64,000 bases of DNA from contig NZ_JADDOL010000009.1 in the NCBI RefSeq assembly GCF_016906305.1, positions 1-64,000 of the forward strand. Direction: 5' to 3'. This DNA comes from Alloalcanivorax marinus (GTDB taxonomy: Bacteria; Pseudomonadota; Gammaproteobacteria; Pseudomonadales; Alcanivoracaceae). Made by a program: the position numbers and the translations under genes. The notes under the pieces were generated by a model. It saw only the letters and a program-made list of their open reading frames with translations. It made no database searches and had not been told where the DNA came from. This document shows, piece by piece, positions 1-64,000 of the stretch (its first letter is position 1; every line of letters begins with the position of its first letter).

Positions 1-133
1 CCATCTCATCATCCCTGTAGGCTCCCTTTCGAACGTCCTGTTCTCAAGGGTCCCGGAAGGGCGTCGCGCCCTGAGTCGCTCAGCAGTGAGCCTCGACGCC
101 ACGGTGATTTTCCGGCAAGCGCGATGAAGCATA

Positions 134-164
134 AAAAAACCGCCCCGAAGGGCGGTTTTTTTTT
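134..164 (-). terminator. Intrinsic terminator of rne
   Basis: GC-rich stem ACCGCCC/GGGCGGT with a short loop, flanked by an A-run and a T-run, so it can work in both directions. It lies 15 bp beyond the rne stop codon on the minus strand. The rest of positions 1-178 shows no gene or other clear signal. Confidence 0.85.
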
Positions 165-178
165 ATGGGCCGGTGGGA

Positions 179-3100
179 TCAGGCGTCGTGGTTGACGTCT
201 TCACCCTGGTCCGGCGTTTGCGCCGCCTGTTGTTCGCGGCGGCGCTGGCGCGGGTCGTTGCCGGCGCGGCCGGCGGGGATTTGCGCCGGGGCCGGTTTGG
301 CGAACGACGGCCGGGCGGGCGCCTCGGAGGCCGATTCCGGAGCCGGGGCGGGGGCCGCCGGTTGGGCCGGAGCCGGACGCGGCGGTGCCGCCTTCGGATT
401 GCGCTGGCGCGGGTCGTTGCCGGCCCGCTGCGGCTCGCCGTCCGCCGCCGGTTCGGCGGCCGGGGAGGGCGCCGGCGCCGGGTCGCGGTTCGCCGGGGTC
501 ACGTCCAGCGGGGCCTGATCGGCGTCGGCGTCCACCTTGGGCGCGCTCTGCTCGTCGGCGGCCTTGGGCGCCGCTTCCGGGGCCTTCGGCTGAGCCTGGG
601 CGGCTTGCGGCGCGGGCTCGGCGGGTTTCTGCTCGGGCTCCACGGCTTTCGGCTGCGACGGCGCCGGTTCGGAGGCCGGGGCCTGGGGCGCGGTGTCCGC
701 CGCCTTCGGTTCGGCTTGAGCGGCCTCCGGCTTGGGCTCAGTGGCCTTCGGCTCGGGTTCAGCCGCCTTCGGCTCAGGTTCAACAGCCTTCGGCTCGGGC
801 GCATTGCCCTCCGGCTTCGGTTCGGCCGCCTCGGACTTGGGCGCGGGGGCTTCCGGCTCATGTTTCGCCTTCGGCTCGGCCTGCTTCGGCGCGGCGTCCG
901 CGGCGGGGGCCGCCGGGTTGCTGCGGGCGGCCTCCCGGCGGGCGTCCTGTTCCGCTTTCACCGGCACTTCCGGTGCGGCGGCGGGCGGCGCGCTGTCGGC
1001 GGGGGTGCCGGCCTGCTCCGGTTTCACTTCCGGCTGGCCGGTTTCCACCGCCTGGGTGTCCCGGGCGCGCTGTTCGCCGGCGGTCGGCTTGCGGCGCGAC
1101 TCGTCGTCGGCGGCGGCCGGTTGCGCTTCGCTTTGCGCGCCTTCCTCGGCGGGGACCAGCTTGGCCCGCGGCGGACGGCTGTCGCCCCGTTCCTGGTCAC
1201 GGCCCGGGGTGTTGTCCTCGGAGGTCATGCGCGGCGGTTGCCCGGGGGCGTCCTGGGACGCGGCGCGCTCAACCTGGCCGGCGTCCTGGTCCTGGGGCCG
1301 GGCGTCGGCCTGACCACGGTTGTCCGGCTGCGGGCGGTCGCCGCCCTCGGCCTGTTCCGGCTTGCCGGGGCGCTGACGTTCCCGCAGGGGACGGTCGTCC
1401 CGGGAGTCGGTGCGGCGCTGGGCCTTGGGGCCGTCGTCCTTGCGCGGACCCTTGTCCTGGGGCTTGTCCTGGCTCTTGGCTTTGCCGCCCTTGTTGTCGT
1501 TGCGGTTGTCGGCGCGGTTGTCGCCTTTGGCGTCCGCCTTGTCGGTCTTCGGCTCGGAGGGCTTGCCGTCGCGCTGGCCGTTATCCCGTTGCGCATTGTC
1601 CCGTTGCGCATTATCCCGTTGAGAATTGTCCCGGGCGTTGTCGCCGTTACCGTTGTTGCCACCGCGGCCGCCACGGCCGCCGCGACGGTTGCGGCCACGG
1701 CCACGGCCGCCGTTGTCGCCATTGCCGTCGTCACGGGCGTTCTTGCGCTGGTCGTCCCGCGGGCCGCCGCGCTTATCGTCACGCTGGCCGTTGCGGTTGT
1801 CCTGGCGGTTGTCTTTCTGGTCGCCCCGGTTGTTGCCGCCCTTGGCGCGGTTCTGGCCGCCACGGCGACGGTCGTCGCGCTGGCCGCCGCGTTTGTCGTC
1901 GCGGCCGCTCTGACGCTTGGCGTTCTGCTGGTCCCGGCGCTTGGCGCGGGCCGCCTGCTCTTCCGGGGTGCCGTTGAACAGCACCGCCAGCCAGGTGAAG
2001 AAGCGGGCCAGGAAGTTGGTGGGCTGCACCGTCGGCGCCGGAGCCGCCTTGGCGGATTTGGCGGCCTGTTCCGGTTTGGCCGCTTCCGGTTTCTCGGCTT
2101 GCGGCTTGGGCGGCGGCGGCGCGGTGTCCGGGGCGATCAGTTTCACCGCCGGTTCCTGGGTCTTGATCTCGGTGTCCTGGGCGGACTGGGCGGCCGGGTC
2201 CTGGTGGCCTTCCACCAGCTCCAGTTCGTGGCTGACCAGGTCCGTGGTCTGGTCGTCACGGATCCGTTCCACCTCGAAGTGCGGCGTTTCCAGGTGCGGG
2301 TTGGGGATCACCAGCACGCGCACCTTGTGGTTGGCCTCGATCTCGCGCAGTACCTGGCGCTTCTCGTTGAGCAGGAAGGTGCCCACCGGCACCGGCACCT
2401 GGGCCTGGATCTCGCCGGTGCGCTCCTTCATCACCTCTTCTTCGATCAGGCGCAGGATGCTCAGAGCGAGGGACTTCACGTCGCGGATGTGGCCCAGGCC
2501 GTCACAGCGCGGGCACACGATGCTGGAGGTCTCGCCCAGGCTGGGGCGCAGCCGCTGACGGGACAGCTCCAGCAGGCCAAAGCGGGAGATACGGCCCAGC
2601 TGAATGCGCGCGCGGTCCGCCTCCAGGGCGTCGCGCATGCGGTTTTCCACCTCGCGCTGGTTGCGCGCCGGGCCCATGTCGATGAAGTCCACCACGATCA
2701 GGCCGCCGATGTCGCGCAGACGCAGCTGGCGGGCGATCTCGTCCGCCGCCTCCAGGTTGGTCTGCAGGGCGGTTTCCTCGATGTCCGCGCCCTTGGTGGC
2801 GCGGGAGGAGTTGATGTCGATGGACACCAGCGCCTCGGTGGGATCGATAACGATGGAGCCGCCGGAGGGCAGCTTCACTTCACGTTCGAAGGCGGTCTCG
2901 ATCTGCGACTCGATCTGATAGCGGGAGAACAGCGGCGTGTCGTCGCTGTACAGCTTGATCTTGTGCTGGAAGTCGGTCATCACCTGTTGCACGAAGGCCT
3001 GGGCCTCGTTGTAGACCTTCTGGGAGTCGATCAGGACTTCCCCGATGTCCTTGCGCAGGTAGTCGCGGATGGCGCGGATGATGACGTTGGATTCCTGATA

Positions 3101-3724
3101 GATCAGGAAGGGGGCCTTGCGGGTCTCGGACGCCTCGGCGATGGAGCCCCACAGCTTGAGCAGGTAGTTGAGGTCCCACTGCAGCTCCTCGGCGGAGCGG
3201 CCCAGGCCGGCGGTGCGCACGATCACGCCCATTTCGTCGGGGATCTGCAGGCTGCCCAGGGCTTCCTTGAGCTGCTGGCGTTCCTCGCCCTCGATGCGGC
3301 GGGAAATGCCGCCGGCGCGGGGGTTGTTGGGCATCAGCACCAGATAGCGGCCGGCCAGGCTGATGAAGGTGGTCAGGGCGGCGCCTTTGTTGCCACGCTC
3401 TTCCTTGTCCACCTGGATGATCACTTCCTGGCCTTCCTTGATCACCTCTTTGATGTTGATGCGACCCTGGATGTCCTTGGGGTCCTTCTGGAAATACTGA
3501 CGGGAGATTTCCTTGAGAGGCAGAAAGCCGTGGCGCTCGGCGCCGAAGTCCACGAAGGCGGCTTCCAGGGAGGGTTCGATGCGGGTGATCTTGCCTTTAT
3601 AGATGTTGGCTTTTTTCTGCACGCGGGTGCGGTGTTCGATGTCCAGGTCGTAGAGTCTCTGGCCATCCACCAGCGCAACCCGAATCTCTTCGGGGTGCGT
3701 GGCATTGATCAACATACGTTTCAT
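179..3724 (-). CDS. rne: Ribonuclease E (RNase E), degradosome scaffold
   Basis: Essential endoribonuclease for mRNA decay and rRNA/tRNA processing, acting at the inner membrane. 1181 aa, the usual size for gammaproteobacterial RNase E. Residues about 1-420 are the catalytic half: S1 domain (about 35-120), DNase I-like site with VSIDINSS and VVDFIDM, which supply the two metal-binding aspartates (about 300 and 343), and the Zn-link CPRCDGLG. The rest is a low-complexity scaffold: a glutamine/asparagine/arginine-rich RNA-binding stretch with tandem QRDNA units, then a proline/glutamate/lysine/alanine repeat tail carrying AGNDPRQR twice near the C terminus. The start MKRMLINAT matches the conserved N terminus. 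It diverges from rluC across a 649-bp leader, which suits the leader-mediated autoregulation known for rne in enterobacteria (inferred here). Confidence 0.97.
1580..1639 (-). repeat. 15-bp tandem repeats inside rne
   Basis: Four consecutive 15-bp units, each containing TCCCG, with about two substitutions between copies. They encode [10 protein letters not shown] pentapeptides in the RNase E scaffold. This is an in-frame coding repeat, prone to copy-number change, within an arginine-rich RNA-binding segment. Confidence 0.8.
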
Positions 3725-4261
3725 TGTGCTACCACAAGGTTCGTGGCGGCGAGCAGCGGGCCGGTATCCATACCGGTATCAGACCTTCTGGCCCGGGCGT
3801 CGGAAGAAATGCCTGGCAGGCATGAACGTCCCGTAGGAGAGGCGCGCTAGCGCGATCACGACGGTGCTGATTGCCTGTTGTCGACCTTTCCCTGTGCTCC
3901 GGGCTGGTTGAAGTTGCGCCGTTGGCGTCGCTCGCGAGGCGATAGTCGTATCGGCTTCGCGGTTGGTCCGGCGCGTCGGGCGCCGGAACCTGTGTCTGTA
4001 TACCGATGCGGTCCGTCCCCGGGCGCGTCGTGCGCGGCCACGGGGGCGGGCCGTTTTGTCTTCGACCTGATGCTGCCACCGCCGGTGTTGGTTGTCGGTC
4101 GACCGCCGGGGGGAGTTGTGTTGCCGCCCCGGGGGTCGTGCAGCGTCCGGACCCGGAGGGTCCGTTCGGTTCTTTTGTCGGGCGGGCTGGCAGGGTGTTC
4201 GGGTCTACCGACGGCGAATGGTCGCTGCGCGTCGCCGTTGGCCAGCCCTGGCCGACATCGG

Positions 4262-4291
4262 ATCATAGCAGCGAAACCGCAATGGGATCAA
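4262..4291 (-). promoter_or_regulatory. Candidate sigma-70 promoter for rne
   Basis: Read on the minus strand: -35 TTGATC (4291-4286), an 18-bp spacer and -10 TATGAT (4267-4262). The predicted start near 4255 lies about 530 nt upstream of the rne ATG. Confidence 0.45.
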
Positions 4292-4361
4292 TCAGATACA
4301 TTGCTGATGCGTGAAGGGTTCGAGTCCGCACGCAAGGCTGGCGGAGCGCGCCCACAGGGCC

Positions 4362-4367
4362 TAGAAT
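4362..4367 (+). promoter_or_regulatory. -10 element of rluC, likely leaderless transcript
   Basis: TAGAAT lies only 6 bp before the rluC ATG at 4374, so the predicted transcription start falls on or next to the start codon. No good -35 is seen (TGGCGG at 17-bp spacing). No Shine-Dalgarno sequence precedes the ATG. Confidence 0.5.
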
Positions 4368-4373
4368 CGCCGC

Positions 4374-5327
4374 ATGTCAGAGACCCCCGCCGCCGATCGC
4401 GTCACTTTCATTACCATCGATGAAGGCCGCGACGGCCAACGCCTGGATAATTTCCTGTTCGTCCACCTCAAGGGCGTGCCCCGTTCGCGCATCTACCGGA
4501 TCATCCGTGCCGGCGAGGTGCGCGTGAACAAGAAGCGCGCCAAGCAGACCACCCGGCTGGCCACCGGCGACGTGGTGCGCATCCCGCCGGTGCGCACCAG
4601 CGAATCGGCGGCGCCGCCGGTGGTCAGCGACGGCCTCGCCGAGCGCCTGTCCCGGGCGCTGCTGTACGAGGACGAGCGGCTGATGATCTTCAACAAGCCC
4701 GCCGGCCTGGCGGTGCACGGCGGCAGCGGCGTCAGCCTGGGCCTGATCGAGGCGCTGCGCGTGCTCTATCCCAAGGAAACCCAGCTGGAGCTGGTGCACC
4801 GGCTGGACCGGGACACCAGCGGCTGCATCATGGTGGCCCGTCACCGGGGCTTTCTGCGCAAATTGCAGCGGCTGATGCAGCAGGGCGGGGTGGAAAAGCG
4901 CTACTGGCTGCTTTGCCAGGGCTTCAAGGGCGGCGAGCGCCGCATGGAGGCGCCGCTGCTGAAGCTGATGCAGGGCAACGAGCGGGTGGTGCGGGTGTCC
5001 CGGGAGGGCAAGCCCTCGATCACCGATTTCACCCTGCTGGAGCGCTTCGGCGACACTGCCCTGGTGGAAGCCACCCTGGGCACCGGCCGTACCCACCAGA
5101 TCCGCGTGCACGCCCAGTTCGGCGGCTTCCCGCTGCTGGGCGACGACAAGTACGGCAGCGAGCGCGGCGACCGCAAGCTGGCCGAGCTGGGCCGGCGCCG
5201 GCTGTGCCTGCACGCCCGGTCCCTGGCGTTCCGGCACCCGGAAAGCGGGGAGCGGGTGCGGGTGGAAGCGCCCCTGGACGAGGATTTCGAGGCCATTCTT
5301 GGTGCCCTGAAGGCGGACAAACGATGA
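4374..5327 (+). CDS. rluC: 23S rRNA pseudouridine synthase RluC
   Basis: Converts uridines 955, 2504 and 2580 of 23S rRNA (E. coli numbering) to pseudouridine. 317 aa. An N-terminal S4 RNA-binding domain (about 20-75, with GQRLDNFL and GEVRVNKKR) precedes the RluA-type catalytic domain. The signature HRLDRDTSG carries the catalytic Asp145, and GRTHQIRVH lies further on. The start MSETPAADRV aligns with E. coli RluC and is preceded by a -10 box rather than a ribosome binding site. The stop codon overlaps the next gene as ATGA, so translational coupling is likely. Divergence from rne is a conserved arrangement. Confidence 0.95.
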   Translation: MSETPAADRVTFITIDEGRDGQRLDNFLFVHLKGVPRSRIYRIIRAGEVRVNKKRAKQTTRLATGDVVRIPPVRTSESAAPPVVSDGLAERLSRALLYEDERLMIFNKPAGLAVHGGSGVSLGLIEALRVLYPKETQLELVHRLDRDTSGCIMVARHRGFLRKLQRLMQQGGVEKRYWLLCQGFKGGERRMEAPLLKLMQGNERVVRVSREGKPSITDFTLLERFGDTALVEATLGTGRTHQIRVHAQFGGFPLLGDDKYGSERGDRKLAELGRRRLCLHARSLAFRHPESGERVRVEAPLDEDFEAILGALKADKR

Positions 5328-6007
5328 GCGGGCGCTACGATCTGGTGATCTTCGACTGGGACGGCACGGTGATGGATTCCACCGCGCGCATCGTCGAGTG
5401 CATGCACCGGGCCGGCGCCGACCTGGCGTTGCCGGTGCTGGACGACGAGGCGGTGCGCGGCATCATCGGCCTGGGGCTGCCGGAGGCGATCCGTGTCCTG
5501 TACCCGGACATCGACGACCATGGGGTGGGGCGCATGTGCGACTGCTACGCCCGCCATTTCGTGGCCGCCGAGCGGGAGCCCAGCCCGCTGTACCCGGGCG
5601 CCCTGGAGACCCTGGCGGCGCTGCGCGACGGCGGGCTGCGGCTGGCGGTGGCCACCGGCAAGAGCCGCAAGGGGCTGGACCGGGTGTGGACCGGCAGCGA
5701 CCTGGGCCACTGGTTTCACGCGTCCCGCTGCGCGGACGAGAGCGTGTCCAAGCCGGCGCCGGCCATGGTTGAGGAATTATTGGCGGAATTGGCGGTCCGT
5801 CCGGAGCGGGCCGTGGTGGTGGGCGACACCGCCTTCGACCTGGAAATGGCCCTGGCCGCCGGCGTTGACCGCATCGGCGTCAGCTATGGCGCCCACCCGG
5901 TGGAGCGGCTCAGCCCGTTCCAGCCGCTGGCGGTGATCGACGCCTTGCCGGAGCTGCTGCCGCTGGTCGGCATCGGCGCCCACATTGACCACGAGGAACG
6001 AGTGTGA
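5324..6007 (+). CDS. HAD-superfamily hydrolase (phosphoglycolate phosphatase-like)
   Basis: Predicted small-molecule phosphatase of the HAD IA group, 227 aa. Motif I is DWDGTVMDS with Asp11 (nucleophile) and Asp13. Motif II is ATGKS, the motif III lysine is in SKPAP, and motif IV is GDTAFDLEMA. A helical cap lies between motifs I and II. The start ATG overlaps the rluC stop (ATGA) and its own stop overlaps the next start (GTGA), so the three genes are probably translated together. An HAD phosphatase next to rluC is common in pseudomonads. The substrate cannot be told from sequence. Confidence 0.9.
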   Translation: MSGRYDLVIFDWDGTVMDSTARIVECMHRAGADLALPVLDDEAVRGIIGLGLPEAIRVLYPDIDDHGVGRMCDCYARHFVAAEREPSPLYPGALETLAALRDGGLRLAVATGKSRKGLDRVWTGSDLGHWFHASRCADESVSKPAPAMVEELLAELAVRPERAVVVGDTAFDLEMALAAGVDRIGVSYGAHPVERLSPFQPLAVIDALPELLPLVGIGAHIDHEERV

Positions 6008-6978
6008 CGATGGAACCCTATAATAAGGAACCGGACCACAAAGAGTGGAAGCTGATCGAGAAGCTGCTGGGCCAGGCCCAGGCGGAACAGCGCAAAAGCC
6101 GGCGCTGGGGGATCTTCTTCAAGAGCCTGGGCTTTGTCTACCTGTTCGCCATGCTCTATCTGTTCGCCGCCAACCGGCCCGGGGACTCCCTGGCGGTGGC
6201 CGAGCCGCACGTGGCGGTGGTGGACGTGACCGGGGCCATCATGAGTGATTCGGCGGCCAGCGCCGACCTGATCACCACCGGCCTGCGCGACGCCTTCGAG
6301 GCGGACAACAGCAAGGCGGTGCTGCTGCGCATCAACAGCCCCGGCGGCTCGCCGGTGCAGGCCAATTTCGTCTACAACGAGATCCGCCGGCTGCGCGCGG
6401 AGTACCCGGACAAGAAGCTGTACGCGGCGATCACCGACATGGGCGCCTCCGGGGCCTATTACATCGCCTCGGCGGCGGACGAAATCTACGCCGACCCGGC
6501 CAGCATCGTCGGCTCCATCGGCGTGATCATGGCCGGTTTCGGCGTGCAGGAAGCCGCCGAGAAGCTGGGCGTGGAGCGTCGCGTCTACACCGCCGGCGAG
6601 AACAAGGACATTCTCGACCCGTTCGCGCCGGTGCGCGAGAAGGACCGGGAACACGTGCAGACCATGCTGGATGAGATCCACCAGCAGTTTATCGGCGCGG
6701 TGAAGGAAGGGCGCGGCGACCGTCTGAAAGTGGAGGGTCACCCGGAGCTGTTCTCCGGCCTGTTCTGGACCGGCGAGCGGGCCCTGTCCCTGGGGCTGGT
6801 GGACGGTCTCAAGAGCCCGGGGCAGGTGGCCCGGGACGTGGCCGGCGTGGACGAGATGGTCAACTACACCGTCAGCGGCTCGGCCCTGGACAAGGTGCTC
6901 AAGCGCTTCGGCGTCTCCGTGGGCGACGGCCTGGGCAAGTCCCTGGGCCTGGACGCCGGCGCGCCCAATATTCGCTAG
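6004..6978 (+). CDS. sppA: S49-family signal peptide peptidase SppA-like, membrane bound
   Basis: Serine/lysine protease that degrades cleaved signal peptides at the inner membrane. 324 aa, the short single-domain form rather than the 600-residue E. coli form. There is an N-terminal cytoplasmic segment, one membrane helix (about 35-56), then the S49 domain. The nucleophile is Ser149 in MGASGAYY and the general base is probably Lys201 in AGENKD. The GTG start at 6004 overlaps the previous stop (GTGA) with GAGGAA 5 nt upstream. An ATG two codons later (6010) is an alternative. It is the last gene of the rluC operon; no terminator is seen after it. Confidence 0.92.
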   Translation: MTMEPYNKEPDHKEWKLIEKLLGQAQAEQRKSRRWGIFFKSLGFVYLFAMLYLFAANRPGDSLAVAEPHVAVVDVTGAIMSDSAASADLITTGLRDAFEADNSKAVLLRINSPGGSPVQANFVYNEIRRLRAEYPDKKLYAAITDMGASGAYYIASAADEIYADPASIVGSIGVIMAGFGVQEAAEKLGVERRVYTAGENKDILDPFAPVREKDREHVQTMLDEIHQQFIGAVKEGRGDRLKVEGHPELFSGLFWTGERALSLGLVDGLKSPGQVARDVAGVDEMVNYTVSGSALDKVLKRFGVSVGDGLGKSLGLDAGAPNIR

Positions 6979-7013
6979 GGCGGCGATGACGGGCGGGCCG
7001 TGCCGGTCCCCCG

Positions 7014-7186
7014 CGAGTTGAAAGTGAAAAGTGAAAAGTTGAAAGGGCGGGCAACTCATACGCCCTTTCCGCGGCCGCTGGCCGGCAAAGCGCGTTGTTT
7101 GCCTCACCGTATAAAACGCGGGCAGGGCCGCGCCGACTGACGGTGCTCTCCCGCGTTTTAACTTTTAACTTGTAACTTTGAACTCG
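7014..7186. repeat. Heptad AT-rich inverted repeat element between sppA and maf
   Basis: Left arm about 7014-7044 has four 7-bp units of the type GTTGAAA/GTGAAAA. The right arm, about 7154-7186, matches it in reverse complement at about 26 of 31 positions (CGAGTT(C/G)AAAGT...). The arms enclose about 110 bp of ordinary GC-rich sequence and occupy most of the gap between convergent sppA and maf. No open frame or terminator explains the pattern. Confidence 0.6.
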
Positions 7187-7188
7187 TC

Positions 7189-7782
7189 TCAGGCCGGCAG
7201 GACGATCCCTTCGGCGGCCAGAAAATCCGTGAGCATGATCAACGGCAAGCCGATCAGGGCGTTGGGGTCGCGGCCTTCCAGCGCCTTGAACAGCACGATG
7301 CCGAGGCCCTCCGATTTGAAGCTGCCGGCGCAGTTGAACGGCTGCTCCTGCTCGATATAGCGCTCGATCTGGTCGTCGCGGAGGGTGCGGAAGTGCACCT
7401 GGAAGCGCTCGCAGCCGGTCTGGTGACGGCCGGAGGCGGCGTCCAGCAGGCACAGGCCGGTCAGGAAGGTCACCCGCCGGCCGCTGGCGCGCCGCAGCTG
7501 GGCCCGGGCGTTGGCGTGGTCACCGGGCTTGCCGAGCACCTCGCCGTCGATCACCGCCACCTGATCGGAGCCGATGATCAGGGCGTCCGGATGGGACGCG
7601 GCCAGCGCGTCCGCCTTGGCGCGGGCCAGCCGCAGCACCAGGCCGGTGGGGCGTTCACCGGCCCGGGCGCTTTCGTCGATGTCCGGGCTATGATGGTCGA
7701 ACGCCAGCCCCAGCTTGCCGAGGACTTCGCGGCGGAACGGGGACGAGGAAGCCAGGATCAGGGGTCGGGACGGTGCTTTCAT
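7189..7782 (-). CDS. maf: Maf/YceF-family nucleotide pyrophosphatase
   Basis: Hydrolyses non-canonical or modified nucleoside triphosphates to monophosphates. The YceF branch prefers 7-methyl-GTP; assignment to that branch rests on position beside yceD-rpmF as in E. coli. 197 aa, full length. Seen: N-terminal [12 protein letters not shown], the conserved IIGSDQV motif with the catalytic aspartate, LGKPGD, TFLTG, and the C-terminal FKSEGLG and LIGLPL. It is transcribed divergently from yceD and is convergent with sppA, with the heptad repeat element between. Confidence 0.93.
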
Positions 7783-7894
7783 GGACTACTCCGCGGGTCA
7801 ATCGCCGCGAAGTGTACCGACGGTGCCGCGCGCCTGCACGAAAAAACCCGGTTTCTCAATCAGTTAACAATCCGCCGGCCGCCGCAATTTCGCT

Positions 7895-7923
7895 TTGACA
7901 GAGGGCGGGGCCGCGCCTAGAAT
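7895..7923 (+). promoter_or_regulatory. Sigma-70 promoter of yceD-rpmF
   Basis: Consensus -35 TTGACA (7895-7900), 17-bp spacer, -10 TAGAAT (7918-7923). The predicted start near 7930 lies about 3 nt from the yceD ATG at 7933, so the mRNA should be leaderless or nearly so. Confidence 0.75.
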
Positions 7924-7932
7924 TGCGCGCTT

Positions 7933-8466
7933 ATGTTTTCAGGGCAACTGCCACCGTATCTGGAACCGCGCAAGTTCGCGGATCAGGAACGCGTCATCGA
8001 AGGCGAAGCCCGGGTCGGGGATCTGCCCCGTCTGCGGGAATATCGCGACAGCCAGGATCAGCCGGTCCGGGTCTCCCTGGCCTTTGGCCGCGATGAAGAC
8101 GGCCGTGGGCGCGTTCAAGGTCGTGTGGAAGCCACCCTGATACTGGTTTGCCAGCGTTGTCTGGAACCGGTGCACCACCCCGTCGTCGCCGACGTGGATC
8201 TGGTGCTGGTGTGGAGCGAGGATCAGGCCAAGGCGCTGCCGGCGGACCTGGATCCCTTGCTGGTCACCGAGGAGCGTTTGAGTCTGGCGGAGTTGCTCGA
8301 AGAGGAGCTGCTGCTGGCCCTGCCCCTGGTGGCCCTGCACGACGAGTGCCCGCGTCCGGCCTCCACCGGCTCCGAACCGGAACCGGAAGGTGACCCGGAC
8401 GATACGCAAACCAATCCGGATAATCCGTTTGCCGTGCTGGCCCGCCTCAAGGGCCGCCGCAAGTAA
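7933..8466 (+). CDS. yceD: YceD, DUF177 23S rRNA accumulation protein
   Basis: 177 aa, full length. YceD supports 23S rRNA accumulation and in many bacteria is encoded just before ribosomal protein L32. Seen: the CQRCLEP motif in mid-protein, LLALPLVALHDEC, and the family C-terminal signature NPFAVLARLKGRRK. The N terminus (FSGQLPPYLEPRKFADQ) aligns with E. coli YceD, which fixes the start despite the lack of a ribosome binding site. An 18-nt gap separates it from rpmF, so the two are probably cotranscribed from the promoter overlapping this start. Confidence 0.93.
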   Translation: MFSGQLPPYLEPRKFADQERVIEGEARVGDLPRLREYRDSQDQPVRVSLAFGRDEDGRGRVQGRVEATLILVCQRCLEPVHHPVVADVDLVLVWSEDQAKALPADLDPLLVTEERLSLAELLEEELLLALPLVALHDECPRPASTGSEPEPEGDPDDTQTNPDNPFAVLARLKGRRK

Positions 8467-8484
8467 CAGGCCGAGGAGCAAGCA

Positions 8485-8679
8485 ATGGCTGTTCAACAGA
8501 ATCGCAAGTCCCGTTCCAAGCGCGGCATGCGTCGTGCCCACGACGCCCTGTCCGCACCGACCCTCACCGAGGACAGCAATAGCGGTGAAGTGCATCGTCG
8601 TCACCATATCTCTCCGGACGGCATGTACCGTGGTCGTCAGGTGATCCGCACCGACGAACTGGACGACGAAGAAGAGTAA
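8485..8679 (+). CDS. rpmF: 50S ribosomal protein L32
   Basis: 64 aa. The canonical N terminus [20 protein letters not shown] and the block [17 protein letters not shown] identify bL32. It ends in an acidic tail (TDELDDEEE) a little longer than that of the 57-residue E. coli protein. GAGGAG precedes the ATG. It lies between yceD and plsX as in most gammaproteobacteria, but a terminator separates it from plsX. Confidence 0.97.
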
Positions 8680-8722
8680 GTCCGTCGTCGCCCGTGGGCG
8701 ACGTCACAGGACCGAACCGGAA

Positions 8723-8750
8723 CGGGAGCCCTGAGGGCTCCCGTTTTGTT
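8723..8750 (+). terminator. Intrinsic terminator after rpmF
   Basis: Stem CGGGAGCCC/GGGCTCCCG with a TGA loop, followed by TTTTGTT. It separates rpmF transcription from plsX. Confidence 0.85.
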
Positions 8751-8821
8751 GTTGCCCGGTTCCCTCGGGGCCATGACCACCTTTATCATGGCCGTCGCTT
8801 CGTCAAGTCAGGATACTTGCC

Positions 8822-9835
8822 ATGCCAGCGGTTGTGACCCTGGCCGTGGACGCCATGGGTGGCGATCACGGTCTGCCGGTAACCGTGCCCGCCGTGGCGC
8901 GGATACTGGCCCGCCATGACAATCTGCACGTCATCATGGTGGGCGAACCGGGCGCCCTTGCCCCGGAACTGAAAAAAGAAAAGCTGGACGCCCACCCGCG
9001 CCTGAGCGTGCAGGCGGCCTCCGAAGTGGTGGCCATGGACGATCCGGTGGCCGTGGCCCTGCGCCAGAAAAAAGACTCCTCCATGCGGGTGGCCATCAAT
9101 CTGGTCAAGGAAGGGCGCGCCCAGGCCGCGGTCAGTGCCGGCAACACCGGCGCCCTGATGGCGGTGAGCCGCTTCGTGCTCAAGACCCTGCCCGGGGTGG
9201 ACCGCCCGGCCATCTGCACCGCCATTCCCACCGCCTCCGGCCACTGCCACATGCTCGACCTGGGCGCCAACGTGGACTCCGAGCCCGAGCATCTGCTGCA
9301 ATTCGCGATGATGGGGCAGGCCGTGGTGCGCGCCGTGGACGGTCAGAAAAGCCCCAAGGTGGCGCTGCTGAACATCGGCGAGGAAGACATCAAGGGCAAC
9401 GAGCAGATCAAGGAAGCCGCCGCCCTGATGAGCCAGGCCGGGGATCTGAACTACGTGGGTTTCGTGGAAGGCAACGGCATCTTCCTGGGCGACGTGGACG
9501 TGGTGGTGTGCGACGGCTTCGTCGGCAATGTGTCGCTGAAAACCATGGAAGGCGTGGCCAAGATGATCGGCGGTATGATCCGCGAGGAAGCCGGCCGTTC
9601 GTGGCTGCGCAAGCTCAGCGGCCTGTTCGCGCTGCCGCTGCTCGGCGGCCTGAAGAAGCGCATGGACCCGGACCGCTACAACGGCGCCAGCCTGGTGGGC
9701 CTCAATGGCGTGGTGGTGAAAAGCCACGGCGGCACCAGCGTGGAAGGCTTCGCCAGCGCCCTGGAAGTGGCGGTGCTGGAAGCCGAGCGCAATGTGCCGG
9801 CGCTGATCCGCGACGCTCTGGCGCCGCTGGAATAG
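8822..9835 (+). CDS. plsX: Phosphate acyltransferase PlsX
   Basis: Makes acyl-phosphate from acyl-ACP and phosphate, the first committed step of the PlsX/PlsY route to phosphatidic acid; a soluble, membrane-associated enzyme. 337 aa, the normal length. Seen: the N-terminal VDAMGGDHG signature, SAGNTGALMA, LDLGANVDSEPEHLLQFA, LLNIGEE, DVVVCDGFVGNVSLKT and the C-terminal GVVVKSHGG. The ATG at 8822 begins the conserved block. fabH, which in E. coli sits between plsX and fabD, is absent; fabD follows after 104 bp. Confidence 0.96.
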   Translation: MPAVVTLAVDAMGGDHGLPVTVPAVARILARHDNLHVIMVGEPGALAPELKKEKLDAHPRLSVQAASEVVAMDDPVAVALRQKKDSSMRVAINLVKEGRAQAAVSAGNTGALMAVSRFVLKTLPGVDRPAICTAIPTASGHCHMLDLGANVDSEPEHLLQFAMMGQAVVRAVDGQKSPKVALLNIGEEDIKGNEQIKEAAALMSQAGDLNYVGFVEGNGIFLGDVDVVVCDGFVGNVSLKTMEGVAKMIGGMIREEAGRSWLRKLSGLFALPLLGGLKKRMDPDRYNGASLVGLNGVVVKSHGGTSVEGFASALEVAVLEAERNVPALIRDALAPLE

Positions 9836-9939
9836 AACCCCGGTTCATACTTTGTTGCAGGCCGGGAACGGACAAGCCCGGCCCGGACGGGCATACTGCC
9901 GGCCACGAACAAACGGGCGAACACCGATAGAGGATCCCC

Positions 9940-10875
9940 ATGTCGAAAACCGCATTCGTCTTTCCCGGCCAGGGCTCCCAGAGCCTCAATATGCTGGCCG
10001 ATTTCGCCGACCGCACCCCGGTGCGCCAGGCCTTTCAGGAAGCCTCCGGGGCGCTGGACCTGGACCTCTGGGCCCTGTCCCAGGAAGGTCCGGAAGCGGC
10101 CCTCAACCGCACCGAGAACACCCAGCCCCTGCTGCTCGCCGCCGGCGTCGCCCTGTGGAAGCTGTGGGAGCAGGCCGGCGGCCCGCGCCCGGCGCTGCTG
10201 GCCGGCCACAGCCTGGGTGAGTACACCGCGCTGACCTGCGCCGGCGTGCTCAATCTCGGTGACGCGGTGCGCCTGGTGCGCACCCGGGGCCAGCTGATGC
10301 AACAGGCGGTGCCGGACGGCGCCGGCAGCATGGCGGCGATCCTGGGCCTGGACGACGATCAGGTGCGCCAGGCCTGCGCCGACGCCGCCGACGGCGAGGT
10401 GGTGGAAGCGGTCAACTTCAATGCCCCCGGCCAGGTGGTGATCGCCGGCCAGGCCAGCGCCGTGGAGCGCGCCGTGGCCGCCTGCAAGGCCGCCGGCGCC
10501 AAGCGCGCCATGCCCCTGCCGGTGAGCGTGCCGTCCCACTGCGCGCTGATGAAGCCGGCGGCGGACCAGCTCGCCGAGCATCTGGCCAACACCAATTTCC
10601 ACGCCCCGGAACTGCCGGTGATCAATAATGTGGACGTGGCCCGGGAAACCGACCCGGCGCGCATCCGCGATGCCCTGATCCGTCAGCTCTATTCTCCGGT
10701 GCGCTGGGTGGAAACCGTGCAGGCGCTGGCCGCCGACGGCGTCACCACCCTCTATGAATGCGGCCCGGGCAAGGTGCTCAGCGGCCTGGTCAAGCGCATC
10801 GACCGTTCCCTGACCGCCAAGCCGCTGGAAAACGGCGCCGCCTTCGACGCGGCCCTGAGCGGCGATCAGGCCTGA
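9940..10875 (+). CDS. fabD: Malonyl-CoA:ACP transacylase FabD
   Basis: Transfers malonyl from CoA to holo-ACP to supply chain-extender units. 311 aa. N-terminal FVFPGQGSQ, active serine Ser91 in GHSLGEYTAL and catalytic His200 in VPSHCALM are all present. The C-terminal ECGPGKVLSGLVKR is typical of the family. The start ATG follows GAGGATCCCC. fabG follows after 20 bp. Confidence 0.96.
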   Translation: MSKTAFVFPGQGSQSLNMLADFADRTPVRQAFQEASGALDLDLWALSQEGPEAALNRTENTQPLLLAAGVALWKLWEQAGGPRPALLAGHSLGEYTALTCAGVLNLGDAVRLVRTRGQLMQQAVPDGAGSMAAILGLDDDQVRQACADAADGEVVEAVNFNAPGQVVIAGQASAVERAVAACKAAGAKRAMPLPVSVPSHCALMKPAADQLAEHLANTNFHAPELPVINNVDVARETDPARIRDALIRQLYSPVRWVETVQALAADGVTTLYECGPGKVLSGLVKRIDRSLTAKPLENGAAFDAALSGDQA

Positions 10876-10895
10876 TTGAGGACAAGGACACAGCC

Positions 10896-11630
10896 ATGAG
10901 TGAAGAACGCAAGGTCGCCCTGGTCACCGGCGCCACCCGCGGCATCGGCCGCGCCATCGCCGAGCAGCTGGCCGACGCCGGCCTGTTCGTGGTGGGCACC
11001 GCCACCAGCGAGAAGGGCGCCGCCACCATCGCCGACTATCTGGGCGAGCGCGGCACCGGCGTGGTCATGAACGTGGCCGACGACGGCTCCGTGGCGGACA
11101 CCGTCAAGCACATCAGCGAAGCCCACGGCGCGCCGCTGGTGCTGGTCAACAACGCCGGCATCACCCGCGACAACATCATGCTGCGCATGAAGGCGGACGA
11201 GTGGAGCGAGGTGATCAACACCAACCTGAATTCCCTGTACCGGGTGTCCAAGGCCTGCCTGAAAGGCATGACCAAGGCACGCTGGGGCCGGGTCATCAAC
11301 ATCAGCTCGGTGGTCGGCACCATGGGCAACGCCGGCCAGGCCAACTACGCCGCCGCCAAGGGCGGGGTGGAAGGGTTCACCCGGGCGCTGGCCCGGGAGC
11401 TGGGCTCGCGCAATATTACCGTCAACGCGGTGGCGCCGGGCTTTATTCAGACCGATATGACCGATGCCCTGCCGGAAGCGCAGCGCGAAGCGCTGCTCGG
11501 CGGCATCCCCCTGGGACGCCTGGGTTCACCGGCGGAAGTGGCCAGCGCGGTGGCCTGGCTGGCCAGTGACGGCGGCGGTTATGTGACCGGTACCACGATC
11601 CATGTCAACGGCGGCATGTTCACCGGCTGA
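10896..11630 (+). CDS. fabG: 3-oxoacyl-ACP reductase FabG
   Basis: NADPH-dependent reduction of beta-ketoacyl-ACP in fatty acid synthesis. 244 aa, the canonical SDR size. The cofactor motif TGATRGIG (11-18), NNAGITRDN and the catalytic residues Ser138, Tyr151 (YAAAK) and Lys155 are all present, as is the C-terminal GGMFTG. I chose the ATG at 10896 because it starts the Rossmann fold. A longer in-frame reading would run back into fabD. Confidence 0.97.
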   Translation: MSEERKVALVTGATRGIGRAIAEQLADAGLFVVGTATSEKGAATIADYLGERGTGVVMNVADDGSVADTVKHISEAHGAPLVLVNNAGITRDNIMLRMKADEWSEVINTNLNSLYRVSKACLKGMTKARWGRVINISSVVGTMGNAGQANYAAAKGGVEGFTRALARELGSRNITVNAVAPGFIQTDMTDALPEAQREALLGGIPLGRLGSPAEVASAVAWLASDGGGYVTGTTIHVNGGMFTG

Positions 11631-11737
11631 GAAAAACAGGCGAACGGCGGGACACGGCGGCAAAAAAACGCTATCGTGCCCGCATCCGAAGCTAAACATT
11701 TGGAAACTTATCCGTGAAGACGGGTATCGAGAGCGGC

Positions 11738-11767
11738 TTGCAAGCGCGTTTGGCGTTCACCTAGAAT
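11738..11767 (+). promoter_or_regulatory. Promoter upstream of acpP
   Basis: -35 TTGCAA (11738-11743), 18-bp spacer, -10 TAGAAT (11762-11767). It would give acpP its own strong promoter and a leader of about 42 nt. Confidence 0.55.
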
Positions 11768-11815
11768 AGCCGCTCATAGGTGCTCGCACACCATCAACAG
11801 GAGAGTTATAACATC

Positions 11816-12049
11816 ATGAGCAGCATCGAAGAACGGGTCCAGAAAATCATCGTCGAACAACTCGGCGTCAAGCCGGAAGACGTGAAATCCGAAGCTTCCT
11901 TCGTCGAAGACCTGGGCGCCGATTCACTGGACACTGTTGAGCTGGTAATGGCCCTCGAAGAAGAATTCGAGACGGAAATTCCCGACGAAGAAGCTGAGAA
12001 GATCAGCACCGTTCAAGCTGCCGTGGATTACATCAAGGCGCATAGCTGA
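11816..12049 (+). CDS. acpP: Acyl carrier protein
   Basis: 77-aa acidic carrier of growing fatty acyl chains. The phosphopantetheine attachment serine is Ser37 in [20 protein letters not shown] chose the ATG at 11816 (MSSIEERVQ) over an upstream in-frame GTG because the protein then has the family length and the sequence AGGAGAG lies about 9 nt before it. It has its own promoter and terminator, consistent with the very high expression of acpP. Confidence 0.98.
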
Positions 12050-12080
12050 TACCGATCGCGGCCGACGAACAGACAGCCAG

Positions 12081-12115
12081 AAAACCGCAGGCTCATCGGG
12101 CTTGCGGTTTTTTTT
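12081..12115 (+). terminator. Intrinsic terminator after acpP
   Basis: Stem ACCGCAGGC/GCTTGCGGT (one G-U pair) flanked by four A and an eight-T run. It lies 32 bp past the acpP stop. Confidence 0.85.
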
Positions 12116-12209
12116 CGGTTAGCGTCCTACCGTGCCCCCGGCGCGGTGACGCGGCTACAGTGGGAATCGCGCCGCCGCGTGGCGCGCTTCCGAGTCGGGA
12201 GGAAATCAG

Positions 12210-13448
12210 GTGACACGACGTCGAGTAGTAATCACCGGTCTGGGCATGCTGACGCCGTTGGGCGCCGACGTGAACAGCACCTGGGAAGGCATTCTGGCGG
12301 GCCGCAGCGGCATCCGTCCGATCGAGCATTTCGACACCGAAGCCTTCGCCACCAAATTCGCCGGCCTGGTGCCGGAGTTCGCCTTGGAGGAGTACCTGTC
12401 CCCCAAGGAAGCGCGCAAGATGGACCTGTTCGTGCAGTACGGCATGGTCGCCGCCATTCAGGCGATCCGTGATTCCGGCCTGGAGATGGACAAGGAAAAC
12501 GGCGAGCGCATCGGCGCCGCCATCGGCTCCGGCATCGGTGGCCTCACCAACATCGAGGAAAACCACCAGAAGCTGCTGGAGTCCGGCCCCCGCAAGCTGT
12601 CGCCGTTCTTCGTGCCGAGCACCATCATCAACATGATCGCCGGTAACCTGGCGATTCTGTTCGGCCTCAAGGGCCCCAACTTCGCCACCGTCACCGCCTG
12701 CACCACCGGCACCCACAACATCGGTTTCGCGGCCCAGCAGATCCAGCTCGGCGCCGCCGACGTGATGATCGCCGGTGGCGCGGAGAAGGGCTCCACGCCG
12801 CTGGGCATGGGCGGTTTCGCCGCCGCCCGGGCGCTGTCCACCCGCAACGACGATCCGCAGGCCGCCAGCCGGCCCTGGGACCGGGACCGGGACGGTTTCG
12901 TGCTGTCCGACGGCGCCGGCGCCCTGGTGCTGGAAGAGTACGAGCGCGCCAAGGCCCGGGGCGCCCGGATCTACGGTGAGCTGATCGGTTTCGGGGTGAG
13001 CGACGACGCCTACCACATGACCGCGCCCTCCGAGGACGGCGCCGGCGCCGCCCTGTCCATGGGCAACGCCTTCCGGGACGCCGGCGTGGACCCCGCCGAG
13101 GTCGGCTACGTGAACGCCCACGCCACCTCCACCAAGGTGGGGGACCTGATCGAGATCCACGCGGTCAAGAAAATCTTCGGCGACCACGCCCACAAGCTGG
13201 CCATGAGTTCCACCAAATCCATGGTCGGCCACCTGCTCGGCGCCGCCGGCGCGGTGGAGGCGATCTTCACCCTGCTGGCCATGCGCGACTCGGTGGCCCC
13301 GCCGACCATCAACCTGGACAACCCGGACGAAGGCTGCGACCTGGATCTGGTGGCCAACCAGGCCCAGGCGCGGACCATCGACATGGCGCTGTCCAACTCC
13401 TTCGGGTTCGGCGGCACCAACGGTTCACTGCTGTTCCGCAAGGTGTGA
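12210..13448 (+). CDS. fabF: Beta-ketoacyl-ACP synthase II FabF
   Basis: Elongation condensing enzyme of fatty acid synthesis. 412 aa. The catalytic triad is Cys164 (TACTTGTH), His304 (NAHATST) and His341 ([10 protein letters not shown]), with Lys336 in STKSM. The GTG start is preceded by GGGAGG 7 nt upstream and gives the standard N terminus [18 protein letters not shown]. It follows the acpP terminator, so it is probably transcribed partly from its own promoter. Its stop overlaps the pabC GTG start. Confidence 0.97.
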
Positions 13449-14235
13449 ACGGCGCGGTCGCCAGCGACGACCGGGGCCTCGCCTATGGCGACGGCCTGTT
13501 CGAGACCCTGCGGGTCTCCGCCGCCGGCGACACGCCGCTGTGGCCGCGCCACCGGGCGCGGCTGCTGGACGGCGCCGCCCGCCTCGGTATTCCCGTGGAC
13601 GGCGCGGCCCTGGAACGGTGCCGGGCCGACGCCCTGGCCGGAGACACCGGCGCCGGGGTGCTCAAGCTGACCCTGACCCGGGGCCCCGGCGGCCGCGGTT
13701 ACCTGCCTCCCGATGACCCCACGCCCACCCTGTTCGCGCGACGCGGCGGCCTGCCGCCGTGGACCGCCGCCCAGCGCGAGCAGGGCGTGCAACTGGGGGT
13801 GTGCGATACGCCCCTGGGCCTGGACCCGCTGGCCGGTTGCAAGCATCTCAACCGGCTGCCCCAGGTGCTGGGGCGCCGGGAAGTGGCGGCGGCGGGCTGG
13901 GACGAGGGGCTGATGCTGGACGAATGGCGGCGCCCGGTGGAGGCCACCGCCATGAACCTGTTCGCGGTGTTCGGCCGTACCCTGTGGACGCCGTCCCTGG
14001 AGCGCGCCGGCGTGGCCGGGGTGGCCCGCGCCTGGCTGCTGGAACGGGCCGCCGCCGACGGCTGGTGCATCGATGTGCGTATGCGGCCGTTGTCACATCT
14101 GCGCGCCGCCGACGGGGTTTTTCTCAGCAATGCGGTTGTGGGCGTGCTGCCGGTGCGTAAACTGGCGCAATGGGTCTGGCCGGTGCCCGAGCCGGTACGA
14201 CGATTTCAACGGGATCTGGATCACCTCTTTCAATA

Positions 14236-14236
<1 letters not shown>
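13445..14236 (+). CDS. pabC: Aminodeoxychorismate lyase PabC
   Basis: PLP enzyme converting 4-amino-4-deoxychorismate to p-aminobenzoate and pyruvate for folate synthesis. 263 aa. It belongs to fold-type IV: N-terminal [19 protein letters not shown] lysine Lys133 in [10 protein letters not shown] and the downstream ATAMNLFAV block. The GTG start overlaps the fabF stop by 4 nt and the stop overlaps the mltG start by 1 nt (TAATG). The fabF-pabC-mltG-tmk-holB order is a known gammaproteobacterial arrangement. Confidence 0.94.
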
Positions 14237-16954
<2,718 letters not shown>

Positions 16955-16980
16955 TCTGCTTGAACGCCGAATCGGCGTGC

Positions 16981-17003
16981 AAAAAAAGGGCGCCGGGGCG
17001 CCC
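16981..17003 (-). terminator. Intrinsic terminator on the minus strand between holB and pilZ
   Basis: The perfect inverted repeat GGGCGCC-GG-GGCGCCC (16988-17003) is followed on the minus strand by seven T (16987-16981). It is therefore oriented against holB-pilZ transcription, and would stop transcripts coming leftward from the ferritin-like operon that have crossed pilZ in antisense. Confidence 0.7.
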
Positions 17004-17021
17004 ATAGGGGGGGAAACACAC

Positions 17022-17369
17022 ATGAAAATGCCCGGAGGCCGCAGCGGCATCCTGTCCCTGAGCATCAAGGACAAGGCCGCACTGTATTCCGCCTACATGC
17101 CGTTCATCACCAACGGCGGCCTGTTCATACCCACCGACAAGGACTATCAGCTGGGCGAGGAAATCTTCCTGCTGCTCAACGTGATGGACGAGCCGGACAA
17201 GATTCCGGTGGCCGGCAAGGTGGTCTGGATCACCCCCCAGGGCGCCCAGGGCAACCGCACCGCCGGCATCGGCGTGCAGTTCTCCGACCAGGACGACACC
17301 GCCCGCCGCACCATCGAGAACCATCTGGCCGGCGCGTTGCAGTCCGACCGACCCACCCACACCATGTAA
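17022..17369 (+). CDS. pilZ: Type IV pilus PilZ-domain protein
   Basis: 115 aa, matching the small PilZ of pseudomonads, which is required for type IV pilus assembly and does not bind c-di-GMP itself. Seen: LSLSIKDKAALYSAYMPFITNGGLFIPT, YQLGEEIFLLLNVMDEP, KVVWITPQGAQGNRTAGIGVQF. The N-terminal RxxxR c-di-GMP motif is absent, as in canonical PilZ. The start at 17022 follows a G-rich ribosome binding site. holB-pilZ synteny supports the name. Confidence 0.93.
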   Translation: MKMPGGRSGILSLSIKDKAALYSAYMPFITNGGLFIPTDKDYQLGEEIFLLLNVMDEPDKIPVAGKVVWITPQGAQGNRTAGIGVQFSDQDDTARRTIENHLAGALQSDRPTHTM

Positions 17370-17403
17370 TCCGTCCAGCGGCCGCCGTCAGGCCGGCTCC
17401 GGA

Positions 17404-18123
17404 TCAGCGCAGTTGTTCCAGGCTGGTGTCACGCATCCAGCCTTTCACCGTCTCCAGGTGGTATTCCTCCTGCTTCAGGGCGTGCCGGAAGTGGGTCGCC
17501 ATGCTTTCCTGGCCGGCGGTTTCCGCCAGTTCGATCAGCAACTCCCAGGCCGCGTTGTCGGTGAGCTCGACGGACAGCAGGGCGTCCAGGCTCTGCATGA
17601 AGTTGGTCCGCGCGTCGGTGATCACCTGCAGCGGCCCCAGCCCGACCACGCCGGCCACGTTGGCGCTGGGCGTCATGGTGGTCGGGTCGGCGCCCAGGGA
17701 CTCCACCGCCTGAACCACCAGATCCATATGCTCGGCCTCTTCGTCGCGGAAGCGGGCCAGTGCCTGACGTACCGGCTGCTCCAGGCCCAGGGCGGTGGCC
17801 TTGGCGATCAGCGCCTCATAGAGGCGTACGCCGGTGCGTTCGAACGCCAGCCGCTGGCCCAGCTTGTCGAGCAGCAGCTCCGGATTCTGACCGGTCATTT
17901 TCTTGGCGCCGGCCTTGAGCACACCCTTGGCGGAGCCCGGCGGCGCCACCGAGCCGGCGCGGCCGGCTTTCAGGGCTTCGGCGGCGCGGGCTTCCGACAA
18001 TTCGCGCGGACCGCCGGCCACGTCGGCGGGGGTCTGCTCCGCGATCCGGCGCATGTCCTGACTTTTTTCCGGCGACATCTGAACGCCGGTACGGTTGATA
18101 CCGAGAGGGGCGGAATCGGTCAT
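17404..18123 (-). CDS. Ferritin-like domain protein (smaller of a pair)
   Basis: 239 aa. No exact family recognised. The first 75 residues are Ala/Gly/Pro-rich and probably flexible. The rest is helical with a ferritin-like pattern: GQRLAFERTGVRLYEALIAKA, FRDEEAEHMDLVVQAVESLG, DNAAWELLIELAETAG and ALKQEEYHLETVKGWM give spaced Glu and ExxH residues suited to a di-iron or di-manganese site. Start chosen at 18123 (MTDSAPLG) because AAGGAG lies 7 nt upstream; a longer frame overlaps the gene before it. It is second in a two-gene operon, 11 nt after the larger ferritin-like gene. A role in metal or peroxide handling is inferred. Confidence 0.75.
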   Translation of the reverse strand: MTDSAPLGINRTGVQMSPEKSQDMRRIAEQTPADVAGGPRELSEARAAEALKAGRAGSVAPPGSAKGVLKAGAKKMTGQNPELLLDKLGQRLAFERTGVRLYEALIAKATALGLEQPVRQALARFRDEEAEHMDLVVQAVESLGADPTTMTPSANVAGVVGLGPLQVITDARTNFMQSLDALLSVELTDNAAWELLIELAETAGQESMATHFRHALKQEEYHLETVKGWMRDTSLEQLR

Positions 18124-18134
18124 GACGGATCTCC

Positions 18135-19310
18135 TTATCCGTTGCTCTTGCGGCGTGCCTGTTCCGTACCCGGTGACCATTGGTAGCCGGCGGATACGGT
18201 GTCGGCGGGAACGCCGTTCACATTCATGGTGTCACGATAAAGCAGTGATTGGTCGCTTTCCTGGTCGCGGGGTACGTAGTCGATGCCATGGGCGCGCAGG
18301 TCCACTTCCTCGGACACCACGCGGCGCACGAAGTCGCGCTGGCTTTTGAACTCCACCAGAGCGGGCAGGGTGCCTCCCAGCACCTCTTCCGGATCGCGGC
18401 GCTCGTACTTTTTGAACAGCTCGCGGACCAGCTGCAGGTGGCCCAGCTCGTAGTCCAGAAAACGCTCCCAGATGCGTTTGACGCGCGGATTGTCCTCCTG
18501 CTCCAGGCAGCCCAGGTAGTTGTAGGCTTCCATGGCCTCATGGATCAGCCACTTCTCCAGGAACGTCTCGCCCGGGTCCATCAGGGAGCCGTACTGGGTG
18601 ACGTGCTGTTCCTCCACCGACGCGATTTCCGCGTACAGGGCCCGCGCCACCGGATCGGCGAACAGCGGGCCGATGTTCATGTAGTAGTCGTGGGTCTGGT
18701 ATTCGGCGGCGGTGATCATGGCGGCATGGATCTTGGTGATCAGATCCGCCTGGCCGCCGTCGTAGTGCTCGCGCAGATCGTCGTGCGGATCCCGATGGTG
18801 CTGGCTGGTCGGACGACCGGGGATGATGTCGGTATAGCTCTGCAGGATGTTGTTGGCATCCTTACCTTCGAGCCGGTCCAGCATGGCGGCATAGCGGTAA
18901 AGATGGTCGAAGTCTTCCAGCAGACCGAACCGGTAGGTCTGCGCCTGGTAGGGATCCGGCTCGTTCTGGGCCACCGCGGCGGTGACCTCGATGGCCACCT
19001 GCTCATAGGCAATGGTGGTTTCCAGCGGGGAGTGGTCGGCGGACAGCAACCAGTTGATGGTGGTTTGCTGATGATGCTCGACCCGTCGTACCCGTGCCAG
19101 CGGCAGGCGCAACTCCTTGTGGAAACGGGCGCCCATGTGCTTCAGCCGCAGGGCGTCGGTCTCAATGCCATTCATGAGAATGACGCGCACCCGGGTAAAG
19201 GCGTCGTCGTCGAGTTTGCTGATCGGCGTGCTGTTGATGTCGTTCCAGCTGAAGCGCTGTTGTTCGAGCGGTGTGCCCTTGGCGTCCAGCAGGTTGGTGA
19301 TGGTGGCCAT
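18135..19310 (-). CDS. Large ferritin-like (di-metal) protein of unknown function
   Basis: 391 aa, unusually long for the ferritin/rubrerythrin superfamily. Helical blocks with candidate metal ligands: TIAYEQVAIEVTAAVA, RFGLLEDFDHLYRYA, YAEIASVEEQHVTQYG, HEAMEAYNYLGCL and LDYELGHLQLVREL, that is, several E/ExxH pairs. No signal peptide, so cytosolic. It leads the pair with the smaller ferritin-like gene, and the two may form a complex. Start MATITNLLDAKG. The divergent neighbour is the KGG stress protein, which supports a stress role by context only. I do not recognise a characterised orthologue. Confidence 0.75.
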   Translation of the reverse strand: MATITNLLDAKGTPLEQQRFSWNDINSTPISKLDDDAFTRVRVILMNGIETDALRLKHMGARFHKELRLPLARVRRVEHHQQTTINWLLSADHSPLETTIAYEQVAIEVTAAVAQNEPDPYQAQTYRFGLLEDFDHLYRYAAMLDRLEGKDANNILQSYTDIIPGRPTSQHHRDPHDDLREHYDGGQADLITKIHAAMITAAEYQTHDYYMNIGPLFADPVARALYAEIASVEEQHVTQYGSLMDPGETFLEKWLIHEAMEAYNYLGCLEQEDNPRVKRIWERFLDYELGHLQLVRELFKKYERRDPEEVLGGTLPALVEFKSQRDFVRRVVSEEVDLRAHGIDYVPRDQESDQSLLYRDTMNVNGVPADTVSAGYQWSPGTEQARRKSNG

Positions 19311-19809
19311 GGCGCCTCCCTGGCGTTTGCAATGGCGATGGGTTGCTGCGATGGAAGGAAAACGCAGGTGACGGAAACTTCCCTGTCTCCGTCACTTCCG
19401 GCGAACACACGTCCCTGAGTCGCCGGATGCCGATGGCCATCCCTGGCCGCCCTCACACGCTGAGTGTGATTCGTCCGTGAAGACCGGCACGCGCAAAGGC
19501 ATGATAGACAGCGTGTTTCCGAACAAGCAACGTCCGTTGCGAATCTTAAACGACATTTTTACCAAGTGATCTGAACGTACCGCGCGCCCCTCAATACAAG
19601 GCCTGAGCGGCCACGACGCCTGGGCCCGAAAGCTGAAAAAATTTGATCTTCTAGAACTGCGATCAAGCGAACAAAACGCCAAAAGCATCACGAAAATCCC
19701 GCTTGTTGAGGCTGGAAAGTCATACTTTTGACTGGAGGGGACGTACCAGAAAAACACCGGTCCGGGGAAGGCGCGGACCGTCGGTTGTAAAACCTCCGGG
19801 TAGGGGGCT

Positions 19810-19837
19810 TTGACTGCGGCGCCAGCGGGACTAGCTT
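19810..19837 (+). promoter_or_regulatory. Candidate promoter of the KGG-repeat gene
   Basis: TTGACT (19810-19815), 16-bp spacer, TAGCTT (19832-19837). The CTAGCTT context resembles RpoS-type -10 elements, which would fit a stress gene. The assignment is by eye only. Confidence 0.35.
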
Positions 19838-19870
19838 GAGTTCACCGGTCGTTCACAGCGCCCGGTGAAC

Positions 19871-19927
19871 CAAAGGACTGGAAACTTCCAAAGGATTGGA
19901 AACTTCAAGGATCGAAAACTTCAAGGA
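19871..19927 (+). repeat. Short tandem repeat with AAGGA units before the KGG gene
   Basis: Three consecutive units of 16-18 bp of the form AAGGA-TGGAAACTTC, then a fourth, partial AAGGAG that serves as the actual ribosome binding site 8 nt before the ATG at 19936. Each unit therefore repeats a Shine-Dalgarno-like core in the leader. Confidence 0.65.
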
Positions 19928-19935
19928 GAGACATC

Positions 19936-20340
19936 ATGGCTGAACATCGTGGAGGTTCAGGAAACTTTGCCGAGGACCGCGAACGCGCTTCCCGCGCCGG
20001 CCAGAAAGGCGGCGAGGAAAGCCCCGGCAATTTCAAGAATGATCCGGAACGGGCCGCCGACGCCGGTGAGAAAGGCGGTGAAGTGAGCCCGGGCAATTTC
20101 AAGAACGACCCGGAGCGTGCCGCCGAAGCCGGTGAAAAGGGCGGTGAGATGAGCCCCGGCAACTTCAAGAATGACCCGGAGCGTGCCGCTGAAGCCGGTC
20201 AAAAAGGCGGTGAAAACAGCCCCGGCAATTTCAAGAACGACCGGGAACTGGCCGCCGAGGCCGGCGAAAAAGGCGGTGAGCACAGTTCCGGCAACTTCAA
20301 GAACGACCCGCAACGGGCGGCGGAAGCCGGCCGCAAGGGC
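19936..20340 (+). repeat. Six 66-bp coding tandem repeats
   Basis: In-frame repeats that encode the 22-residue KGG units. Units two to five share most bases. They are protein-coding, not a CRISPR array, since there are no unique spacers. Confidence 0.85.
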
Positions 20341-20376
20341 GGTCAGCGCAGCCACGGTGGCGGCCGCCGCTCCTGA
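19936..20376 (+). CDS. KGG-repeat stress protein (GsiB/YciG-like hydrophilin)
   Basis: 146 aa, very hydrophilic. It consists of six tandem 22-residue repeats of consensus SPGNFKNDPERAAEAGEKGG plus two variable residues, then a short SHGGGRRS tail. The KGG motif (Con-10/YciG/GsiB family) occurs in proteins induced by general stress, desiccation or stationary phase; the molecular role is protective and poorly defined. The first and last repeats diverge most while internal ones are nearly identical, which suggests recent unit duplication. AAGGAG lies 8 nt before the ATG. It diverges from the ferritin-like pair and is followed by its own terminator. Confidence 0.9.
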   Translation: MAEHRGGSGNFAEDRERASRAGQKGGEESPGNFKNDPERAADAGEKGGEVSPGNFKNDPERAAEAGEKGGEMSPGNFKNDPERAAEAGQKGGENSPGNFKNDRELAAEAGEKGGEHSSGNFKNDPQRAAEAGRKGGQRSHGGGRRS

Positions 20377-20424
20377 TACGGTGTCGTGAACGTACCGCGC
20401 GGAGCAACGCCGCGCGGTGAAAGG

Positions 20425-20456
20425 GCCGCCCGGTGCCAAACCGGGCGGCTTTTTTT
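20425..20456 (+). terminator. Intrinsic terminator after the KGG gene
   Basis: Stem GCCGCCCGG/CCGGGCGGC with a TGCCAAA loop and a seven-T run. It isolates the stress gene from tatD. Confidence 0.88.
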
Positions 20457-20621
20457 ATGCGCGCCGTTTCCGCGCCGTTGAACAGGGGCGCGCGGCCTTC
20501 TTTTCTGGCCGGTCCGGGCCGATGTGCGGGACTGGCCAAGGCGGCCCGGCGTCGCTACCCTTGGCATCGCCCGTTCCCGCCGTGGAACCCGCTTCAACCG
20601 GCCGACAAGGAGCCCTCCGCG

Positions 20622-21419
20622 ATGCCCGACGTTTCCCTCGACCTGGTGGATTCCCACTGCCATCTGGACCGGCTCAACCTGGACGCCTACGACGGCGATT
20701 TCCAGGCGATGATGGCGGCCACCCGCGCCGACGGTATTTCCCATATGCTGTGCATCGGCGTCGATCTGGAAACCTTTCCACGGGTACGCGACCTGGCCGA
20801 AAGCCATCCGGACGTGCACGCCACCGTGGGCGTGCATCCGCTCTACAAGGAATCCCGCGAGCCGGACGCGGACGAACTGGTGCGCCTGGCGGACCACCCC
20901 CGGGTGGTGGCCATCGGCGAGACCGGTCTGGATTACTTCTACGCCAAGGAGCAGCGCGAATGGCAGCAACGCCGCTTCGTGGCGCACATCCAGGCCGCCC
21001 GCCGCACCGGCCTGCCGCTGGTGATTCATACCCGCGGCGCCAAGGAGGACACCCTGGCGCTGCTGCGCGAGCACGGTGGCGGCGAGGTGCGCGGCGTGCT
21101 GCATTGCTTCACCGAGGACACCGACATGGCCGAACAGGCCATGGCGATGGGGTTCTACATTTCCATTTCCGGCATCGTCACCTTCCGCAACGCGGAGGCC
21201 CTGCGCGACACCGTGCGCGCGCTGCCCCTGGAGCGCCTGCTGATCGAAACCGACTCGCCCTGGCTGGCGCCGGTGCCGTTCCGGGGCAAACCCAATGAGC
21301 CCCGCCATGTGGCGCGGGTGGCGGAATGCGTGGCTGACTTGAAAGCGCTGCCGGTGGCGGAGGTGGCGCGGGTCACCCGCGATAACTTCTATACCCTGTT
21401 CAGTAAGGCGGCGGCATGA
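20622..21419 (+). CDS. tatD: TatD-family metal-dependent hydrolase/DNase
   Basis: 265 aa TIM-barrel metalloenzyme; family members act as 3'-5' DNA exonucleases. Metal ligands: DSHCHLD (His12, His14), GETGLDYF (Glu), VIHTRGA (His), LHCFTE (His) and ETDSPWLAP (Asp). The ATG at 20622 has AAGGAG 9 nt upstream; longer frames cross the terminator. In pseudomonads a tatD homologue directly follows pilZ, so the 3-kb stress module interrupts that order here. The stop overlaps the rmuC start. Confidence 0.93.
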   Translation: MPDVSLDLVDSHCHLDRLNLDAYDGDFQAMMAATRADGISHMLCIGVDLETFPRVRDLAESHPDVHATVGVHPLYKESREPDADELVRLADHPRVVAIGETGLDYFYAKEQREWQQRRFVAHIQAARRTGLPLVIHTRGAKEDTLALLREHGGGEVRGVLHCFTEDTDMAEQAMAMGFYISISGIVTFRNAEALRDTVRALPLERLLIETDSPWLAPVPFRGKPNEPRHVARVAECVADLKALPVAEVARVTRDNFYTLFSKAAA

Positions 21420-22768
21420 ACGGACTCAGCGACCCGATGCAACTGGCGCTGGCGGTGGCCCTGGCGGTGGTGGTCACCGCCCTGGTGGCCTTGTTGGTGA
21501 CCCGGGCGCCGCTCAACCGGCTGGCCCGGGAGCGGGACCAGGCGCTGCACGACGGTGAGGCGCGCGGCCGCGAACTGGCCCGCGAGCAGGAGCGGGCCGG
21601 CGCCCTGGAGCGGCAGCTGCAGGACATGCAGGGCCAGTACGCCCAGGCCCGCGCCGACAAGGCGCGCCTGGAGGAACGGCTGGCCGGCCAGCAGGACAAG
21701 CTGGCGTTTCTGGAGCAAAGCCGCGAGCAGCTTAAACAGGAGTTCGAGAACCTGTCGGCGAGGATTTTCGAGCACCGCAGCAAGCAGTTCGAGGAGAAGA
21801 ACCGGCAGGGGCTGGACACGCTGCTCAATCCGTTCCGCGAGCAGCTGGCCGAATTCCGCCGCCGGGTGGATCAGATCCACAGCGACGACACCCGCGCCCA
21901 GGCGGCCATGACCGAGCAGCTCCAGCATCTGAAAAGCCTGAACCAGCAGATGCATCTGGATGCCCGCAACCTGACCCAGGCGCTCAAGGGCCAGGTGAAA
22001 ACCCAGGGCAATTGGGGCGAGATGATCCTGGAACGGGTGCTGGAAAGCTCCGGCCTGACCAAGGGCCGCGAGTACGATACCCAGGTGGCCCTGAAAAGCG
22101 AGGACGGCGGCCGCCGCCTGCCGGACGCCATCGTCCATCTGCCGGAGGACAAGGACGTGGTGATCGACGCCAAGGTGTCGTTGGTGGCCTACGAGCGCCT
22201 GGTCAGCGCCGAGGACGACGACACCCGGCGGGAAAGCCGCGACCAGCACCTGCAATCCCTGCGCGCCCACATCAAGGGCCTCAACATCAAGGATTACGGC
22301 AATCTGGAAGGGGTGCGCAGCCTCGACTTCGTGCTGCTGTTCATCCCGGTGGAAGGGGCCTTCATGACCGCCATGGAAGCGGACCCGGGGCTCTACACCG
22401 AAGCCTATGAGCGCAATATCGTGCTGGTCAGCCCGACCACTCTGCTGGTCACCCTGCGGACCATCCAGAACATCTGGCGCTACGAGTACCAGAACCGCAA
22501 CGCCCTGGACATCGCCAACCGGGCCGGCCTGATCTGCGACCAGATCACCCGTCTCAGCGAGTCCCTGGCGGACGTGGGCGACAAGATCGACCGCGCCCAC
22601 GATTCCTGGGAAACCGCCTACAAACGGCTCACCGAGGGGCGCGGCAACCTGCTCGGCCAGGCCCACAAGCTGCACGAGCTGGGCGCCAAGGCGCGCCGGG
22701 CGCTCCCGGCGAGGGTGGATGACGGTGACGACGAGGAAGAAGGCGAGGACCGGGGGCCGGACGCTTGA
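21416..22768 (+). CDS. rmuC: DNA recombination protein RmuC
   Basis: 450 aa. RmuC limits inversion between short inverted repeats; it is predicted to be an endonuclease-like protein anchored in the membrane. An N-terminal helix (about 8-30), a coiled coil (about 35-190, charged and glutamine-rich), then the conserved domain with GNWGEMILERVLESSGL, LPDAIVHLPEDKDVVIDAKVSL and FIPVEGAF. The ATG overlaps the tatD stop (ATGA), so the genes are coupled. The C-terminal 20 residues are acidic. Confidence 0.93.
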   Translation: MNGLSDPMQLALAVALAVVVTALVALLVTRAPLNRLARERDQALHDGEARGRELAREQERAGALERQLQDMQGQYAQARADKARLEERLAGQQDKLAFLEQSREQLKQEFENLSARIFEHRSKQFEEKNRQGLDTLLNPFREQLAEFRRRVDQIHSDDTRAQAAMTEQLQHLKSLNQQMHLDARNLTQALKGQVKTQGNWGEMILERVLESSGLTKGREYDTQVALKSEDGGRRLPDAIVHLPEDKDVVIDAKVSLVAYERLVSAEDDDTRRESRDQHLQSLRAHIKGLNIKDYGNLEGVRSLDFVLLFIPVEGAFMTAMEADPGLYTEAYERNIVLVSPTTLLVTLRTIQNIWRYEYQNRNALDIANRAGLICDQITRLSESLADVGDKIDRAHDSWETAYKRLTEGRGNLLGQAHKLHELGAKARRALPARVDDGDDEEEGEDRGPDA

Positions 22769-22802
22769 TCCTGAACGGCTGGCACGGTGTGGCCGCCGGG
22801 CC

Positions 22803-23147
22803 TCAGCTCAGTTCGTTCTCCAGGCTTTTTTCGAAGTCGTCGGCCAGATCACGCAGCGCCTGTTCCATCTCCCGGTAACGCTGGCGAATGCGCCGGCCGG
22901 CTTCGGTGACCTCGGCGCCGCCGCCGTGCTTGCCGCCGGGGGCGGAATGCACCAGTGGTTCCCGGAAGCAGCGGTTCATGGTGTCCACCAGCAGCCAGGC
23001 CCGCCGGTAGCTCATGCCCAGTTCGCGGGCCGCCGCGGAAATCGAGCCGGTGCGTTCAATGGCGTCCAGCAGTTGCGCCTTGCCGGGGCCGAAGGCGATG
23101 TCGTCGTCGCGCATCAGACGGGCGCGCAGCTTGATGTAATTGGCCAT
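22803..23147 (-). CDS. ModE-type winged-helix regulator without molybdate-binding domain
   Basis: 114 aa. It matches the N-terminal DNA-binding domain of ModE: LLDAIERTGSISAAARELGMSYRRAWLLVDTMNRCF, and GGGAEVTEAGRRIRQRYREME. The C-terminal Mop/TOBE molybdate-binding domains are absent, as in many short ModE-like proteins, so the effector is unknown. I chose the ATG at 23147 because it starts the conserved fold; the longer frame has no family resemblance. It is convergent with rmuC and divergent from the FMN glutamate-synthase-like gene, which it might regulate. Confidence 0.88.
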   Translation of the reverse strand: MANYIKLRARLMRDDDIAFGPGKAQLLDAIERTGSISAAARELGMSYRRAWLLVDTMNRCFREPLVHSAPGGKHGGGAEVTEAGRRIRQRYREMEQALRDLADDFEKSLENELS

Positions 23148-23339
23148 GGACGTTCGGGTCTGCCTCGTCGCCGTACACAATGAACGCAGAGTGTAGTCCA
23201 GCGGCGGGGGCGCTGGCACGAGGGCGTGGTGTTTACTACCCTTTACTTTTGTGGTGCGCCGCGGAGCCGGTTTTGCGTTAGGCTCGGGGAAAACTGTCAA
23301 TAGAATTGATGGATCTTTCCGAAGGGGAGCGAGGCGTTC

Positions 23340-24977
23340 ATGAGTACAACCGCACCGGCGCGTTTCGGAGCTCTGGTTCTGGTCTGGGTGTGCACCGCCG
23401 TGGCGGCGGTGGCGGCGTGGCGCTGGTCGCGATCGCCCTGGGCCTGGGCGGCCCTGGCGGTGTTCGGCGTGCTCGGCCTGCGTGGTCTCTGGGACCTGAT
23501 CCAGTCCCGCCATACGCTGCTGCGTAACTACCCGCTACTGGCCCATTTCCGCTGGTTCTTCGAATTTCTGCGGCCGTTCCTGCGCCAGTACATCGTGGAG
23601 AACGACCGGGAAGGGCGGCCCTACAACCGGGATATGCGGTCGCTGATCTACGAACGGGCCAAGGACCAGGTGGACGTGAAGCCGTTTGGCAGCGACCTGG
23701 ACGCCTACGACGCCGAGTTCCAGGTGCTGGCCCATTCCATGGCACCGCGGCGGAAACCGGACGCGGATTTCCGCGTGCGGGTCGGCGGCGAGGCCTGCAG
23801 CCAGCCCTATGAGGCGGCGTTGCTGAACGTGTCGGCGATGAGCTTCGGTTCACTGAGCGCGCCGGCCATCGAGGCGCTCAATCTGGGCGCGCGGCGGGGC
23901 GGCTTCTATCACGACACCGGCGAGGGCGGCATCAGTCCCTACCACCGTCGGCACGGCGGCGACCTGGTGTGGGAGATCGGCAGCGGCTACTTCGGTTGCC
24001 GGGACCGGGACGGGCACTTCGACCGGGGGCTGTTCCGCGAGCAGGCCACCCTGGATCAGGTGAAGATGATCGAAATCAAGCTCAGCCAGGGCGCCAAGCC
24101 GGGCCACGGTGGCGTGCTGCCGGCGGCCAAGATCACCCGCGAGATCGCCGACACCCGCAAGATTCCCATGAACGAGGATTGCCGCTCGCCGGCCTGGCAC
24201 AGCGCCTTTTCCACGCCCCGCGAGCTGCTCGAATTCGCCGCCGCCCTGCGCGAGGATTCCGGCGGCAAGCCGGTGGGCGTGAAGCTGTGCGTGGGCCATC
24301 CCTGGGAAGTGCTGGCGCTGTGCAAGGCGATGCTCGATTCCGGCATCGAGCTGGACTACATCGTGGTGGACGGCACCGAGGGCGGCACCGGCGCGGCGCC
24401 GGAGGAGTTTTCCGACCATCTGGGGCTGCCGCTGCGCGAGGGCCTGCTGATGGTGCGCAACGCCCTGGTCGGCACCGGCCTGCGCTCGCGGGTGCGGCTG
24501 GCGGCCAGCGGCAAGGTGTACAGCGCCTATACCCTGGCCGCCAACCTGGCGCTGGGCGCGGACTGGTGCAACGCGGCCCGCGCCTTCATGCTCAGCCTGG
24601 GCTGCGTGCAGACCAAGAGCTGTCATAACGACCGCTGTCCCACCGGCGTGGCCACCCAGAACCCCAGCCGCCAGCGCGGTCTGGTGGTGGCCGACAAGGC
24701 GCCCCGGGTGGCCAACTTCCAGCGCCACACCCTGGAACATCTGGCCGAGATCATCGCGGCGGCGGGGCTGGAGCATCCCGGCGAACTGTTGCCCCGGCAT
24801 CTGATGCACCGGCGCGGCACCACCGAGCTGATGACCCTGGACAAGATGTACGACTTTCTGGAACCGAATGTGCTGCTGGACGCGCCGGAAGACACCGTCT
24901 ACGGCGAGTGGTGGCACGCCGCCGACCCGGACAGCTTCCGCCCGCGCCGGCCGGTGGGGCCCCTTCATCACAAATAG
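23340..24977 (+). CDS. Membrane-anchored FMN-binding glutamate synthase family protein
   Basis: 545 aa. Two N-terminal membrane helices (about 8-25 and 34-53) precede a domain like the FMN/Fe-S synthase part of GltB. Seen: MSFGSLSAPAIEALNLGA, GEGGISPYH, KPGHGGVLPAAKIT, VDGTEGGTGAAP and the iron-sulfur cysteines in CVQTKSCHNDRCPTGVATQ. It lacks the glutaminase domain of true glutamate synthase, so it cannot be a complete GOGAT; its substrate is unknown. The ATG follows GGGGAGCGAGGCGTTC. It is a single gene, convergent with the oxidase operon. Confidence 0.88.
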   Translation: MSTTAPARFGALVLVWVCTAVAAVAAWRWSRSPWAWAALAVFGVLGLRGLWDLIQSRHTLLRNYPLLAHFRWFFEFLRPFLRQYIVENDREGRPYNRDMRSLIYERAKDQVDVKPFGSDLDAYDAEFQVLAHSMAPRRKPDADFRVRVGGEACSQPYEAALLNVSAMSFGSLSAPAIEALNLGARRGGFYHDTGEGGISPYHRRHGGDLVWEIGSGYFGCRDRDGHFDRGLFREQATLDQVKMIEIKLSQGAKPGHGGVLPAAKITREIADTRKIPMNEDCRSPAWHSAFSTPRELLEFAAALREDSGGKPVGVKLCVGHPWEVLALCKAMLDSGIELDYIVVDGTEGGTGAAPEEFSDHLGLPLREGLLMVRNALVGTGLRSRVRLAASGKVYSAYTLAANLALGADWCNAARAFMLSLGCVQTKSCHNDRCPTGVATQNPSRQRGLVVADKAPRVANFQRHTLEHLAEIIAAAGLEHPGELLPRHLMHRRGTTELMTLDKMYDFLEPNVLLDAPEDTVYGEWWHAADPDSFRPRRPVGPLHHK

Positions 24978-25007
24978 AAGCCCTTACAGCGCAGTCGGAA
25001 AGGCCGT

Positions 25008-25301
25008 TCAGCGGGTCAGAAAGTCGGCGAAGGTGAGCACGAACAGAAACAGAATCCACAGCAGGCTCATCACCGCCACCAGCCGTACCAGCACGGTGCC
25101 CTGGCGCAGGCGCATGAAGGTGGTGGCGATCACCGCCACCATGGTGGCCGCCACCGCCAGCCGGGCGGGAATGGCCCAGGGGCCCAGCGGCAGCAGGGTA
25201 CCCGCCAGGTTGGCCGCCAGCAGCACCAGCAGCACCACGTAGAGGGCCACGAAGCGGCCGGTGGCGGAGGCCGGGGTCCGGTCAGGGCGTGGCGTGTTCA
25301 T
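25008..25301 (-). CDS. ctaF: Cytochrome c oxidase subunit IV-type small membrane protein
   Basis: 97 aa with three predicted membrane helices (about 14-34, 40-60, 70-92) and no catalytic residue. Small subunit IV proteins of this kind end caa3-type oxidase operons and stabilise the core. The start at 25301 is directly behind the ctaE stop (1-nt gap), and the protein is the last of the act-cta operon. The sequence is poorly conserved, so the name rests on size, topology and position. Confidence 0.75.
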   Translation of the reverse strand: MNTPRPDRTPASATGRFVALYVVLLVLLAANLAGTLLPLGPWAIPARLAVAATMVAVIATTFMRLRQGTVLVRLVAVMSLLWILFLFVLTFADFLTR

Positions 25302-25302
25302 A

Positions 25303-25959
25303 TCAGCGCCCCACCAGATACAGCGAGCAATAGACCAGCACCCAGACAATGTCGACGAAGGCCCAGTAAAGCCCGGCGATGCGAACCTGCCGGGCGACCC
25401 GGGCGCCGTCCCGCCAGCGCCAGGTCAGTACCGCCATCACCATCAACACCGCCAGTCCGATGATCATGTGGGCCGCGTGCAGGCCGGTGAGCACGAAATA
25501 GAAATTGTAGAACAGCGCGGCGTTGTGCGGGTTGGGGCCGTCGTAGGCGAACGGCTGCTGCAGAAACGGCATCAGCCCGGCCTGGTATTCGCTGTGGTAC
25601 TCGTAGCCCTTGATGGCGAGAAACACCAGCCCCAGCGCGATGGTGGCCAGCAGGCCGAGCAGCGCCGCCCGGCGCCGGCCCTGATCGGCGGCCTGTTCGG
25701 CCAGGGCCACCGCCAGACCGCTGGTCAGCAGAATCACGGAATTGGCCCCCGCCAGCAGCCAGTGCAGCTCGCGGGCGGCGGCGGAAAAGGTGTCGTAGTA
25801 CTGGTGGTAATAGACCGCCAGCGCCAGGAAGGCGCCGGAAAACAGCAGTGCCTCGGTGACCAGGAACAGCCACATGCCCAGCAGGTCCGCATCGAACTGC
25901 TGCTCCAGATTCTCGAACTGGTGCGCGACGATCACGGTGTGTTCAGGCGTCCGTGTCAT
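25303..25959 (-). CDS. ctaE: Cytochrome c oxidase subunit III
   Basis: 218 aa, the five-helix form typical of caa3 oxidases. Seen: [21 protein letters not shown] with the conserved glutamate, [33 protein letters not shown] and the C-terminal [17 protein letters not shown]. Inner-membrane subunit that supports proton uptake and stability. The start at 25959 overlaps ctaD by 17 nt. Confidence 0.93.
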
Positions 25960-27556
25960 AGGCGTAGGCCTCGTGCTCGACCCGTGGCGGGCGCTCGAAA
26001 TTCTCCTCCGGTGGCGGTGACGGTACCGTCCATTCCAGGCCCCGCGCGTTCCAGGGATTGGCGCTGGCGTGGGCGCCATAGCGCAATGACCACAGCAGGT
26101 AAATCAACGGCAACAGGTACCCCACCGCCAGCATGCTCGCTCCGGCGGAAGAAAACACGTTAAGAAGTTGAAAATCTTCCACGTAGGCGTGGTAGCGGCG
26201 GGGCATGCCGGCCCAGCCCAGGATGTACTGCGGGAAAAAGGTCAGATTGAAGCCGGCGAAGACGGTGATCGCCGATACCCGGGCCCACATTTCCGGGTAC
26301 AGCCGGCCGGTGATCTTGGGCCACCAGAAATGCAGCGCGGCCATGTAGGCGGACACCGCGCCGCCCACCATGATGTAGTGGAAATGCGCCACCACGAAGT
26401 AGGTGTCGTGCATCTGCACGTCCAGGGCCAGGGTGGCCACGAATACGCCGGTGAGGCCGCCGATCAGAAACAGGCCGAGAAAACTCATGGCGAACAGCAT
26501 CGGCGCGTCGAACCGTACCCGGCCTTTGTACAGCGTGGCCAGCCAGTTGAAGATCTTGATCGCCGAGGGCACCGAGACCAGAAAGCTGAGCAGCGAGAAC
26601 GCCACCCCGGCATAGATCGACTGGCCGGACACGAACATGTGATGGCCCCACACCAGAAAGCCGAACAGGGCGATGGCGAGGATCGAAAAGGCCATCACCC
26701 GATAGCCGAAAATGCGCTTGTGGGCGAAGCAGGAAACCACCTCACTGACCACCCCCATGGCCGGCAGGATCATGATGTACACCGCCGGGTGCGAGTAGAA
26801 CCAGAACAGATGCTCGAACAGCACCGGGTCGCCGCCCAGGGACGGATCGAAGATGCCCACCCCGAACACCCGTTCCACCGCCAGCAGCACCAGGGTCACC
26901 GACAACACCGGCGTGGCCAGCACCATCACCAGGCTGGTGGCGTACTGCGCCCATACGAACAGCGGCAGGCGAAACCAGGTGAGCCCGGGCGCGCGCATGG
27001 TGTGCACGGTGACGATGAAATTGATGCCGGTGAGGATCGAGGAGAAGCCGACGATGAACACGCCGGTGGCGGCGGCCAGCACCGCGCCGTTGGCGAACAG
27101 GGTGCTGTAGGGCGTGTAGAAGGTCCAGCCGGTGTCGATGCCGCCGGCCACCGCCGCGATCAGGGTGAACAGGCCGCCGATGATATACACGTACCAGCTG
27201 AGCAGATTCAGGCGCGGAAAGGCCAGGTCGCGGGCCCCCACCATCAACGGCAGCAGGAAGTTGCCGAAGGTGGTGGGGATCGACGGAATCAGGAAAAACC
27301 ACACCATCACGATGCCGTGCAGGGAGAACAGCCGGTTGTAGGCATCGCTGCTGAGCAGGTCGCCGTTGGGCGTGATCAGTTCCAGCCGGATCAGGGTGGC
27401 GGCCAGCCCGCCGAGAAAGAAAAAGCCGGTGATGCTGACGAAATACAGCCAGGCGATACGCTTGTGGTCCTTGGTCAGGAACCAGCTGGCCAGGCCGTGG
27501 CCCGCGTTCAGGTAATGGTGGCGTGGCGCGGGGCCGGTGCGGGCGTCGCGGATCAT
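25943..27556 (-). CDS. ctaD: Cytochrome c oxidase subunit I, A2-type
   Basis: 537 aa, about 12 membrane helices; carries the low-spin haem and the haem-CuB site where oxygen is reduced. Seen: HGIVMVWF (low-spin haem ligand), [10 protein letters not shown] (CuB His and cross-linked Tyr), WGHHMF (CuB His pair) and [10 protein letters not shown] (haem ligands). The helix VI glutamate of A1 oxidases (HPEVY) is Ala here, and the preceding YS gives the YSHPxV signature of A2 oxidases. The start overlaps the ctaC stop (ATGA). Pairing with alternative complex III, as in Rhodothermus-type systems, fits the A2 class. Confidence 0.97.
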
Positions 27557-28560
27557 GGCGCGTCGGTCTCCTGTTGGCGGGGCGCGTCGGCCCGGGACGA
27601 TTCATCCAGGGACTGCAGATAGGCAAGCAGTTTGAGCAGGTCTTCCTCGCTGATCTGGTCCTTGAAGGAGGGCATGATGTCCGGGTAGCCGGCGGCCACC
27701 TGGCGGCTGGGGAACATCACCGAGTCCCTCAGATACTGGGCATCGGCGGTGACGGTTTCGCCGCTTTCCAGGGGCACCGGCTTGCCGTACAGACCGGCCA
27801 GATCCGGCGCATCGACCCGGGAGGCGGCGCCGTGGCAGCCGCTGCACCCGTACTGCCGGAACAGCCGTTCGCCTTCGCGGGCCGGGCTTTCGCCCCGGTC
27901 GCGGCGCTCCAGCCAGGCCTGGAACCGCTCCGGCGCCATCACCACCACCTTGCCGACCATGCCGGAATGGGACAGGCCGCAATACTCCGCGCAGAACAGA
28001 TCGAAGCGGCCGGTCTTCACCGGCGTGAAGCGCAGCCGCGTGTAGCGCTGGGGCAGCACGTCCTGTTTGATACGGAAGGCCGGCACGAAGAAGCTGTGAA
28101 TCACATCCTGGGAAGTGAGCCGCAGCTCCACGGTCTGGCCCACCGGCAGATGCAGGTCGTTGATCTCACGGATGCCCTCCGGGTGCTGGAATTTCCACAT
28201 CCACTGCTTGCCGATCACGTTGACCTGGCGCACGTCCTCGCCGGCGCGCGCCGGCGGATCGAAAATGTCCACGTACAGCGCCGCCCCCCAACCGAAAAAC
28301 ACCAGGAAGCCGGCCAGCACCGGCAGCGTCCAGCCGATCTCCAGCCAGCGGTTGTTGAACAGCTTCGGCGACGGGGTGCGGTCCACCCGGGCGCCGGCCC
28401 GGTAGCGCACCGAAAACACCAGCAGCAGGGTGAACACCAGCACCACGATCAGGCCGCACACCACCACCATGGTCCAGAACAGGGTGTCCACGGAGCCGGC
28501 CACGCTGGAGGCGGCATCCGGAAACAGCAGCAATTGCCAGCGATCTTGATCGGCGGCCAT
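27553..28560 (-). CDS. ctaC: Cytochrome c oxidase subunit II with fused cytochrome c (caa3 type)
   Basis: 335 aa. Two membrane helices (about 25-50, 75-95) precede the CuA domain: [11 protein letters not shown] and [12 protein letters not shown] supply the two Cys, two His and Met ligands. A C-terminal cytochrome c domain has the haem-binding CSGCH and a distal methionine probably in DIMPSFKDQ. The fusion defines a caa3 oxidase that takes electrons directly from a donor complex. There is no cleavable lipobox. It follows sco by 3 nt. Confidence 0.96.
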
Positions 28561-28563
28561 GGT

Positions 28564-29397
28564 TCAGGAGCCCTCCTGGTCGTCGCGGCCCGGTCCGTGC
28601 CGGCGCCGGCGCCACATCAGCGTGCCCACCCCCAGCGCCAGCGCCAGCGCGGTGACCAGGCAGGCCAGGTTCAGCACGCGCAGCACGTCCAGGGTGTAGG
28701 CGCCTTTTTGCGGATCGAAATGGAAGCAACGCAGCGCGATCTGATCGACGAACGAGCCCAGTTCGCCGTCCCCGGCGCGGGTCAGGGCCAACTGCAGATC
28801 GTGGCCGGAGAAGGTCAGGCCCAGCAGATAGGAGGCGATGCGGCCGCCGCCGTCCAACACCGCCAGGCCGGCCGGATGGGCGTACTGGTCGGTGTCGGCG
28901 TCGTACTGGTAGCGAAAGCCGATGGCTGCGGCCAGTCGCCGGATCCCGTCCCGGTCGCCGGTGAGCACGTGCCAGGGCGAGCCGGTGGCCGGTCCCTGGT
29001 AGCTCTCATCCAGCATGGCGGCGGCATGGGCGGCGTCGGCGGGCCCCTCATCCGGGTCCAGGCTCACGGTGATCACCCGGTAGTCCCGGTCCGGCCGGTA
29101 TTTCACGTCGGAGAGCTGGCTGCCCAGCCGGCGCAGGGACAGATCGCACAGGTTCGGGCAGTCGTACCAGGCCAGCTCCAGCAGGGTGGGGCGCCCGTCC
29201 AGCAGTTGGCCCAGGGTCACCGTGCGGCCCTGCCGGTCGCGCAGCCGCAGGTCCAGGGGCACGCGCTCGCCCACCCGCTGGTCCACGCCCACGCTGTTCA
29301 GGGTGCGGGCCTCGCGGGTCTCCGCCCGGGCGCCCGCCGCCGGCAGGCAGAGCGGCAACAGCGCCGCCAGCAGCAACGGCAACAACCGGTTACTCAT
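28564..29397 (-). CDS. SCO1/SenC-family copper chaperone for the CuA site
   Basis: 277 aa. Signal-type N terminus (about 1-25, ending AGARA), then a thioredoxin-fold domain with the copper-binding CPNLC and a histidine in YAHPAG that may be the third ligand. It ends in a membrane helix (about 243-264) and a charged tail, so it is anchored at the C terminus, facing the periplasm. It delivers copper to CtaC. I chose the ATG at 29397 because it begins the signal peptide; the longer frame is a shadow. It lies directly before ctaC. Confidence 0.88.
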   Translation of the reverse strand: MSNRLLPLLLAALLPLCLPAAGARAETREARTLNSVGVDQRVGERVPLDLRLRDRQGRTVTLGQLLDGRPTLLELAWYDCPNLCDLSLRRLGSQLSDVKYRPDRDYRVITVSLDPDEGPADAAHAAAMLDESYQGPATGSPWHVLTGDRDGIRRLAAAIGFRYQYDADTDQYAHPAGLAVLDGGGRIASYLLGLTFSGHDLQLALTRAGDGELGSFVDQIALRCFHFDPQKGAYTLDVLRVLNLACLVTALALALGVGTLMWRRRRHGPGRDDQEGS

Positions 29398-29758
29398 GGT
29401 CCGCCTCCCGGTCGCCGTGACGGCGCGCGTACAGGTCCATGGCCCGTTCGATGGGCAGATGCACGATGCCGGCGTCCCGGTCCACCCAGCCGTAGTCGTG
29501 CAGCCCCGCTTCGCTGATCGCGCGCAGGCGCGCCAGGTCCCGGCCCGGCGCGCCCTGCAGATAGGGCGTGCGATCATCGGTCAGCGGCAGCTCGGCGAAG
29601 CCGCCCACGCTGGGCGCGCCGCCGCCCCCGCCGCGCAGGGCGAAGCCGGCGGCGATCAGCGCCAGCACCAGCAGCAGAAAAACGGCCACCGCCAGGCCGG
29701 CGATCAGCGGCACCCGGGGTGCCACGTCGCGGGTTTCGTAGCCGGGGTCACGGATCAT
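29390..29758 (-). CDS. Small single-pass membrane protein of the ACIII-oxidase operon
   Basis: 122 aa. One membrane helix (about 17-41), a glycine-rich linker, then a conserved-looking periplasmic segment HDYGWVDRDAGIVHLPIERAMDLYARR. From memory, proteins with this W-D-x5-I/V-x-L/I-PIxRAM pattern recur in act/caa3 operons, but I know of no assigned function. The start overlaps actF (ATGA) and the 3' end overlaps sco by 8 nt. A role in assembly or in joining complex III to the oxidase is inferred from position only. Confidence 0.8.
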   Translation of the reverse strand: MIRDPGYETRDVAPRVPLIAGLAVAVFLLLVLALIAAGFALRGGGGGAPSVGGFAELPLTDDRTPYLQGAPGRDLARLRAISEAGLHDYGWVDRDAGIVHLPIERAMDLYARRHGDREADHE

Positions 29759-30816
29759 CGTCTTGCCTCCCGCGGGTCCGCCGGCAGCCGCGCGCCGATG
29801 CGCCAGACCAGCAATGCGGCCACCGTGGCCAGGGCCAGCGGCGTGCGCCAGCCCGGCGTCCATTGCTCCGGGTAGTAGGCGGGCAGCACCAGCCACACCA
29901 GCTCCAGCACATGGCCCAGCAGCACCAGGGCGGCCAGTATCGCCAGGGGGCGCCCGCGCCGCTTCCAGTGCGGTGGCAGCAGCGCCACGAACGGCAGCGC
30001 GCCGCAAAGCACCATCATCGCCGCCGCCAGCCACTGCCAGCCGCCGTGGCCGCGGTGCAGATACCAGCGGATCTCGTGGGGCAGGTCGCCGCTCCAGATG
30101 ATCAGATACTGACTGAACGCCACGAACACCCAGAACAGAATGGCGGTCAGCCACAGATGCACCAGATCCCGGCGGGCGCTTTCCAGAGCCGGGTCCCGGT
30201 CCGAGTACAGGCCGGGTGTCAGCAGCGGCACCGTCAGCGCCATGGACAGCAGAGTACCGATCACGATCAGTCCGAGAATGTCGGAGTACCAGGCCGGCTC
30301 CAGGCTCATGATCCAGTCCACCGCGAAGAAGGTGACGGTCAGTGCCCACAGCACCAGACCGCCGGCACTGGCACCGGTGGGGCGACGCTCGCCGCGCCAC
30401 ACGCCCAGACGCACCGCCAGCAACAGCCACGCCAACGCGTACAGCGCGAACCGGCCGTAAAAAAACGGCAGATTCAGATAGAAGCGCTTGTGCGCCACCG
30501 TTTCCGGCAGTCCGCTCAGGTCGCCGCTCCAGACCAGCAGCCGGGGGGCGAGCAGCAGCAGCGGCACGAACAGCAGCAACGTCCAGGGCAGGGTGGCGGC
30601 GGTGGCCTTGAGCACCGGCCGCGCCGGCTCGCCCCAGCGGCCGCCGGTCAGGTTGTGGGTCATCAGCACCGGCAGCGCGCCCAGCGGCAGCGCCAGGCCG
30701 GCCAGCGCCGCCACCAGCCAGGCGCGCAGAAAGGCGTCCACTCCGAACAGCGGCGCCAGCGCGCACAGACCCAGGCCGGCCACCGCCAGCGTCGGCCACC
30801 GTCCGGGCGTGCTCAT
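29755..30816 (-). CDS. actF: Alternative complex III subunit ActF
   Basis: 353 aa integral membrane subunit with about 10 predicted helices. ActF is a half-size relative of ActC without quinone-site function proven. Seen: WALTVTFFAVDWIMSLEPAWYS and FVAFSQYLIIWSGDLPHEIRWYL, typical of the family. Overlaps actE by 4 nt and the next small gene by 4 nt. Confidence 0.93.
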   Translation of the reverse strand: MSTPGRWPTLAVAGLGLCALAPLFGVDAFLRAWLVAALAGLALPLGALPVLMTHNLTGGRWGEPARPVLKATAATLPWTLLLFVPLLLLAPRLLVWSGDLSGLPETVAHKRFYLNLPFFYGRFALYALAWLLLAVRLGVWRGERRPTGASAGGLVLWALTVTFFAVDWIMSLEPAWYSDILGLIVIGTLLSMALTVPLLTPGLYSDRDPALESARRDLVHLWLTAILFWVFVAFSQYLIIWSGDLPHEIRWYLHRGHGGWQWLAAAMMVLCGALPFVALLPPHWKRRGRPLAILAALVLLGHVLELVWLVLPAYYPEQWTPGWRTPLALATVAALLVWRIGARLPADPREARR

Positions 30817-31379
30817 GGCGTCACCTTGCGGGGCGCGGGCAGCGGCCAGCGGTCGGCGGGCACGTCCTCCGGACGCGCGTGCTGGCTGAACTGCAGGCTG
30901 CGGATGTAGGCGATGATGGCCCAGCGGTCGCGCGGCGCCACCCGGCTGGCATAGGGGTACATGGCCCCGTAGCCGTCGCGGATCACCCGGTAGAAATGGG
31001 CATCGTCGGCGTCGCGCAGGCGCGCGCTGTGGTAGCTGGGCGGCGCCGGAAAGCCGCGCTGCACGATCACGCCACGGCCCTTGCCGTTGCGGCCATGGCA
31101 GGGCGCGCAGAACACCTCGAACTGATGGCGGCCGTGGTCCAGGGTGGCCCGGTTGATCGGCAGCGGGTTGTGCGCCGGTATCGTCGCCGGCTCGCCGCCG
31201 TCCCGGGCCACGGTGCCGTCCGGAATCGGGCGGGCGGCGCGGCCGTCGCTGAACGCGGGGGTCGGTTCATAGGTATCCACCCGTGGCTGGTTGGCCATGT
31301 CCGGCTGCTCGCAGGCGACCAGGATCAGGGCCAGCAGCGGGGCCATCAGTGCGTGTCGTCCCAGGCCGGCGCGCCTCAT
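30813..31379 (-). CDS. actE: Alternative complex III subunit ActE, monohaem cytochrome c lipoprotein
   Basis: 188 aa. Lipobox LVAC (Cys about 23) and one haem motif CAPCHGRNGKG, with a likely distal methionine in GYGAMYPYASRV. ActE carries electrons from the pentahaem ActA toward the oxidase on the periplasmic face. It overlaps actD by 4 nt. Confidence 0.94.
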   Translation of the reverse strand: MRRAGLGRHALMAPLLALILVACEQPDMANQPRVDTYEPTPAFSDGRAARPIPDGTVARDGGEPATIPAHNPLPINRATLDHGRHQFEVFCAPCHGRNGKGRGVIVQRGFPAPPSYHSARLRDADDAHFYRVIRDGYGAMYPYASRVAPRDRWAIIAYIRSLQFSQHARPEDVPADRWPLPAPRKVTP

Positions 31380-31906
31380 GCCGGTACCTCCCAGACGCGT
31401 TCGGCGCCGTGCTGCTTCAACCGCTGGTTGAGTCGTTCCGCGTCGAAGCGCGGGTCCGCCGCTTCCACGCAGAGGAAAAAGCCGTCCCGGGACGCGGCGT
31501 CAAACTCCGCCACGTTGAACAGCGGGTGGTAGGGCCGGGGAAAGCCGTTCAGCAACAGCATGGAAAACAGCGCCCCCAGGGTGGCGCCCACCATGCTCAT
31601 GGCGAAGGTGACGATCATGTAGGCCGGCCAGCTGACCACCGGTTTGCCGCCCACATTGAAGGGATAGTCGAGGGACGCGTAAATCTGTAGCGCCAGGGTG
31701 CCGGCGCCGGCCAGCACGGCGCAGATCAACGCCGTCAGCGGCACCCGCCGGTCGCGCACGCCCAATGCCTCCGGCAGCCCGGCCACCGGGTGAGGCGTAT
31801 AGGCATCCAGCCGGCTCAGGCCGCACTCGCGCAGGTCGCGGCTGGCGGCGATCAGCCGGTCGGCGTCGGGAAAGCGGGCCAGCAAACCGTGCAGACGTTC
31901 AGCCAT
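31376..31906 (-). CDS. actD: Alternative complex III subunit ActD (DUF3341)
   Basis: 176 aa. DUF3341 membrane protein: soluble N-terminal segment with LDAYTPHPVAGLPEALG, two helices (about 56-75, 94-118), PYHPLFNVAEF and a soluble C terminus. Structural subunit. It overlaps actC by 8 nt. Confidence 0.94.
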   Translation of the reverse strand: MAERLHGLLARFPDADRLIAASRDLRECGLSRLDAYTPHPVAGLPEALGVRDRRVPLTALICAVLAGAGTLALQIYASLDYPFNVGGKPVVSWPAYMIVTFAMSMVGATLGALFSMLLLNGFPRPYHPLFNVAEFDAASRDGFFLCVEAADPRFDAERLNQRLKQHGAERVWEVPA

Positions 31907-33247
31907 GGCCGCCCTCCCGGCGCCGGTGCAGCAGGGCGCGCATATCGTGCATGGACACCGAGGGCATCAGGCGGATGAACAGCAACAGCAGCACGAAGAA
32001 CACGCCGATGGAGCCGGCGTAGGTGAGCCAGTCCCAGGCGGTGGGCCGCACCGTGTCCCAGGCGCTGGGCATGTAGTCCTTGTGGGTGCTGGTGATGACG
32101 ATCTGAAAGCGCTCCAGCCACATGCCGATATCGGCGATCACCGCCAGACACAGCAGCCCGGGCACGCTTTCGCGCAGACGGCGGAACCACAGCCCCTGGG
32201 CCAGCACCACGTTGCACAGAATCATGCCCCAGTAGTAGGGCGCGTAGGGGCCGGTCCAGCGGTCGAAATAGACGCCGCGATAAAAGGCCTCGCCGGTGTA
32301 GAAGGCGGTGAAGATTTCCTGCAGGTAGGCGTAGTCCACCACCAGCACGAAGCACAGCATCATGATGCCCAGCCGGTTGAGATGGGCGCGGGTAATCAGA
32401 TCCCGGAACCCGAACAGGCCGCGCAGAATAATGGCGATGATGGCCACGGTGGCGAAGCCGGAATAGAGCGCGCCGGCCACGAAGTAGGGCGGAAAAATGG
32501 TGAAGTGGAAGCCGGGGACGATGCTCACCGCCAGGTCCAGGGAGATGGTGCCGGTCACCGATACCACGATGGGCGCGGCGATCACCGCCAGCACCCGGTG
32601 GGCCTGTTCGTAGCGGGCCCAGTGCCGGGCCGAGTTGCGCCAGCCCAGGGCCAGCACGCCGTAGAACAGCTGCTGGAAGCGCCGCCGCGCGCCGTCACGC
32701 AGGCTGGCCAGGTCCGGCAGCAGGCTCAGATACAGAAAACTGGCGGTGAACAGCAGGTAGCTGGCGATGGCGAAGAAATCCCACACCAGCGGGCTGCGCC
32801 ACTGGGGCCACAGGTCCATCAGGTTGGGGTAGGGCAGCAGATAGTAGGCCAGCCAGGGACGCCCCAGATGCAGCAGCGGATAGCTGCCGGCCAGCACGAT
32901 GGCGAACATGGCCATGGCCTCCGCCGAGCGGCTGATGGAGGCGCGCCAGTCCTGGCGGGTCAGCCACAGCACCGCCGAGATCAGGGTGCCGGCGTGGGCG
33001 ATGCCGATCCACCAGATGGTATTGATGATCGGGAAGCCCCAGGCCACCGGAATGTTCAGGCCGAAGGCGCCCACGCCGACGCTGAGCACGTACACCACGC
33101 CGAGCAGAAACAGCAGCGACACCAGCGTCGCCAGCCCCAGGGCCAGAAACCAGGACCGGGGCGTGCGCCGGCCCAGCACCGTGGCGCGCACCCGGTCGGT
33201 GAGGGCGCCCCGGCCCAGGTCCGGCACCAGCCCGTCGTCGCGGGCGC

Positions 33248-33251
<4 letters not shown>
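31899..33251 (-). CDS. actC: Alternative complex III subunit ActC (NrfD/PsrC family)
   Basis: 450 aa with about 10 membrane helices; the quinol-oxidising membrane subunit. Seen: FPIINTIWWIGIAHAGTLISA, SAEAMAMFAIVLAG, HRVLAVIAAPIVVSVTGTIS and GMWLERFQIVITSTHKDY. The start at 33251 overlaps the actB stop (ATGA). Confidence 0.95.
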
Positions 33252-36222
<2,971 letters not shown>

Positions 36223-36235
<13 letters not shown>

Positions 36236-36888
36236 AGGCTGCAGTCCGTGAGCCGGTCCGTGGAAGGCGTGTGGTAGCGGGCCATCAGGCGATCGCCCAG
36301 GGCGTCCCGGTCGGTGCCGGCCTCCGGCGCCCAGCCCATTTCGAACACCGCCCGGGGCGGCCGCAGTCGCGGCCCCGGGTTGCGGTGGCAGTCCAGGCAG
36401 AATTGCATGAACAGGGTTTCCCGCTTGGTGGTCAGCGGCTCCCGGTCCACACGACCGTGGCAGGCCTCGCAGGGCACCCCGTGGTTGACGTGGCCACTGT
36501 GGCTGAAGCGCACGTAGTCGGGCAGGTCGTGAACCCGCTGCCAGTGCAGGGGCTCGCCGTCGCGCAGGCTGTCGCGCACCGGCGCCAGCATCTCCGCATC
36601 GGTCCACAGCTGGGAGTGGCAGGTCATGCAGATCTCGCTTTCCGGCACGCCGGCGAAATCGCTTTGCGTCACGCCGGTGTGGCAATAACGACAATCCAGG
36701 CCCAGCTCACCCACATGGTGCTTATGGCTGAACGGCACCGGCTGCGCCGGCCGGTCGCCGATCTGGCTGTAGTAGGGCGAGCGGTAATAGCCCGCCGCCA
36801 CCACCACCAGGGCCACCAGCAGCAGCGCCGCCAGCGCCAGCACCATCCAGGTCAGGGCATTGGCCCCGGGCCTGAATATCTGCGGCAT
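36223..36888 (-). CDS. actA: Alternative complex III subunit ActA, pentahaem cytochrome c
   Basis: 221 aa. One N-terminal membrane helix (about 12-34) and five CxxCH motifs: CRYCH, CMTCH, CEACH, CLDCH and CSLCH, exactly the five haems expected for ActA. Several single histidines (HKHH, FSHSGHVNHG) provide distal ligands. First act gene of the operon; its start lies only 3 nt after the katE stop, so cotranscription with catalase is very likely. Confidence 0.95.
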
Positions 36889-36891
36889 CGG

Positions 36892-38997
36892 TCAGGCCCG
36901 GTCCCAGCAGCGCAGCGCCCCGCAGGCCTCCAGGAAGCGGCCGGCGTCGGCGGCGTCGTCCAGCGGCAGCACCCCCTGGGTGCCGGCGCCGTCCGGGCCG
37001 GACAGATCCAGCAGCGGCACCGCCGCGCTGGTGAAGCCGATGTACTTCTTGTGGGCCAGGGCGTCGCTGACGAAATCCCGGGCCGGCGGCAGGCCGGCCA
37101 GCTCGCGGGCACCGTCCTCGCTGACCACCAGGGCCACCGCGTCGAACAGCACCGAGGGACCGCCGTCGATTTTCTCGTCCGCTTCCAGCCAGTCGCCGTC
37201 GCTGGTGCGGACCCCGCCGATGGCGGGCGCCACGTAGGCCACCCGGGCCCCTTCCGCCAGAGCGGCCTTTTCCAGGGCGGTGAGGATCTTGCTGTCGGCG
37301 CCGTCGCTGACCAGCACGCCCAGCTTGCGGCCGGTGAAACGGCCCGGCTGATTGAGCACGATGCTCAGCGGCGTGGAGCGGGGCAGATCCTCGCGGGTGG
37401 GCTGGGCGGCTTCCGCCGGCTCCGGCAGCGGGTCGATGCGCAGCCCGTTGGCCACGCCCTGTGCCAGGCCGCCGTCGATGTTGCGCAGGTGGGAAACGAT
37501 GCGGGCGCGGATCGGCGGCGTTTCCACCTTGCTCAGTTCAAACACGAAGGCATCGATGATGTGGCCCTGCTCCACCTCGGTCTGGCTGAGATAGAACTGG
37601 CGCGCCTGGCTGTAATGATCGGCGAAGCTTTCCGGGCGCAGCCGCCGCTTGGCGCCGGCCTCCTCGGCGGGAAAGCTGTGGTAGCCCCGGTCCGGATCCT
37701 CCCGTGGGCCGGCCGCCTCCCGGTCCCAGGAATTAGGCTCGTAGTTGGCGCGGCCCTTGGGGTTGTGCATGGACATGTGGCCGTCCTGCATCAGGGTGTG
37801 GAACGGGCACTGCGGCGCGTTCACCGGAATGTCGGTGAAGTTGGGCCCGCCCAGCCGCTTGAGCTGGGTATCCAGGTAGGAAAAGTTGCGCCCCTGCAGC
37901 AGCGGGTCGTTGGTGAAGTCGATGCCCGGCACCACGTTCTGGGTGCAGAACGCCACCTGCTCGGTTTCCTGGAAGAAATTGTCCACGTTCCGGTCCAGCA
38001 CCAACCGGCCCACCGGCGTGATCGGCACCTGCTCTTCCGGAATGATCTTGGTGGGGTCCAGCACGTCGAATTCGAAACGGTCCGCGAACGCTTCGTCGAA
38101 GATCTGCAGGCCCAGCTCCCATTCCGGGTAGTCGCCGGCTTCGATGGCGCCCCACAGGTCGCGGCGGTGGAAGTCCGGGTCCGCGCCGTTGATTTTCAGC
38201 GCTTCGTTCCAGACCACCGACTGCAGCCCCAGCTTCGGTTTCCAGTGGAACTTCACGAAGCGGGACTCGCCGTCCGCGTTGACCAGCCGGAAGGTGTGCA
38301 CGCCGAACCCCTCCATGAAACGGAAGGCGCGGGGGATGGTCCGATCGGACATGATCCACATGGCCATGTTCATGCTTTCCGGGGTCAGCGACATGAAATC
38401 CCAGAAATTGTCATGGGCGGTCTGCGCCTGGGGAAAGCCCCGGTCCGGTTCCTGCTTGGCGGCATGGATCAGGTCGGGAAACTTGATGGCATCCTGGATA
38501 AAGAACACCGGGATGTTGTTGCCCACCAGATCCCAGTTGCCTTCCTGGGTATAGAGTTTGACGGCGAAGCCGCGTACGTCACGGGCCAGGTCGCCGGAGC
38601 CCTTGTTGCCGGCCACGGTGGAGAAACGGACAAACGCCGGGGTGCGCTGGCCCTTCTTTTGAAAGGGATCGGCGCGGGTGATGTCGCTCAGCGATTCGTA
38701 GCATTCGAAAAAGCCATGGGCGCCGAAGCCGCGGGCATGCACCACCCGCTCGGGAATGCGTTCGTGATCGAAATGGAACAGCTTCTCGCGAAAATGGAAA
38801 TCTTCCAGGGCGCCGGGGCCCCGTTCGCCAATGCGCAGCGAGTTCTGGTTGTCGGCCACCGGCACGCCCTGGCGGGTGGTGAGGGGCGGGGTGTCGCCGG
38901 TCTGGACCTGATGGGTTTCGCCGCCGTGGCCGCGCTGTATTTTCTGATCGCCGAGTTTGGCGGCTTTTAATTCGGACTGGGCTGACTTCCTGGCCAT
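36892..38997 (-). CDS. katE: Large-subunit catalase KatE/HPII type
   Basis: Cytosolic haem catalase, 701 aa, the large-subunit class with a C-terminal flavodoxin-like domain (about 540-701, from [23 protein letters not shown]). Catalytic residues in the core: the [15 protein letters not shown] histidine, the asparagine in [17 protein letters not shown], and the haem tyrosine region [18 protein letters not shown]. The ATG at 38997 has GGAGG close upstream, and a longer frame lacks support. It lies at the head of the act-cta operon with a 3-nt gap to actA, an unusual neighbour for a terminal-oxidase operon. Confidence 0.96.
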
Positions 38998-39378
38998 GCT
39001 GCCTCCTGCTGCGGGTTGCTTGCCATTACCGATCCTTGGGTGTGGACAGCCTAGGGCCGCGCCAGCGGCTTTCACAAGCCGCTCACGGACGATCAGGACA
39101 CGCCGGGCCGGCCGCGATCCGTTTTTTGATTTCCTTACGTTTTTTTAAAGCGCTTTTTCATCGCGCCGAGGAATAAAAAGCCGCTTTCCGTACGGGTTTT
39201 CCCCTACGGTCGGGCGCGCTTTTGCCGCGAAGGACGATTTCCGGAGTGGAACGTAAAAAACTAAAAAAACGCTGTTTGGCCGGGTACATCGCTGGTCTCT
39301 GAATGACGGGCGCGTTACAACGGGGGCACCACGCCTCGGGAAGAGGATGGACCGATGTCACTGACAAGGAGCAACACA
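38998..39378. other. Divergent katE/sodC regulatory region
   Basis: 381 bp without a gene, AT-rich in the middle (39120-39275). It contains the candidate katE promoter, an 18-bp inverted repeat (GCGGCTT-TCAC-AAGCCGC, 39065-39082) over its -35 element, and a pair of T/A-rich inverted arms (39120-39141 and 39250-39271). No clear sodC promoter could be picked by eye. Confidence 0.5.
39048..39077 (-). promoter_or_regulatory. Candidate promoter of katE-act-cta operon
   Basis: Minus strand: -35 TTGTGA (39077-39072), 18-bp spacer, -10 TAGGCT (39053-39048), in a CCTAGGCT context. An RpoS-like -10 would suit katE. The leader would be about 45 nt. Confidence 0.4.
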
Positions 39379-39906
39379 ATGCGCATTCATCAACGTTTCG
39401 CCCTGGGCCTGATCACCGCCGCCGTGGCCGGCGCCACCCAGGCTTCAATGAGTATCCCGATGCACGCGGTGAACGCGGACGGGGTCGGCGAACGGGTGGG
39501 GCAGGTCACCGTATCGGAAAGCGACCACGGCCTGGTGTTCACGCCGCAACTGGAAGGGCTGGATCAGGGTATCCACGGCTTCCACGTTCACCAGAACGCG
39601 TCCTGCGAACCCGCCGAGAAGGACGGCAAGATGACCGCCGCGGCGGCGGCCGGCGGTCACTACGATCCGGAGAAAACCGGCCATCATGGCACCCCCTGGG
39701 GCGACGGCCACCTGGGCGACCTGCCGGCGCTGTACGTGGACGCCGACGGCAAGGCCACCTTGCCGGTGCTGGCGCCGCGTCTGGAAATGGACGATCTGGA
39801 AGGCCGGGCGGTGATGATCCACGCCGGCGGCGATAACTACTCCGACCAGCCCAAGCCCCTGGGTGGTGGCGGCGCCCGCGTGGCCTGCGGGGTCGTACCC
39901 GACTGA
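39379..39906 (+). CDS. sodC: Periplasmic Cu,Zn superoxide dismutase
   Basis: 175 aa with a signal peptide (about 1-22, cleavage after ATQA). Metal ligands are in [35 protein letters not shown] and [11 protein letters not shown]; the disulfide partner lies in RVACGVV. It removes superoxide in the periplasm, where the neighbouring respiratory operon's haem subunits face. ATG at 39379 has AAGGAG 7 nt upstream; the upstream in-frame Met would put charged residues before the signal peptide. Confidence 0.95.
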
Positions 39907-40239
39907 TCCTCTCTCCCTCCACCCTGGCCGGACGACCGCTCCCGCGCGGGCCCGTCCGGCCGTCATTGCAGGGCGGTGGTCCCACCGCCATGTCCTGCCT
40001 CCGAATCTTGCCCTTCGCGGTCGCATGACCGCGCCCGCCGGCTCCGCGCCACTCGCGGCCTTTGCTGCCGCTATTTGCATATTTTGCCAATTTTTGCTGT
40101 GCGGAAGGCCCGAATGGCGTACCGATTAGGTCACAAATAAGAATGATGGATTAGTAATATTAAGGCGTGAGTATGGTCTTTCACGTCCCTGCCGATCTAG
40201 TATCCGCTCCGTACGAATATCGGAGTAGGTGGGATCGTC
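39907..40239. other. Intergenic region sodC to protease
   Basis: 333 bp. A strong hairpin GGCCGGACG/CGTCCGGCC (39926-39961) follows sodC but lacks a T-run, so it is at best a weak terminator. The part from 40060 to 40200 is AT-rich and probably contains the protease promoter. No gene seen. Confidence 0.5.
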
Positions 40240-41877
40240 ATGCGTCATTCATTCATCGTAATCGGCCTGTTGGTCAATCTGTACGCCGGCGTCGCGGCCG
40301 CCGCCGAGGCCACGCCCCGGATCATTGGTGGGGAGGACGTCGGAAGCGCGCCGTCCTGGATGGTGGAGGTCAAGCGCAGCCTGTCCGGCAACGCCAATTA
40401 CGCCGGCACCCGCTGCGGCGGTGCCCTGGTGGCGCCGCGCTGGGTGCTGACCGCCGCGCACTGCGTGCGCACCAACGGCGTGGATTTCGAGGCTGGTACT
40501 TTATTCGTGGCGCTGGGTCATCTGAACCGCTACGCCACCCCGGCGGAAACCATCGCGGTACGGGCCGTGCACGTGCACGACGGCTACCGGAGTGACATCT
40601 ACCAGAACGATCTGGCGCTACTGGAACTGGAAGCGCCCTCCGCCCAGGCGGCCCTGGATCTGGCCAAGAACGCGGAGATGGAGCGGCTGCGCCGGGGCAA
40701 CCCGGACGAGGCGCTGCGCGCCCTGGGCTGGGGGCAGACCGAGAACACCTCCATGTCCACCCTGCTGCAGCAGGTGGATCTGGACTATGTCAGCCCGTCC
40801 CAGTGCGCCCGCCACTGGAACAACCTGGGCAGCGGCCAGCTGTGCGCCGGCGAGATGAATCCGGTGGCCGGCGTGGACCAGGACACCTGCCGGGGCGACA
40901 GCGGCGGCCCGCTGGTCTATCGGGACGGTGACCGGACCTGGCTGGCCGGCGTCACCAGCTACGGCTCCAGGCAGTGCGCCTCCGGGGTGCCGGCGGTGTA
41001 CACCCGGGTCAGCGCCTACCTGAACTGGATCGAGCGCACCTCCGGTGGCGCCATGGTGGATCTGGAGAGCGAAACCGCCGGCGGAGCCCTGTACGCCGGC
41101 CCCGGCCAGACCCTCACCCTGGAAACGCGCATCAGCAACCGCAGCCTGGTCAACGCGGCCCGGGGCGTGGGCCTGCGCATCGACCACCAGGGCGGTTTGA
41201 ACGTCTGGGCGGACGATCTGAATTGCCGCGAGCAGACCGGCTACAGCCTGTGCCAGGGCTGGAACAACCTGGACACCGGCGCCAGCGGCGCCGCCCACCG
41301 CCTGCACCTGACCCATACCGGCGCCGGTGCCGTGGCCGGCCTGGCGCGCATCGTGCCGATCAGCGACGAGCACGATTACTACACCGCCAATGAGGAACGC
41401 CTGAGCGTGGTGTTTTCCGACCAACCGGACCTGAAACTGGAGGCCACCACGGTGCGCGCCGGGGGCGCGGTGCGGGTCACCGCCACGGTCACCAACCAGG
41501 CCACCCACCGGGACGCCCCCCGCGCCTGGGTGGACTTCCAACTGCCGGCCGGCTGGGACTGGCAATCGCTGCCCGAGGGCTGCGTGGCCGGGGCGACGGT
41601 GCGCTGTGATCTGGGCGACCTGGCCCGTGGCGCCACCACCTCGCGCACCCTGGCGCTGCAGGGCGCCGGCGACGGCCGGGTGTTCATGAGCGCGGGCAAC
41701 GCGGCGGGGGATTTCCCCGCCGGGGATGCCAACGCCTTCGTGACCCCGGCCCGGGCCGGCGCGGAGAGCGCCCGCAGTGAGGAAAGCGGCGGTGGAGGTG
41801 GTGGTGGCGGCGGTGCCGCGGGCCTGTGGCTGGCGCTGGTGCTGGCCGGGCTGGGCGCGCTGCGCCGTCGTCGCTAG
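40240..41877 (+). CDS. Secreted trypsin-like serine protease with GlyGly-CTERM anchor
   Basis: 545 aa. Signal peptide (about 1-22), then an S1 domain: mature start IIGGEDVGSAPSW, catalytic His in TAAHC, Asp in DLALLEL and Ser in CRGDSGGPL. A beta-rich tandem region (about 275-500) follows, similar to DUF11-type extracellular repeats. The C terminus is a GlyGly-CTERM sorting signal: nine glycines, a hydrophobic helix (LWLALVLAGLGAL) and RRRR. Such proteins are processed by rhombosortase and moved to the surface by type II secretion (family knowledge). No rhombosortase is seen in this window. Confidence 0.92.
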   Translation: MRHSFIVIGLLVNLYAGVAAAAEATPRIIGGEDVGSAPSWMVEVKRSLSGNANYAGTRCGGALVAPRWVLTAAHCVRTNGVDFEAGTLFVALGHLNRYATPAETIAVRAVHVHDGYRSDIYQNDLALLELEAPSAQAALDLAKNAEMERLRRGNPDEALRALGWGQTENTSMSTLLQQVDLDYVSPSQCARHWNNLGSGQLCAGEMNPVAGVDQDTCRGDSGGPLVYRDGDRTWLAGVTSYGSRQCASGVPAVYTRVSAYLNWIERTSGGAMVDLESETAGGALYAGPGQTLTLETRISNRSLVNAARGVGLRIDHQGGLNVWADDLNCREQTGYSLCQGWNNLDTGASGAAHRLHLTHTGAGAVAGLARIVPISDEHDYYTANEERLSVVFSDQPDLKLEATTVRAGGAVRVTATVTNQATHRDAPRAWVDFQLPAGWDWQSLPEGCVAGATVRCDLGDLARGATTSRTLALQGAGDGRVFMSAGNAAGDFPAGDANAFVTPARAGAESARSEESGGGGGGGGGAAGLWLALVLAGLGALRRRR

Positions 41878-41884
41878 CGAGCGG

Positions 41885-42709
41885 TCAGTCCACCACGGAA
41901 AGATGCTGCCGGCGCTGCTCGGGGACGAGCGCGCCGGCATTGCCTTTCCAGGGTACCGCGCCGAAACCGGACGGCACCGCCTGCAACAGGTAGGGGGCCT
42001 TGATCACGTCGAAGTAGGGAGAGTGATCGAAGTCGGCGGCGTGAAACAGCCGGGGCTGCAGGCGCAGCAGCCGGGCGGCGGCGTCCTCCGGCTGTTTGAC
42101 CAGCGGGTGCACCGGAAATTGGATGAAGGCGAACGCCTCGCCGGCGGTGGTGCCGGTGATGGCGCGCAGCAGATCGTTGGCCCAGCGGTTGAGCAACCGC
42201 CGGCGCAGGCGCGCCGCCAGGGTGCGCCAGGGCACCAGCCACAGCAGCAGCAGGGTGCTCCAGCCATGCTGGGTGCCACTGCCAAGCCGGCTGATGGCGA
42301 AACGCAGGGCGTCCTGGCACTCCTCCGGGGACAGATTCTGGGCCCGGCAGACGCGCAGATGCAGACCGTGCAGATTGCTCAGGTCGCGCACCCACAGCCC
42401 CCGTTCCAGGCTGGCGTCCAGCACCAGCTGGGTGTCCGGACCGCAGGGCAGGTAATCGGCCAGCAGCGCGCGCAGGGCCGGGTCGGCCACTTCATGGGGC
42501 CGGCCTATATAAAGCAGGGCGCGGGAAAAACGGCTGCCGGTGAGCACCTTGAGGCGCCGGTCCAGGGCGCTTTCGCCGTCCACCAGCAGCACGTCGCAGG
42601 GGCGCAATTGGGCGCGCTGGCTTTCCAGGTCGCCCAGCGGCCATTCGCCATGCTCGGGCTGACGCTGCAGCCGTTCGCAGAGCCATTGGTAGAATCGTGG
42701 TGAGTGCAT
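41885..42709 (-). CDS. Degenerate YiiX/NlpC-P60-like protein, probably inactive
   Basis: 274 aa, no signal peptide. From memory it resembles YiiX/YebB-like permuted papain-fold hydrolases: RPCDVLLVDGES, LTGSRFSRALLYIG, LHLRVCRAQNLS, and the C-terminal DFDHSPYFDVIKAPYL. In active members the third block reads SHxALYxG and the block before YPILP reads CSSLIAQAF. Here these are SRALLYIG and TGTTAGEAF, so the catalytic His and Cys seem replaced by Arg and Thr. It follows the aminotransferase gene by 9 nt on the same strand and is convergent with the protease. Confidence 0.65.
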   Translation of the reverse strand: MHSPRFYQWLCERLQRQPEHGEWPLGDLESQRAQLRPCDVLLVDGESALDRRLKVLTGSRFSRALLYIGRPHEVADPALRALLADYLPCGPDTQLVLDASLERGLWVRDLSNLHGLHLRVCRAQNLSPEECQDALRFAISRLGSGTQHGWSTLLLLWLVPWRTLAARLRRRLLNRWANDLLRAITGTTAGEAFAFIQFPVHPLVKQPEDAAARLLRLQPRLFHAADFDHSPYFDVIKAPYLLQAVPSGFGAVPWKGNAGALVPEQRRQHLSVVD

Positions 42710-42718
42710 GCGGCGATC

Positions 42719-43828
42719 CTACAGCAGAGCCAGAGCGCGATCCATGACCGAATAGTCAGTGTAGAAGTGGGGCGACAGGCGCACCCCGCCGCCGCGCTCG
42801 GCGCACACCACGCCGCCGGCGTGCAGCCGGGCACGGGTGTCCGTCGGCGCCTCGCCGGGCAGCCGGAAGGTGACGATGCCGGCGCGGCGGGCCGGATCCG
42901 CCGGGCTCAACAGCTCGGCGCCCCGCGCCGCCAGGCCCTGGTGCAGATGGGCCACGCGGTCGGCCAGGGCCGCCTCCACCCGGTCCATGCCCAGTTCCTC
43001 GAACAATGACAGGGAGGCGTCCAGGGCGTGGGTGGCCAGCATATTGGGGCTGCCGCACTCGAAGCGGGTGGCGTCGGCGGCCACCTGCCAGTCCTTGCGC
43101 GTGTAATCGCCGGCGGCGGCGATCATGTGCCAGCCGAACTGACGCAGGGTGAGCTGGTCGCGCACCGCCGGGCGGCAATAGAACAGCGCCAGCCCCTCCG
43201 GGCCGAGCATCCATTTGTGGCCATCGGCGACCACGAAATCGGCGCAACAGGCGCCGGCGTCGAAGGCCACCGCGCCCAGGCTCTGGATCGCGTCCACGCA
43301 AAACAGCACACCGCGCTCGCGGCAGGCCCGCCCGATCGGCGCCAGGTCCAGGCGGATGCCGCTGCCGTACTGCACCGACGACAGGGACACCAGCCGGGTG
43401 CCTTCACCGATGGCGTCGATGACGCGCTGCTCGGCCCCTTCGCCGCTCACGTCCACTTCCACCACCTCCACGCCCCGGTCGGCCAGGGCCTGCCAGGGAA
43501 TGCGGTTGGACGGAAATTCCTGGTCGCTGATCAGCACCCGGTCTCCCGGTTGCCAGTCGAGCCCCTGGGCGATCACCGACAGCCCCTCGGAGGTGTTTTT
43601 CAGCAATGCGACCTCGCCGGGTGCCACCTGGATCAGCCGCGCCAGTCGCTGGCGCAGGCGCGCTTCCACCTCCAGCCAGGCCGGGTAGTCCCGGGCGCCC
43701 ACCCGAATGTTCTGATCGGCGAAGGCGACCACCGCGTCGCGGGTGCGGCGCGGCCACGGCGCCACCGCCGCGTGGTTGAGATACAGCACCTCGTCCTGGA
43801 GGGGAAATTCCGCTTTGAGATCGACCAT
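42719..43828 (-). CDS. Class V aminotransferase (cysteine desulfurase/selenocysteine lyase-like)
   Basis: 369 aa PLP enzyme. N-terminal YLNHAAVAPWPRRT, LLKNTSEGLSVIAQG, FPSNRIPWQ, VDAIQSLGA and the PLP-lysine motif DGHKWMLGPEGLALFY. The C terminus GVRLSPHFYTD is typical. ATG at 43828 has AAGGAG 6 nt upstream; the long upstream extension is antisense to the TetR gene. It is in an operon with the YiiX-like gene. Reaction and substrate are not evident; no cysteine in the usual desulfurase loop was identified. Confidence 0.88.
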   Translation of the reverse strand: MVDLKAEFPLQDEVLYLNHAAVAPWPRRTRDAVVAFADQNIRVGARDYPAWLEVEARLRQRLARLIQVAPGEVALLKNTSEGLSVIAQGLDWQPGDRVLISDQEFPSNRIPWQALADRGVEVVEVDVSGEGAEQRVIDAIGEGTRLVSLSSVQYGSGIRLDLAPIGRACRERGVLFCVDAIQSLGAVAFDAGACCADFVVADGHKWMLGPEGLALFYCRPAVRDQLTLRQFGWHMIAAAGDYTRKDWQVAADATRFECGSPNMLATHALDASLSLFEELGMDRVEAALADRVAHLHQGLAARGAELLSPADPARRAGIVTFRLPGEAPTDTRARLHAGGVVCAERGGGVRLSPHFYTDYSVMDRALALL

Positions 43829-43951
43829 CAGGGGCTCCTTGAGTATGATCCGGCCCGGCACCGACGCGGTCGGCGCCGCCCGCGGCGCGGCGGGACGTGG
43901 CCCGATTGTAACGGTCATGGCGGGGGCGTGCAGGGCTTCGGGTTGTGATAG

Positions 43952-43965
43952 GGTAACGGTACCGT
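43952..43965 (+). promoter_or_regulatory. Palindrome upstream of the TetR gene
   Basis: The 10-bp palindrome ACGGTACCGT at 43956-43965, inside GGTAACGGTACCGTCC, lies about 30 bp before the regulator's ATG. It is a candidate autoregulatory operator, but short palindromes are frequent in GC-rich DNA. Confidence 0.3.
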
Positions 43966-43994
43966 CCCCGGGTGGCGGGAATAAGGAGAAGTCG

Positions 43995-44627
43995 ATGGGA
44001 GATCTGGAAAAAGCGACGCGCAAGGCACGGGAATTCCGCCAGCGGGAGCAGGAGATTCTCGACGCCGCCCTGGCGCTGTTTCTGGAGCAGGGGGAAGACC
44101 GGGTCACGGTGGAAATGATCGCCGACCGGGTGGGCATCGGCAAAGGCACCATCTACAAGCACTTCGAAACCAAGAACGAAATTTACCTGCTGCTGATGCT
44201 GCGCTACGAGGAGGATCTGGCGGAGGTCTTCAACAGCATCCACGGCAGCCACGACAAGGAAGCGCTGGCCCGGGAATACTTCCGTTTCCGGATCGGTGAC
44301 CCGGCCCGCTACCAGCTGTTCGACCGGCTGGAAAACAAGGTGATCAAGGATCACGCGGTGCCGGACCTGGTCGACAAGCTGCATCGCATTCGCGAAGCCA
44401 ACTTCAATCAGCTGACCCACATCGTCGAAGCGCGCATCCAGGAAGGCTCCCTGGAGGACGTGCCGCCCATGTACCACATCTGCGCGGCCTGGGCCCTGGC
44501 CCACGGCGCCGTGGCGCTGATGCAGTCGCCGTTCTACCAGCGGCTGATCGACGACAAGCCCGACTTCCTGGACTTCCTGGTGGAAATCGGCATCCGCATG
44601 GGCAACAAGGGTCAGCGCGGTAAATAG
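43995..44627 (+). CDS. TetR-family transcriptional regulator
   Basis: 210 aa. N-terminal helix-turn-helix: [47 protein letters not shown]. The C-terminal ligand domain is helical with no recognisable effector. AAGGAG precedes the ATG at 43995 by 7 nt. It is 7 nt from the DUF1285 gene (same strand, likely cotranscribed) and divergent from the aminotransferase. Homologues with DUF1285 partners occur in pseudomonads and Alcanivorax-type genomes; targets unknown. Confidence 0.92.
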
Positions 44628-44634
44628 GGACATC

Positions 44635-45195
44635 ATGAGCAAAGCCGAGGAACTGCTGGCGCTGCTGGAAAAGGCGGAGCAGGACGAACAGGGCCTGCCG
44701 CCGGTTCACAAATGGAACCCGGAGCGCCGCGACGACATCGACATGCGCATCGCCAGCGACGGCACCTGGTATTACCAGGGCTCGCCCATCGAGCGGCACC
44801 GCATGGTGAAGCTGTTCTCCACCATTCTGCTGCGCGAGGGCGACGACTATTTCCTGGTCACGCCGGTGGAAAAACTGCGCATCCAGGTGGACGACGTGCC
44901 GTTCGTGGCCACCGAGGTGGAGACGGTGAGCGGCGACGGCCCGGACAAGCTGGTGTTCACCACCAACGTGGACGCCCACGTGGTGGCCGGCGCCCGCCAC
45001 CCGCTGCGGGTGGAGACCGATCCGGACAGCGGCGAACCGCGCCCCTACGTGCACGTGCGCGACAACCTGGAAGCGCTGATCGCGCGCACCGTGTTTTACC
45101 GCCTGGTGGAGCAGGCGCGCCGGGAAGAGCAGGGCGACGGTGCCCGCCTGGTGATCGACTCCGACGGCCAGACCTTCGAACTGGGCCGGCTTTAG
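44635..45195 (+). CDS. DUF1285 family protein
   Basis: 186 aa, cytosolic, function unknown. Family hallmarks: [63 protein letters not shown] and VPFVA. Structures of this family are beta-rich dimers (general knowledge). It follows the TetR gene closely. Its stop codon (TAG) overlaps the stop codon of the convergent ion channel gene (TAA on the other strand). Confidence 0.93.
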
Positions 45196-46025
45196 GCCGG
45201 CTCCCCGGGGCGGGGCAGGCCGGTGCCGCACTGCTTGCAGAAGCGGGCGTCCGGGTCGTGGTCGTGGCGATGGCAGTTGGGGCATTCCCGCTCGTAGCGT
45301 TTAGCCATATGGGCCCGGGACATTTCCGCGGTGACGATGCCAGTGGGCACCGCGATGATGGCGTAACCGGTGATCATCGCCAGGGACGCCACCGCCTGAC
45401 CGAACGGCGTCTGCGGCGAAATGTCGCCGTAGCCCACCGTGGTGATGGTGACGATGGCCCAGTAGATGCTGCGCGGAATGCTGGTGAAGCCGTTGGCCGG
45501 GCCCTCCACCACGTACATCAGACTGCCGAAGATGATGATCACCACCACCACCGCGAACATGAACACGCCAATCTTGCGCCGGGTGCGCACCAGGGTGCTG
45601 CCCAGCTGATTGGCCTCGTCCATCAGCTGGGCCAGCTTGAGCACCCGGAATACCCGCAGCACCCGCAGGGCGCGAATGGTCAGCAGATAATTGGCGCCGG
45701 GCAGCAGCAGGCTCAGGTAGGTCGGAATCACCGACACCAGATCCACCACGCCATAGAAGCTGCGCGCGTAGCGAAGCGGCCGGTCGCTGACCCATAGCCG
45801 AACGATGTATTCCAGGGTGAACAGCAGAGTGAAGAACCACTCCGCCGCGTACAGAAGGGTGCCGTGGCGCTGATGAATGGACTGCACGCTGTCCAGGGTC
45901 ACCGCCAACACGCTGGCGATGATGGCCAGAATCAGCAGTTGGTCGAACCAGCGCCCGGCGGGCGTGTCCGTGCCGAAGATAATGTGGCGCCAGCGGTCAC
46001 GAAGACTGGCGGAGCGAGCGTTCAT
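45192..46025 (-). CDS. Voltage-gated-type potassium channel with C-terminal zinc ribbon
   Basis: 277 aa. Six membrane helices: the S4-like helix [21 protein letters not shown] has arginines every third residue, and the pore has the selectivity filter [13 protein letters not shown]. There is no RCK domain; instead the cytosolic tail ends in [24 protein letters not shown], a four-cysteine zinc ribbon. Start [12 protein letters not shown] at 46025. Overlaps the stop of the DUF1285 gene. Confidence 0.92.
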
Positions 46026-46174
46026 GGCCGTCCTTACCGGCCGCCCGGCGGGCGGTATCGAAAGCGGTTCGCGGGTGGTGGAGGGCGCCTATTCTGGCTT
46101 GTTCGCGGCGTCGTTACCACTTAGGCTTTGACCATAACAAAACAGTAAACCGGATTGTTTCTCGGGGGGAAGTC

Positions 46175-47032
46175 ATGGCACGCCTGCAAGCGTGGTTCAT
46201 TGCCCTGTATCCGCTGACCGTTCTGTTGCTCTGCGCCCATGCCCTGTCGCTGTGGTGGCGCGGCGGTCACTGGTTGTGGCTGGGCGTGGTGCTGGTCAAT
46301 GCACCGATTCTGGCGCTGATCGCCGGGTTGTTACGGGTGGGCCCTGCGCGCGCCACGACCGGGCTGCCGCCGCTGATCCTGTGCGCCTGGGCGGGCGCCG
46401 CCCTGACCCTGGCGGGCACCCTGGCCCTGGGTGATCCGCGGCCCCTCGCCTGGCTCTATGCCGCCCAGGGCCTGGTGGGGCTCTGCGTCTGCCTGTTCAT
46501 ATTCCAACCGCAACGCGGCGACCGGCGGCCGGGCCCCCGGCCGGGTCAGGTGCTGCCGCCGTTGGCGTTCAGGGACCTGCGGGGCCGCCCGGTCAGCAGT
46601 GTCGCCCTGCGCGGCAGGCCGGCGGTGTTGTTGTTCGTGCGCGGCCCCTGGTGCTCGCTGTCCATGGCGCAGCTTCGCGAGTTGATGCGCCGCCGTCCCC
46701 AGCTGGAACGGCGCGGCGCGCGCCTGGTGCTGATCAGTGCGCAGCCGCTGGCGCGTACCGCCCGCCTGGCCGCCCGGCTGGGCGCGTCGCTGGAATGGTG
46801 GGTGGACCCGCAACTTGTCTCGGCGCGTACCCTGGGGCTGATCGAGCCGGGCGGCACGCCGATGGGGCTGGAGCTGTTCGGCCACCCCCGCGATACCGTG
46901 CGGCCCACGGTGCTGATCACCGACGCCGAGGGGGAAATCCGCTACGTCAACGTGGCCGGCCCACACCGGGTGCGCCCGGAGCCCACCGCCTTTCTGCGGG
47001 TGCTGGACACGATGACGCCGGCGCCCCGCTGA
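46175..47032 (+). CDS. Membrane thioredoxin-fold (peroxiredoxin-like) protein
   Basis: 285 aa. Four predicted membrane helices in the first 110 residues, then an AhpC/TSA-like domain starting PGQVLPPLAFRDLRGRPV. The active site reads RGPWCSLSMAQLREL: the first cysteine of the usual WCxxC is present and the second position is serine, so only a one-cysteine chemistry seems possible. Ends TVLITDAEGEIRYVNV. GGGGGGAAG lies before the ATG. Gene stands alone. Substrate unknown. Confidence 0.8.
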   Translation: MARLQAWFIALYPLTVLLLCAHALSLWWRGGHWLWLGVVLVNAPILALIAGLLRVGPARATTGLPPLILCAWAGAALTLAGTLALGDPRPLAWLYAAQGLVGLCVCLFIFQPQRGDRRPGPRPGQVLPPLAFRDLRGRPVSSVALRGRPAVLLFVRGPWCSLSMAQLRELMRRRPQLERRGARLVLISAQPLARTARLAARLGASLEWWVDPQLVSARTLGLIEPGGTPMGLELFGHPRDTVRPTVLITDAEGEIRYVNVAGPHRVRPEPTAFLRVLDTMTPAPR

Positions 47033-47249
47033 GACGCGCTTCGCGCACGCTCGTACCAGCGCCGGGGGCCTTGGTAAAAAAAGGTTTCCGGTAGACCGTG
47101 TCGGACACCCTTCGCTACCGCCGGCTACGCTTCATTACACAGGTGCAACCGCGCCGCTCTACATCCCTTTGCACCCCCCTTCCATAGTCGCTCAATGCGC
47201 CATCCCTCATCGGGGGCGATAACGACGAGAACAGACGGAGGGGTAAACC

Positions 47250-49283
47250 TTGGATACCGATATCAAGAAACTGATCGGCGGCGGCGTACTGGCGTTGCTG
47301 CTCACCGCCTGTGGGGGCGGGGGCGGTGGTGGCGGTGGCGGCGACGCCGGCGGCACACCGACACCGTCCACCCGCGAACTGCCCCAGGAGATGGCGGCGG
47401 TGGTGGACGAGAGCAACGAATTCACCAATGAATTCTGCCCGGAAACCAGTGGTGGCCAGGCGCCCGGCGCCAGCGTCGACCCCGGCGCCTGTGTGCAGGA
47501 GGCGGAAGCCGCGGACGGCGGCGTGCCGGACCCGACCAGCGTGGTGGCGCAATTCTGCCCGGTGGCCTCGGAGTCCTTCGACCTGGGCGGCCTGTTCGAT
47601 CCCACCGCCTTCCTGGACAACCTGCAGAATCCCCAGGACCTGCTCAGCGGCGGGTCCCTGACCTTCCCGCTGGCCTGTCTGCAGGAATCCGCCGGCAATC
47701 TCGGCCAGCTGCAGGACCTGATCGGGGGCAGCAACCCGATCACCGAGCAGCTGTGTCCGGAAGCGGCCGCGGCGGGTGCCTTTGATCCGGCCACCTGCCT
47801 GGCGGAAATCGCCGGCGGCGCCGGTGGCGGCCTGCCCCAGTTCCCCGGTGGCGGGGGCGGTGGCGCGCCGTCCATTCCCGGCGCGGACGGCTTCTGCCCG
47901 ACCACCGCCGCCGGCGGCTTCGGCCCGACCACGGTGCTTGACTGCCTCAACGAAGTCAGCCGCGTGTATGTGACCATCGTCGATCAGATCCGCATCCCCA
48001 ACCCGATCACCGAAGCGGTCTGTCCCCTTGAGCACAGCACCGGTCTGGTGGACCCGGTGGCCTGTCTCAAGGAAGGGCTCGCTGGCAACGGCCTGCCCGG
48101 CCTGCCCGGTCTCGGCGATCTGCCGGGCCTGCCCGGTGGAGGCGGCGGTGAAGGCCCCGGCGTGCCGCCGGAACTCACCGACGCCCTGGGCGCGATCTGC
48201 CCGGACGCGCTGGGCGGCGAAATCGGCCCGACCACGCCCATCGACTGTCTGACCGAAGCGGGCGGCAACCTGGGGGCGCTCACCGACCTGTTCGGCGAGC
48301 TGGGCGGCGGCAACCCGCTTACCGACGCGCTCTGTCCGGCGGCCTCCGGCGCCGGCAGCCTGGACCCGGCCGCCTGCCTCACCGAGGCGCTGCAGAAACT
48401 GCCCGCCGGTGGCGGCGGTGGCACGCCGCAGATTCCGGGCACCGGCATGCTGCTGGACCAGATCTGTCCGGACGCGGCGGCCGGTGAACTGGGCCCGACC
48501 ACCCCCATCGCTTGCCTGAGCGAACTGGGCAGCGGCTTTGGTGGCCTGGAAGACCTGCTCGGCATGGTGGGCGGCGATAACCCGCTGCTCGACCAGCTGT
48601 GCCCGGCGGCCTCGGAGGGCGGCAGCCCGGATCCGGCGGCCTGCTTCATGGAAGCCCTGGAAGGCCTGCCCGGCGCGCTGCCGCTGCCCGGCGGTGGTGA
48701 CGGCGGCGGCCTGCCCGGTGCCGATCAACTGCTGGACCAGCTGTGCCCGGCCACCGCCGAAGGCGAAGTGGGTCCGACCACGCCCATCGACTGCCTCACC
48801 GAGGCGGGCGGTAATCTGGGCGGCCTGACCGATCTGCTCGGCGGCCTGGGCGGCAGCAACCCGCTCACCGACGCGCTCTGCCCGGCGGCGTCCGGCGCCG
48901 ACAGCCTGGACCCGGCGGCCTGCATCACCGAGGCCCTGGGCAACCTGCCCGGTGCCCCGGGCGGTGACGGCGGCGTGCCGGAAATCCCCGGTCTGGGCGA
49001 TGGCCTGGCGCAGATCTGCCCGAACGCGGCGGAAGCGGGCCTGAGCCCCACCCTGCCGCTGACCTGCCTGATGGAGGTGGGAGGCAACTTCGGCCAGCTG
49101 CAGGACCTGCTGGGCGGCGGTCTCGGTGGCGGTGAAGGCGACGCCGATCCGGTGACCGGGCAGATTTGCCCGGAAGCCGGCGCCGGCGGTCTGAGCCCGA
49201 CGTTGCCCCTGGAGTGCCTGCTGGAAGCGGGGCAGAACCTGCCGGATCTGCTCACCGGTCTGCTCGGCGGCCTGGCGCCCTGA
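47250..49283 (+). CDS. Cysteine-repeat lipoprotein of unknown function
   Basis: 677 aa. TTG start with GGAGGG 7 nt upstream; lipobox LLTAC with Cys21 followed by ten glycines, so an anchored lipoprotein. The rest consists of 13 units built on CP-x(12-15)-C-L-x-E, most of them in two alternating kinds: a long one (CPxxxxGExGPTTPIDCLTE) and a short one (CPAASGxxSLDPAACxTE), joined by Gly/Leu/Pro-rich segments such as GNLGGLTDLLGGLGG. The roughly 26 paired cysteines suggest an intramolecular disulfide ladder in the periplasm or at the surface. I do not recognise a named family. It stands alone, with a terminator after it. Confidence 0.85.
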   Translation: MDTDIKKLIGGGVLALLLTACGGGGGGGGGGDAGGTPTPSTRELPQEMAAVVDESNEFTNEFCPETSGGQAPGASVDPGACVQEAEAADGGVPDPTSVVAQFCPVASESFDLGGLFDPTAFLDNLQNPQDLLSGGSLTFPLACLQESAGNLGQLQDLIGGSNPITEQLCPEAAAAGAFDPATCLAEIAGGAGGGLPQFPGGGGGGAPSIPGADGFCPTTAAGGFGPTTVLDCLNEVSRVYVTIVDQIRIPNPITEAVCPLEHSTGLVDPVACLKEGLAGNGLPGLPGLGDLPGLPGGGGGEGPGVPPELTDALGAICPDALGGEIGPTTPIDCLTEAGGNLGALTDLFGELGGGNPLTDALCPAASGAGSLDPAACLTEALQKLPAGGGGGTPQIPGTGMLLDQICPDAAAGELGPTTPIACLSELGSGFGGLEDLLGMVGGDNPLLDQLCPAASEGGSPDPAACFMEALEGLPGALPLPGGGDGGGLPGADQLLDQLCPATAEGEVGPTTPIDCLTEAGGNLGGLTDLLGGLGGSNPLTDALCPAASGADSLDPAACITEALGNLPGAPGGDGGVPEIPGLGDGLAQICPNAAEAGLSPTLPLTCLMEVGGNFGQLQDLLGGGLGGGEGDADPVTGQICPEAGAGGLSPTLPLECLLEAGQNLPDLLTGLLGGLAP

Positions 49284-49311
49284 CGCCGGTGGTTTAAAAA
49301 GGTGTGGTAAC

Positions 49312-49342
49312 AAAAAGCCCCGGCCTTGGCCGGGGCTTTTTT
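49312..49342. terminator. Bidirectional terminator between lipoprotein and aroG
   Basis: Stem AGCCCCGGCC/GGCCGGGGCT with a two-base loop, flanked by five A and a six-T run. It serves the lipoprotein on the plus strand and the convergent DAHP synthase on the minus strand. Confidence 0.88.
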
Positions 49343-49361
49343 GTGCCGAAGCGGCGCGACG

Positions 49362-50438
49362 TCAGTCGCGGACGCGGCGGGGCAGGGTGTCGCGCACCTT
49401 GTCGGCCAGGTTGACGATGGCCTGTTCGGTGGTGTCCCAGCCGATGCAGCCGTCGGTGACCGACACGCCGTATTCCAGCTCGTCCAGATTGGCGGGGATC
49501 TTCTGATTGCCTTCCTTGAGATGGGATTCCACCATCAGCCCGACGATGGAGGTGTTGCCCTCCAGAATCTGATTGCCGATGTTTTCCATCACCAGGGGCT
49601 GCAGGCCCGGGTCCTTGTTGGAGTTGGCGTGGGAGCAGTCGACCATGATGTTGGTGGACACGCCGGCCTTCTCCAGGGCGCTTTCCGCCAGGGCCACGGA
49701 CACCGAGTCGTAGTTCGGCTTGCCGCCGCCACCGCGCAGCACCACGTGGGCATACTGGTTGCCCTTGGTGGTGGTCAGCGCCACCCGGCCGTCCGGGTCG
49801 ATACCCAGAAAACGGTGGGGATGGCGGACGCTGAGCATGGCGTTGACCGCCACGTCCAGGCTGCCGTCGGTGCCGTTCTTGAAGCCCACCGGGCCGGACA
49901 GGCCGGAGGACATTTCCCGGTGGGTCTGGGATTCGGTGGTGCGGGCGCCGATGGCGGACCAGGAAATCAGATCCTGAATGTACTGCGGGGTGGTCGGATC
50001 GAGGGCCTCGGTGGCCGCCGCCAGCCCCAGATCCGCCACGTCCAGCAGCAGCTTGCGGGCGATGTTCAGGCCGTCTTCCACCTTGAACGAGTCGTTCATG
50101 TAGGGGTCGTTGATCAGCCCCTTCCAGCCCACCGTGGTGCGCGGCTTCTCGAAGTACACGCGCAGCACCAGGAACAGGGCGTCGTCCACCTTGGCGGCCA
50201 GCGTCTTGAGGCGCTCGGCGTACTCCATGGCCGCCTTCGGGTCATGGATCGAACAGGGCCCGATCACCACGAACAGGCGCGGGTCCTTGCGATCCAGAAT
50301 ATCGCGGATCTGCTGGCGGCCCCGATACACGGTGTCCGCCGCCTGGTCGCTGAGCGGCAGCTTTTCCTTCAGGGCCCGGGGCGTGATCAGCACGTCCTGG
50401 GATTCGATATTGAGGTCGTCGAGTTGTTGATGGCTCAT
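49362..50438 (-). CDS. aroG: 3-deoxy-7-phosphoheptulonate synthase, class I
   Basis: First enzyme of the shikimate pathway, joining phosphoenolpyruvate and erythrose 4-phosphate. 358 aa, the AroF/G/H type. GPCSIHDPKAAMEYA with the metal cysteine, RVYFEKPRTTVGWKGLINDP, SGLSGPVGFKNGTDG, VDCSHANSNKD and the C-terminal SVTDGCIGW. Which effector amino acid inhibits it cannot be read reliably from sequence. It is convergent with the lipoprotein gene. Confidence 0.95.
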   Translation of the reverse strand: MSHQQLDDLNIESQDVLITPRALKEKLPLSDQAADTVYRGRQQIRDILDRKDPRLFVVIGPCSIHDPKAAMEYAERLKTLAAKVDDALFLVLRVYFEKPRTTVGWKGLINDPYMNDSFKVEDGLNIARKLLLDVADLGLAAATEALDPTTPQYIQDLISWSAIGARTTESQTHREMSSGLSGPVGFKNGTDGSLDVAVNAMLSVRHPHRFLGIDPDGRVALTTTKGNQYAHVVLRGGGGKPNYDSVSVALAESALEKAGVSTNIMVDCSHANSNKDPGLQPLVMENIGNQILEGNTSIVGLMVESHLKEGNQKIPANLDELEYGVSVTDGCIGWDTTEQAIVNLADKVRDTLPRRVRD

Positions 50439-50559
50439 GGTCTGGCTGCTTATTGGTGGTCGTGGCCGGAAGACCCGCAGTCTAGCCGAATACCGCTAAG
50501 GTTTCAGCCCGGGAGGCCGATAACGGCGAGGCTCCGTTTTGCTTCCCATCAGGATTGAC

Positions 50560-52161
50560 ATGAAACCTTTCGCTTTCCAGGGCCTGCGTCTGCAGGCCAA
50601 GATTCTTTTGCTTTCCCTGGTGCCGCTGATGGTGGCGGTGCTGGCTCTGACCACCTGGTCCGCCCTGGAGCGGGCGCGGGCCACCGATCACAGCCTGGCG
50701 CAGCAGCGCCAGGCGATGATCGCGATGCGGGAGCGGGGCATCCGCAGCGCCGCGGAAGTGGCCCGCTCGGCGATCCGGCCGCTACTGAACATGGCGGACG
50801 AGGAGGAAGCCCAACGCCTCGCCAAGCGCATGATCCTGGGCATGAAATTCGACGGCGACAGCTACCTGTTCGCCTACGACTTCCGAGGCAATAAAGTCGC
50901 CAACGCCAACAACCCCAGCAGCAATTCCTGGGACCTTCAGGACGCGAACGGCCAGTACATCGTCCGCGACATGGTTCAGGTGGCCCGGGACCAGGGAGAG
51001 GGCCCCTACCAGTACAAGTGGCTGCACCCCGGCACCGGCAAGGTGGAGACCAAATACGGCTATCTGGTGTCGGTGCCGGAATGGAATTGGGTGATCGGCA
51101 CCGGCGTCTATATCACCGACATCGACGAGGACATGGCGGTGATCGAGGCCGCCGCGCGGGCGGAGCTGCGCCGCTCGGTGACGGTGGGCGTGCTCGCCGG
51201 GGTCGCCTTGCTGCTGGGGGTGGGCGTGCTCGCCGTGTGGCTGGTGCGCCGGGTGGTCCGGCCGATCCGCGATACCGCCCGGGCCATGGAGGACATTGCC
51301 CGGGGCAAGGGCGACCTGACCCGCCGCCTGACCGTCTCCGGCGACGACGAAGTGGGCGAGCTGGCGCGCCAGTTCAACGCCTTTGTGTCGCGCATGCAGG
51401 ACGCCCTGCGCGAAGTGCGTGACACCACCGGCTCGGTGAACCGGGCCGCCGACGAGATCGCCTCCGGCAGCGAGGAACTGGCCACCCGCACCGAGCAGTC
51501 CGCCGCCAGCCTGCAGGAAACCTCCGCCTCCATGGAGGAAATCACCGCCACCGTCAGCCACACCGCCGACTCCGCCGAACGCGCCAGCACCATGGTGGGC
51601 GACGCGGCGCGGGTGGCCGGGGAGGGTGGCCGGGCCATGCAGGAGGTGCAGACCACCATGGCCTCCATCGACGAAGCCGCCGGGCGCATCGCCGAGATCA
51701 TCGGCCTGATCGACGGCATCGCCTTCCAGACCAATATTCTGGCGCTGAACGCGTCCGTGGAAGCGGCCCGGGCCGGCGAACACGGCCGGGGCTTCGCGGT
51801 GGTGGCCCAGGAGGTGCGCAACCTGGCCGGGCGCAGCGGCGAGGCCGCCGCGGAGATTCGCGGCCTGATCGACACCTCGGTGACCCGCACCCGTCAGGGC
51901 TCGGAACTGGTGCGCCGGGCCGGCGCCACCATGAAGGAGATCGTCGACAGCGTGACGCCGGTGAGCGAGCTGATCGCCGACATCAGCACCGGCGCCCGGG
52001 AGCAGAGCCGTGGCATCGGTCAGGTCAATACGGCGGTGGCGGAAATGGATTCCATGACCCAGCAGAACGCCGCCATGGTGCAGCAGACCTCGGCGGCGGC
52101 GGTGACGATGCGCGGCCATGCGGAGCGCCTGGACACGCTGATCAAGTCGTTCGTGCTGTAG
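50560..52161 (+). CDS. Methyl-accepting chemotaxis protein with single Cache domain
   Basis: 533 aa. One membrane helix (about 13-33), a periplasmic sCache_2 sensor (about 35-195: [36 protein letters not shown]), a second helix (about 205-228), HAMP ([22 protein letters not shown]) and the signalling domain with the conserved hairpin [33 protein letters not shown]. Many sCache_2 receptors sense small organic acids, but the ligand is not evident. No C-terminal CheR-tethering pentapeptide is seen. I chose the ATG at 50560 with AGGA 5 nt upstream. Confidence 0.93.
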
Positions 52162-52180
52162 GGCTTGTCCGCGGGCCGGC

Positions 52181-52888
52181 TCAGGCGCCGGCCAGCAGCT
52201 CCGCCACGTACTCCGGCACGCGTTGCGACGCCGGGCCGTGGCGATGCTCCGCGAAAGCGGTGGCCTGCTCCGAGGGCTCCAGGTTGAGTTCCACGGTGTG
52301 GGCACCGTGGCCGCGCGCTTCGGCCACGAAACCGGCCGCCGGATAGACGTTGCCGCTGGTGCCGATGCTGATGAAGCGCTCGCAGCCGGCCAGGGCGTCG
52401 AAGATCCGCTCCATCTCCAGCGGGATTTCCCCGAACCACACCACGTGGGGGCGCAGGCAGCCGGCCACGCCGCACACGCCGCAGGTCAGCTCCGGACTCA
52501 GGGTCTCCTCCACCGGCACCAGCGCGCCGGTGGAGCGGCAGCGTGCCTTGAGCAGCTCGCCGTGCATATGAATCACGTTGCGGCTGCCGGCGCGCTCGTG
52601 CAGATCGTCCACGTTCTGGGTGACCACCAGCACCTGACCGGGCAGGGCCCGCTCCAGCTCGGCCAGGGCGCGATGGGCGGCGTTGGGACGAATCGCCGGG
52701 TCGCGCAGCTGGGCGCGGCGCTGGTTGTAGAAACGCTGCACGCCGTGGGGGTCGCGCTGAAACGCTTCCGGCGTGGCCACGTCCTCCAGGCGGTGGTTTT
52801 CCCACAGTCCGCCGCTGTCGCGGAAGGTGCGGATGCCGGATTCCGCCGAGATTCCGGCGCCGGTAAGTATTACAATCTTTTCCTGCAT
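52181..52888 (-). CDS. cobB: NAD-dependent protein deacylase CobB (sirtuin)
   Basis: 235 aa class III sirtuin. NAD-binding GAGISAESGIRTFRDSGGLW, TQNVDDLHERAG, catalytic His in IHMHGE, GTSGNVYPAAGF, and RPHVVWFGE. The FYNQRR motif gives the Tyr-x-x-Arg pair linked to desuccinylase activity. The zinc site has CGVCGVAGC but only one cysteine (ARCRS) in the first pair, as in E. coli CobB. The start MQEKIVILTGAG is chosen because it leads straight into the fold. Confidence 0.93.
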   Translation of the reverse strand: MQEKIVILTGAGISAESGIRTFRDSGGLWENHRLEDVATPEAFQRDPHGVQRFYNQRRAQLRDPAIRPNAAHRALAELERALPGQVLVVTQNVDDLHERAGSRNVIHMHGELLKARCRSTGALVPVEETLSPELTCGVCGVAGCLRPHVVWFGEIPLEMERIFDALAGCERFISIGTSGNVYPAAGFVAEARGHGAHTVELNLEPSEQATAFAEHRHGPASQRVPEYVAELLAGA

Positions 52889-52930
52889 GGGTGACCGTCT
52901 CCCGTTACCGTTCAACGTTCGCGGAGTGTT

Positions 52931-53305
52931 ATGGATACGATTATCTCACGACAGGAAGTGCTGTCGTTACCCGCCCGGGGCGCCGTCAATCTGCTGCATT
53001 TTCATCAGGGCATGGTACTGGTGGTGGGCGCCGACGCGGTGGGCCTGTACCGGGACCGGCGCGCGGTGGAGGACCCGCTGGCCAACGGGCTGGTGGGCTA
53101 CGAACCGATCCCGGACGCCCTGCGCCCGGTGTTCGTGGATCCGGACGGCTTCGTCAGCGAACAGACCTCCGGCTTTATCGGCCTGAGCTCCGGCGCCGCC
53201 CTGTTCGTGCGTCCGGATGGCGTGGCCCTGTATCCGTCCGGCCTGGACGCGCTGCATAATCGCGATTGTTGCTGGCTGATCCCCTTTCCGCCCCTGAACG
53301 CCTGA
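52931..53305 (+). CDS. Hypothetical protein, 124 aa
   Basis: Not recognised. Mixed alpha/beta composition, no signal peptide or membrane helix. Seen: VNLLHFHQGMVLVVGADAVGLY, and an unusual C terminus with CCWLIPFPPLNA. CGGAG lies 4 nt before the ATG. It is divergent from cobB and 37 nt before the GNAT-nitrilase gene, probably in its transcription unit. Codon usage is like that of its neighbours, which supports a real gene. Confidence 0.75.
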   Translation: MDTIISRQEVLSLPARGAVNLLHFHQGMVLVVGADAVGLYRDRRAVEDPLANGLVGYEPIPDALRPVFVDPDGFVSEQTSGFIGLSSGAALFVRPDGVALYPSGLDALHNRDCCWLIPFPPLNA

Positions 53306-53342
53306 CCCCGGCGGCACACTATTATTCTGATGGAGCATAGGC

Positions 53343-54887
53343 ATGGCCGAAGAAAGTACACGACTGCGTCTGCGCCAACTGACCGGGGACGATTACCCGG
53401 CCCTGGCCCGTCTTATGGACATGGTCTACCACGACATCGGCGGCGCCTGGCCGGAGGAGACCGTGGCCACCCTGATCCGGCTGTTCCCGGAAGGGCAGAT
53501 GGTGATCGAGGACAACGGCAACCTGGTGGCCACGGCGCTGACCATCAAGGTGAGCTACGACCGGTTCTCCAACCCGCACCGCTATGAAGACCTGATCACC
53601 GACGACAAGGTGCGTTCCCACAGCCGCAAGGGCGACGCCCTGTATGGCCTGGACGTGTTCGTGGACCCGGAATATCGCGGCTATCGGCTGGGCCGCCGGC
53701 TCTACGAGGCGCGCAAGGAACTGTGCCGCGAGGAAAATCTACGCGCCATCCTGGCCGGCGGGCGTCTGCCCGGCTACAAGGACTACGCCGACACCATGTC
53801 GGTGACCGAATACATCGCCGAAGTGGAAAGCCGGGCGATCTACGATCCGATCCTGACCTTCCAGCTGTCCAACGGCTTCGACGTCAAACGGCTGCTCAAG
53901 AAATACCTGCCCGAGGACGAGAGCTCGCGGGGCTACGCCACCCTGCTGGAGTGGGACAATATCCTCTACCAGCCGGACGACGACGGCGACTGGCCGCGCC
54001 GTTCGGTGGTGCGTCTGGGCGTGGTGCAGCGCCGCATGCGCGCCGCCCGCTCGGTGGAGGACCTGCTCAGCCAGGTGGAGTTCTTCGTTGATTCCCTGTC
54101 CGATTACCGCGCCGACTTCGCGGTGCTGCCGGAGTTTTTCAGCGCCCCGCTGATGGGCCTCAAACCGGACCTGAACTCGGTGGAGGCGGTGCGCTACCTG
54201 GCCAGCTTCACCGAGGAAATCCGCGACGCCATGGCCGACATGGCGGTGAGCTACAACATCAACATCATCGGCGGCTCCATGCCGCTGGAAGAGGACGGCC
54301 GTATCTACAACGTGGCCTACCTGATGCGCCGCGACGGCTCCGTGGAAGAGCAGAAGAAAATCCACATCACCCCCCACGAGCGCAAGGACTGGGCGATCCA
54401 GGGCGGTAATGATCTGCGCATCTTCGACACCGACGCGGGCCGCATCGGCATCCTGATCTGCTACGACGTGGAATTCCCGGAGCTGGGCCGGTTGCTGGCG
54501 GAGCAGGGCATGGAGATCCTGTTCGTGCCGTTCTGGACCGACACCAAGAACGGTTACCTGCGGGTGCGCCACTGCGCCCAGGCCCGGGCCATCGAGAACG
54601 AGTGCTACGTGGCCATTTCCGGCAGCGTCGGCAACCTGCCCCGGGTGGACAACGTGGACATCCAGTACGCCCAGTCCGCGGTGTTCTCGCCCAGCGACTT
54701 CTATTTTCCCCACGACGGCACCATCAGCGAATCGGTGCCCAACACCGAGATGCTGCTGTTCGCCGACGTGGATCTGGAAAAGCTCAAGCTGCTGCACAGC
54801 GAAGGCTCGGTGACCAACCTGCGCGACCGCCGCAAGGACCTCTACAACCTGGTGTGGCGCGGTCGCAAGGCACTGGACGCGGAATGA
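53343..54887 (+). CDS. Bifunctional GNAT acetyltransferase/carbon-nitrogen hydrolase
   Basis: 514 aa fusion. Residues about 1-200 form a GNAT domain (LDVFVDPEYRGYRLGRRLYEARKEL, the acetyl-CoA loop). Residues about 220-505 form a nitrilase-superfamily domain with the Glu-Lys-Cys triad in LPEFFSAP, KIHITPHE and LICYDVEFPE. This two-domain arrangement is widespread but its reaction is not established; N-acylated amine or amide turnover is an inference. GGAG lies 7 nt upstream of the ATG. Confidence 0.92.
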   Translation: MAEESTRLRLRQLTGDDYPALARLMDMVYHDIGGAWPEETVATLIRLFPEGQMVIEDNGNLVATALTIKVSYDRFSNPHRYEDLITDDKVRSHSRKGDALYGLDVFVDPEYRGYRLGRRLYEARKELCREENLRAILAGGRLPGYKDYADTMSVTEYIAEVESRAIYDPILTFQLSNGFDVKRLLKKYLPEDESSRGYATLLEWDNILYQPDDDGDWPRRSVVRLGVVQRRMRAARSVEDLLSQVEFFVDSLSDYRADFAVLPEFFSAPLMGLKPDLNSVEAVRYLASFTEEIRDAMADMAVSYNINIIGGSMPLEEDGRIYNVAYLMRRDGSVEEQKKIHITPHERKDWAIQGGNDLRIFDTDAGRIGILICYDVEFPELGRLLAEQGMEILFVPFWTDTKNGYLRVRHCAQARAIENECYVAISGSVGNLPRVDNVDIQYAQSAVFSPSDFYFPHDGTISESVPNTEMLLFADVDLEKLKLLHSEGSVTNLRDRRKDLYNLVWRGRKALDAE

Positions 54888-55092
54888 GCGCGCGGTGAAA
54901 ACCGGCGGCGGTTCGTGTAAAAGCGGGTAAAACCTTTTTTCCGTCCTCCCCGCGGGGCGCTTCGCGCGCCCCGAAATCCCCTGCAAAGCAAGCGGTTACT
55001 GGCTTATCGGCGCGGTTCCGGCGCTTTTTGCACGGGCCGTGATCGAGCGCCTAGGCTGGAATCTGGTCATCACGCACAGGGAGGCGCTCACC

Positions 55093-58000
55093 GTGACTGA
55101 ATCCACCACTGACCCCAACCGGGGCACACCCGGCCGCCCGCAACAGACCGACACCGAGCAGGTGCTGTGCTCCGTCAACGTGGACGGCAATCTGCTGATC
55201 GGCCCGGCGGGCAAGCCGCTGATCGATTTTCTCGAGCAACACCGCATCGACCTGCCGCACGTTTGCTATTTGCCCAGTCTGGGGCCCATCGAGACCTGCG
55301 ACACCTGCTGGGTGGAGGTGGACGGTGAGCTGCAGCGGGGCTGCGCCCTGACCCTGAAGGACGGCATGAGCGTGCGCATCGATTCCGAGGCCGCCCGCGA
55401 TGCCCGCCATGAGGGCGCCGACCGCATCGTCGCCCGCCACGAGCTGTATTGCTCGGTGTGCGAGAACAACAACGGCGACTGCGAAGTGCACAACGTGGTG
55501 GAGCGCATGGAGATTCCGTACCAGCGCTATCCCTACAAGGAGAAACCCTACGAGCTGGACGACAGCCATCCGTTCTATCAGTACGATCCGGACCAGTGCA
55601 TTCTTTGCGGCCGTTGCGTGGAGGCCTGCCAGAACATCCAGGTCACCGGCACCCTGAGCATCGACTGGGAGCGGGACGATCCCAGGGTGCTGTGGGACGG
55701 CGGCGAGGTCGCCAACGAATCCAGCTGTGTGTCCTGCGGTCACTGCGTCACCGTCTGCCCCTGCAACGCGCTGATGGAAAAGACCATGGTGGGGCAGGCC
55801 GGGCCCCTCACCGCGTTGCCGGAATCGGTGAAGCGCCCGGCCATCGATCTGGTCAAGCGCGTGGAACCCACGGTGGGCTTCCAGCCGATTTTCGCGCTGT
55901 CCGAGGTGGACGCCGCCTGGCGGGAATCCGAGATCAAACGCACCAAGACCGTCTGCACCTATTGCGGCGTGGGCTGCGCTTTCGAGATGTGGACTCGGGA
56001 CCGCACCATTCTCAAGGTGCAGCCGGTGGAAGAGGCGCCGGTGAACGGCATCTCCACCTGTGTGAAGGGCAAGTTCGGCTGGGACTTCGTCAACGCCGAG
56101 GACCGGCTGACCACGCCGCTGATCCGCGATAACGGCGAGTTCCGGCCGGCCAGCTGGGAAGAAGCCTATGCCCTGATCGCGCGCCGCTTCCTGGAGATCA
56201 AGGAAGCGCACGGCCCGGACGCGCTGTCGTTCGTGGCCTCCAGCAAGTGCACCAACGAGGAATCCTATCTGGTGCAAAAGCTGGCCCGGGCGGTGATCGG
56301 CACCAACAACGTGGACAACTGCTCGCGCTACTGCCAGTCGCCGGCCACCCAGGGCCTGTGGCGCACGGTCGGTTACGGCGGCGACGAGGGTTCCATCGAG
56401 GACCTGGAAGGCGCCGAGCTGCTGGTGATCGTCGGCTCCAACACCGCGGAAAGCCATCCGGTGATCGCCACCCGCCTGAAGCAGGCGCAGAAACATCGTG
56501 GCCAGCGGCACATCGTCGCCGACCTGCGCCGCCATGAAATGGTGGAGCGGGCCGACGAGCACATCCACCCCCGCCCCGGCACCGATCTGGTCTGGATCAG
56601 CGCCATGATCAAATACATCCTCGACCAGGGCCTGGAAGACCGGGCCTTCCTGGACGAGAAGGTCAATGGGCTGGATGAGTACCTGGACAGCCTGGCGCCT
56701 TTCACCCTGGAATACGCCGAGGCGGAGACCGGCATCGCCGCCGACCGCCTCGCCGACCTGGCCCGCCAGATCGCCGACGCGGGTTCCGTGTGCGCGATCT
56801 GGGCCATGGGCGTGACTCAGCACGTGAACGGCTCGGACGTATCCACGGCGCTGGCCAACCTGATGCTGGTGACCGGCAACTCCGGCCGGCCCAACACCGG
56901 TTGTTACCCCATGCGCGGCCACAACAACGTGCAGGGGACCAGCGACTTCGGGGCCATGCCCGGGCGTTTTCCCGGTTACGAGTTCGTGGCCGACGACCAG
57001 GTTCGGGCGCGCTACGAGGCGGGTTGGGGCGTCACCCTGCCCAAGGAGAAAGGCTACAACAACCACACCATGGTGCAGGCCATGCACGACCGGAAAATCC
57101 GCGCCATGTACGTGCTCGCCGAGGAGATGGCCCTGGTGGACGCCAACGCCCGCCACGTGCAGGAGGGCTTCGACCAGCTGGATTTCATGGTGGTCCAGGA
57201 AATTTTCTTCACCCGCACCTGCGAACAGGCGGACGTGGTGCTGCCCGGCGCGCCGAGCGTGGAGAAGGAGGGCACCTACGTGAACACGGAGCGGCGCTTC
57301 CAGCGGCTCTACGAGGTGATGCCGCCGTTGACCGGGTGCAAGGCGGACTGGCGGATCCTGACCGAGCTGGCCCAGGCCCTGGGCGCCGACTGGGACTACC
57401 AGAATCCCTCCGAGATCATGGACGAGGCCGCGTCGCTGGCGCCCATGTTCGCCGGCGTCAGCTACGACCGGCTGGAAGGCTTCGACAGTCTGCAATGGCC
57501 GGTGCGCGCGGACGGCGCCGACACGCCCCATCTTTATCTGGACGGCTACCCGTTCGAGGACGGCAAGGCCAGGCTGTATCCGCTGGACTTCCACGCGCCG
57601 TCGGAGCCGGTCAACGAGGAATACGACCTGCACGTCAACAACGGCCGGCTGCTGGAAACCTTCCACGAAGGCAACCTGACGCACCGTTCCCGGGGGCTGC
57701 GCAGTCAGGTGCCCGGCAACTTCGTGGAGGTGTCGCCGCAGCTGGCGGAGGCGCGCGGCATCAAAACCGGCAGCCTGGTCAAACTGATCAGCCGCCACGG
57801 CGAGATCAGCGTGCATGTGCTGGTCACCGACCGGGTGGCCGGCAATGAGGTCTACGTGCCGGAGAACGCCACCGACAACGAGCACGCCATCAACATGCTG
57901 GCCTCCAACCACGCGGACAAGGACAGCCATACGCCGGCGTTCAAGGAAATCTCGGCGCGCCTGGAAGTGGTCCAGGTGGAGGGGCCGGCGCCGCTGCCGG

Positions 58001-58119
58001 CGGACAATTTCCGTTTCTGGACGGCGACACCGCAAAGCGGCGTGCTCACCGAACGCAAATGGCAGCGCCAGGACTATGTGCAACCGCCGGCAGCGGCGCG
58101 CAACCCGGAGAAATTCTGA
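55093..58119 (+). CDS. Formate dehydrogenase alpha subunit (molybdenum/iron-sulfur)
   Basis: 1008 aa. N-terminal [2Fe-2S] domain (CYLPSLGPIETCDTC), NuoG-like HELYCSVCENNNGDC, two ferredoxin clusters (CILCGRCVEAC, CVSCGHCVTVC), the proximal 4Fe-4S (CTYCGVGCAFEMW) and bis-MGD domains. The Mo ligand is Cys414 in NCSRYCQSP, codon TGC, so not selenocysteine. GTG start 55093 with AGGGAGG 8 nt upstream; an earlier in-frame GTG at 55039 has no ribosome binding site. The next gene is DUF1641, the pair seen in Bacillus yjgC-yjgD. I recall those as ForCE-type enzymes that pass electrons to quinone, so a diaphorase subunit may not be needed. Confidence 0.92.
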   Translation: MTESTTDPNRGTPGRPQQTDTEQVLCSVNVDGNLLIGPAGKPLIDFLEQHRIDLPHVCYLPSLGPIETCDTCWVEVDGELQRGCALTLKDGMSVRIDSEAARDARHEGADRIVARHELYCSVCENNNGDCEVHNVVERMEIPYQRYPYKEKPYELDDSHPFYQYDPDQCILCGRCVEACQNIQVTGTLSIDWERDDPRVLWDGGEVANESSCVSCGHCVTVCPCNALMEKTMVGQAGPLTALPESVKRPAIDLVKRVEPTVGFQPIFALSEVDAAWRESEIKRTKTVCTYCGVGCAFEMWTRDRTILKVQPVEEAPVNGISTCVKGKFGWDFVNAEDRLTTPLIRDNGEFRPASWEEAYALIARRFLEIKEAHGPDALSFVASSKCTNEESYLVQKLARAVIGTNNVDNCSRYCQSPATQGLWRTVGYGGDEGSIEDLEGAELLVIVGSNTAESHPVIATRLKQAQKHRGQRHIVADLRRHEMVERADEHIHPRPGTDLVWISAMIKYILDQGLEDRAFLDEKVNGLDEYLDSLAPFTLEYAEAETGIAADRLADLARQIADAGSVCAIWAMGVTQHVNGSDVSTALANLMLVTGNSGRPNTGCYPMRGHNNVQGTSDFGAMPGRFPGYEFVADDQVRARYEAGWGVTLPKEKGYNNHTMVQAMHDRKIRAMYVLAEEMALVDANARHVQEGFDQLDFMVVQEIFFTRTCEQADVVLPGAPSVEKEGTYVNTERRFQRLYEVMPPLTGCKADWRILTELAQALGADWDYQNPSEIMDEAASLAPMFAGVSYDRLEGFDSLQWPVRADGADTPHLYLDGYPFEDGKARLYPLDFHAPSEPVNEEYDLHVNNGRLLETFHEGNLTHRSRGLRSQVPGNFVEVSPQLAEARGIKTGSLVKLISRHGEISVHVLVTDRVAGNEVYVPENATDNEHAINMLASNHADKDSHTPAFKEISARLEVVQVEGPAPLPADNFRFWTATPQSGVLTERKWQRQDYVQPPAAARNPEKF

Positions 58120-58589
58120 TGGCCAAGGCAATCCACTACGAGGTGCCGGCGCCGGCCATGCCGGACGAGGCCCGCGAGGAACTGGACAAACTGCTGCGCA
58201 ACCTTCATGAACGCGGGGTGCTGCGGCTGCTGAACGATCTGCTCGGCGCCTTTCCCGAGGTGTCCGGAATCCTGATGCGGGGCATCAACAACGAGGACAG
58301 CCGCAACGCCATCCAGAACCTGTCGCTGCTGGCCATGGGCCTGGGCCGGATTCCGCCGGAGCGCTTCGCCACGGTGACCCGGGCCCTCACCGAGGCCCTG
58401 GACGCCATGGAGGAGAACGCCGGCGACCGCGCCCCCGGCGGGCCCGGGGTCACCGGGACCTACCGGCTGCTGCACGACGATGATCTGTGGCGCGGGCTGG
58501 GGCCGTTGCTGGAAGGGATACGCCGGTTCGGGGCGCGGCTCGGCGAGCCGGAAGAGAAGCCCGCCGCCCGGCGTCACGACCTGGAGTGA
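58119..58589 (+). CDS. DUF1641 protein, partner of formate dehydrogenase
   Basis: 156 aa. DUF1641 domain: LLNDLLGAFPEVSGILMRGINNEDSRNAIQNLSLLAMGLGRIPPERF. No cofactor motif or membrane helix. It starts inside the stop codon of the formate dehydrogenase (TGATG), so the two are translated together. In Bacillus the equivalent protein is needed for the enzyme to work; I infer the same here. The C terminus is charged and variable. Confidence 0.9.
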   Translation: MAKAIHYEVPAPAMPDEAREELDKLLRNLHERGVLRLLNDLLGAFPEVSGILMRGINNEDSRNAIQNLSLLAMGLGRIPPERFATVTRALTEALDAMEENAGDRAPGGPGVTGTYRLLHDDDLWRGLGPLLEGIRRFGARLGEPEEKPAARRHDLE

Positions 58590-58600
58590 CCGGGCGCGGT

Positions 58601-59488
58601 TCAGCGCCACTCCTGGAACGCCTCCACCACCCGGGCGGCCAGCGCCTCGGCGGCGGGGGACAACGACTCGCCGCGCAGCAGCGCGATGCGGTACTCGCCC
58701 AGCGGCGGCAGACCGTGCTCGGCGCCCAGCCGCCGCAGGGGCGGGCGCACCAGGCTGCGCGGGAAGGGGGAGATGGCCAGGTCGGCGAGCATGGCCGCTT
58801 CCTGGCCGGCGCAATGTTCGCTGCTGTAGGCCACACGGTAGTCGATGCCGGCCTGGTCCAGCGCCGCCAGGGCCATGCCCCGCCAGGCGCAGCCGTGGCT
58901 GGCCAGCGACAGCGGCAACGGTGACCGTTGCGCCGCCACGCCGCCTTCCCGGCCGGCCCACACCAGAGGCTCGCTGTGCACCACTTCCCCCAGGCCGGGC
59001 GCCAGATCGTCGTTGCCTTCGGTGACCAGCACCAGATCCAGCTTTTCATCGATCATGCGGCCCACCAGATCGCCGCTGCGACCGGCCACCACCTCCACCT
59101 GCACCGCCGGGTGGCCGCTGGCGAAGCGGCTCAGCACCTGGGGCAGGATGCGGGTGCCGATGTCGTCCGGCGTGCCCAGCCGCACCACGCCGTCCAGCGC
59201 CGGCGACAGAAACCGGGCCACCGCTTCCTGGTTCAGCTTCAGCAGCCGCCGGCCGTAGCCGAGCAGCATTTCGCCCTCCGGCGTCAGCCTGACCTGGCGC
59301 GCCTCGCGCACGAACAGCGGGTGGCCGAGGGTTTCCTCCAGCCGCTTGATCTGCATGCTCAGCGCCGAGGGGGTACGGAACACCTGCCGGGCGGCGCGGG
59401 TGAAGCTGCCGCTCTCGGCGATGGCCACGAAGCTGCGCAGCACGTCGGTATCCAGCAGCGGTGGGGGAGAAGGGGCGGAGGCCGTCAT
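58601..59488 (-). CDS. LysR-family transcriptional regulator
   Basis: 295 aa. N-terminal helix-turn-helix: LRSFVAIAESGSFTRAARQVFRTPSALSMQIKRLEETLGHPLFVREARQVRLTPEGE, then a substrate-binding-type effector domain (about 105-290). Start MTASAPSP with AAAGGT upstream. It is convergent with the formate dehydrogenase operon and divergent from a small DUF1127-like gene, a pairing common for this LysR type. Target and effector unknown. Confidence 0.92.
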   Translation of the reverse strand: MTASAPSPPPLLDTDVLRSFVAIAESGSFTRAARQVFRTPSALSMQIKRLEETLGHPLFVREARQVRLTPEGEMLLGYGRRLLKLNQEAVARFLSPALDGVVRLGTPDDIGTRILPQVLSRFASGHPAVQVEVVAGRSGDLVGRMIDEKLDLVLVTEGNDDLAPGLGEVVHSEPLVWAGREGGVAAQRSPLPLSLASHGCAWRGMALAALDQAGIDYRVAYSSEHCAGQEAAMLADLAISPFPRSLVRPPLRRLGAEHGLPPLGEYRIALLRGESLSPAAEALAARVVEAFQEWR

Positions 59489-59605
59489 GGCGGTACCTTT
59501 CAATAAATCTGAAAGGTGAGTGTAGATCTTTTCGTTGGATTGAACAAAGACCGGCGGCGATGCTGGGCGTTCTTCAAGCACACGCAGCCCGCGAAGGAGT
59601 CCGCC

Positions 59606-59848
59606 ATGAGTCTGCCCGATACCGAACACGCACCGCGCCCGCGCCGTCCGCGGGAACCGGAGTTGTATATGCCGGCGATGCCGCCCCTGGGCCTGATCCA
59701 CGCCCTGGAAACCCGCGTGGGCGGCTGGTTGAAACGTCGGCGCCTGCGCCGCCTCGAACGTCACCAGGACGCCGCGCCGGTGGTACCTGGCGGCGGTAGG
59801 AGCGACTTCAGTCGCGATGAAGACGGCACCGGCGCTGATCGCGACTGA
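59606..59848 (+). CDS. Small DUF1127-like protein whose 3' end is a REP element
   Basis: 80 aa. AAGGAG lies 6 nt before the ATG at 59606. Residues 1-55 end in LETRVGGWLKRRRLRRLERHQD, which resembles the arginine-rich DUF1127 (YjiS) motif but lacks its usual RDIGL end. From residue about 64 the reading frame runs through a REP element (GGRSDFSRDEDGTGADRD) and stops inside it, so the natural C terminus may have been replaced. Divergence from a LysR gene fits the usual DUF1127 context. The function of DUF1127 proteins is mostly unknown; some affect RNA or phosphate metabolism. Confidence 0.6.
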   Translation: MSLPDTEHAPRPRRPREPELYMPAMPPLGLIHALETRVGGWLKRRRLRRLERHQDAAPVVPGGGRSDFSRDEDGTGADRD

Positions 59849-59860
59849 AGTCGCTCCTAC
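59796..59860. repeat. REP element (perfect inverted repeat, 22-bp arms)
   Basis: Two perfectly complementary 22-bp arms (59796-59817 and 59839-59860) begin GTAGGAGCGACTTCAG and are separated by 21 bp. This sequence type is typical of REP palindromes in Pseudomonas, Xanthomonas and relatives, mobilised by REP-associated tyrosine transposases. It is the only copy I see in the window. Confidence 0.88.
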
Positions 59861-59884
59861 ATCCGACCGACCGGTGAAGCGCAT

Positions 59885-59912
59885 AAAAAAAGCGCCCCGA
59901 GGGGCGCTTTTT
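59885..59912. terminator. Bidirectional terminator between REP and etfD
   Basis: Stem AGCGCCCC/GGGGCGCT with a GA loop, flanked by seven A and a five-T run. It ends etfD transcription on the minus strand and the small gene on the plus strand. Confidence 0.87.
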
Positions 59913-59934
59913 GGTTTCCGGCGAGGGGACCCGC

Positions 59935-61590
59935 TTACATGTTCGGGTAGTTCGGGCCGCCGGTGCCTTCCGGGGCCACCCAGACGATGTTCTGGGTCGG
60001 GTCCTTGATGTCGCAGGTCTTGCAGTGCACGCAGTTCTGCGCGTTGATCTGGAACCGCTTTTCGCCGCTGGTTTCGTCGGTCACCACCTCGTACACGCCC
60101 GCCGGGCAATAGCGCTGCGCCGGTTCGTCGTACTTGGGCAGATTGTACTCGATGGGGATGCTCGGATCCTTGAGGGTCAGGTGGCAGGGCTGATCCTCTT
60201 CATGGTTGGTGTTGGACAGGAACACCGAATCCAGCTTGTTGAAGGTCAGCTTGCCGTCCGGTTTCGGGTAGTTGATCTTCTTGCACTGATCCGCCGGCTT
60301 CAGGGTGTCGTGATCCGGAGTGGTATCGCGCATGGTGAACGGCAGCTTGCCGTTGAAGATGTTCAGGTCCACGAACGCGAAGGCGGAACCCAGCAGGTTG
60401 CCGAACTTGTGCTGGGCGGGGCCGAAGTTGCGCTGCTGGTGCAGTTCTTCGTAAACCCAGCTGTTCTCGAAGGTGGCCTTGTACTCGCTCAGCTCGTCGG
60501 CGGCGCGGCCGTCGGCGATCGCCTTGGCGATGGTCTCGGCGGCCATCATGCCGGACTTCATGGCGGTGTGGTTGCCCTTGATCTTGGCGAAGTTCAGGGT
60601 GCCGGCGTCACAGCCCACCAGAATACCGCCGGGGAAGGTCATCTTCGGCAGCGACTGCAGGCCGCCCTTGGAAATGGCACGGGCGCCGTAGCTGACGCGC
60701 TTGCCGCCTTCCAGATACTTCTTCACTTCCGGATGGGTCTTCCAGCGCTGCATCTCGTCGAACGGCGAGACGTGCGGGTTGGAATAGGCCAGATCGGTGA
60801 TCAGACCCAGGGTCACCTGATTGTCTTCCAGGTGGTACAGGAAGGCACCGCCCGGGGAGCCGGATTCGCTCAGCGGCCAGCCGGCGCTGTGCATGACCAG
60901 GCCCTTCTTGTGCTTGGACGGATCGATTTCCCACAGTTCCTTGATGCCGATGCCGTAATGCTGCGGGTCCACGCCTTCGCGCAGGTTGTATTTCTCCATC
61001 AGCTGCTTGCCCAGATGGCCACGGCAGCCTTCGGAGAACACGGTGTATTTGGCGTGCAGCTCCATGCCCGGGTCGTAGCTGGGCTTGTGCTCGCCGTCGG
61101 CGGCGACGCCCATCTGACCGGTGGCGATGCCTTTCACGGAGCCGTCTTCATTATAGAGAATCTCGCTGGCGGCGAAGCCCGGGAAGATCTCGATGCCCAT
61201 GCCTTCCGCCTGTTCCGCCAGCCAGCGGCACAGGTTGCCCAACGAAATCACATAGTTGCCTTCGTTGTGCATGGTTTTCGGCGCGAACGGGCCGGGCACC
61301 TTGCTGGCCTTGTCGGCACCGGTGAAATAGTAGATTTCGTCGGCGGTGACCGGAGCGTTCAGCGGCGCGCCTTTTTCTTTCCAGTCGGGGAACAGTTCAT
61401 TCAGCGCGCGCGGCTCGAACACCGCGCCGGAGAGAATATGGGCGCCCACTTCGGAGCCCTTCTCGACGACCACCACGCTGAGTTCCTGGCCGCTTTCCTG
61501 GGCGATTTGGCCGAGCCGGCAGGCGGTTGCCAGACCGGAGGGGCCGGCGCCGACGATCACTACGTCGACTTCCATTGATTCGCGTTCCAC
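59935..61590 (-). CDS. etfD: Electron transfer flavoprotein-ubiquinone oxidoreductase
   Basis: 551 aa, FAD and [4Fe-4S] enzyme passing electrons from ETF to ubiquinone at the inner membrane. N-terminal VDVVIVGAGPSGLATACRLGQ, GAHILSGAVFEPRALNELFPDW, GFAASEILYNEDG, and the C-terminal cluster INAQNCVHCKTCDIKDPTQNIVW. The GTG start at 61590 has AGGAG 7 nt upstream; the ATG five codons later lacks one. Divergent from etfBA across a region with a PsrA-type operator. Confidence 0.96.
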   Translation of the reverse strand: MERESMEVDVVIVGAGPSGLATACRLGQIAQESGQELSVVVVEKGSEVGAHILSGAVFEPRALNELFPDWKEKGAPLNAPVTADEIYYFTGADKASKVPGPFAPKTMHNEGNYVISLGNLCRWLAEQAEGMGIEIFPGFAASEILYNEDGSVKGIATGQMGVAADGEHKPSYDPGMELHAKYTVFSEGCRGHLGKQLMEKYNLREGVDPQHYGIGIKELWEIDPSKHKKGLVMHSAGWPLSESGSPGGAFLYHLEDNQVTLGLITDLAYSNPHVSPFDEMQRWKTHPEVKKYLEGGKRVSYGARAISKGGLQSLPKMTFPGGILVGCDAGTLNFAKIKGNHTAMKSGMMAAETIAKAIADGRAADELSEYKATFENSWVYEELHQQRNFGPAQHKFGNLLGSAFAFVDLNIFNGKLPFTMRDTTPDHDTLKPADQCKKINYPKPDGKLTFNKLDSVFLSNTNHEEDQPCHLTLKDPSIPIEYNLPKYDEPAQRYCPAGVYEVVTDETSGEKRFQINAQNCVHCKTCDIKDPTQNIVWVAPEGTGGPNYPNM

Positions 61591-62114
61591 AGCCTGTCTC
61601 CTAGCTTTCGGTTGCGTTACGGCCCTTATAGTGCCTTGTAGGGGCCGGCCGGGACCTCGCCGTGACGCCGTGAGCCTGAGGCCGTGTGGCCTGGCCGGTG
61701 CGGGCGGAGGTTCTTGGGGTGGCGCGAGTATATAAGCATCCGACGGACGGCACCACCAATTGGGCAGATGTGAAACTCTCTTTCACAAATGCTCAAACGA
61801 GTGTTTGGATTATCCGTCGCCAGGTGATTGATTTTCAACAAAATGGGCGACCGGCGGGTCATGAATAATGAACACAATTGGCAGAGAAATCATCCGCTTA
61901 CACATTTTCGGCCTATTGACCTTGCCGGGGTTGGCGTTCAAGATACCGGACCTCGCGCGGGGCCCCGTGTTCGGCGTCGTCTCGCCTTTTTCGTCGTTTT
62001 CGTCCCTCCCGGGGACCGGGTTGCCACAAGGCTCGGTGGGCTTCCAAACCCTGGTTTGTGGCAGCCGCGGCAGGGAACGATTCAAGTCACCAAGTGGAAG
62101 ATTCCGAGGATCCT
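61591..62114. other. Divergent etfD/etfB regulatory region
   Basis: 524 bp without a convincing gene. The middle (61760-61880) is AT-rich and holds two adjacent inverted repeats: TGTGAAA-N5-TTTCACA (61769-61787) and CAAAC-GAGT-GTTTG (61794-61807). A TATATAA stretch at 61729-61735 could supply the -10 of etfD on the minus strand (TTATAT, with TTGGTG 18 bp upstream). The right half looks like an etfB leader. Confidence 0.5.
61794..61807. promoter_or_regulatory. PsrA-type operator between etfD and etfB
   Basis: CAAAC-GAGT-GTTTG matches the (G/C)AAAC-N2-4-GTTT(G/C) motif described for PsrA, the TetR-type repressor that releases DNA on binding fatty acids. etf genes are reported members of PsrA regulons in gammaproteobacteria. 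The site lies between divergent etf genes, where it could control both. Confidence 0.6.
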
Positions 62115-62864
62115 ATGAAGGTTCTTGTACCCATCAAGCGAGTCATCGACTACAACGTTAAGGTTCGTGTCAAAGCGGACCACTCCGGTGTCGATCTCGC
62201 CAATGTCAAAATGGCCATGAACCCCTTCTGCGAAATCGCCGTGGAAGAAGCCGTGCGCCTGAAGGAAAAAGGCGTGGTGTCCGAAATCGTGGCCGTGAGC
62301 ATCGGTCCGAAGGCCGCCCAGGAACAACTGCGTACCGCCATGGCGCTGGGCGCCGACCGCTCCATCCTGGTGGAAACCGACGAAGACGTGCAGCCGCTGG
62401 GCATCGCCAAGGCCCTCAAGGCCATCGTTGACGAAGAGAAGCCGGAACTGGTTATCCTCGGCAAGCAGGCGATCGACGACGACAACAACCAGACCGGCCA
62501 GATGCTGGCCGCGCTGACCGGCATGCCCCAGGGCACCTTCGCTTCCGAAGTGAACGTGGAAGAAGGCAAGGTCAAGGTTACCCGCGAGATCGACGGCGGC
62601 CTGCAGACCGTTGAACTGAAGCTGCCGGCGGTGGTGACCACCGACCTGCGCCTCAACGAGCCGCGCTACGCCTCCCTGCCCAACATCATGAAGGCCAAGA
62701 AGAAGCCGATGGACGTGAAATCCCCGGCGGACCTGGGTGTCGACATGACCCCGCGCGTCACCATCGAGAAGGTGGAAACCCCGGCCGAGCGCAAGGCCGG
62801 TGTCATGGTGGGCTCCGTGGATGAGCTGGTCGACAAACTGAAGAACGAAGCGAAGGTGATCTGA
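62115..62864 (+). CDS. etfB: Electron transfer flavoprotein beta subunit
   Basis: 249 aa. Accepts electrons from acyl-CoA dehydrogenases, with EtfA. N-terminal [40 protein letters not shown], the AMP-binding and signature region [36 protein letters not shown] lies 4 nt before the ATG at 62115; longer in-frame starts have no family match. The stop overlaps the etfA start (TGATG). Confidence 0.97.
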
Positions 62865-63793
62865 TGAGTGTTTTAGTCTACGCCGAACACGACAATGCCG
62901 CGCTGAACAAGGCGACGCTCAGCGTCATCGCCGCCGCCAAGGAAATTGGCGGTGACATCACCGTTCTGGTCGCCGGCAAGGGCTGCAACGCCGTGGCCGA
63001 GCAGGCCGCCAAGGCCGAGGGCGTGAGCAAGGTGCTGTGCGCCGACAACGACGCCTACGAGCACCAGCTGGCCGAGAACATCGCCGAGCTGGTGGCCGAA
63101 GTGGGCGCCGATTACAGCCACATCCTGGCCGCCGCCACCACCACTGGCAAGAACTTCGCGCCGCGCGCCGCCGCGCTGATGGACGTGGCCCAGATCTCCG
63201 AGATCTCCGAAGTGGTCGATGGCGACACCTTCAAGCGCCCGATCTACGCCGGCAACGCCATCGCCACCGTGAAGTGCGGTGACGACAAGAAAGTGATCAC
63301 CGTGCGTCCGACTTCCTTCGACGCGGTGGCCGAGGAGGGCGGTTCCGCCTCCGTGGAAAGCTGCGACGTGGTCAAGGACGCCGGCATCTCCTCCTTCGTG
63401 GGCGAGGAACTGGCCAAGTCCGACCGTCCCGAGCTGGCCAGCGCCGAGATCGTGATCTCCGGTGGCCGCGGCATGGGCAACGGCGACAACTTCGAGATCC
63501 TCTACAAAGTGGCCGACAAGCTGGGCGCCGCCGTGGGGGCCTCCCGCGCCGCCGTGGACGCCGGCTTCGTGCCCAACGACATGCAGGTCGGTCAGACCGG
63601 CAAGATCGTGGCGCCGAACCTGTACATGGCCGTGGGCATCTCCGGTGCCATCCAGCATCTGGCGGGCATGAAGGACTCCAAGGTGATCGTCGCGATCAAC
63701 AAGGACGAGGAAGCCCCGATCTTCCAGGTGGCCGACTACGGCCTGGTGGCGGATCTGTTCGAAGCGGTGCCGGAGCTGGACAGCAAGCTCTGA
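62864..63793 (+). CDS. etfA: Electron transfer flavoprotein alpha subunit
   Basis: 309 aa FAD-binding subunit. N-terminal [73 protein letters not shown] and the C-terminal FAD signature [50 protein letters not shown]. Coupled to etfB and followed by a terminator. Together with EtfD it feeds beta-oxidation electrons into the quinone pool used by the act-cta system. Confidence 0.97.
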
Positions 63794-63815
63794 GCCCGAT
63801 TCGACCTCGGTTCCG

Positions 63816-63843
63816 AAAAGCCCGGCCTCGCGCCGGGCTTTTT
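63816..63843 (+). terminator. Intrinsic terminator after etfA
   Basis: Stem AGCCCGGC/GCCGGGCT with a short loop, flanked by four A and a five-T run. Confidence 0.88.
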
Positions 63844-63897
63844 CGTTTCCGGTGCACCAAAGCGGCGCACGTTCCCTTCGCAAAGCTTTACAATTTC

Positions 63898-63913
63898 TGG
63901 CACGCGCTTTGCT
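63898..63913 (+). promoter_or_regulatory. Sigma-54 (RpoN) promoter at the right edge
   Basis: TGGCACG-CGCT-TTGCT fits the -24/-12 consensus TGGCACG-N4-TTGCW exactly, with GG and GC separated by 10 bp. An AT-rich stretch lies just upstream, and the etfA terminator precedes it. Transcription would leave the window to the right. Confidence 0.8.
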
Positions 63914-63947
63914 CATACTGAGACAGGGACCGGCAAGGAGCCGGGCC

Positions 63948-64000
63948 GTGCCAGTGAGAGCGCCATGGGGCCACTATCCCTGCCGGACGTGTCCGGTTAC
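63948..64000 (+). CDS. Start of a truncated gene under sigma-54 control (start uncertain)
   Basis: AAGGAG (63935-63940) is 7 nt before a GTG at 63948, giving an open frame that begins VPVRAPWGHY; the window ends before it can be recognised. An alternative is the ATG at 63965 in another frame (MGPLSLPDVSGY), whose ribosome binding site would be weaker. Both run off the edge without a stop. No product can be named. Confidence 0.35.
   Translation, partial: MPVRAPWGHYPCRTCPV

Follow-up and report, generated by a model that had tools for sequence, protein, structure and literature searches.

We identified a repeat lipoprotein of an undescribed family in a 64,000-nucleotide stretch of DNA from Alloalcanivorax marinus (positions 1 to 64,000 of contig NZ_JADDOL010000009.1, assembly GCF_016906305.1; hereafter the window). 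The host is a marine oil-degrading bacterium, and its relatives in the Alcanivoracaceae are alkane users. In sequence comparisons, the cysteines of this family behave as obligate pairs, which are gained and lost together in different repeat types. Our best reading, to which we give about an even chance, is that of a surface-displayed spacer or coat lipoprotein, whose disulfide-stapled amphipathic hairpins form a flexible stalk anchored in the outer membrane. The gene and the elements at its two ends are as follows.

47237-47243, plus strand: Shine-Dalgarno sequence GGAGGGG (GGAGGG conserved in 18/18 sequences)
47250-49283, plus strand: repeat lipoprotein gene, 677 aa, TTG start (from the ORF list, cysteine count and codon comparison)
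47250-47312, plus strand: lipoprotein signal peptide with lipobox LTAC, Cys21 as the predicted lipidation site and Gly at +2 (from the sequence; C21 invariant in 16 aligned proteins)
47313-47384, plus strand: linker, Gly-rich and then rich in Pro/Thr/Ser (from the sequence; its length differs among homologues)
49322-49337, plus strand: terminator-like hairpin with a T run after it (weakly supported, with 1 found and 1.3 expected by chance)

The original prediction of a 677-aa lipoprotein frame with a TTG start was confirmed. A signal peptide is followed by a lipobox ending in cysteine (LTAC, residues 18-21), as in bacterial lipoproteins, and both the TTG and the GGAGGG directly 5' of it are retained in all 18 sequences compared (the window and 17 loci). 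Several Alcanivorax loci also have an ATG in frame that overlaps the ribosome site, and TTG is therefore the common start. The protein is very acidic (calculated pI 2.9, charge about -77), and Lys and Arg are nearly absent from it (7 in 677 residues). Could the frame instead be an ORF of GC-rich, low-complexity sequence, or lie antisense to a real gene? A 732-aa antisense ORF (window 47115-49313, minus strand) spans the whole lipoprotein gene, and dN/dS falls below 1 (0.11-0.46) in one antisense phase as well, since the wobble positions of this phase are also those of the lipoprotein gene. Against five homologues, forward-frame dN/dS was 0.08, 0.13, 0.33, 0.33 and 0.28, lower than that of the best antisense phase in 5/5 comparisons; substitutions between the window and locus L001 fall 18/13/129 by codon position, so that third positions dominate in the plus frame; and the start, the ribosome site, the promoter block described below and the cysteine frame are conserved in two genera. 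The chance that this is not a gene is negligible: 47250-49283 is a real gene, and the plus frame is its coding frame.

The protein contains 27 cysteines, namely Cys21 of the lipobox and exactly 26 others that form 13 consecutive pairs, where about 26 in regular pairs had been predicted. The 13 units, first described as CP...CLxE, were likewise found: CP starts and C-x-x-E closes all 13 pairs. The alternation of long and short forms is exact for units 3-12 (10 of the 13 units), which measure 15 or 17 residues when the 14- and 16-residue Cys-to-Cys steps are counted inclusively; it does not extend to units 1 and 2, which have longer loops, or to unit 13, which is a second consecutive long form. 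The steps in units 1-13 are 18, 40, 14, 16, 14, 16, 14, 16, 14, 16, 14, 16 and 16. A strict version of the unit pattern matched 12 times in the window protein and at most once in any of 2000 residue shuffles (mean 0.01). The first units belong to a conserved N-terminal core that is common to distant paralogues; in its alignment (A4), the first six cysteines are invariant in 17/17 rows, and the shortest rows end before the remaining four. The core and the units, the latter placed by cysteine spacing, are as follows.

47373-48092, plus strand: conserved N-terminal core with five cysteine pairs (alignment A4)
47436-47492, plus strand: unit 1, Cys63-Cys81, step 18
47556-47678, plus strand: unit 2, Cys103-Cys143, step 40
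47754-47798, plus strand: unit 3, short
47895-47945, plus strand: unit 4, long
48021-48065, plus strand: unit 5, short
48198-48248, plus strand: unit 6, long
48333-48377, plus strand: unit 7, short
48465-48515, plus strand: unit 8, long
48600-48644, plus strand: unit 9, short
48744-48794, plus strand: unit 10, long
48879-48923, plus strand: unit 11, short
49017-49067, plus strand: unit 12, long
49167-49217, plus strand: unit 13, long

Pairing of the cysteines extends across the family. All 36 complete members, comprising 32 homologues, the window protein (26) and L107-L109 (14 each), have an even number of cysteines after the lipobox, although even counts are inherited within lineages and the members are not independent trials. 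The 32 homologues, of all types, span 14-50 cysteines (even in 32/32). Kept outside this count were the truncated or N-containing copies L012, L014, L016-L019 and L021 and an antisense ORF in L006 (also even), while L062, a phosphoesterase-like ORF, was excluded as unrelated. In 18 paralogues that carry an IPVLGD repeat, the 135 segments between IPVLGD motifs contain zero (75), two (59) or four (1) cysteines and never an odd number. Disulfides are therefore favoured by the even counts together with these segments, and we consider it very probable, from sequence comparison, that the cysteines form them. In the host genome, four open frames belong to the DSBA family and one gene to DsbC_N. The unit itself is nearly invariant: among the 258 pairs of 15 complete orthologues (window included), 256 start with CP and 255 close with C-x-x-E, and the inner steps are exactly 14 or 16 in 208/213 cases.

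Spacing between units is of two kinds. Between a long unit and the short unit after it, the spacing is 26 (59 cases), 29 (29), 34 (4) or 31 (2), and thus 26 or 29 in 88/94, whereas from a short unit to the next long one it ranges from 23 to 62. These short-to-long stretches are also richer in Gly (0.29 versus 0.17) and Pro (0.12 versus 0.05) than the long-to-short ones. The tight long-to-short and variable, Gly/Pro-rich short-to-long spacings therefore suggest that the long and short units make one bead and the short-to-long stretch a linker, and the long-plus-short pair looks, from its sequence, like one structural module. This narrows two earlier claims. Linkers had been proposed between the units; those from short to long would act as such, while the tight long-to-short stretches would belong to the module. 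An ordered disulfide array had also been proposed, and obligate pairing agrees with it, but one uniform array does not describe the protein, which consists of the five-pair core and a variable number of two-unit modules. The sequences on both flanks of the units are amphipathic beyond shuffling, with helix moments of 0.362 versus 0.217 and 0.308 versus 0.186 in shuffles (0/1000 each); the 13 units are paralogous, and these shuffles are thus not independent.

Repeat number was compared among relatives, as had been suggested with the original prediction. Complete orthologues contain 11 (L008), 13 (window, L001, L002), 15 (L003-L007), 16 (L010), 22 (L011, L020), 24 (L013, L015) or 25 (L009) pairs, and spacing within units stays constant over this range. 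In L020 the array consists of 6.8 tandem copies of a 261-bp repeat (90% match), while the window gene has only two short repeats of 24-27 bp; mean likeness among modules is 49% in the window protein and 76% in that of L009. The range of copy number, the tandem repeats and the module likeness therefore indicate that the arrays turn over, and have done so more recently in Alcanivorax.

Twenty-one loci came out of a scan of public genomes; 20 carry the label Alcanivorax or Alloalcanivorax, both members of the Alcanivoracaceae, and one is from a Pseudomonadales MAG; the labels of these loci served to equate our genome family f1 with the Alcanivoracaceae. Profile A4 of the N-terminal core (E = 4.4e-84 against the window protein, which is itself one of its rows) matched 37/46 Alcanivoracaceae genomes, in 3 of 8 genera. 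It also matched 16/390 genomes sampled across the order, all of them Alcanivoracaceae, and 1/369 sampled across the class, that of the window itself. In the samples searched, matches to the core profile are confined to this one bacterial family. With the whole protein, tblastn gave hits in three other-family genomes of the order (E 2e-5 to 6e-4), which cover only residues 5-57, the signal peptide and Gly run, and were rejected; A4 had no match in two of these three (G038 and G041).

The protein had been singled out as the best candidate for an undescribed class. It is not isolated, because its own genome carries one paralogue (G000:C1:137526-138104) whose C-terminal part is an IPVLGD repeat. 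This paralogue (an ORF on the minus strand of locus L089, G000:C1:132500-142500) has the shared core, 14 cysteines and nine IPVLGD-like motifs, with a gene of the redoxin family at a distance of about 350 bp. Like the window protein, the IPVLGD paralogues have a lipobox, a linker and an N-terminal core with paired cysteines. They differ from it in the IPVLGD C-terminal repeat, the few cysteine pairs and the separate locus, and a search of 14 loci of paralogues and relatives did not find the 85-bp promoter block. A third form occurs in genus g3, where the shared core is followed by CDPxDPxSCL and IPVLGD repeats. Two genomes of genus g8 encode divergent members (L108 in G410:C1 and L109 in G033:C23) of 690 and 589 aa, each with 14 cysteines after the lipobox. 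In two Alcanivoracaceae genomes that we take to be those of the model oil degraders A. borkumensis SK2 and A. dieselolei B5, only the paralogue was matched and the orthologue is probably absent; the orthologue would therefore not be needed for growth on alkanes.

That the family was not recognised from its sequence agrees with the profile searches, in which neither Pfam nor NCBIfam nor PDB gave a credible match. Against Pfam, NCBIfam, PHROGs and PDB sequences, the window protein gave only weak rows (E 0.098 or higher), mostly in the signal and Gly-rich region; Pfam-A reported no family at E up to 10, a setting at which HMMER filters drop most weak matches, and profiles A2 and A4 had no match in PDB. 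Among six relatives, CW_7 and DUF1482 (both in L009) and Dicistro_VP4 (L053) passed the whole-protein cut-off in Pfam, but no single stretch did, and these rows were therefore taken as sums over repeats. We also set aside the NCBIfam model fusolisin in the leader of L061 (E 2.6e-5, far under its cut-off) and s48_45 in 3/17 A4 rows (best E 1.7e-4). No description of this family was found in the open literature searched, and within that literature and these libraries the family is undescribed. AlphaFold models were of too low confidence to show either disulfides or disorder, both for four units with a 52-row alignment (mean pLDDT 56.7, pTM 0.29) and at full length (mean pLDDT 36.2, pTM 0.19). 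In the weak four-unit model, helices flank the loops on both sides; its comparison with Foldseek (best PDB match E 9.0) and, over 7 chains, with VIA-align 2 (best Z 2.0) was uninformative on the fold.

Upstream of the gene we found a conserved element that aligns in both genera, whereas the alignment decays 5' of it.

47106-47190, plus strand: conserved block, 85 bp, nearly ungapped, with phased YWAC cores and then CATAGTC (15 orthologues, 79% mean column identity)

A sequence model of the block (R1) gave 24 strong hits (E below 1e-16) in 23/45 genomes of the family, every one upstream of an orthologue on the same contig and 23 of them within about 300 bp upstream of the orthologue's N-terminal core. 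The remaining hit, in G414, lies about 1.3 kb upstream of the matched part of an orthologue whose N-terminal part was unmatched. Six further rows (E 0.09-0.38) were treated as chance, and no other hit was better than 0.09. The idea of a regulon was dropped, as no second strong site was found in the 45 genomes under strict filters and among the best 100 candidates per genome. R1 was likewise not found at the seven fetched sites of genomes without an orthologue. The YWAC cores end at block positions 14, 23, 33, 44 and 57, and CATAGT at 47183-47188 may be a -10 element. The phasing of the YWAC cores is reminiscent of the direct-repeat sites of OmpR/PhoB-type regulators. A leader RNA was also considered, but there was no Rfam match and RNAalifold placed 7 pairs with no compensatory change; a promoter is therefore preferred, and we regard the block as a putative gene-specific promoter element. 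The conserved CCCCTTC at 47176-47182 could pair with the ribosome site at 47237-47243.

In the proposed architecture, the protein would most likely be lipidated at Cys21 and then sorted to the outer membrane. Gly rather than Asp at +2 leads to outer-membrane sorting, and from its sequence we consider this location probable. DsbA would join consecutive cysteines in the periplasm, so that each CP...C-x-x-E unit would form a short amphipathic helix, a disulfide-closed proline-rich loop and a second amphipathic helix, and one long and one short unit would make a module with two disulfides. Joined by Gly/Pro linkers, the modules would make up a long, flexible and strongly acidic stalk that follows the five-pair core, and the length of the stalk would change through gain and loss of modules. 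The stalk would expose its amphipathic hairpins at the cell surface, and their most plausible contact would be with hydrophobic material. Surface exposure is, in our judgement, evenly balanced, while contact with hydrophobic material, suggested by the amphipathic helices and the life of these organisms, is a tentative proposal. The probable absence of the orthologue from the two model oil degraders counts against such contact, and the lack of an alkane gene as constant neighbour speaks against the reading as a whole. Modularity, flexible linkers and length variation are best explained by a surface stalk or coat. The fullest version, in which a surface lipoprotein specific to oil-degrading Alcanivoracaceae adsorbs through its hairpins to oil or other hydrophobic interfaces, evolves its reach by module number and is expressed from a dedicated promoter, would be attractive but is unlikely.

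The main rival is a disulfide-stapled lipoprotein that faces the periplasm and has no role at the surface, where it would serve instead as an acidic, flexible spacer or filler from the outer membrane to the cell wall. Neither the lipobox nor outer-membrane sorting requires surface export, none of the eight window neighbours scanned looks like a surface-export gene, and the protein is long and very acidic. A constant length would be expected of such a spacer, yet complete orthologues range from 11 to 25 pairs, and no peptidoglycan-binding domain was matched in Pfam-A; we hold this rival to be doubtful but worth serious consideration. Binding of zinc or a similar metal by the cysteine pairs and the conserved Glu, in an extracytoplasmic metal sink, is a weaker rival. 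Disulfides give no role to this Glu, which we count against the disulfide reading, and C-x-x-E is kept in 255/258 pairs although Lys and Arg are almost absent, so the Glu hardly serves salt bridges. The genus g3 relatives moreover lie near zinc-transporter genes of the ZnuA and ABC-3 types (Pfam, L055 and L056), but the orthologues themselves lie away from zinc loci. The IPVLGD paralogues keep the cysteine pair in their C-terminal repeats but have mostly lost the Glu there (by eye), and cysteine pairs in a compartment oxidised by DsbA favour disulfides. A metal sink is thus improbable.

We considered it more improbable still that the protein is a periplasmic thiol or redox buffer that acts with the redoxin genes near both paralogues, one of which is the AhpC/TSA-type gene directly upstream of the window gene. 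In the Alcanivorax loci where a redoxin was found, it lies beyond the ion-channel gene, and the redoxin-DAHP synthase neighbourhood also occurs without the lipoprotein gene. There is no CXXC among the pairs, whose shortest Cys-Cys step is 14, and a thioredoxin-type protein is not indicated, with neither a CXXC nor a thioredoxin domain match in the window protein. The surface stalk or coat remains our preferred reading.

Among known systems, the closest comparison is with the Sel1-like proteins HcpA-C of Helicobacter, which are secreted by a signal peptide and built of helix-pair repeats with disulfides that recur from repeat to repeat (PMC3851747). An Hcp repeat is 36-38 residues long, the repeats form a superhelix, and a disulfide links each repeat from its end to the beginning of the following one (PMC3851747). 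Both are secreted bacterial repeat proteins with helix pairs and recurring disulfides, which in the window protein are predicted; the window protein differs in its alternating 15/17 units, its modules on flexible linkers, its variable spacing between units, and the predicted pairing of cysteines inside units and not between neighbouring repeats. The Sel1 profile had no match to it (Pfam-A, E up to 10). Since repeat length and Sel1 profile differ, and the linked modules would probably depart from a continuous superhelix, we did not assign it to the Hcp/Sel1 family.

Length-variable repeat surface lipoproteins in general have a signal peptide, a long low-complexity stalk and a repeat number that varies between species. 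The window family shares the signal peptide, stalk and variable repeat number, and is set apart by the cysteine-pair module and by its occurrence in only one bacterial family in the samples searched; its own surface exposure is putative. It is a lipoprotein family peculiar to one lineage, whose repeats follow unusually strict rules and whose gene has its own promoter block. The lipoprotein, or its paralogue in model strains, is a concrete candidate for the attachment of Alcanivorax and related bacteria to oil droplets, which to our knowledge still lacks an explanation. The modules also offer a natural series for the study of disulfide-stapled helical repeats.

As had been stated, the neighbours give no function, because no constant partner emerged at the loci compared. 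An ion-channel gene lies upstream in 16/18 loci with upstream sequence (it was not found in L017 and L020), and DAHP synthase lies downstream in all 17 loci with enough downstream sequence; the sequences of L001, L002, L014 and L018 stop within or shortly past the lipoprotein gene. No alkane gene is a constant neighbour of the orthologue at the loci compared. An alpha/beta hydrolase gene is directly upstream in L009 and L013, the two Alcanivorax loci tested, and at L055, a locus of the g3 relatives, a rubredoxin reductase is also nearby; these neighbours hint at a lipid or alkane life. Eight genomes without an orthologue were searched for DAHP synthase and seven sites were fetched (G006 was left out). 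At six of the seven, the neighbours are 65-279 bp apart with no lipoprotein gene. In G001, which belongs to the same genus and is without an orthologue, a FadL/TodX-type outer-membrane protein is encoded at the lipoprotein site (L122:5217-6569, minus strand). At this locus in both genera there is also a gene (window 53343-54887, plus strand) that fuses a GNAT acetyltransferase domain to a carbon-nitrogen hydrolase domain.
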